The notes under the pieces were generated by a model. That model was given only the letters and a program-made list of their open reading frames with translations, made no database searches and was not told the DNA's origin. From Actinomycetota bacterium (GTDB lineage: Bacteria > Actinomycetota > Acidimicrobiia > Acidimicrobiales > AC-9), in the NCBI GenBank assembly GCA_005888295.1, contig VAWP01000049.1, positions 1 through 33,833 of the forward strand: a stretch of 33,833 nt of DNA, in the 5' to 3' direction. Of this stretch, positions 1 to 33,833 are shown piece after piece; position 1 is the stretch's first letter; each line of letters starts with the position of its first letter. The translations under genes and the position numbers were made by a program.

Positions 1-2
1 GC

Positions 3-224
3 CAGGCGCGCGAGGAGGCCGAGGCCAAGCGACGGGAAGCCGGCGACGCCCCGGCGACTCCGGCCCGAGGGCGGGGCAGCTCCTCGGCCCGCGGCTCCAG
101 CCCGTCGGGCGGCACCCGACCGCGGAGTGGGGGCTTGTTCGGGCGCCGGGCCCGATCCGAGGAGACCGCCACCAAGCGCAAGCCACCGCCTGCCTCGCGG
201 CGCTACACGCCGCCCAAGAGCTGA
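3..224 (+). CDS. C-terminal fragment of a basic, low-complexity protein (5' truncated by window edge)
   Basis: Frame 3 is open from the window start to TGA 222-224; ends ...KRKPPPASRRYTPPKS; no family recognised. Confidence 0.45.
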   Translation, partial: QAREEAEAKRREAGDAPATPARGRGSSSARGSSPSGGTRPRSGGLFGRRARSEETATKRKPPPASRRYTPPKS

Positions 225-323
225 GGCAGACCGGCGCCTTGTCACCAATGCGGCGCACCCGGCGTCGAAGGGGCGTCGGCCGGCCCATGGAGCCGCGTCA
301 GGAGCGAATGGTAGAGAGGTGCC

Positions 324-2648
324 GTGATCGGTGAGGCCCTGGCGGGCAAGCGCATCGCAGTGACAGGGGCCACCGGCTTCCTCGGCACGGCACTGGTGGA
401 GCGACTGCTCAGATCGGTCCCCGACTGCGAGGTCGCCGTCCTGGTGCGCCCCGGCCGGCGCGCCACCGCCGCCCGTCGGCTGCAACGCGAGATCCTCCGC
501 AACGACTGCTTCGACCGGCTGCGGGCCGAGCTCGGCGACCGCTTCGACGCCGAAACCTCGCGGCGGGTGCAGGTCATCGAAGGCGACGTCGGACAGGAAG
601 GGGTGGGGCTCGACGACGATGGCGCCGCCCTCCTCACCGGCTGCGACGTGGTCATCCACTCGGCCGCCACGGTCAGCTTCGACGCGCCGCTCGACACCGC
701 CGTCGAGGTCAACATGCTCGGGCCGTCCCGCCTCGCGGAGGCTCTCGGAACCACGCCGAGCAGTCCGCACCTGATCGCCGTGTCCACCGCCTACGTCGCA
801 GGTTCGCGTCGCGGCGACGCGCCCGAAGCCTTGCTGACCGACACCCCTTTCGCGACGCACGCCGACTGGCGCGCCGAGGTCGCCGCCGCCCGCCGGGCCC
901 GCTCGGACGCCGACGCTGACAGCCGCCGGCCCGAGCGTCTGGCCCGCTTCACCCGGGACGCGCGGGCCGAGCTGGGCGCCGCCGGCGCGCCGCTGCTGGC
1001 CGAACGAGCCGAGCGCCTTCGCGACGAATGGGTCAAGGAGCGCCTCGTCTCACTGGGCCGCACACGCGCCCAGTCGCTCGGGTGGCCCGACGCCTACGCC
1101 TACACGAAGGCGCTGGGCGAGCGGGCCCTCCTCGAGAACCGCGGCGACCTGCCGCTCACGATCGTCCGGCCGTCGATCATCGAGTCAGCCCTGGCAGAGC
1201 CCCGTCCGGGATGGATCCGGGGATTTCGCATGGCCGAGCCAGTGATCATCTCCTACGCGCGCGGACTGCTGGGACAGTTTCCCGGAGTGCCCGAGGGTGT
1301 CGTCGACGTCATCCCGGTTGACCTCGTCGTGGCCGCGATCCTCGCCGTCGCCGCCGAGGGCCCGGCCGAGCAGCCGGCCGTCTACCAGGTGGCGTCGGGC
1401 ACGAGGCAGCCGCTGCGCTACGACAACCTGGTCAGCCTGGCCGAGTCCTGGTTCACCGAGCACCCGCTCTACGACTCGCGCGGCCAGCCCATCGTGGTGC
1501 CCGAGTGGTCCTTTCCCGGTCGGGGCAAGGTACAGCGCCAGCTGACCCGAGCCGGCAAAGGGCTGCAGGCCGCCGAGCGGCTCATGGGCGCACTGCCCCT
1601 GCGGGGCCGCCGCGCCGAGGTGAGCTCCCGCCTGGAGGAGCGACGTCAACAGGCCGAGCGGGCGCTCAGCTACGTCGAGCTCTACGGGTCGTATGCCGAG
1701 ACCGAGGCCCGCTTCCAGGTCGACCGGCTGCTGTCGCTGTGGGAGCGCCTCGACGACGACGATCGCCAGACCTTCTGCTTCGACCCCGCCGTCATCGACT
1801 GGGCCCACTACCTCCACGACGTGCACCTCCCCTCGGTCGTCACCCAGGCACGTGTCCGGACGACGCCCGGAGGCCGCACCGGGCCCACCCGGGCCGAGCG
1901 CGGACGACGGGCCGTCCTGGCGCCGGAACGCCACCTCGCCGCCTTCGACCTCGAGAACACGCTCATCGCGTCCAACGTCGTGGAGTCCTACGCCTGGCTG
2001 GCCACACGCCGGCTCAGCGAGGGCGACCGACTGCGGTTCACCCTCCGTACCCTGCGCGAGGTGCCCGGCATGCTGGCCCTCGACCGTCGGGACCGGGGCG
2101 ACTTCCTGCGCGCCTTCTACCGCCACTACGACGAGGCACCGGCCGAGCAGGTGCGGGCCGACGCGTGGGAGATGTTCAGCGCGCTGATCCTCGCCAAGTC
2201 GTTTCCGGACGGTATCCGCCGGGTCCGCGACCATCGCAGCCGCGGCCACCGGACGCTCCTCATCACCGGTGCCATCGACCTCGTCGTCGAACCCCTGCGC
2301 CCGCTCTTCGACGACATCGTTTGCGCCCGCCTGGCCGAGCGCGACGGTCGCATCCTCGGCGAGCTCGTCGATCCTCCACCGACCGGCGAAGCCCGCGCCA
2401 TGGTCATGGCCGCCTACGCCGAGGCCGAGGGGCTGGCGCTCGAGGAGTCGGTGGCCTACGCCGACTCGAGCAGCGACCTGCCCATGCTCGAAGCCGTCGG
2501 CCACCCCGTCGCCGTCAACCCCGAGGCCAAGCTGGCGACCATCGCCCGCAAGCGGGGCTGGCACGTCGAGAACTGGACCAGGGCAGCGGGCGCTCCCCGG
2601 CACCTCCTTCCTTTTGCACCACGCCTGACGCGGAGCGACGTGTCATGA
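324..2648 (+). CDS. Fatty-acyl-CoA reductase / thioester-reductase-like SDR fused to C-terminal HAD-IB domain
   Basis: N-term TGATGFLG Rossmann motif and YxxxK (YAYTK); C-term HAD motif FDLENTL, ...LLITGAIDLVVEPL..., ...YADSSSDLPML; GTG start. Confidence 0.85.
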   Translation: MIGEALAGKRIAVTGATGFLGTALVERLLRSVPDCEVAVLVRPGRRATAARRLQREILRNDCFDRLRAELGDRFDAETSRRVQVIEGDVGQEGVGLDDDGAALLTGCDVVIHSAATVSFDAPLDTAVEVNMLGPSRLAEALGTTPSSPHLIAVSTAYVAGSRRGDAPEALLTDTPFATHADWRAEVAAARRARSDADADSRRPERLARFTRDARAELGAAGAPLLAERAERLRDEWVKERLVSLGRTRAQSLGWPDAYAYTKALGERALLENRGDLPLTIVRPSIIESALAEPRPGWIRGFRMAEPVIISYARGLLGQFPGVPEGVVDVIPVDLVVAAILAVAAEGPAEQPAVYQVASGTRQPLRYDNLVSLAESWFTEHPLYDSRGQPIVVPEWSFPGRGKVQRQLTRAGKGLQAAERLMGALPLRGRRAEVSSRLEERRQQAERALSYVELYGSYAETEARFQVDRLLSLWERLDDDDRQTFCFDPAVIDWAHYLHDVHLPSVVTQARVRTTPGGRTGPTRAERGRRAVLAPERHLAAFDLENTLIASNVVESYAWLATRRLSEGDRLRFTLRTLREVPGMLALDRRDRGDFLRAFYRHYDEAPAEQVRADAWEMFSALILAKSFPDGIRRVRDHRSRGHRTLLITGAIDLVVEPLRPLFDDIVCARLAERDGRILGELVDPPPTGEARAMVMAAYAEAEGLALEESVAYADSSSDLPMLEAVGHPVAVNPEAKLATIARKRGWHVENWTRAAGAPRHLLPFAPRLTRSDVS

Positions 2649-3859
2649 AGGCGCTCGTGTTCGAGCGCAGCCTCCCCCGCTACGCCGCCGCCCGCGTCGT
2701 CTCCTCGCTCGGCTCGGGTCGGGGCGTGAGCGTCGCACCGCTCCGCCTGACCGACCTCGACCCGCCCACGCTTCCGGGCCCCGGCTGGAGGCGGGTGCGG
2801 CCCCGCCTGGCCGGGATCTGCGGCTCCGACCTCACGACCCTGGACGGCAGGAGCTCGCGCTACTTCGAGCCCATCGTCAGCATGCCCTTCGTGCCTGGCC
2901 ACGAGGTCGTGGGTGACATCGACGACGACGGTGGTGGCCGGGTCGTCATCGAGCCCGTGCTGGGCTGCCTGGCCCGGGGCGTCGAGCCTCCCTGCCCGGC
3001 CTGTGCCGTGGGCGACACCGGTGGTTGTGAACGGGTCGCGTTCGGCCACATCAAAGCCGGGCTCCAGACCGGCTACTGCGCCGACACAGGCGGCGGCTGG
3101 TCGGATGGCCTCGTCGCCCACGCCAGCCAGCTCCATCCCGTGCCGGACGGCCTCAGCGACGAAGCCGCCGTCATGGTCGAGCCGGCGGCCTGCGCGGTCC
3201 ACGCCGCCCTCGCCGCCGGTGTGACCGAAGGCTCGAACGTCGTCGTGCTCGGCGCCGGCACCCTCGGGCTGTGCACGATCGCCGCCCTTCGCCAGCTGGC
3301 GCTCCCCGGCACCTTGGTGGCCGGGGCCAAGCATCCCGCCCAGCGCCGGTTGGCCTCGGCGCTCGGCGCCGACTTGGTCGTCGATCCGCCCGAGGTCCCC
3401 CGGGCCGTGCGCCGGCTCACCCGGTCGCTCGCCGCCGGAGCCCAGCTGACCGGCGGGGCCGACGTCGTGCTCGACTGCGTGGGCAGCGCCGACTCCATCG
3501 AAGACGCCATGTCGATCGTCCGGCCCCGCGGGCGGGTCATGCTGGTAGGCATGCCCGGCACCGCCCGCCTCGACCTCACTCCCCTGTGGCACCGCGAGAT
3601 CAGCCTGACCGGCGCCTACGCGTACGGTCGAGAGACTGCCGGTGGGAACGGTCGACCGGGAGCGCCGCGCACCTTCGAGCTGGCGTTCGAGCTCGTCGTC
3701 CAGGCGGGCCTCGAGCGGCTCGTGTCGGCCCGCTACCCCCTCGACCGCTTCCACGAGGCCGTTGAGCACGCCGGCGCGGCGGGACGACGGGGCGCCACCA
3801 AGGTGGTGTTCGACCTGCGCGACCAACCACGTTGGCGCACGGCGGAGACCGCACGATGA
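2645..3859 (+). CDS. Zinc-type MDR alcohol dehydrogenase
   Basis: ATGA overlap with upstream stop; GICGSDL, GHEVVG, Rossmann VVVLGAGTLGLCTIAAL. Confidence 0.85.
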   Translation: MKALVFERSLPRYAAARVVSSLGSGRGVSVAPLRLTDLDPPTLPGPGWRRVRPRLAGICGSDLTTLDGRSSRYFEPIVSMPFVPGHEVVGDIDDDGGGRVVIEPVLGCLARGVEPPCPACAVGDTGGCERVAFGHIKAGLQTGYCADTGGGWSDGLVAHASQLHPVPDGLSDEAAVMVEPAACAVHAALAAGVTEGSNVVVLGAGTLGLCTIAALRQLALPGTLVAGAKHPAQRRLASALGADLVVDPPEVPRAVRRLTRSLAAGAQLTGGADVVLDCVGSADSIEDAMSIVRPRGRVMLVGMPGTARLDLTPLWHREISLTGAYAYGRETAGGNGRPGAPRTFELAFELVVQAGLERLVSARYPLDRFHEAVEHAGAAGRRGATKVVFDLRDQPRWRTAETAR

Positions 3860-5445
3860 GCCCGCGTCCCGGGTTCGTGCTCGAGGTCGACCGGTCGACA
3901 CCTGCCACGCTGATCTGGCACGGCGAGGGCTTCCGTCTCGAGCGGTTGCCGGTCGGCTCGAGAGTCGTCTACCCGCCCGAGGCCCTCTCGCCCCTCGAGG
4001 ACCCGGATGCGGCGATCCGCCACGCCCTCCTCCATCCCCTCGGCGACAGCGAGCCCCTGCCGGCGCTGCTGCGCCCGGGCATGCGCCTGACCATCGCCTT
4101 CGACGACATCTCCCTCCCGCTGCCCCCGATGCGCAGCCCCGACGTCCGCCAACGGGTGATCGAGGCGGTGCTCGACATGGCGGCCACGGCAGGTGTCGAC
4201 GACGTCGTGCTCGTCGCCGCCCTGGCACTGCACCGCCGCATGACCGAGGACGAGCTGCGTCACATCGTCGGCGACCGCGTGTACGACGCCTTCGCGCCGC
4301 ATGGCCTCCTCACCCAGCACGACGCCGAAGATCCCGACGGCATGCTCCACCTCGGCCTGACCGATGCGGGAGAGGATGTCGAGATCAACCGGCGGGCGGC
4401 CACCAGCGACCTGGTCGTCTACGTCAACATCGACCTCGTGCCCATGGACGGCGGCCACAAGAGCGTGGCGACCGGCCTGGCCAGCTACCGCAGCCTCCGC
4501 CACCATCACAACGTTCGCACCATGCAGCACAGCCGGTCCTTCATGGACCAGCACCGGTCCGAGCTCCATTCGTCCAACTGGCGCATGGGCCGCCACATCG
4601 CGGCCAGCGGTGTGAAGGTGTTCCAGATCGAGACAACCCTGAACAACGACACCTTCCCGGACCAGTTCCGGTTCCTCCAGCGCCGGGAATGGGAGTGGTC
4701 TGTGCGCGATCGCGCCGGCTTCCTGGCCGTGTCGAAGTCGCTGGAGCGCACGCCGGAGCGCCTGGCCCGGTCGATCTTCCAGTCCATCCGTGCGCCGCAC
4801 GCCGTCACCAGCGTCCAGGCCGGTGAGGTCGAGGCCGTCCACACTCGAGCCGCCGAGCACCTGCACACCCAGCAGAGTGTCGAGGTCGCGGGCCAGACCG
4901 ACGTGCTCACCATGGGCCTGCCGTACCTGTGCCCCTACAACGTGAACTCGGTGATGAACCCTGTCCTCGTGATGTGCCTGGGTCTCGGCTACCTGTTCAA
5001 CATGTACAGGGGCAAGCCGCTGGTTCGACCGGGCGGCGCGCTCATCATGAGCCATCCCACACCCTGGGCCTTCGACCCCGTCCACCATCCCAGCTACATC
5101 GACTTCTTCGAGCAGGTGCTGCCCGAGACGACCGACCCGCTGGAGATCGAGGCCAAGTACGAAGAAGCGTTCGCCACCGACCCGTGGTACGTCCACCTCT
5201 ACCGCACGGGCCACGCCTACCACGGCGTGCACCCCTTCTACATGTGGTACTGGGGAGCGCACGCCCTCCAGCATCTGGGCGCCGTGATCGTGGTGGGCGG
5301 CGACCGCCGGGCGGTCAGGCGTCTGGGCTTCAAGCCCGCATCGGGACTCGGTGATGCACTGGAGATGGCAGAGGACGTCGTCGGCGCAGACCCGTCCATC
5401 ACCCACCTGCACGCACCGCCGCTGCTCATGGCGAACGTGAGCTGA
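3856..5445 (+). CDS. LarA-like / DUF2088 (nickel-dependent racemase superfamily) protein
   Basis: ATGA overlap with upstream stop; N-term FDDISLPLPPM...DDVVLVAALALHRRMTEDELRHIVG resembles the LarA N-terminal domain. Confidence 0.7.
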   Translation: MSPRPGFVLEVDRSTPATLIWHGEGFRLERLPVGSRVVYPPEALSPLEDPDAAIRHALLHPLGDSEPLPALLRPGMRLTIAFDDISLPLPPMRSPDVRQRVIEAVLDMAATAGVDDVVLVAALALHRRMTEDELRHIVGDRVYDAFAPHGLLTQHDAEDPDGMLHLGLTDAGEDVEINRRAATSDLVVYVNIDLVPMDGGHKSVATGLASYRSLRHHHNVRTMQHSRSFMDQHRSELHSSNWRMGRHIAASGVKVFQIETTLNNDTFPDQFRFLQRREWEWSVRDRAGFLAVSKSLERTPERLARSIFQSIRAPHAVTSVQAGEVEAVHTRAAEHLHTQQSVEVAGQTDVLTMGLPYLCPYNVNSVMNPVLVMCLGLGYLFNMYRGKPLVRPGGALIMSHPTPWAFDPVHHPSYIDFFEQVLPETTDPLEIEAKYEEAFATDPWYVHLYRTGHAYHGVHPFYMWYWGAHALQHLGAVIVVGGDRRAVRRLGFKPASGLGDALEMAEDVVGADPSITHLHAPPLLMANVS

Positions 5446-5453
5446 GGCCCGTC

Positions 5454-6386
5454 GTGCGACTGGTCCGTCGCCCGTCGTTCCCGTGGGCCGCCCCGACCTG
5501 GCCGGACGGAGTCGAGCTGGCGCCCCTCGAACGCTCGGTGGGCGTCGACTACGACACCGCGTGGTCGCGCCGGTACGGCGTGCGGGTCGCGCGGGCGGCG
5601 CTGCTCGACTGGGTGGCGCGGCCGGTCGTGCGCGCCCTGGCCTCACCCCGCGTCGACGGCCTCGACCGCATCGAGCACCTCGACGGTCCCGCCATCTTCG
5701 CCGCCAACCACGCCAGCCACGTCGACCTGCCGCTCGTGTTGTCGATCCTCCCGCCGCGGTTCCGCCACCGCACGCTCGTCGGAGCCGGCGCCGACTACTT
5801 CTTCGACACGCGATGGAAAGGCGCCCTGTGGTCCTTCGCCATCGCCGCCATCCCCATCGAGCGCCAGCGGGTGAACCGGCGGTCGGCCGAGGAGGCCGGC
5901 CACCTGCTGTCACAGGGTTGGAGCATGGTGATCTTCCCCGAAGGGGGGCGCACGCCCGACGGCTGGGCCCGTCCGTTCCACCCCGGGAGCGCCGCCTACC
6001 TGGCGACGCGTTCGGGGCTGCCCGTCGTTCCCATCTACCTGGGGGGCACCCGCCGGATCCTCGCCCGGGGGAGCCGCACGCTGCGACCGGGCTCGACCAG
6101 GGTCTGCGTCGGACGCCCGCTGTGGCCGCACGAGCACGAGAACGCCCGCCGCCTGTCGACCAGCCTCGAGGCGGCGGTGGCCGCCCTGGCCGACGAGACC
6201 GCCACCGACTGGTGGTCGGCGCGGCGCCGCTCGGCGGCGGGTCGGACACCCGGTCTCGGCGGCCCTCCCGTCGGCGCCTGGCGGCGGTCGTGGGCTCTCG
6301 GCGACGACCGCCCCGAACGCCATCGCCGTGGCTCCAACGGCAAGGGGTCCCGCGACCGTTGGCCCCTGGCCCACCGAGGACGGTGA
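5454..6386 (+). CDS. 1-acyl-sn-glycerol-3-phosphate acyltransferase (PlsC family)
   Basis: NHASHVD (HX4D) and FPEGGRTPDG motifs. Confidence 0.88.
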   Translation: MRLVRRPSFPWAAPTWPDGVELAPLERSVGVDYDTAWSRRYGVRVARAALLDWVARPVVRALASPRVDGLDRIEHLDGPAIFAANHASHVDLPLVLSILPPRFRHRTLVGAGADYFFDTRWKGALWSFAIAAIPIERQRVNRRSAEEAGHLLSQGWSMVIFPEGGRTPDGWARPFHPGSAAYLATRSGLPVVPIYLGGTRRILARGSRTLRPGSTRVCVGRPLWPHEHENARRLSTSLEAAVAALADETATDWWSARRRSAAGRTPGLGGPPVGAWRRSWALGDDRPERHRRGSNGKGSRDRWPLAHRGR

Positions 6387-6424
6387 GGGACCGTCGCCCT
6401 CGGCTGGCGCACCGGTGATCCGGA

Positions 6425-6467
6425 CGGCGCCTCGGCGGCGATTTCGGAGAACGCCGCCGAGGCGCCG
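6425..6467 (+). terminator. Strong GC-rich stem-loop after the plsC-like gene (putative terminator)
   Basis: Perfect 16-bp inverted repeat CGGCGCCTCGGCGGCG / CGCCGCCGAGGCGCCG with 11-nt loop; no clear U tract. Confidence 0.55.
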
Positions 6468-6500
6468 GGCCGGATTGCCGCGCGGCCCGAGGGGAAACAC

Positions 6501-6530
6501 TTGCACTGATAGTCCGTCATGTGCTGTATC
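6501..6530 (+). promoter_or_regulatory. Candidate sigma-70-type promoter for gltB
   Basis: TTGCAC (6501-6506), 18-nt spacer, TGTATC (6525-6530), just after the hairpin and ~135 nt upstream of the GTG. Confidence 0.35.
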
Positions 6531-6664
6531 TTGAAGTGCCCAGCTCCGGGTTGACTCCGCAGCGCTGCGGCTGCCTGCCGGTCAGGCGGGTACGTGGGCA
6601 ATGGCGCCTCGAGCACGGCCGGCTCACGTGTTCTCATGTATCGACGTTGCGAGGTGGTACCCAA

Positions 6665-9600
6665 GTGCGCCCTGAGCGAGACGCCTGCGGCATCGGGTTC
6701 GTAACCGACCGGGAAGGTCGTGCATCGCGCGACATCGTCCAGACGGCGCTGACCGCGCTCGCCTGCATGACCCATCGTGGGGCGGTGGCGGCCGACGCCC
6801 TGACCGCCGACGGATCGGGCCTCCTCGCCGGCATCCCAGGTTCGATCTTCGGGCACGGGCCGTCGGGCGCTCCCCACGGCGTGGCGAGCCTCTTCGTCCG
6901 CGGCGACGATCCCCGCGCCGCCGTCGAAGTGGCTGCCGCCGAGGAGGGCATCGCTGTTGTCGACTGGCGGACCCCGCCGACCGACGAGGACCACCTGGGC
7001 GAGCTGGCCCGTGCCAGCCGTCCCGAGTTCCTCCAGGCCGTCCTCGAGGCACCCCAGCCGGACGAGCGCGCCGCCTACCGGCTGCGCCGCCGCATCCAGG
7101 CCACCACCAGCGGCACGTACGTGGCCAGTTGCTCGTTCCGCACGGTCGCCTACAAGGGACTGGTCGCCGCACCCCTCCTGTCCCGGTACTACCTGGACCT
7201 CGCCGACGAGCGTTTCGTGTCGGGGCTCGCCGTGTTCCACCAGCGGTTCTCGACCAACACCCTGCCAACGTGGGAGCGGGCCCAGCCCTTCCGCACGCTC
7301 TGTCACAACGGGGAGATCAACGCCATCGCCGGCAACCAGAACCGCATGCGCGCTCGCGCCCGGCTGGGCACCGACGAAGCGGGCCTCGGTCCCGAAGGGC
7401 TCTTCCGACCGCTCCTCGACGAGACCGAGCCGGACTCGGGGCGGATCGACTCCGCCGTCGAGGTGCTGGTGCAGGGCGGGCGCGACATCCGCCACGCCGT
7501 GGCCATGCTCGTGCCCGAGGCCTGGGAAGGCGAGCGCGACCTCGACGCCGCCGTCCTCGGCTTCTACCGCTACCACGCCTGCCTGGTCGAGCCGTGGGAC
7601 GGCCCCGCCGGCCTCATCTTCACCGACGGAGCTGGCGTCGGTGCGGCACTCGACCGCAACGGACTGCGCCCCTTGCGCTACACCATCTGCGAGGACGGTC
7701 TGGTCGCCTGCTGCTCCGAGGCGGGAGCAGTCGACCTGACGGGCCGGGGCGAGGTCCGGCGCGGGCGCCTGGGACCGGGCCAGATGATCTTCGTCGAGCC
7801 GGGCCGCGGCGTCTTCCTCGACGCCGACTGCAAGGCGCGCCTGGCCGCCGCCGCGCCCTACGCCCGCTGGGCCGCCGACGGTCTGGTGCAGCTCGGCCCC
7901 AGCAGGCCCGTCGAGGACACCCCACCGACCGACGAGCTGGAGCGTCGCCAGCTCGCCCACGGCTACACGGTCGAGGAGATGCGCATGGTGCTCAAGCCCA
8001 TGGCCGCCGACGCCAAGGAGCCGGTCTTCTCGATGGGCGACGACACACCGCTTCCCAACTGGGCCGGCCGTCCCCGTCCCATCCACCACTTCCTCAAGCA
8101 ACGTTTCGCCCAGGTCACGAACCCCGCCATCGACCACCTCCGCGAGCGCCTCGTGATGAGCCTCCGCACCCTGATCGGGCCCCGCTCGGCGCTGCTGTCG
8201 GAACGACCGGAGGCCGCCCACCTCCTCGAGCTGCCCTCGTTCTTTCTGACGCCTTCGACCCTGGAGCAGCTCCGGGGGCCGGCGGCCGCGCCGTTCCGTC
8301 CCGCCACCCTCGACGCCACCTTCCCCGTCGATGACGGCGCGCCCGGCCTGCGCCAGGCCATCGGGCGCCTCAGGGACGAGGCCGCCCGATTGGTGGCGGG
8401 CGGCACCGGCCTGCTGGTGATCAGCCAGGACGACGTCTCGACCGAACGAGCTCCGATCCCGTCACTGCTGGCCACCGGCGCCGTCCACCACCGGCTCGTC
8501 TCCGAGGGCCGGCGCGCCGCGACGAGCATCGTGGTCGTCGCCGACGACGCCCGGGACACGCACAACGTGGCCTGCCTGCTGGGTTACGGCGCCGACGCCA
8601 TCTGCCCCCGGCTCGCCCTCCAGAGCGTCGCCGCCGACGCCGACGCCTCCGAGGAAGGCGGTGCGGTGAGCGCCGCGGCCCAGGAGAACTACCAGGCTGC
8701 CGTCGAGGACGGGGTCCTCAAGATCATGTCCAAGATGGGCATCTCCACCGTCGACTCGTACCGCGGCGCCCAGATCTTCGAGATCGTCGGGCTGGCGCCC
8801 GAGGTCGTCGGGACCAGCTTCGCCGGCACGCCCTCGCCTGTCGGGGGACTCGGTTGGGACGAGCTCGGCGACGACGTCCTGGCCCGTCACGCCGAGGCCG
8901 GTTTCGAGGCCGCCGTCGCCGGGGATGGTGACGGCGCAGCGCCTGGCGGCCGTGGGGCGCGTCCCGCCGCCCGCGACGGTGATCGAGCCGCCAAGCTCCA
9001 GGCTGCACGCGAGGCCAAGGCGGCGCGCCAGGCCGGTGGGGACGGCGCCGCCGAGGACAAGGGCGCCGACGAAAAGGGCGCCGAAGACAAGGCCCGCCCG
9101 GGAGGCGGGTCCGAGGACAAGGCCCGCCCGGGAGGCGGGTCCGAGGACAAGGCCCGCCCGGGAGGCGGGTCCGAGGACAAGGCCCGCCCGGGAGGCGGGT
9201 CCGAGGACAAGGAGGCGAGGGCGGAGCGGTTGGCGGCGCGCGCCAAGGCGGCCCGGGAGGCCAAGGCGGCGCGACAGGCCGAAGGGACGGCGACGGCGAG
9301 GATCCCGCCCAGGCCCGCAGCCACGAACGACGACAACGGCGATGACGACGAGGACGTCGAGCGTCCCCGGCGGGGCGGCCGGTCGAAGCTCGGCAACCCG
9401 GGCTACTACCGGGACCTCAAGCGGGGCGGTGAGTACCACGCCCACAACAAGGACGTCGTCGACGCGCTGAACGGCATGACCGCCGCCCACCTGCTCCAGC
9501 AGGCCATCCGCGGCGATCGCGAGGACGTCTATGTCAAGTTCGCCGACCTCGTCAACGGGCGACCGCCGACCGAGCTTCGGGACCTTCTCGAGCTCGTCCC

Positions 9601-11530
9601 CACCGGCCCGAGCGTCCCGCTCGACGAGGTGGAGCCGGCCGCCGAGATCGCCAAACGCTTCTCCACCGGAGCCATGTCCCACGGCTCGCTCTCGGCCGAG
9701 GCCCACGAGACGCTCGCCGAGGCCATGAACCTGATCGGCGGGCGATCGAACTGCGGCGAGGGAGGCGAGGACCCGTTCCGCTACCTCACCCGAGGTCAAC
9801 CGGCCGGCGACAAGAACAGCCGCATCAAGCAGATCGCGTCGGGCCGGTTCGGCGTCACGCCCCAGTACTGCGCCTACGCCGACGAGCTCCAGATCAAGAT
9901 CGCCCAGGGTTCCAAGCCGGGCGAGGGTGGCCAGCTGCCCGGCCACAAGGTGTCCGAGGAGATCGCCCGCCTCCGCCACACCCAGCCGGGCGTGTCGCTC
10001 ATCTCACCCCCGCCCCACCACGACATCTACTCCATCGAGGACCTGGCCCAGCTCATCTTCGACCTCAAGCAGGTCAACCGGCACGCCGAGGTGTCGGTGA
10101 AGCTGGTCGCCTGCGACGGCGTGGGCACGGTCGCTGCCGGCGTGGTCAAGGCCCTCGCGGATGTGGTGCAGGTGAGCGGCTGCAACGGCGGCACGGGTGC
10201 GTCGCCCCTGTCGTCCATCAAGCACGCCGGCATGCCCTGGGAGACAGGCCTGGCCGAGACCCAGAGCGTGCTCATCGAGAACGGGCTGCGCGACCGCGTC
10301 CGCCTCCGGGTCGACGGTGGGTTCATGACCGGTCGCGACGTCCTCATCGCCGCGCTGCTCGGTGCCGACGAGTACTCCTTCGGCACCGCCGCCATGCTGG
10401 CCGAGGGCTGCATCATGCTCCGGGCCTGCCACCGCGACACGTGCAGCACCGGCATCGCCACCCAGCGCTCGAACCTCAGGGCGAAGTTCGCCGGCACCCC
10501 GGAGGGCGTCGCCGCCTACCTCCTCTTCGTGGCCGAGGAGGCACGGCGGCTCATGGCGTCCCTCGGCCTGCGCAGCTTCGACGAGGCGATCGGGCGGGTC
10601 GAGTGCCTGCGCCAGCGGGCCACCGGCGACGGGCGCATCGACACCGTCGACCTGCGTCCGCTGCTCGTTCCCCCGGCCGACCCGTCGGCGCCACGACGGT
10701 TCGTCGCCAGCGTCCCGATCCAGCGCCCACGCTCGGCGCTCGGCGACCGTCTCGAGGCCGACGCGTTCCGGACCGTCTGGGAGGGTCGTGACATCGAGCT
10801 CTCGTACCCCATCACCAACGGTGACCGGGCCGTGGGGGCGTCGCTCGGGGGGACCATCGCCCTCGAGTGGGGCGGGAGGGCGCCGCTCGGCACCGCGGTC
10901 GCCCGTTTCGAGGGAGCTGCCGGCCAGAGCTTCGGAGCCTTCCTCACCCACGGCATCGAGCTCGAGCTGCTGGGCGAGGCCAACGACTACGTCGGCAAGG
11001 CCATGGGGGGTGGACGGATCGTCATCCGCCCGCCGGACAACGACGCCGGCGACCCGGTGCTCGCCGGCAACACCTGCCTCTACGGTGCGACCGACGGCTG
11101 GGTGTTCATCGCCGGGTCGGCCGGTGAGCGCTTCGCCGTGCGCAACTCCGGGGCCACCGCGGTGGTCGAGGGGGCGGGCGACCACGCGTGTGAGTACATG
11201 ACCGGCGGCACCGTCGTGATCCTGGGTCCGGTCGGCTACAACCTGGGTGCGGGAATGACCGGTGGCGCCGCCTACGTCTGGGACCCGCGGGCGCTGCTCC
11301 CGGCCCGCCTCAACACGGCCCTGGTCGCCATCGGTCGCCCCGACTCCCAGCACGTCGACGAGCTCCGATGGCTCGTCGAGCGGCACCACGAGCTCACCGG
11401 CTCGGCCCGTGCGGCCTCGCTGCTCGGCAACTGGAGCGCCTTCACCGACGAGGTCTGGCTGGTGGCGCCGATCGACCGCATCGCAGGGATCACGACCCAG
11501 CAGGCCGGGCGCGTCGCGGCCAGCGCCTGA
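6665..11530 (+). CDS. gltB: Glutamate synthase large subunit
   Basis: RDACGIGFV N-terminal catalytic Cys, FSTNTLPTWERAQPFR, CHNGEINAI, GGEDPFRYL, GGTGASPLSSIKHAGMPWE, C-terminal GXGXG repeat domain; GTG 6665 with GAGGTGG upstream. Confidence 0.93.
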   Translation: MRPERDACGIGFVTDREGRASRDIVQTALTALACMTHRGAVAADALTADGSGLLAGIPGSIFGHGPSGAPHGVASLFVRGDDPRAAVEVAAAEEGIAVVDWRTPPTDEDHLGELARASRPEFLQAVLEAPQPDERAAYRLRRRIQATTSGTYVASCSFRTVAYKGLVAAPLLSRYYLDLADERFVSGLAVFHQRFSTNTLPTWERAQPFRTLCHNGEINAIAGNQNRMRARARLGTDEAGLGPEGLFRPLLDETEPDSGRIDSAVEVLVQGGRDIRHAVAMLVPEAWEGERDLDAAVLGFYRYHACLVEPWDGPAGLIFTDGAGVGAALDRNGLRPLRYTICEDGLVACCSEAGAVDLTGRGEVRRGRLGPGQMIFVEPGRGVFLDADCKARLAAAAPYARWAADGLVQLGPSRPVEDTPPTDELERRQLAHGYTVEEMRMVLKPMAADAKEPVFSMGDDTPLPNWAGRPRPIHHFLKQRFAQVTNPAIDHLRERLVMSLRTLIGPRSALLSERPEAAHLLELPSFFLTPSTLEQLRGPAAAPFRPATLDATFPVDDGAPGLRQAIGRLRDEAARLVAGGTGLLVISQDDVSTERAPIPSLLATGAVHHRLVSEGRRAATSIVVVADDARDTHNVACLLGYGADAICPRLALQSVAADADASEEGGAVSAAAQENYQAAVEDGVLKIMSKMGISTVDSYRGAQIFEIVGLAPEVVGTSFAGTPSPVGGLGWDELGDDVLARHAEAGFEAAVAGDGDGAAPGGRGARPAARDGDRAAKLQAAREAKAARQAGGDGAAEDKGADEKGAEDKARPGGGSEDKARPGGGSEDKARPGGGSEDKARPGGGSEDKEARAERLAARAKAAREAKAARQAEGTATARIPPRPAATNDDNGDDDEDVERPRRGGRSKLGNPGYYRDLKRGGEYHAHNKDVVDALNGMTAAHLLQQAIRGDREDVYVKFADLVNGRPPTELRDLLELVPTGPSVPLDEVEPAAEIAKRFSTGAMSHGSLSAEAHETLAEAMNLIGGRSNCGEGGEDPFRYLTRGQPAGDKNSRIKQIASGRFGVTPQYCAYADELQIKIAQGSKPGEGGQLPGHKVSEEIARLRHTQPGVSLISPPPHHDIYSIEDLAQLIFDLKQVNRHAEVSVKLVACDGVGTVAAGVVKALADVVQVSGCNGGTGASPLSSIKHAGMPWETGLAETQSVLIENGLRDRVRLRVDGGFMTGRDVLIAALLGADEYSFGTAAMLAEGCIMLRACHRDTCSTGIATQRSNLRAKFAGTPEGVAAYLLFVAEEARRLMASLGLRSFDEAIGRVECLRQRATGDGRIDTVDLRPLLVPPADPSAPRRFVASVPIQRPRSALGDRLEADAFRTVWEGRDIELSYPITNGDRAVGASLGGTIALEWGGRAPLGTAVARFEGAAGQSFGAFLTHGIELELLGEANDYVGKAMGGGRIVIRPPDNDAGDPVLAGNTCLYGATDGWVFIAGSAGERFAVRNSGATAVVEGAGDHACEYMTGGTVVILGPVGYNLGAGMTGGAAYVWDPRALLPARLNTALVAIGRPDSQHVDELRWLVERHHELTGSARAASLLGNWSAFTDEVWLVAPIDRIAGITTQQAGRVAASA
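9091..9210 (+). repeat. Four identical 30-bp tandem repeats inside gltB (encoding ARPGGGSEDK)
   Basis: GGCCCGCCCGGGAGGCGGGTCCGAGGACAA at 9091, 9121, 9151 and 9181. Confidence 0.97.
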
Positions 11531-12287
11531 CCGCCGCCGCGCCACCACCGGCCTGCGCCCGACCGGCCGACACAGCGTGGGCGCCCGCTTCGAGCTCGTC
11601 CAGGAGGGGCTCGAGCGCCGTCGGCTCGCCGCCGCTGCGATGAGCGAGGGCGCGGGCGAGCAACCAGTCCGCGAGCCAGGGGTTCCTGGGTAGGAGCGGC
11701 CCGTGCAGGTACGTGCCGACGGCGCCCTTCAACCGGCAGCCTTCCCACCCGCTCTCGCCGTCGTTGCCGTAGCCACAGACGACCCGGCCGAGCGGTCGCG
11801 CCCGGGGGTCGAGGAGGGTTCGACCGGCATGGTTCTCGAAGCCGGCCAGCGTGCGTCGCAACCCGGGCTCGACCTCGCACTCCAGCAGCACGTTGCCGAT
11901 CAGGCGCCCCTCCCCCGCCACGGTCTCGAGCGGCAAGAGCCCGACTCCTGGCATCTCCTCGCCGTGGAAGCCGCGGTAGCGCCGGCCCAGCAGCTGGTAC
12001 CCACCGCACACGGCGAGCAAAGCACATCCCTCCTCCACGGCGGCGATGAGCGGCTCTGCCTTGGAGGAGAGGTCGGCGGCGACGAGGAGCTGCTCCCTGT
12101 CCTGTCCGCCTCCGATGTAGAAGAGATCGTGCGCTCCGGCGACGATGCTGTCCGCCATCCCCAGCCCCGTGATCTCGAGCTCGTGGCCGCGCCACTCGGC
12201 TCGCCGACGGAGGACGGCCATGTTGCCCCGGTCGGCGTAGATGTTGAGGTAGTCGGGATACAGATGCGCGACACGGATCGTCGTCAC
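11490..12287 (-). CDS. gatD: Lipid II isoglutaminyl synthase, glutaminase subunit (GATase1)
   Basis: VAHLYPDYLNIYADRGNMAVL, ALLAVCGGYQLLG, FENHAGRT, GNDGESGWEG, GTYLHGPLLPRNP; start overlaps the murT stop. Confidence 0.9.
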   Translation of the reverse strand: MTTIRVAHLYPDYLNIYADRGNMAVLRRRAEWRGHELEITGLGMADSIVAGAHDLFYIGGGQDREQLLVAADLSSKAEPLIAAVEEGCALLAVCGGYQLLGRRYRGFHGEEMPGVGLLPLETVAGEGRLIGNVLLECEVEPGLRRTLAGFENHAGRTLLDPRARPLGRVVCGYGNDGESGWEGCRLKGAVGTYLHGPLLPRNPWLADWLLARALAHRSGGEPTALEPLLDELEAGAHAVSAGRAQAGGGAAAVRRWPRRARPAGS

Positions 12288-13660
12288 GCGGCCCGCTCCC
12301 AGTACGGCCGGACGAGTCCGCGTTGGGTCACCAGCCGCTGCAGGCCCAGCATCGCCGTGTAGGTGGGCAACACGACGAGCTCTCCGCCCTCGGGCGTGAG
12401 CTCCAGGCCCCGGTCGACGGCTCGGGCGAGGTCCGGGACGACCTCTATCGCCTGGGTGTCGAAGCCGGCGTACTTGGCCCGCAGCGCCAGCTCGGTGGCC
12501 CGATCGCCGCTGACCACCAGTCGCTCCAGGCCCTCGAAGAGCGGCTCGAAGTCGACGTCCCAGATCCACGAGACATCGCGCCCGTCGGCGATCCCGTCGT
12601 TGAGGGCCACGACAGCAAGCCGGGGCGCTCCGCCTTCGACGAGCGTGCGCACGACCTCGTTGGCACCGGCGGGGTTCTTGATCAACAGCAGCAACAGGCC
12701 CTTGGAGCCGACAGGGATGCGCTCGAAGCGGCCGAAGGCGGCAGTGAACCGACCCAGCCCCGCTGCGATCTCGTCGAGGGACGCGCCGAGCGCCTGGGCC
12801 AGGGTGCCGGCCGCCAGCGCGTTGTACACGTTGTAGAGGCCGGGCAGCCCCAAGTCGACCCGCCGGCTCCCGTCGGCCGTCACGAAGTCGAACACGACGC
12901 GGTCGAGGCCGTCGAGCTCGATCGCGCGGGCCGCCACGTCCAGCTTCGGCCGTGCGTGGCCACACGCAGGACATCGGTAGTCACCGAGATGCCCGACGTA
13001 CGCCGCCGCGTAGTCGTACGGCGTCCCGCAGCGCACGCAGTACTTCGAGTCGGCGGCGTGCTGAAGCCCGGAGCGGGCGAGCCGAGGATCATCGAGGCCG
13101 AACGTGGAGGCGGTCTCGCGACCGTGGGCGAGATCCCCGACTTGCGGGTCGTCGGCGTTGACCACGATCCGGGTCGCGGCGGGCAGCGCCGCCACCGCCC
13201 GACGCCAGCGGTCGGCCACGAGCTCCAGCTCCCCGTAGCGGTCGAGCTGGTCGCGGAAGAGATTGCCGAGGCTGATGGCACGCGGCCGGACCCGACGAAC
13301 GACCTCCGGCAGGGCGGCCTCGTCGACCTCGAACAGCCCCAGCTCGGCGCCCCGCGAGGTGAGCAGGGTGGACGCCACGCCCGACAGCAGGTTGGACCCC
13401 GCCCGGTTGTGGGCGAGCCTGGCGCGGCCTCGCAGGATCTCGGCCGCGATGGCCGTGGTGGTCGTCTTGCCGTTCGTGGCGGACACCACGGCCGCGCCGG
13501 CAGGGAGGGCGGCAGCGAGACGGTCGATCGCGCCAGGGTCGAGCTTGCAGAGCAACTTGCCCGGCACGGTCGTGCCGCCGCCTGCGCCAGCGAGGCGCGA
13601 CAGGGCTGCCACGACCTTGGCACCTGCGATGTCGACGACGAGCGGCAGCCGGAGGTGCAT
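12284..13660 (-). CDS. murT: Lipid II isoglutaminyl synthase, Mur ligase subunit
   Basis: ATNGKTTTT P-loop, Cys4 ribbon CVRCGTPYDY...CPACGHARPKL, C-terminal DUF1727-like NDGIADGRDVSWIWDVDFE. Confidence 0.9.
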   Translation of the reverse strand: MHLRLPLVVDIAGAKVVAALSRLAGAGGGTTVPGKLLCKLDPGAIDRLAAALPAGAAVVSATNGKTTTTAIAAEILRGRARLAHNRAGSNLLSGVASTLLTSRGAELGLFEVDEAALPEVVRRVRPRAISLGNLFRDQLDRYGELELVADRWRRAVAALPAATRIVVNADDPQVGDLAHGRETASTFGLDDPRLARSGLQHAADSKYCVRCGTPYDYAAAYVGHLGDYRCPACGHARPKLDVAARAIELDGLDRVVFDFVTADGSRRVDLGLPGLYNVYNALAAGTLAQALGASLDEIAAGLGRFTAAFGRFERIPVGSKGLLLLLIKNPAGANEVVRTLVEGGAPRLAVVALNDGIADGRDVSWIWDVDFEPLFEGLERLVVSGDRATELALRAKYAGFDTQAIEVVPDLARAVDRGLELTPEGGELVVLPTYTAMLGLQRLVTQRGLVRPYWERAA

Positions 13661-13697
13661 GGTCCGGGAGCGTACAGGCGCGTGATCCGAGGGCGCC

Positions 13698-15164
13698 CTA
13701 GATCTTGGTGGGAGCGCGCCGCGCCCCGCCGCGACCCCGCGCAGCAGCTGGCGCCCTCGGCTCCTGCTCCTGCTCGGCTGCCTCGTCGGCGTGACCCGCG
13801 GGCAGGGCGCGGGCGATCTCGTCGGCGGTCGGCTCCCGGGGCACGCGTGCCTCTGGGGGCAGCAGGTCGACGATGGCCGCCATGATGCGCTCGGTGTCGG
13901 CCTCGGCATCGACGAGGTCGAGGCGAACCGGTCGGCCCACGCGGGTCCGCACGGCGGGCGGATGCAGCACGTTGGTCACGTTGGGTATCCGGGACGAGCG
14001 CGGCCACACACCTTCGGTGCCCCAGAGCCCGATCGGGATCACGGGGGCGCCGCTCATTGCGGCCAGGCGAGCCGCTCCCGTCCTGCCTCGGAGCACGGGG
14101 TCGAAGAACTCCCGCCCACGGGGGATGGTCCCCTGGGGCTGGACGGCGACGAGCTCACCGGCCTCCAGCGCCCGGGCGGCCTCCCGGAGGGGCTGGTCGG
14201 AGCCGCTACCCCGCTCGACCCGTATGCCACCCATGGCCGTCGCCATGGGGCCGATCACGGGTGCATCGAACACTTCCTTCTTGCCGAGGTAACGGAATGG
14301 CCGCCCCGTGCGCAGCACGGTGAGGCCGAGCGCCACGACGTCGAAGTAGCTGCGGTGGTTGGCCACCAGCACCGCCGGACCGCGAGCGGGAATGTGGCCG
14401 ACGTCGCCGATGTCCAACCGGACGAAGGGCAACAGCTGGGGCTGGACGATCAGCCGGACGAGATCGAGGGGCTCCATGCCCAACACCTTCGGCACCCCCG
14501 GTGGCACGTCGAGGTGGAGCACCGGCCAGCGCTGCAGCACGGCGAGCGGCAGCAACCGGAAATCCGGGTTCACGGCGCGGGGATGACCGACGGCCGACAG
14601 CAGGGGGAGGTCGTACACGCTGTCCGTGTAGGCGAAGCAGTCGTCGAGAGACACCCCGGCTCGGCGCGCCCAGCGGCGAACGGCACCGAGCTTGCCACGT
14701 GCCCACACGAAGCCGTCGACGAGGCGCCCGTTGTACACGCCGTCATGCTCGGCATACCGCGTGGCGACCACGTCGTCGAAGCCCAGGCGCTCGGCCAGCG
14801 GCGCCACCAGGTCGTAGGGCGTCGTCGTGGCCATGACCAGGGCATGACCGGCACTGCGGTGGTCGGCCAGCAGGGGCCGGGCGTACGGGCTGACGAGGGG
14901 CTCGAGCCGCTCGGCGGCCGCCTTGCCGGCCTGGCGGACCGTGGCGGCCGGCCATCCCCGCGCCATCAGGACCATGCCCCTCGTCAGGGCCATGGACGGC
15001 AGCGTCTCGCCCATCAGGCTGTAGATCCCGAACAACAGCGCTTCCCCCGGCAGCCGGCGTCCCCCGGTCAGACCGGCCTCGCCGACGGCCTCGTTGATCG
15101 CCGGTCCGCTCGGGCCCTTGAGGAGCGTGCGATCCAGATCGAAGAAGGCGGCTCCCGAGCTCAT
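13698..15164 (-). CDS. HAD-IB hydrolase fused to PlsC-type lysophospholipid acyltransferase
   Basis: FFDLDRTLL HAD motif, TDSVYDLPLL; then NHRSYFD (HX4D) acyltransferase motif. Confidence 0.87.
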   Translation of the reverse strand: MSSGAAFFDLDRTLLKGPSGPAINEAVGEAGLTGGRRLPGEALLFGIYSLMGETLPSMALTRGMVLMARGWPAATVRQAGKAAAERLEPLVSPYARPLLADHRSAGHALVMATTTPYDLVAPLAERLGFDDVVATRYAEHDGVYNGRLVDGFVWARGKLGAVRRWARRAGVSLDDCFAYTDSVYDLPLLSAVGHPRAVNPDFRLLPLAVLQRWPVLHLDVPPGVPKVLGMEPLDLVRLIVQPQLLPFVRLDIGDVGHIPARGPAVLVANHRSYFDVVALGLTVLRTGRPFRYLGKKEVFDAPVIGPMATAMGGIRVERGSGSDQPLREAARALEAGELVAVQPQGTIPRGREFFDPVLRGRTGAARLAAMSGAPVIPIGLWGTEGVWPRSSRIPNVTNVLHPPAVRTRVGRPVRLDLVDAEADTERIMAAIVDLLPPEARVPREPTADEIARALPAGHADEAAEQEQEPRAPAAARGRGGARRAPTKI

Positions 15165-15200
15165 GCGGCTCACGCTACCCCGCGTCCCCCATAGCGCGGC

Positions 15201-15233
15201 GAAGGGACCGGCCGGGGGGTAGCCGGTCCCTTC
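15201..15233. other. Perfect 12-bp inverted repeat in divergent intergenic region
   Basis: GAAGGGACCGGC - 9 nt - GCCGGTCCCTTC. Confidence 0.7.
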
Positions 15234-15329
15234 ACTCAGATCCCCAGAGGAACCGGGAGGGGGGAATCGCGGGCCCTCTGTGGTCTTGGCCAATTATCGA
15301 CGGAGCCGCACCATCTGTCCAACAGTTAT

Positions 15330-15347
15330 TGATGATATGTGTCATCA
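15330..15347. promoter_or_regulatory. Candidate operator dyad immediately upstream of the LysR gene
   Basis: TGATGA-TATGTG-TCATCA, ending 9 nt before the ATG. Confidence 0.5.
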
Positions 15348-15356
15348 TTACAAGCG

Positions 15357-16286
15357 ATGGACCTCCGTCAGCTGAACGCCCTGCTGGCCGTGGCCGACCA
15401 GGGCAGCTTCACGGCCGCCGCTGACGCCCTCGCCACCGTCCAGTCCAACGTGTCGGCCCACATCGCCAGGCTGGAGCGCGAGATCGGCTCCGTGCTGGTC
15501 GACCGTTCCACCGGCCAGCTCACCGAGGAGGGCGAGGCCGTCGCCGCCCGCGCCCGGCGCGTGAGCGTCGAGCTCGAGGCGGTGCTCGGCGACCTGGCCG
15601 CGCTCCGCGACGAGGTGGCGGGGACCGTCCGCATCGGCATGGTCGGTACCACCGCCCGCTGGCTCGCCCCCCACCTCCTCGAGACCGCGGCGGCGCGGCA
15701 CCCCAAGCTCCATCTGGTCGTCGTCGACGGCATCTCCACCTCACTGGAGCCCCAGCTGGCCACCGGCCAGCTGGACCTGGCCGTCGTCAACCCGCCCGCT
15801 CCCAGCGCCGACCTCAGCTTCACCCCCTTGTTCGACGAGGACCTGGTCCTGGTCGTCCCGGCCGACGATCCCCTGGCCACGCGCGGCCCGCTCGAGCTCG
15901 CCGAGCTGGCCGGGCTCGAGCTCCTGCTGCCGCTGCCCGGGACGTCGTTCCGCGACGAGCTCGATCAGGCCGCCCGACCTCGGGGGATCACTCTCACCCC
16001 TCGGGCCGAGCTCGACGGGGTACGGCTCATCGCCTCGCTCACCTTCGACGGGTACGGGCCGGCGATCCTCCCTGCCACCGCCGTGCCGGAGTATCTCCGG
16101 CAGGAGTGGCGGCTGGTGCAGGTCTCTGGGATCCCGCGACGACGAATCGGCGTGGCCCAGCGGAGCCGGGGCCTGCCGTCGGCTCCAGCCCGGGCGCTGT
16201 TGGCGATCCTGCACGACGTCGTGACCGAGGCCGACAACACCCCCGACGAGCTGCACGTCGTGCCCGATCTGCTCCCCGGCCGGTAG
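15357..16286 (+). CDS. LysR family transcriptional regulator
   Basis: MDLRQLNALLAVADQGSFTAAADALATVQSNVSAHIARLEREIG wHTH plus LysR substrate domain. Confidence 0.9.
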   Translation: MDLRQLNALLAVADQGSFTAAADALATVQSNVSAHIARLEREIGSVLVDRSTGQLTEEGEAVAARARRVSVELEAVLGDLAALRDEVAGTVRIGMVGTTARWLAPHLLETAAARHPKLHLVVVDGISTSLEPQLATGQLDLAVVNPPAPSADLSFTPLFDEDLVLVVPADDPLATRGPLELAELAGLELLLPLPGTSFRDELDQAARPRGITLTPRAELDGVRLIASLTFDGYGPAILPATAVPEYLRQEWRLVQVSGIPRRRIGVAQRSRGLPSAPARALLAILHDVVTEADNTPDELHVVPDLLPGR

Positions 16287-16348
16287 TGCCGTATGGTTGG
16301 CGCAACCCGCCCGCCCCCGCCGGTGGGGAGCAGAACCAGGGAAGAGGG

Positions 16349-18202
16349 GTGACGGGCGTGAAGGGGGGTAGCCGGACCGGGCGTCAGCAAGCGGTCTCGC
16401 GTCGACTGGCCTTCCTCCTCGCCGCGAGCCAGTCGGTGGCGGCCCGCCTCGACGAGGACGACGCCCTGGATGCCTTCGCCCGCATCGCCGTCACGGCGAT
16501 GGCCGACTTGTGCATCATCGACGTGCGCGACGTCGACGGTGGCCTCCGCCGGGCTGCCGTCGCACACGCGGACCGCGACGTCGAGGCGTCGGTACGTGAG
16601 GCATTGCGCCGGTGGCCACCTGATCCGACGGGACGGCACCCGGCAGCCGAGGCGCTGCGTACCGGACAGACGCAGCGAGCCGATGAGCTGCCCCCGGGGC
16701 TGCTCGACACGCCGACACCTGACCCGGACGCGGCCCGGCTCCTGCCGGAGCTGGGTCTCTGCTCGTACCTCGCCGTGCCCCTGACCGCTCGGGGTCACAC
16801 GCTCGGGACCGTCCTGCTCTCCGGCACCACCGGGCGGGCGTTCGGTCCCGACGACGTCGACGTCGCCGAGGACGTCGCCCAACTGGCCGCGTTGGCTGTC
16901 GACAACGCGCGCCTCGTCGCCGACGAGCGAGCAGCGCGGGAAGGAGCCGAGGCGGCCCGAGCCCGGGTCTCCCTCCTGGCCGAGGCGACGAGCGTGCTCA
17001 CCGAGACGCTCGACCCCAACGCAGCCCTCGAGCGTCTCGCCGAACTGCTCGTGCCGGGTCTGGCCGACTGGTGCCGGGTCGACCTGTGCGACGAGGAGAT
17101 CGGCGTACGGCGCGCGGCGATGACCCACGTCGATCCGGCGACCGCGGCCGCGGTGAGCGCCGTCGAAGAGGGCGTGCCGGTCGATCCGACCGGTGACGCG
17201 CCCGTGGCCCGGGTGCTGCGAAGCGGACGCCCCCTCCTGCTCGCGGAGACGAGCGACGACGTCCTCGTGGCCAGCGCCCGCACCCAGGACCAGCTCGACG
17301 TCTACCGGTCTCTCGGTCTGCGCTCGCTCCTCGTCGTACCGCTCGTCGCCCGGGGGGACGTGCTCGGCACCCTGACGCTCGGCTCGGCGGTCTCCGGACG
17401 TCGCTTCGACGACGACGATGTGGCCCTCGGTCGCGACCTGGGTCGGCGGGCGGGACTGGCCATCGACAACGCTCGCATGTACCAACAGGAGCATCGGACC
17501 GCGGCGGTCCTCCAGCGGGCGCTGCTGCCCAGGCACCTGTCCACCGTCCCGGGCCTGGCCCTGGCCGCCCGCTACCTGCCGGCCACGACCGGCGCCGAGG
17601 TCGGGGGGGACTGGTACGACGTCCTGGCCCTGGCCGACGGTCGGGTCGGGCTGGTCATCGGGGACGTGGTGGGCCATGACATCGAAGCCGCCGGCGTGAT
17701 GGGGACCCTGCGCCATGCCCTGCGGGCCTACGCCTGGATCGATGGCCGTCCCGCGTCGGTGATCCGTCGAGTCGACGAGCTCGCCCTCGGACCGGAGCCC
17801 TGCGCGCTGGCCACGCTCATCTACGCCACCTACGACCCTTCCCGGCACACCCTGGCGTGGAGCAGCGCCGGGCATCCTCCCCCGCTCGTCGTGCGCCCGG
17901 GATCGGGGGCGGAGTACCTGCTCGGCGCCAACTCGACACTCGTCGGCGTCGGACCGGACGTCGAGCGCACCCAGCGGGAGGTGACCCTGGACGTCGGCGC
18001 GACGGTGGTGCTCTACACCGACGGCCTCGTCGAGACGAGGGAGAGCTCCCTGACCGACGGGTTGGACCGCCTGGCGGCCCTGGCCGAGAGCGGGTCCTCC
18101 GAGGCACCCGACGACCTCGTCGACCGGCTCCTGGCCGACGTGCTGGCTGCCGAGCAGCGCAAGGACGACGTCGCCATCCTGGTGGCGAAGGTCGTCAACT
18201 GA
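16349..18202 (+). CDS. GAF-GAF-SpoIIE (PP2C-type) serine phosphatase
   Basis: Two GAF-like blocks then LQRALLPRHL...GAEVGGDWYDVLAL...GDVVGHDIEAA...LYTDGLVE...KDDVAILVAKV. Confidence 0.88.
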   Translation: MTGVKGGSRTGRQQAVSRRLAFLLAASQSVAARLDEDDALDAFARIAVTAMADLCIIDVRDVDGGLRRAAVAHADRDVEASVREALRRWPPDPTGRHPAAEALRTGQTQRADELPPGLLDTPTPDPDAARLLPELGLCSYLAVPLTARGHTLGTVLLSGTTGRAFGPDDVDVAEDVAQLAALAVDNARLVADERAAREGAEAARARVSLLAEATSVLTETLDPNAALERLAELLVPGLADWCRVDLCDEEIGVRRAAMTHVDPATAAAVSAVEEGVPVDPTGDAPVARVLRSGRPLLLAETSDDVLVASARTQDQLDVYRSLGLRSLLVVPLVARGDVLGTLTLGSAVSGRRFDDDDVALGRDLGRRAGLAIDNARMYQQEHRTAAVLQRALLPRHLSTVPGLALAARYLPATTGAEVGGDWYDVLALADGRVGLVIGDVVGHDIEAAGVMGTLRHALRAYAWIDGRPASVIRRVDELALGPEPCALATLIYATYDPSRHTLAWSSAGHPPPLVVRPGSGAEYLLGANSTLVGVGPDVERTQREVTLDVGATVVLYTDGLVETRESSLTDGLDRLAALAESGSSEAPDDLVDRLLADVLAAEQRKDDVAILVAKVVN

Positions 18203-18250
18203 CCCGGCATTACCAGGCTCACCGGCTTGGAACGCCGGGCTGGCGGGTAG

Positions 18251-18691
18251 ATGGTCCCCATCGAGCAGAGCACCACGCTGGCCCCCGACCCGTCGAGCGC
18301 CGCCGAGGCGCGGCGGTTCGTGCGTTCCGCCTTGGCCGAGTGGGGCGCGTCCCGCCTGGACGACGTCGCCACCCTGCTCGTCACCGAGCTGGTGACCAAC
18401 GCCGTCCTGCACACCCGCTCGGGTCCGGAGGTCACCGCCCGCATGGCCGGGCGTCGGCTGCGGGTGGAGGTTGCTGACGACAACCCGGCGCCACCCGTGC
18501 GTCAGCACTACAGCCCGAGGGCGGGCACCGGACGGGGGTTGGTCCTGGTGAACGAGCTGGCGTCGGCGTGGGGCACCGAGCCGGCGCGCAGGGGCAAGAT
18601 CGTGTGGTTCGAGCTGGAGTCCGGCTCCGGGGCGGAGCAGCTCGAGCCGGTCGGTCATCGTCTGGCCCCTGCCCACGAGGGAGACCGGTGA
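18251..18691 (+). CDS. RsbW-like ATP-binding (HATPase_c) anti-sigma/serine kinase family protein
   Basis: LLVTELVTNAVLHT N-box, GTGRGLVLVNELASAWG G-box. Confidence 0.85.
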   Translation: MVPIEQSTTLAPDPSSAAEARRFVRSALAEWGASRLDDVATLLVTELVTNAVLHTRSGPEVTARMAGRRLRVEVADDNPAPPVRQHYSPRAGTGRGLVLVNELASAWGTEPARRGKIVWFELESGSGAEQLEPVGHRLAPAHEGDR

Positions 18692-19176
18692 ACGCCCGTC
18701 AGGCCGACGAGCTGGTCGAGGTGCGCATCCTCGGCATGCCCGTCGCCGCCTATCAGCGTGCGTGCCAGTACGACGAGGAGCTCCTGCGCGAGCTGATGCT
18801 CGCCGCCTCGCGACCGCCGGGCGCCGGATGCCTGCCGCCCGCCGGCCTCACCGCGCTCATCGACGAGCTCGGGCAGGGGTTCCCGCAGTACACCGACGTA
18901 CCCCAGGCCGACGTCGAGGCAGCCAGGGCTCGGGGCGCGGAGACCGTCGACCTCGCCCTGCTGGTCGGCCCCGAGGTAGGGGCGCGCGCGGCCGGCTTCC
19001 TCGAGTCCCTGGCCTGTGCCGAGGACCTCTGTCGCCAGGGTGAGCTCCTCACGTTGGCGGCGCCTCCGGACGTGGTCGAGCTGCGCGAGTGGTATCTGGG
19101 CCAGATCGTGGACCAGATCGAAGGCCGCGCCCCGACGGCATGGGTCGAGCGGTCGTCGGTCACCGAGAGCAGCTGA
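18688..19176 (+). CDS. Conserved-looking protein of unknown function coupled to the HATPase gene
   Basis: GTG overlaps the upstream stop (18688-18691); continuous helical ORF VRILGMPVAAYQRACQYDEELLRELML... Confidence 0.75.
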   Translation: MNARQADELVEVRILGMPVAAYQRACQYDEELLRELMLAASRPPGAGCLPPAGLTALIDELGQGFPQYTDVPQADVEAARARGAETVDLALLVGPEVGARAAGFLESLACAEDLCRQGELLTLAAPPDVVELREWYLGQIVDQIEGRAPTAWVERSSVTESS

Positions 19177-19189
19177 CCCGGACGACGCC

Positions 19190-20067
19190 GTGAACGCGCT
19201 ACCCCGCGCCCTCCCGCGGGGCTCCGAGCGGGAAGCGGTCCCCCTCGAGGTGGTCGTGGTGCACCGCGACCAGCCGACGGCGTGCGTCCAGACCGTGCTG
19301 GCCCTCCACCGCCAGGGAGTTCCCGTCCACGTGACCGTGGTCGACAACGGCTCGGGGGCCGCCGCCCTGTCCGCCCTCCGAGCGCTCACCCGTCGGCTCT
19401 CGACCGTGGACGTCGTGACCCTCGCACGCAACGCGGGTTTCGGCCCCGCGGCCAACATCGGCCTCCGCCACTGGCTCGAGCGCGGTGACGGCGAATGGGT
19501 CGCCGTCACACCGCACGACGCCCTGCCCGAGCCCGGCTGCCTCGGCCGCATCCTCTCCGCCGTGGCCAGTCGGCCCGACGCCGGGCTGGTCAGCGCCGAG
19601 TTCGGTCGGGCGTACGACTCCAAGCCGATCATCGACCGATACATCGGCGCGTACGTGTCGCCGAGTCGCGCCGACGACGGCTGGGAGGACGCCGACTTCG
19701 CCCACGGCACCCTGCTGGTGGCCAGACGAGGAGCGCTGGAGCAGATCGGCCTGTTCGACGAGCGCTACTTCGCCTACTGCGAGGAGGCGGACCTGGCGGT
19801 GCGGGCCAGGCGCGCCGGCTGGAAGGTGGGGATCATCTGGGGCGCCGTGGTCAACAATCCAGGCCACGCCGAGAGCGAGATCGTCCGCTCTCGTACCCGG
19901 CTGCCATCCGGTGCACCTTCGCCCTGCTGACCCTGGCTGTCCGATCGTGCCGCCCGCGGTCCACGGCGCGGGACGCCATCCGGCATGTCGAAGGCCGGGC
20001 GATCGTCGACTTCGTCCGCGGGCGGTTCGGGCCTCCGCCGTCATCCCTGCTGCCGGTCGAGACCTGA
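19190..20067 (+). pseudogene. Family 2 glycosyltransferase with apparent -1 frameshift near 19886-19896
   Basis: Frame 2 (19190-19930) LEVVVVHRDQ...VVDNGS...ARNAGFG...FDERYFAYCEEADLAVRARRAGW; plausible C-terminus TFALLTLAVRS...IVDFVRGRFGPPPSSLLPVET continues in frame 1 to 20067. Confidence 0.6.
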
Positions 20068-20084
20068 GGTCGGCCCCGCGGCCA

Positions 20085-20170
20085 GCCCGGGAGACAGCCG
20101 CAGGCGCGATCGCGCGTAGGCCGGCCCGGGAGGCCGGCCCGGGAGACAGCCGCAGGCGCCATCGCGCCTA
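20085..20170. repeat. Two 34-bp near-identical direct repeats, 52-bp period, plus 13-bp tandem GGCCGGCCCGGGA x2
   Basis: GCCCGGGAGACAGCCGCAGGCGC[G/C]ATCGCGC[G/C]TA at 20085 and 20137; GGCCGGCCCGGGA at 20119 and 20132. Confidence 0.85.
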
Positions 20171-21544
20171 CGCCCTCGACTGCTGCTCCTGGAGCGCCCG
20201 GGCGACGGCCTCGAGGATCTTCGCCGCGTCCCGGTCGAAGTGGTCGCGCGCTCGCAGGAAGACCAGGGCGCCGGCGAACACGGGCAGGCTCACGAGGAGC
20301 AGGGCCGTGCGGAAGTTGTCGCCGAGCGCCCCGGCCAGGGCGAACACGACCACCGACGCGACCGCCTGTCCGCCCACGACCGAGACCAGGTTGAAGGCCC
20401 CGAACCCCGCTCCCCGGAGGTTGGCGGGGACCGCGTCGGAGAGGCCAGCACGCAGGGACGGCACGGCCAGGGCGATCACGAAGAACCCAATCACCTCGAG
20501 ACCGAATGCGGGCGCCAGCGGCAGCCACAGATAGGACAGCACGAAGATCGCCTCACCGACGATGAGGCAGACAGCCGGGACAGCCATGCGCCCGCCGCGC
20601 ACGCGTGGCGCGTAGCGGTCGGCCAGTCGGCCCCCGAGCAGCACGCCGGGGATCCCGCCCAGGATGACCATGGCGCCCACGAGCAACTCCGCCGCACCCG
20701 TCGCCACGTGCAGCTGGCGCTCGTAGAACTGCGGGAGTGCAGCGGCGGCGGCGATCACGGTGAACAGCACGGCGGACACGCCAACGAGCGCGTAGCGCAT
20801 GGTCGGTATCCGGGCGATCGTTCCGAGGTCCGCGACGAGGCCCCGGACCATGTCCCGGAAGAACGCCATCACGCCTTCGGCCATGGGCCCCGGTGTCGCC
20901 TCCTCGTCCGCCCCGGCGTCGTCGACCCCGAGCTGGAGCCGGTCGCCGTGACCACGTCTCGGCTCGGAGAGGCGGTAGACGGCGAGGGCGATGAGCACCC
21001 CGGGAAGGCTCACCACGAGGAACGCCGCCCGCCAGCCGATCGTCGCCCCCACGATCCCGCCGATGCCCAGCCCCATGCCGAACCCCACGAAGAGCAGGCA
21101 CTGCTGCACCGAGAAGGCCCGGCCTCGTTCGGTCACCGGATAGTGGTCGGCCAGGAGGCTGGCGGTCGCCGGCTCGGTGACGGCCTGGCCGAACCCGAGT
21201 GCGGAGCGAATGGCGATCAGAGCCGGATAGCTCCACGCCGCGGCGGTGAGCGAGGTGATGGCCGACCAGATCACCACCGTGTGGCCGACGGTGCGGGTCC
21301 GATGCCACCGGTCGGCGAGGTAGCCGGCGGGCACGCTGACGAACCCGTTCACGACGATGAAGCAGGACAGCAACACCCCGACCTGCAGATCGGTGAGATG
21401 AAAGGCGTGCTGGATCGGGGTGGCGACACCCCGAACGATGTTCTGGTCGGCCTGGTCGATCATGATGACCAGACCGAGCACCCACATCGGCCACGAGGAC
21501 ACCCGATCGAGCGCGGCATCCGAGGGGGTCGAAGTGAGCGTCAC
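20168..21544 (-). CDS. MFS transporter
   Basis: Twelve hydrophobic spans, YLADRWHRTRTVGH loop 2-3 motif, GGRLADRYAPRVRGGR. Confidence 0.85.
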   Translation of the reverse strand: MTLTSTPSDAALDRVSSWPMWVLGLVIMIDQADQNIVRGVATPIQHAFHLTDLQVGVLLSCFIVVNGFVSVPAGYLADRWHRTRTVGHTVVIWSAITSLTAAAWSYPALIAIRSALGFGQAVTEPATASLLADHYPVTERGRAFSVQQCLLFVGFGMGLGIGGIVGATIGWRAAFLVVSLPGVLIALAVYRLSEPRRGHGDRLQLGVDDAGADEEATPGPMAEGVMAFFRDMVRGLVADLGTIARIPTMRYALVGVSAVLFTVIAAAAALPQFYERQLHVATGAAELLVGAMVILGGIPGVLLGGRLADRYAPRVRGGRMAVPAVCLIVGEAIFVLSYLWLPLAPAFGLEVIGFFVIALAVPSLRAGLSDAVPANLRGAGFGAFNLVSVVGGQAVASVVVFALAGALGDNFRTALLLVSLPVFAGALVFLRARDHFDRDAAKILEAVARALQEQQSRA

Positions 21545-21634
21545 CGCCGCTTTCTAGCCGATCGGGTCGAAATCTGGCGAACCGCCCCGAACCGTGCGCG
21601 CCCGCTCCCGACCCTGACGCCGGAGTCAGGTACC

Positions 21635-22990
21635 GTGGCCGCTGTGAAGGTTGGGGACGGGGGCGCTGGGGACGGGGGCGACGAGCCACAGCTTGTCGAG
21701 GAGCTGCGCGTCCAGGAGCCGTCGTCGCCGCCCGTCGTGGCCTACCGGGCGGCGCGGCGGTTCTTCACCGACCCCCGTACCGTCGGGGTCGCCCAGGCCG
21801 GCCCCCGGACCGCTGCGTTCATGGCTCGTACGTGGGCCCGCAGCCGTGAACCGGTCGCCGATCCCCACGCCGTGCCGGCCCGACCGTCCCTGGGCCTCGC
21901 CGTCCAGGTCCTCCTCGACGAGCTGCTCATCTCGACGATGAAGAACCCGCGGCTGCTTCCCCGACGGGCGGACTACGAGCGCGCCGGCGTCGAGGTGGCC
22001 CAGGCCTTCGAGCTGTACCGGGAGCGAGGATGGCTCGAGGACCCCGAGAGCTATCACCGGACGCCGGGTGCGCCGGCGGTCTGGTCAACCCGGGGAGAGC
22101 GGGCGCTGGGCCAGCCCTACGAGCACCTCAGCTTCGAGAGCGACTACGAGCCCCATCGAGGCGAGCCCGGGCGAGAGCGTTGGCTCGAGATGGATGCCAA
22201 CCGCACCGCCCACGCCTGGGTCCTGCGCCAGGCCGACCCGGGTCGCCCCTGGGTCGTCTGCGTGCACGGATTCGGTACCGGTGCGCCGTTCCTCGACCTG
22301 CGGGCATTTCGCGCCCGGCGCCTGCACAGCGAGCTGGGACTGAACGTGGCGGTGCCGGTCCTGCCCCTCCACGGGCCCCGCCAGCAGGCCGGTGTCGCCA
22401 GTGGCGAGGGCTTCATGTCGATCGACCTGGTCGACACCGTGCACGCCCTTGCCCAGTCGGCGTGGGATGTCCGCTCCCTGATCGCCTGGGCGCGCCTCAT
22501 CGGTCGAGACGCACCGGTCGGCATCTGGGGACTGTCGCTCGGCGGCTACGTGGCGTCTCTGGTGGCAGCAATGGAGGACGGTCTCGCCTGTGCGATCGCC
22601 GGTATCCCGGCGACGGACATCCTCGACCTGTACCACCGGCACAGCCCCCCGGCCGTGCGCAAGCGAGCGCTCGAGCACGGCGCCCTGGGACCTCAGGCGA
22701 CCGCCGTGCAGAACGTCGTGTCGCCTCTCGTCCTGCGGCCCAAGCTGTCGAGGGACCGACGCTTCGTCTTCGCCGGGCTCGGTGACCGCATGTCCACGTC
22801 GGGCCAGGCGCACCGCCTGTGGGAGCACTGGGAACGCCCCAGCGTGGCCTGGTACCCGGGAGGCCACGTGGGCTTCTGGTGGGTCGGTAGCGTCAACCGG
22901 TTCGTGACCGAGGCGCTCGTGTCGTGCGGACTCTCGGCAGGGCCGAGCGGGGCCTCTCCGGCCCCCTCGCTCAGCTCGTCCGAGACCTGA
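21635..22990 (+). CDS. Alpha/beta hydrolase
   Basis: VVCVHGFGTG oxyanion region, GLSLGG nucleophile elbow, C-terminal GGHVGFW; start 21635 or 21644 (GTG). Confidence 0.75.
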   Translation: MAAVKVGDGGAGDGGDEPQLVEELRVQEPSSPPVVAYRAARRFFTDPRTVGVAQAGPRTAAFMARTWARSREPVADPHAVPARPSLGLAVQVLLDELLISTMKNPRLLPRRADYERAGVEVAQAFELYRERGWLEDPESYHRTPGAPAVWSTRGERALGQPYEHLSFESDYEPHRGEPGRERWLEMDANRTAHAWVLRQADPGRPWVVCVHGFGTGAPFLDLRAFRARRLHSELGLNVAVPVLPLHGPRQQAGVASGEGFMSIDLVDTVHALAQSAWDVRSLIAWARLIGRDAPVGIWGLSLGGYVASLVAAMEDGLACAIAGIPATDILDLYHRHSPPAVRKRALEHGALGPQATAVQNVVSPLVLRPKLSRDRRFVFAGLGDRMSTSGQAHRLWEHWERPSVAWYPGGHVGFWWVGSVNRFVTEALVSCGLSAGPSGASPAPSLSSSET

Positions 22991-23080
22991 CCGAGGCGGC
23001 GGCGAGCGCCTCCTCGACGAGCAGGAACTTCTGGACCTTGCCGTCGTTTGGCAGCGGGAGCGTGGCTCGGAGCCCGTTGT
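22971..23080 (-). pseudogene. Possible remnant of the C-terminus of an adenylate-forming acyl-CoA synthetase/ligase
   Basis: Minus frame ends ...DNGLRATLPLPNDGKVQKFLLVEEALAAASVRSRTS, like the PxxxxGKVxK (A10) motif; no upstream ORF support. Confidence 0.3.
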
Positions 23081-23110
23081 CTCTGTGGGCCCTGCCCGCG
23101 CCCAAACAGA

Positions 23111-23668
23111 TCAGAGGAGGCCCGAGTGAGGCGACCGCTTCACCGGCACGTCCTCGCCGGCCACCACCCGCTCGCTGATCTCCTGCAGGGCCCGTCGCCG
23201 TGTGACCGGATCGAGCCGGTCGATGAACAGGACCCCGTCGAGGTGGTCGGTCTCGTGGGCAAGGCACCGAGCCAGGCGCTCGGTCCCCTCGATGCGCAAC
23301 GGCTCACCGTGCTGGTCGAACCCCTCGGCGACGACGCGACCTGGTCTTGCCAGCTCGTACTCGAGCCCCGGCAACGACAGGCATCCCTCGGTGTCCTCGA
23401 TGGCCTCGGCTGACTGCTCGACGAGCACCGGGTTCACGACGTGGCCCATGGTGCCGTACTCCTCCATGGACTCGTCGGTCACGACGTACGCGAACACGCG
23501 GAGACCGACACCGATCTGGGGAGCCGCCAAGCCCGCTCCGCTCGCGTCGGTGAGGGTCTCGGTGAGGTCCCTCACGAGGCGGCGGAGGCTGCTGTCGAAG
23601 TCCGGGACCGGTGCGGCGATCCTGCGAAGCAGGGGATCACCGAAGATGCGGATGGGACGCACGGCCAC
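23111..23668 (-). CDS. def: Peptide deformylase
   Basis: GAGLAAPQIG, EGCLSLPG, HETDHLDG motifs; GTG at 23668 likely (ORF open to 23686). Confidence 0.93.
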   Translation of the reverse strand: MAVRPIRIFGDPLLRRIAAPVPDFDSSLRRLVRDLTETLTDASGAGLAAPQIGVGLRVFAYVVTDESMEEYGTMGHVVNPVLVEQSAEAIEDTEGCLSLPGLEYELARPGRVVAEGFDQHGEPLRIEGTERLARCLAHETDHLDGVLFIDRLDPVTRRRALQEISERVVAGEDVPVKRSPHSGLL

Positions 23669-23731
23669 CTCGGCATCGTCGCACAACCCGGACTGGTTCG
23701 TGACCGGCTGACGCCGCTACGGTCGCGCCCC

Positions 23732-24190
23732 TTGGGTCTGGCCCGCGAGCTTGCGTCGCTGCGACTGTTCAAGGCGGCAGCCTGCGCCGCGGCGGCGGGC
23801 GTGTTGGCTGCCTGTGGCAGCGCCAGCTCGTCCCCGTCACCGTCAACGCGGCCCGCCGCCGTGAGCGTCGAGCGGGCGGTGGGTGCCCTCCAGTCGAGCG
23901 ATCTCGGCGTCTGCCAGACGACCCAGGGCGGCGAAGCTCCGGGTATCAAGGTCGAGGCCACCAGCCGCCTCGTGCTCGACTGCCGCGGCACGAAGCAGGC
24001 GATCTCGATCTACGCCTTCGACGACCCCGACGTCGCCTTCGCGGTCGCCGGCGGAGGCGTGGCCAGCGGCGACGACGTGTGGTTGGTGGGCAGGCTGACC
24101 GTGGCCGGGGTCGCGCTGACGGACACGCAGTCGTCGGCGTTCGACAGGACGATGCGCGGCCTTGGTGCCCATCGCTACCAGGGCGCTTGA
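23732..24190 (+). CDS. Putative secreted lipoprotein, unknown function
   Basis: Signal peptide with lipobox AAAAGVLAAC; TTG start inferred. Confidence 0.55.
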   Translation: MGLARELASLRLFKAAACAAAAGVLAACGSASSSPSPSTRPAAVSVERAVGALQSSDLGVCQTTQGGEAPGIKVEATSRLVLDCRGTKQAISIYAFDDPDVAFAVAGGGVASGDDVWLVGRLTVAGVALTDTQSSAFDRTMRGLGAHRYQGA

Positions 24191-24534
24191 GACCCGACGA
24201 CGTCGCCCGGCTGAAACGCTCGACCAGCGCCCGGTCAGCTTCGATGTCGACCTGGTCGACGTCCCCGGCGGCGGCAGCGCCGGCCGAGCTCACCAAGGTG
24301 CGAACCTTGCTACCCGCCGATGCGAGATATCAACCGGTGACCGCCTCACACCCAGGCGCAGGGGTCGACCGACCTGCTCCGTCCCTGGTCAGAGGGGGTC
24401 GAGGGCGGTCTGGCCGCGACGGTTGACCGTGCCCGTGGACACCCGGACGCAGTGCGACCGGTTGGCGCCCGTGTTTCTCCAACGCCCGGGACGGGAAAAA
24501 CCGACGGGTTCGACTATCGAAGGAGGCGGCTTCG

Positions 24535-24825
24535 GTGCTTGATGTCACATCCTCCGCGTCGCTGGTGATCCGTGAGCTGATCGCCGGCAGCAACTCGACC
24601 GGCGGCGCCGGTCTTCGCATCGCTCCGGCAGAGGAGCCGGCGGGTGCCTTCTCCCTCAGCGTGGCGCCCGGACCAGAACAGGACGACCAGGTCGTCGCCA
24701 TCCAGGACGGCGAGGTGTTCCTGGAGCCGACCGCAGCGCAGGCGCTGGACGACAAGACCCTCGACGCCGAGGTCGATCCACAGGGCGCCGTCTCCTTCTC
24801 GGTGATCGATCAAGCGGCGTCCTGA
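24535..24825 (+). CDS. HesB/IscA-like (A-type Fe-S carrier fold) protein lacking cysteines
   Basis: VTSSASLVIRELI...GAGLRIA...FLEPTAAQALDDKTLDAEVD resembles A-type proteins; AAGGAGG RBS at 24520-24526. Confidence 0.65.
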   Translation: MLDVTSSASLVIRELIAGSNSTGGAGLRIAPAEEPAGAFSLSVAPGPEQDDQVVAIQDGEVFLEPTAAQALDDKTLDAEVDPQGAVSFSVIDQAAS

Positions 24826-24928
24826 CCTCGGTCTGCCCACCCCTCCCGACCTCGACCGCGTCGCTCCGAGCAGGGCCCGCTCCCATCGGCCATACTCGGG
24901 GTCAGTCCGATCGTGGGGAGGCGAGGAC

Positions 24929-25291
24929 ATGGCAGGCATGGTTCGCATGAGTCTTGATTCACCCGAGGAGACCAGGCCGTTCGAGGGAGGTTCGGGCCAG
25001 CTCCAGCTGGTCAACCTGGAGGGCGGCGGCGTCGGCCGGGCGACCTTCGAGCCCGGATGGCAGTGGTCCAAGCACGTCAAGCCGATGGCCAAGACCGACA
25101 GCTGCCAGGCGGCACACACGGGCTACTTCATCTCGGGACGCATGAAGATCGTCATGGACGACGGCGAGGAGATGGAGTTCGGTCCTGGAGACTTCATGAT
25201 GGTCGCGCCCGGTCATGACGCCTGGACCGTCGGCAACGAGCCCTGTGTCGTCATCGACTGGCAGGGCTTCGCCGACTACGCCAAGCAGTAG
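24929..25291 (+). CDS. Cupin domain protein
   Basis: SGRMKIVMDDGEEMEFGPGDFMMVAPGHDAWTVG cupin motif. Confidence 0.8.
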   Translation: MAGMVRMSLDSPEETRPFEGGSGQLQLVNLEGGGVGRATFEPGWQWSKHVKPMAKTDSCQAAHTGYFISGRMKIVMDDGEEMEFGPGDFMMVAPGHDAWTVGNEPCVVIDWQGFADYAKQ

Positions 25292-25387
25292 ACCGAGCCC
25301 AGAACCGCCACCTCCGGGGCGGCCCTTCTGCTGCCCCGTGGGTCGTGGCGCGGCATTACCGCCCGACGTTGGATACGCTCTCGGGCT

Positions 25388-26386
25388 GTGCCGAGCCGTC
25401 CTTCCACCGTCGACACCAACCGCCCAGGTGCGAGCGCAATCGAGGCCGACCTCGAAGCCCATCGCCGCGAGCTGACCGGCTACTGCTATCGGATGCTGGG
25501 CTCCGGCTTCGAGGCCGAGGATGCGGTCCAGGAGACGATGGTCCGTGCCTGGCAGAACATCGACCGTTTCGAGGGTCGCTCGGCCCTGCGGTCATGGCTG
25601 TACCGCATCGCGACCAACGTGTGCCTGGACATGCTGCGCGGACCGCAACGACGGGCTCGACCGATGGACCTCGGGCCATCTGCGCCGGCCGACTCGCCCC
25701 TCGGTCCGATGGTGCCCGAGCACGCCTGGGTCCAGCCCATGGCCGACGCCCGCGTACTACCGACCGACGGCGACCCGGCCGAGCTCGCCGCCTCCCGGGA
25801 GTCCGTCCGTCTTGCCTTCGTCGCCGCCCTCCAGCACCTGCCGCCGCGCCAGCGGGCGGTGCTGATCCTGCGGGAGGTGCTCCGCTGGCACGCCGACGAG
25901 GTCGCCAAGCTGCTCGACACCAGTGTCGCCTCGGTCAACAGCGCCCTCCAGCGAGCCCGAGCCACCATGGCCGCCAGCGCAATCGACGACACGACGGGTC
26001 CAACCCAGGTGGACGCCGAGCAGCGGGACCTCCTCGCCCGCTACGTGGAAGCCTTCGAGCGCTACGACGTCTCGTCCATCGTCAAGCTCCTCCACGACGA
26101 GGCCGCGTTCACGATGCCGCCGTACCCGCTGTGGCTACGCGGACCGACCGAGATCGGCCGGTTCTACCTCGGCCAGGGGATCGGGTGCCGCGGTTCCCGC
26201 CTGCTGGCCACCTCGGCCAACGGCTGTCCCGCCTTCGCGGCCTACAAGCCGAGCGGGCCCGGCACCTACGAACCGTGGGCCATCCAGGTGATCGAGAGCT
26301 CGGACGGTCTGATCACCGGGCTCCACCACTTCCTGTACCCCGAGCTGTTCGAGGCTTTCGGCTTCCCCGCCCGCCTCGAGCCGTAG
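25388..26386 (+). CDS. ECF sigma-70 family factor with C-terminal SnoaL-like domain
   Basis: GYCYRMLGSGFEAEDAVQETMVRAW (sigma2), LPPRQRAVLILREVLRWHADEVAKLLDTSVASVNSALQRAR (sigma4), SnoaL-like tail. Confidence 0.88.
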   Translation: MPSRPSTVDTNRPGASAIEADLEAHRRELTGYCYRMLGSGFEAEDAVQETMVRAWQNIDRFEGRSALRSWLYRIATNVCLDMLRGPQRRARPMDLGPSAPADSPLGPMVPEHAWVQPMADARVLPTDGDPAELAASRESVRLAFVAALQHLPPRQRAVLILREVLRWHADEVAKLLDTSVASVNSALQRARATMAASAIDDTTGPTQVDAEQRDLLARYVEAFERYDVSSIVKLLHDEAAFTMPPYPLWLRGPTEIGRFYLGQGIGCRGSRLLATSANGCPAFAAYKPSGPGTYEPWAIQVIESSDGLITGLHHFLYPELFEAFGFPARLEP

Positions 26387-26418
26387 ACCTGCGCCTGCCC
26401 CTCGGGGTATGGGAACAT

Positions 26419-27615
26419 GTGTTCGTGCCCGGCGAGGGGACGATCCTGCACGCCGACCTCGACGCCTTCTACGCGTCCGTCGAGCAGCGCGATGACCCTC
26501 GTTTGCGTGGCCAGCCCGTCATCGTCGGCGGTGGGGTCGTGCTGGCGGCCAGCTACGAGGCCAAGGCCCACGGCGTCCGCACGGCGATGGGCGGCGGCCA
26601 GGCCCGCCGGCTGTGTCCCCGCGCCATCGTCGTCGAGCCGCGGATGTCGGCCTACGCCGAGGCCAGCAAGGCGGTCTTCGAGGTGTTCGAGCAGACGTCT
26701 CCGCTGGTCGAAGGGCTCTCCATCGACGAGGCGTTCCTCGACGTGGGCGGGCTGCGGCGGATCTCGGGCGCGCCCAGCGAGATCGCCGCTCGCCTGCGTG
26801 GCGAGGTCCGCGAGCGGGTCGGCCTGCCGATCACCGTCGGGGTGGCGAGGACCAAGTTCCTGGCCAAGGTGGCGAGCGCCGTGGCCAAACCGGACGGCCT
26901 CCTGGTCGTGCCGCTCGGCGGCGAGCTCGACTTTCTCCACCCGCTTCCCGTCGAACGGCTCTGGGGCGTCGGCCCGGTTACCGCGGACAAGCTCCGTCAG
27001 CGTGGCGTCACGACCGTCGGCGAGGTCGCCCAGCTCGCCGAGGAGGTGCTCGTTTCGGTGCTCGGACGGGCATCGGGCCGACACCTCCACGACCTCGCCC
27101 ACGACCGGGATCCTCGGCGGGTGGAGGTGGGACGCCGCCGGCGCTCGATCGGATCGCAGCGGGCGCTCGGCCGCTCGCCCACGTCACCCGAGGCCCTGGA
27201 CGCGGCGGTGGTCGGCCTCGTCGACCGGGTGGCTCGCCGGTTGCGGGCATCGGGGAGGGTCGGGCGCACCGTCGTGCTGCGGTTGCGCTTCGACGACTTC
27301 TCGCGAGCCACCCGGTCCCACACCCTGGAGCGGGCGACCGCGCAGACCCAGACCATCCTCGAGACCGTGCGGGCTCTGCAGAGCACGGCCATGCCGCTGA
27401 TCGAGTGCCAGGGTCTCACTCTCGTGGGGGTGGCCGTCGGCGACCTCGACGATGGCGGCGCCGTCCAGCTACCGCTGCCCTTCGGTCGTCGCGCCGGCGG
27501 CACCCTCGACACGGCGCTCGACGACGTGCGTGACCGGTACGGGTCCAGCGCCGTGACCCGAGCCGTGCTGCTCGGCCGTGATCCGGGGCTGTCGGTGCCG
27601 CTGCTGCCCGACTGA
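26419..27615 (+). CDS. dinB: DNA polymerase IV (Y-family)
   Basis: LHADLDAFYASVEQRDDPRLRGQPVIVGG, LSIDEAFLDV, VARTKFLAKVAS, C-terminal QLPLPF clamp-binding motif. Confidence 0.92.
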   Translation: MFVPGEGTILHADLDAFYASVEQRDDPRLRGQPVIVGGGVVLAASYEAKAHGVRTAMGGGQARRLCPRAIVVEPRMSAYAEASKAVFEVFEQTSPLVEGLSIDEAFLDVGGLRRISGAPSEIAARLRGEVRERVGLPITVGVARTKFLAKVASAVAKPDGLLVVPLGGELDFLHPLPVERLWGVGPVTADKLRQRGVTTVGEVAQLAEEVLVSVLGRASGRHLHDLAHDRDPRRVEVGRRRRSIGSQRALGRSPTSPEALDAAVVGLVDRVARRLRASGRVGRTVVLRLRFDDFSRATRSHTLERATAQTQTILETVRALQSTAMPLIECQGLTLVGVAVGDLDDGGAVQLPLPFGRRAGGTLDTALDDVRDRYGSSAVTRAVLLGRDPGLSVPLLPD

Positions 27616-27668
27616 GCCGGTTACCAGGCGCGCACCCTCGACGGCGTGATCGGCATGGCCCGAGCCGC

Positions 27669-28382
27669 CTACAGCCCCTTCGGGAAGCTGTAGGACTTCG
27701 GCGGGACGGTTGGAGAACCGACATCCAGCTGGATCACGGCGTGGGCGTTGAGCGGAATGGAACGGGGATCGCCCTTGTACTGCTTGCCGTTGACGTAGGC
27801 GGTCACGTTTCCGAGGGCGGTGCTCACCTGGGTGGAGCTCAGCGGCTGCTGCCAGATGTCAAAGAAGTTGCCCAACGTGTAGATCTTCGGCGTGGGTGAC
27901 TCGATGTGGATGACGCCGTCCTGGGTGTGGGTGTGCAACCAGTAGAAGCAGCTCCCGGAAGCGATGAAGGGACCCTCCGACGAGTTCTGCTCGTTCGTGG
28001 GCGGCATGACGCCGATCCCCCGGGGGACGGCCCGCAGGGCGCCGCTCGAGTAGACGGCCACGTGGGCGTGGATGTGATAGGCCACCTGCTCGCCCGCCTG
28101 GCAGGCGATGCCGTCGACGGGCTGCCCGTTGGCCTGGCCCTGCGTCGAGGCCAGGAGAGGCGCCTTCAGCGGATCGGTCGCCGGGGAGCTGGGCTTCTGG
28201 GAGGAGGACGCGCTGGCGGGATGGGCCCGCTGATAGCGGCTGTAGCCGACGGTGCCGGCGCCGAGGAGCACGATGACGACCAGGAGCGTGTAGAACCCGA
28301 CCGGTGCCTTGCCCCGCTTGGTCCGGCCACCGCCAGTGGCAGCGGCGCGCGCGACTCTCTTCCCGGGCGAACGTCTGGCCAT
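27669..28382 (-). CDS. Membrane-anchored His-rich extracytoplasmic protein, unknown function
   Basis: Single N-terminal TM (FYTLLVVIVLLGAGTVGY); YHIHAHVAVYSSG and CFYWLHTHTQDGVIHIESP. Confidence 0.75.
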   Translation of the reverse strand: MARRSPGKRVARAAATGGGRTKRGKAPVGFYTLLVVIVLLGAGTVGYSRYQRAHPASASSSQKPSSPATDPLKAPLLASTQGQANGQPVDGIACQAGEQVAYHIHAHVAVYSSGALRAVPRGIGVMPPTNEQNSSEGPFIASGSCFYWLHTHTQDGVIHIESPTPKIYTLGNFFDIWQQPLSSTQVSTALGNVTAYVNGKQYKGDPRSIPLNAHAVIQLDVGSPTVPPKSYSFPKGL

Positions 28383-28530
28383 GACGTCACGATGCTAGCG
28401 AGACCTGAGCTGGGGCCCCGGTCGGGTTGCCGACCCAGCTCCCGGGTGGGGTGAGCTGGCGAGCCGTGACCCCGGCTTCCGTGGGCAAAGCGGACACGCG
28501 AACTGGCCAGAGAGGCCTACGGTAAACCTG

Positions 28531-29073
28531 GTGACCGTCGAACTCAGAACGGATCGGCTGCTGATGAGGGGGTGGGTGGACGCCGACCGCGCACCTTTCG
28601 CTGCTCTCAACGTCGATCCGGAGGTGATGGAGCACTTTCCCTCCACGCTGAGCCGGGTGGAGAGCGACCACCTCGTCGACCTCATTCAGGGCGGTCTCGT
28701 GACGCGAGGGTGGGGGCTCTGGGCGATCGAGCTGCTGGCGACGGCCACGTTCATCGGCTTCGTCGGCCTCAATGCCGTGCCGTTCGAGGCCGAGTTCACG
28801 CCAGCCGTGGAGGTCGGATGGCGTCTTGGGCGGGCGCACTGGGGTCATGGCTATGCCCCAGAGGCAGCTAGCGCCGCTCTGGACTACGGCTTCGGAGCGC
28901 TCCACCTCGACCGCATAGTGTCATTCACCTCCCTCAGCAACTTCCGGTCTCAGGCCGTGATGCGCAAGGTCGGGATGACCCGCATCGGCGAGTTCGACAA
29001 CCCCGGTGTCGCGGAAGGACACCCACTCCGTCGACATCTCCTGTACGCCATGGATCGTCCTCAGCACCGATAA
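28531..29073 (+). CDS. GNAT family N-acetyltransferase (RimJ/RimL-like)
   Basis: LRTDRLLMRGW..., VGWRLGRAHWGHGYAPEAASAALDYGF, NFRSQAVMRKVGM. Confidence 0.88.
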   Translation: MTVELRTDRLLMRGWVDADRAPFAALNVDPEVMEHFPSTLSRVESDHLVDLIQGGLVTRGWGLWAIELLATATFIGFVGLNAVPFEAEFTPAVEVGWRLGRAHWGHGYAPEAASAALDYGFGALHLDRIVSFTSLSNFRSQAVMRKVGMTRIGEFDNPGVAEGHPLRRHLLYAMDRPQHR

Positions 29074-29189
29074 CTGGCGTCCGCAGTCGTCTCCCGTTGA
29101 GGCTGTTCGATCGTACAGAGGCTCATCCTGACCCAGCCAGTCAGCAATAATAGAAGTCCCGGTCAGCCGGCCCCTTGCGTCCAGGATGG

Positions 29190-30524
29190 TCAGGCTGTGG
29201 CCGCGAACAGCTGCCAGCGCCCTGGAACACCCTTCAGCTCGTGCTCTCCCCGGTCGTCGAACTCGAGCCCCGAGCCCACCACGAGGTCGGTCACCGTCCT
29301 GGAGACAAGGACCTCGCCAGCCTGAGCCAACCCCTCGATACGCGAGGCGATGTTCACCCCGAGGCCGGCGATGTCGTCTCCGCGTAACTCGACTTCGCCG
29401 GTGTGTACGCCCGCTCGCACCTCCACCCCTACTGCCCCAGCGCCGTCGGTGATGGCCCGGGCGCACCGTACCGACCGCGCGGGGCCATCGAAGGTCGCCA
29501 GTACGCCGTCGCCAGTCGTCTTCACGAGCCGACCGCCGTATCGCTCCACCTGACGCCGGATCAAGGCGTCGTGTCGATTGAGCAGAACCCTCCAGGCCTT
29601 GTCTCCGAGCTCGACGGCCTGGCGCGTCGAAGCGACGATGTCGGTGAAGAGAACGCTGGCGAGCACCCGGTCCGGTTCGGGCACCGAGCGGGCACCGGTG
29701 AGGAACTCCTCGGTCTCGTCAAGGATCTGATCGGTATCTTCGGTCCACCAGAAGTGATCGGTGCCCGGGAGCTCGACCAGCCGGGCACCTTCGATGTGAT
29801 CGGCGAGGTATTGGCCGTGCGCCAATGGCACCATACGGTCCCCGATCCGGTGCATCACGAGGGTCGGTGCGTGCACCAACGGAAGCGCCGCTCGGACGTC
29901 GACCTCGAGGTGCGAGGTCATCAGGGCCACGGCCGCTCCCGGGCTCGCACCCAGTCGCTGGAGGCGACCAAACGACTCTCGTACGGCGGAGTCGTGCGCA
30001 ACGCTCGGAGCCCAAGCACTCAGCCCGACTCCCGTTCCCCAACTGGGCGCGAGGTACTGCGCGAACTGATGGACCAGCTCGGTCGGGACCCCGATCAGGT
30101 AATCGGGACAGGCCGTCATGCGGGCGTACGCGCCCAAGAGAACCAGCCCCCTTGTCCGCTCGGGATGGGCGGCGGCGAAGACGAGGGCCATGGGTCCGCC
30201 TTCTGACACCGCGAGAATGGCTGCTTGCTCGGACCCGGCCGCCTGCATGACCGCCTCGATGTCGAGCATCCGGCGGTCGACGTCGGGCAGTCGCTCAGTT
30301 CGGTCGGACATACCAGTGCCGCGCTTGTCGAAGATGATCACGCGGGAGAACGACCCGAGCCGGCGAAGGGCCCGAGATATGGCTTCGTCCTCCCATAGGA
30401 GCTCGACGTGTGAGATGAAGCCTGGGATCACGACGAGATCGAAGGGACCGTCGCCGAAGACCTGGTACGCAACGTGGACACCGTCGTCGGCCTTGGCGTA
30501 ATGGGTCGCCGGCGCCCCGTCCAC
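29190..30524 (-). CDS. Alpha/beta hydrolase fused to class III adenylate/guanylate cyclase domain
   Basis: SEGGPMALVFAAAHPER hydrolase elbow; VLFTDIVASTRQA, KTTGDGVLATFDGP, GVNIASRIEGLA cyclase motifs. Confidence 0.88.
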   Translation of the reverse strand: MDGAPATHYAKADDGVHVAYQVFGDGPFDLVVIPGFISHVELLWEDEAISRALRRLGSFSRVIIFDKRGTGMSDRTERLPDVDRRMLDIEAVMQAAGSEQAAILAVSEGGPMALVFAAAHPERTRGLVLLGAYARMTACPDYLIGVPTELVHQFAQYLAPSWGTGVGLSAWAPSVAHDSAVRESFGRLQRLGASPGAAVALMTSHLEVDVRAALPLVHAPTLVMHRIGDRMVPLAHGQYLADHIEGARLVELPGTDHFWWTEDTDQILDETEEFLTGARSVPEPDRVLASVLFTDIVASTRQAVELGDKAWRVLLNRHDALIRRQVERYGGRLVKTTGDGVLATFDGPARSVRCARAITDGAGAVGVEVRAGVHTGEVELRGDDIAGLGVNIASRIEGLAQAGEVLVSRTVTDLVVGSGLEFDDRGEHELKGVPGRWQLFAATA

Positions 30525-30675
30525 GCGACCATTTGAGCATGATCCGAAGCTGGGCGCGGCTAGAGAGCGCGTCAATGGCGGATGTCCGCCGTCGACCGTC
30601 CCGAGCCGTGGGCACCGCCCGATGCACCAGGTCACCGCTGGCCTCGTACACAGCAGCGGCACTGGTAGGATGAGT

Positions 30676-30777
30676 GACGAAGGGGAGTAGTCCTCCGCCG
30701 CTCGATCGACACGCTGGGACCAGGTGGCCCCCGGTCAGCGGGCTCGGCAGCCACGCCGAGTGGACGAGACCTTCGGC
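30676..30777 (+). ncRNA. yybP-ykoY-type (Mn2+) riboswitch aptamer
   Basis: CGAAGG (30678-30683) pairs with CCTTCG (30770-30775); GGGGAGTAG at the 5' strand and GGACGAGACCTTCG at the 3' strand match yybP-ykoY conserved elements; internal CTCGG/CCGAG hairpin; upstream of cation transporter gene. Confidence 0.8.
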
Positions 30778-30809
30778 AGGCACCCACGTGCCGGGCCGAG
30801 GGCATTCCC

Positions 30810-30838
30810 CTCTCCTCCGGCACCAGACAGGAGGAGAG
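30810..30838 (+). promoter_or_regulatory. Shine-Dalgarno-sequestering hairpin (riboswitch expression platform)
   Basis: CTCTCCTCC (30810-30818) perfectly complementary to GGAGGAGAG (30830-30838), directly 5' of ATG 30839. Confidence 0.75.
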
Positions 30839-31528
30839 ATGGTCGAGGCGCCCAAGGCCGCAGAGGTCACCTCCGAGCGCGCTCGCGGGCTGCAACGACT
30901 GGGGCGGCATCTCGAATACGCCACAACCGCTTGGAACAGCTTGGAGGCAGTTGTGGCCATCGCCAGCGGGGTGGCCGCCAACTCGCTTGCACTCGTCGCT
31001 TTTGGCCTCGACTCCTGCATAGAAGTCTTCGCGTCACTCGTGGTCCTATGGCACCTGGGCGGCGCCGCCGAAGACGCCGACCCTCAGCGAGCGCGGCGAG
31101 GCTTGCGCTTGATCGCGGCAGCGTTCGCGGTCCTGGGCCTCTATCTGGTGGCCGAGGCGGCCAACGGGCTGGTCGCTCGGACCCGACCGGAGTCCTCACC
31201 AATCGGTGTCGGGTTCCTCGCCGCTACGGTCGTCGTGATGTTCCTCCTGGCCAGGGCCAAGCGCCGCACCGGTTTGGCTCTCGGCAATCGGCCGCTCGTG
31301 GCCAACGGGTCCATGACCTTCATCGACGGCTGTCTCGCAGCTGGCGTCCTCGTTGCGCTTGCCGTTCAGATGGTCGAGGGTTGGTGGTGGGCCGACCCCG
31401 TCGCCGCGGGCATCGTGGCCGCCGTGGCCCTCAACGAGGCGCGCGAGGTGTGGGCCCAGGGCAGGTCGGTTACCCCGTCCCGGGGGACCCGCTCACCCTC
31501 GACAGCCAGGACAAGGGGCGCATCATGA
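30839..31528 (+). CDS. Cation diffusion facilitator-like transporter (short form)
   Basis: Multiple TMs; NSLALVAFGLDSCIEVFASLVVLW, ANGSMTFIDGCLAAGVL, WWADPVAAGIVAAVAL typical of CDF TM2/TM5/TM6. Confidence 0.75.
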   Translation: MVEAPKAAEVTSERARGLQRLGRHLEYATTAWNSLEAVVAIASGVAANSLALVAFGLDSCIEVFASLVVLWHLGGAAEDADPQRARRGLRLIAAAFAVLGLYLVAEAANGLVARTRPESSPIGVGFLAATVVVMFLLARAKRRTGLALGNRPLVANGSMTFIDGCLAAGVLVALAVQMVEGWWWADPVAAGIVAAVALNEAREVWAQGRSVTPSRGTRSPSTARTRGAS

Positions 31529-31756
31529 CAAGCAAGCCACGACCTGGGCGAGTTGGGACCAGCCGAGGTGGGCGGCTCCAGGTCGGCAGGCATCGGGCCT
31601 GGCGAGACCAGTCGAGCCGTCCACCTCGGTCGGCAAGTGCTTTGCTGTGCCCGATCAACGCGGACGGACATGGCCGGCCGAGACGATCCCAGTGCCTGTT
31701 GACACTTCAGCCCACCTCGCGGGGGCCCACCCCTACTTGCGCGCGGGCGCAGGCTC

Positions 31757-32173
31757 TCAGGCCTCGGCTTGCGGCTCCACCATGATCATCCAGGGGGTAC
31801 CAAACCGATCGATGCACATGCCGAACGAGGGGGAGAAGAAGGTAGTGCCCAAACGCATCTGCACCTGTCCTCCTTCAGCCAGGCCGTCAAATACACGCTT
31901 GGCCTTCGCGGCATCATCGAGGGTGCAACAGACACACATGCCACGGACCTGGCCGTCAAAGTTCCCTGAGGGATCATCAGCGCCCATCAACAGTCCAGCG
32001 CTGGAGGTTAGTGCGGCGTGCATAATCGCATTGGGGTTCGCTCCAGGAGGTGCAGAGCCCGCCGGCGCGTCTCTATTCGCGAGCAGCGCCAGGTCGCCGC
32101 CAAAGATCTCCGTGTAACGGGTAAACGCTTCGCGGCAGTTGCCTGGAAAGGCGAGAAAGGGATGATATGCCAT
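31757..32173 (-). CDS. VOC family (PhnB-like) protein
   Basis: MAYHPFLAFPGNCREAFTRYTEIFGG...FGMCIDRFGTPWMIMVE. Confidence 0.88.
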   Translation of the reverse strand: MAYHPFLAFPGNCREAFTRYTEIFGGDLALLANRDAPAGSAPPGANPNAIMHAALTSSAGLLMGADDPSGNFDGQVRGMCVCCTLDDAAKAKRVFDGLAEGGQVQMRLGTTFFSPSFGMCIDRFGTPWMIMVEPQAEA

Positions 32174-32266
32174 GAAGGAGATCTCCTCGTTCTTGGGCCG
32201 GTCTTCCATTCTCGAGGTGGAGACGCTCCTCAGTCCCGAGAGTCATCGGTCCTCCCTGGGCTGAGG

Positions 32267-32791
32267 TCAGAACCTGAAGCGAGTCAGCCCGCCCGGCTCG
32301 GTGCCCAGCACCACCGTCGCCGAGTTTGGCTCGATGCGATACACGTTCCACGGCGGTGGTCCCTGCGACGGCGCATTGAACGGAGCGGTGATACCGGACC
32401 CGCTCTCATCCGGTTCGGTCGGCCACCCCTGGTCCGCCCAGGCCTTGGCAACCCGCGCCAGTGTGGCCCGGTCGGTCACCCGCGCTGCCTCACCCTCGAC
32501 GACGACGTCTGCATCGCGAATCGACACCGCGATCGAGCAGCGCCGGTCGCGGGCGACGTTGCGGCTCTTCCGGGTTCCCGATCCGGTCTGGAACCAGAAG
32601 CTTCCGTCCAGCCAGAGCGCACCGACCGCAGTCACGTGCGGGCTGCCGTCCTCGTTCACCGTCGAGAGCCACGTCGTCCGAGCGTTGTGGGCGTCCGGAG
32701 CCGGCGGTGATCCGGCATCGAGCTTCTCAACCACGTTCGCCCAGTTCACTGGGGGCAGCCCGTCCGCTGCACCCAAGTTGATGATGTCCAT
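32267..32791 (-). CDS. Pyridoxamine 5'-phosphate oxidase (PPOX/F420-type) family protein
   Basis: TTWLSTVNEDGSPHVTAVGALWLDGSFWFQTGSGTRKSRNVARDRRCSIAV. Confidence 0.85.
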   Translation of the reverse strand: MDIINLGAADGLPPVNWANVVEKLDAGSPPAPDAHNARTTWLSTVNEDGSPHVTAVGALWLDGSFWFQTGSGTRKSRNVARDRRCSIAVSIRDADVVVEGEAARVTDRATLARVAKAWADQGWPTEPDESGSGITAPFNAPSQGPPPWNVYRIEPNSATVVLGTEPGGLTRFRF

Positions 32792-33082
32792 TGCGTCTCC
32801 CTTCTGGTAGCCCGGCGACGCTGCTCACGGTCGGGTCGTCCATAAGACGTTTACGGATCGGCAGAGTCATCGCGTCGTGCGTCTCCGCGGACTCCGACCC
32901 CAGCTGGACATGCTGGAGGACATCGACGTGGACGCCGACGCCCTGGACGAGTACGAGGCCGCCGAAGACCTGTACGACCGCTGGACGGCCCAGTCGGGCG
33001 GTGAAGGCATGGACCTGGCACGAGGCTGGAGCCATGCCATGGACTTCGACGGGGGGCTTAGGAGGCGAGCGAGTCGGCGTGA

Positions 33083-33385
33083 TCAACGCCGAGTGAGTTC
33101 ATTGTTTGCAGCCATCGTCGCCTTACTGGCGTCGCCGGTCTGCGAGAGGGTGACGTTGTAGGCGCTCAGAGTGGCGTCGGCCCTCTGCTGGCTGATGACG
33201 TGGCGGTTGACGGCGTCGATCACTTGTCGCTGCATCTCGGCCGAGTTCTTGATGAGGAGCCCATGGTCGGTCTGCTGGATGTTGGGGTCATGGGATGGGT
33301 CTCCCTGGGGAGTGGTCTGGTTGACATCGCAGCCGGCTCCACCCAGAGCCAGGGCAACCAACAGGGCTACGAATCCTCGTCTCAC
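33083..33385 (-). CDS. Small putative lipoprotein
   Basis: MRRGFVALLVALALGGAGC signal peptide and lipobox. Confidence 0.65.
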   Translation of the reverse strand: MRRGFVALLVALALGGAGCDVNQTTPQGDPSHDPNIQQTDHGLLIKNSAEMQRQVIDAVNRHVISQQRADATLSAYNVTLSQTGDASKATMAANNELTRR

Positions 33386-33462
33386 CTGTCCGCCAACCTC
33401 CGTCGCTTAGCGGCTGTTCAGCGGCTGCGCTCTGTCCCGCCGACTGCACAACCCCTCTGACC

Positions 33463-33538
33463 TGGTGGGCCGTAGAGGACTCGAACCTCTGACCCCTTGC
33501 GCGTCATGCAAGTGCGCTACCAACTGCGCCAACGGCCC
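33463..33538 (-). tRNA. tRNA-Val (anticodon GAC), 3' CCA encoded
   Basis: Minus strand GGGCCGT...CTTGC-ATGACGC-GCAAG...GGTTCGAGTCC...ACGGCCCACCA; cloverleaf consistent. Confidence 0.93.
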
Positions 33539-33639
33539 GGCTTCGGGTGACCCTACCACCTGGGCGCCACCCGGCCGGGGCTCGGAACGCTCCTCGGTAG
33601 TAGCTTGACCAGCGTCGTCACCCTGGGAGGCACAGGATC

Positions 33640-33833
33640 ATGGAAGCCACCACCGTCTCCGGCCACGTGGAGCGGATCGCCGAGGTCGGCTACACGATCG
33701 TCGAGGACGCCATCGAGCCCGACGTGGTCGACGCCCTGGTCGACGATCTCAATCGCCTGGTACGCAAGCTCGAGATCAAGCCGGCGTCCAACGAGTTCGA
33801 GGGAACCGAGACGCTGCGCATCTACAACCTCCT
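33640..33833 (+). CDS. N-terminus of phytanoyl-CoA dioxygenase (PhyH)-like protein, truncated by window end
   Basis: MEATTVSGHVERIAEVGYTIVEDAIEPDVVDALVDDLNRL...; GGGAGG upstream. Confidence 0.55.
   Translation, partial: MEATTVSGHVERIAEVGYTIVEDAIEPDVVDALVDDLNRLVRKLEIKPASNEFEGTETLRIYNL

Follow-up and report, generated by a model that had tools for sequence, protein, structure and literature searches.

Introduction

Riboswitches of the yybP-ykoY class sense Mn2+. In the crystal structure from X. oryzae the 7-nt L3 element reads ACAUACU, and its third base, A48, contacts Mn2+ through N7 (PMC6754395). UPF0016 genes are a known target of the class, in 328 of 333 strains (PMC7380456). The class is already on record in actinobacteria, where leaders in Corynebacterium were found with an older Rfam model (PMC3890552). 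Here we describe the leader of a CDF transporter gene in a stretch of 33,833 nucleotides from an Actinomycetota bacterium (the window). This leader is very probably a compact yybP-ykoY Mn2+ riboswitch without P2, in which high Mn2+ would turn translation on and lead to export of the metal. It provides a Mn2+ prediction for a CDF transporter that previously had no assigned substrate.

Results

An element upstream of a CDF gene and its relatives

The element lies at 30678-30775 and ends 63 nt before the ATG of the CDF gene at 30839; it and all features below are on the forward strand unless stated otherwise. An earlier note on this DNA had described a riboswitch candidate here from its letters. 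The stretches that it quoted are in place (CGAAGGGGAGTAG at 30678-30690 and GGACGAGACCTTCG at 30762-30775), and so are both pairings that it named, CGAAGG with CCTTCG as the closing helix (30678-30683 and 30770-30775) and CTCGG with CCGAG as an internal arm (30743-30747 and 30756-30760). A 7-nt bulge, ACACGCT (30709-30715), which is the counterpart of L3, was absent from that description. In the 3.7-Mb genome, the stretch AAGGGGAGTAG is found at this place only.

A search for the signature GGGGAGTAG...GACGAGACC in 395 genomes of the taxonomic class found true copies in two other genomes, L004 and L006/L009. These copies share the element ends and also an inner stretch, GATCGACACGCTGG...CCCGGTC, which the earlier description did not name. 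The locus of a CDF ortholog in the same genus, L011, also carries the element. The copy at L012 is cut by the contig end, which leaves just its 3' half. The pattern matches L003, L005, L007 and L008 have no L3 and were discarded as chance matches. A covariance model built from four copies (R1; window, L004, L006 and L011) matched 57 of 397 phylum genomes at E<=0.01, and in a same-sized draw RF00080 exceeded its cut-off in one; the current library thus greatly understates how common the class is among actinobacteria. A DNA pattern search of named public genomes gave at least 118 stretches, with hosts including Streptomyces, Mycobacterium, Micromonospora, Nonomuraea, Nocardia, Rhodococcus and Acidimicrobiia.

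We aligned 39 actinobacterial copies with MAFFT, leaving out the window and the seed copies (alignment A3), and the covariance model built from it, R2, is therefore independent of the window and the seeds. R2 gave 79-89 bits on L006, L004 and L011, out of sample. R1 scored the window element at 100.6 bits, an in-sample value, and R2 scored it at 74.5 bits (E 1.6e-15 genome-wide), its sole match in the genome up to E = 1. A second R1 match in the window, at 17351-17429 (24.7 bits), lies inside a coding gene and reaches just 14.7 bits with R2; it was rejected. A genome of the same genus has a second R2 match (G395:C134:3222-3310), in contrast to the single match in the window's own genome, and genome G851, of the same order, has six.

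A resemblance due to chance, or to a DNA or protein-coding signal, has a negligible probability. It could draw on a GTG at 30674, which is in frame and reads through the element, and on the single-sequence fold, which is not special (z -0.39) and has a minimum free energy structure other than the aptamer. However, AAGGGGAGTAG is unique in the genome and R2 reaches its score without any other match there, so chance resemblance is unlikely; compensatory changes across genomes were found, and the promoter and target genes are conserved. The presence of a structured element in the window, beyond what chance would give, is thus confirmed.

Folding of the aptamer

In 78 aligned copies, 97.1% of the cells were paired compared with 82.5% in shuffles, both sides had changed in 17 of 23 pairs compared with 8.8 in shuffles, and the signal was lost when the partner was slid by 1-3 columns. 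This alignment had been fitted to the model, and A3 was therefore folded without guidance as a separate test. RNAalifold returned P1.1 (6 bp), L1, P1.2 (4 bp), P3 (8 bp) with the 7-nt bulge, P3.1 (5 bp) and P4. The consensus of the 39 copies contains no P2.

In the window, the 5' strand of the switch helix P1.1 (30678-30683) pairs with 30770-30775; 97.0% of its cells are paired, and both sides have changed in five of its six pairs among the 78 copies. The 5' strand of L1, GGAGTA (30684-30689), faces GAGA (30766-30769). L1 is conserved, being invariant in all 39 copies of A3, and agrees with that of E. coli mntP. P1.2 joins GTCC (30690-30693) to GGAC (30762-30765), with 98.7% of cells paired and covariation between C-G and U-A. 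The P3 arm (30698-30741) is composed of CCGCT/AGCGG and GATCG/CGGTC on either side of L3, is part of the RNAalifold consensus and shows both-side changes; P3.1 (30716-30731) caps it. The L3 bulge at 30709-30715 is in register in both the RF00080 and E. coli alignments. The P4 hairpin, CTCGG...CCGAG (30743-30760), has both-side changes in all four modelled pairs.

GGGGAGTAG and GACA stand 16-20 nt apart in each of the 125 copies. P1.2, P3 and a P2 hairpin would not all fit into a linker of this length, so the junction of the compact copies is probably three-way instead of four-way, with P2 missing.

Relation to RF00080 and other RNA families

An RF00080 search had been suggested as a check, and it did not find the element: neither the window nor the rest of its genome has a match at the gathering score (45 bits), or even, for the window, at E<=10. 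Genes for CDF transporters are targets of NiCo riboswitches, and the element in front of the CDF gene might in principle be a NiCo (czcD) riboswitch or belong to some other known RNA class. When all Rfam 15 families were run against the window, only a tRNA reached its gathering score and nothing meaningful appeared at E<=10, which makes this explanation very improbable.

The assignment to the yybP-ykoY class, proposed in the earlier note, gained support from homology to accepted members. R2 recovers L181, which scores 49.1 bits with RF00080, above the cut-off, and 48.3 bits with R2. R2 also finds the Mn2+ riboswitch of E. coli mntP, at 25.1 bits (E 1.4e-5 in 3 kb). In this alignment GGGGAGUAG, ACAUACU and GGCGAGACC fall in register, and the P2 hairpin of E. 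coli is accommodated as an insertion of 14 nt. The sibling L011 scores 19.9 bits with RF00080, which is below threshold, and its L1 and L3 are in register. The element has the L1 sequence GGGGAGUAG with the 3' strand AGACC, a 7-nt L3 bulge with the invariable A as its third base between P3 and P3.1, and, across its copies, a location upstream of cation-exporter genes, as expected for control of Mn2+ homeostasis or export. A30711 in the window corresponds to A48, the base that contacts Mn2+ in X. oryzae, and the two differences between ACACGCU and the X. oryzae sequence directly follow this conserved A. The score remains below the RF00080 gathering cut-off, and the four-way junction with P2 is missing, since the linker is too short in all 125 copies. 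For these two reasons we file the element as a class variant, not as a member of RF00080. The sequence comparison supports a putative yybP-ykoY Mn2+ riboswitch whose compact build, without P2, escapes the current Rfam model.

A second actinobacterial subgroup was also seen (L175-L180, with an aptamer near locus 1501; 1238-1332 in L179). Its L3 is of the UCAUYAC type, like that of L. lactis, and its P1.2 starts with U-A or C-G, not with G-C. At least some of these copies precede genes that look TerC-like on visual inspection of the reading frame.

Promoter and downstream leader

A probable -10 box, TAGGAT (30666-30671), has a conserved position in homologous loci: in 122 of 125 loci a TANNNT precedes GGGG at a distance of 8-24 nt, compared with 0-6 of 125 in intervals further upstream. 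The transcript probably starts at about 30677-30679. The divergent gene on the reverse strand (29190-30590) encodes an alpha/beta hydrolase fused with a guanylate/adenylate cyclase domain.

Three helices can be drawn downstream of the aptamer. A competitor hairpin of P1.1 (30770-30801, -19.4 kcal/mol) pairs the P1.1 3' strand, 30770-30777, with 30788-30801; its z value is -3.3 against shuffles in the window, and the median over 125 loci is -2.4. Energies and folds of the growing transcript indicate an anti-sequestor (30788-30823), in which GTGCCGG (30788-30794) pairs with CCGGCAC (30817-30823). While the downstream transcript is extended from about 30822 to 30830, the anti-sequestor is its best fold; the complementarity is also visible in L011. 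CCGGCAC shares positions with the strand that sequesters the Shine-Dalgarno site. This site is held in a hairpin, CTCTCCTCC/GGAGGAGAG, adjoining the ATG (30810-30838; 30810-30818 with 30830-30838, 9 bp, -17.3 kcal/mol). L011 and L152 have equivalent hairpins of altered sequence.

Without P1.1, the competitor and Shine-Dalgarno hairpins together reach -33.1, compared with -21.2 for the anti-sequestor, an advantage of about 12 kcal/mol for the OFF state. Once P1.1 has formed, the ON and OFF states are level (-57.2 and -57.5). Because the bound-state energies are nearly equal in the model, the direction of the switch is not forced by energy. Among 128 leaders none has a T5 run, which argues against intrinsic terminators, and anti-Shine-Dalgarno motifs number 59 compared with 32.7 expected from shuffles. 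Together, the energies and these leader features favour a translational ON switch, and the mutually exclusive downstream helices in the model suggest the same. Control of transcription, by Rho or by pausing, is an unlikely alternative though one with some grounds, since Rho can act without a U-run and other members of the class work on transcription (PMC11087558). The lack of T5 runs, the excess of anti-Shine-Dalgarno motifs and the enclosure of the window's own Shine-Dalgarno site in a 9-bp hairpin speak against it.

For the translational switch, we infer the following sequence of events. At high Mn2+, L1 and L3 would dock around the ion and keep the basal helix P1.1 closed. The closed P1.1 would withhold its 3' strand from 30788-30801, leaving GTGCCGG free for CCGGCAC. 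As this pairing overlaps the anti-Shine-Dalgarno strand, the ribosome site would open, translation would be ON and the metal would be exported. At low Mn2+ the competitor hairpin would form, and the CTCTCCTCC/GGAGGAGAG hairpin would shut the ribosome site. The ON direction and the translational level of control are both predictions. In mycobacterial loci (L036, L159, L160, L165, L172 and others), TCGAAAGG, which is complementary to the P1.1 3' strand, stands just before the start codon. In these loci the P1.1 3' strand thus appears capable of direct pairing with the ribosome site, which P1.1 may control without an intermediate helix.

Downstream genes and the ligand

A cation-exporter gene follows the element in all 126 loci with a readable gene: GDT1/UPF0016 in 115, a Na/Ca-exchanger-like gene in seven (L037, L053, L099, L103, L132, L144 and L145) and CDF in four. 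The gene behind L004 encodes the UPF0016/GDT1 motif ELGDKT, and L006 precedes a CDF gene. The CDF protein downstream of L105 has MntE, a Mn2+ exporter, as its nearest family, with 283.6 bits, below the NCBIfam cut-off of 500.

The same RNA class might sense another divalent ion here, Ca2+, Cd2+ or Co2+/Ni2+, by means of a shorter junction and an altered L3. The missing P2 and the change from ACAUACU to ACACGCU in the window fit such a shift, as do the seven Na/Ca-exchanger-like targets, and the three-way Streptococcus mgtA riboswitch reportedly binds Ca2+ more tightly than Mn2+ (work cited in PMC9495176). However, the Mn2+-contacting A and the 7-nt length of the bulge are retained, most targets belong to GDT1, a family of Mn2+ export, and one CDF target is nearest to MntE. 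We regard another ion as improbable, and Mn2+ as the likely ligand. The Na/Ca-exchanger genes of the seven loci may themselves be Mn2+ exporters, since the riboswitch precedes them.

The CDF gene of the window (30839-31528) encodes a short protein of 229 aa. The earlier call of a CDF-like transporter holds: PF01545 (Cation_efflux) matches with 49.2 bits (E 7e-13) against a cut-off of 26.6. The protein has weak similarity to MntE and FieF, and no C-terminal ZT_dimer domain. In an alignment to FieF, its TM2 reads DSCIE and its TM5 MTFID. The metal-site residues of FieF are DxxxD in TM2 and HxxxD in TM5, and the metal site of the window protein is therefore unusual. Relatives of this CDF protein likewise have neither the usual HxxxD in TM5 nor the C-terminal domain, and two of them (L013 and L014, 63-64% identity) have no convincing riboswitch copy upstream. 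Mn2+ as the substrate of the transporter is predicted from the riboswitch alone.

Discussion

The conservation, covariation, class signatures, promoter position and target families of the element are all observed. A broader reading, to which we give an even chance, is that Actinomycetota have a widespread subclass of Mn2+ riboswitches with a three-way junction, invisible to Rfam, in which L1 and L3 dock without the coaxial P1/P2 leg, and that the branch of the window was recruited to a short CDF exporter with a divergent metal site, making a new lineage of Mn2+ efflux. The P2-less form raises the question of whether Mn2+ sensing requires the four-way junction seen in the crystal structures.

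The Streptococcus mgtA Mn2+/Ca2+ riboswitch reportedly has a three-way junction (work cited in PMC9495176), like the one proposed for the compact form, which suggests that P2 is not universal in the class; it differs in belonging to another phylum and in its P-type ATPase target. The RF00080 class (E. coli mntP, L. lactis yoaB and X. oryzae) shares with the window L1 GGGGAGUAG with GAGACC, P1.1/P1.2, P3 with the 7-nt L3 bulge and its Mn2+-contacting A, P3.1, P4 and exporter targets. In contrast, the window has no P2, a CDF target and the L3 sequence ACACGCU, and is not detected by RF00080. The yybP-ykoY leaders of Corynebacterium glutamicum are also actinobacterial and scored 43.7-49.9 bits with the older Rfam model; the one visible in RNAseq precedes terC (PMC3890552). 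The GDT1/UPF0016-linked copies of actinobacteria (Streptomyces, Mycobacterium, Micromonospora, Nonomuraea and others) agree with the window element in their compact structure, their signatures and the position of the promoter, whereas the target in the window is a CDF gene.
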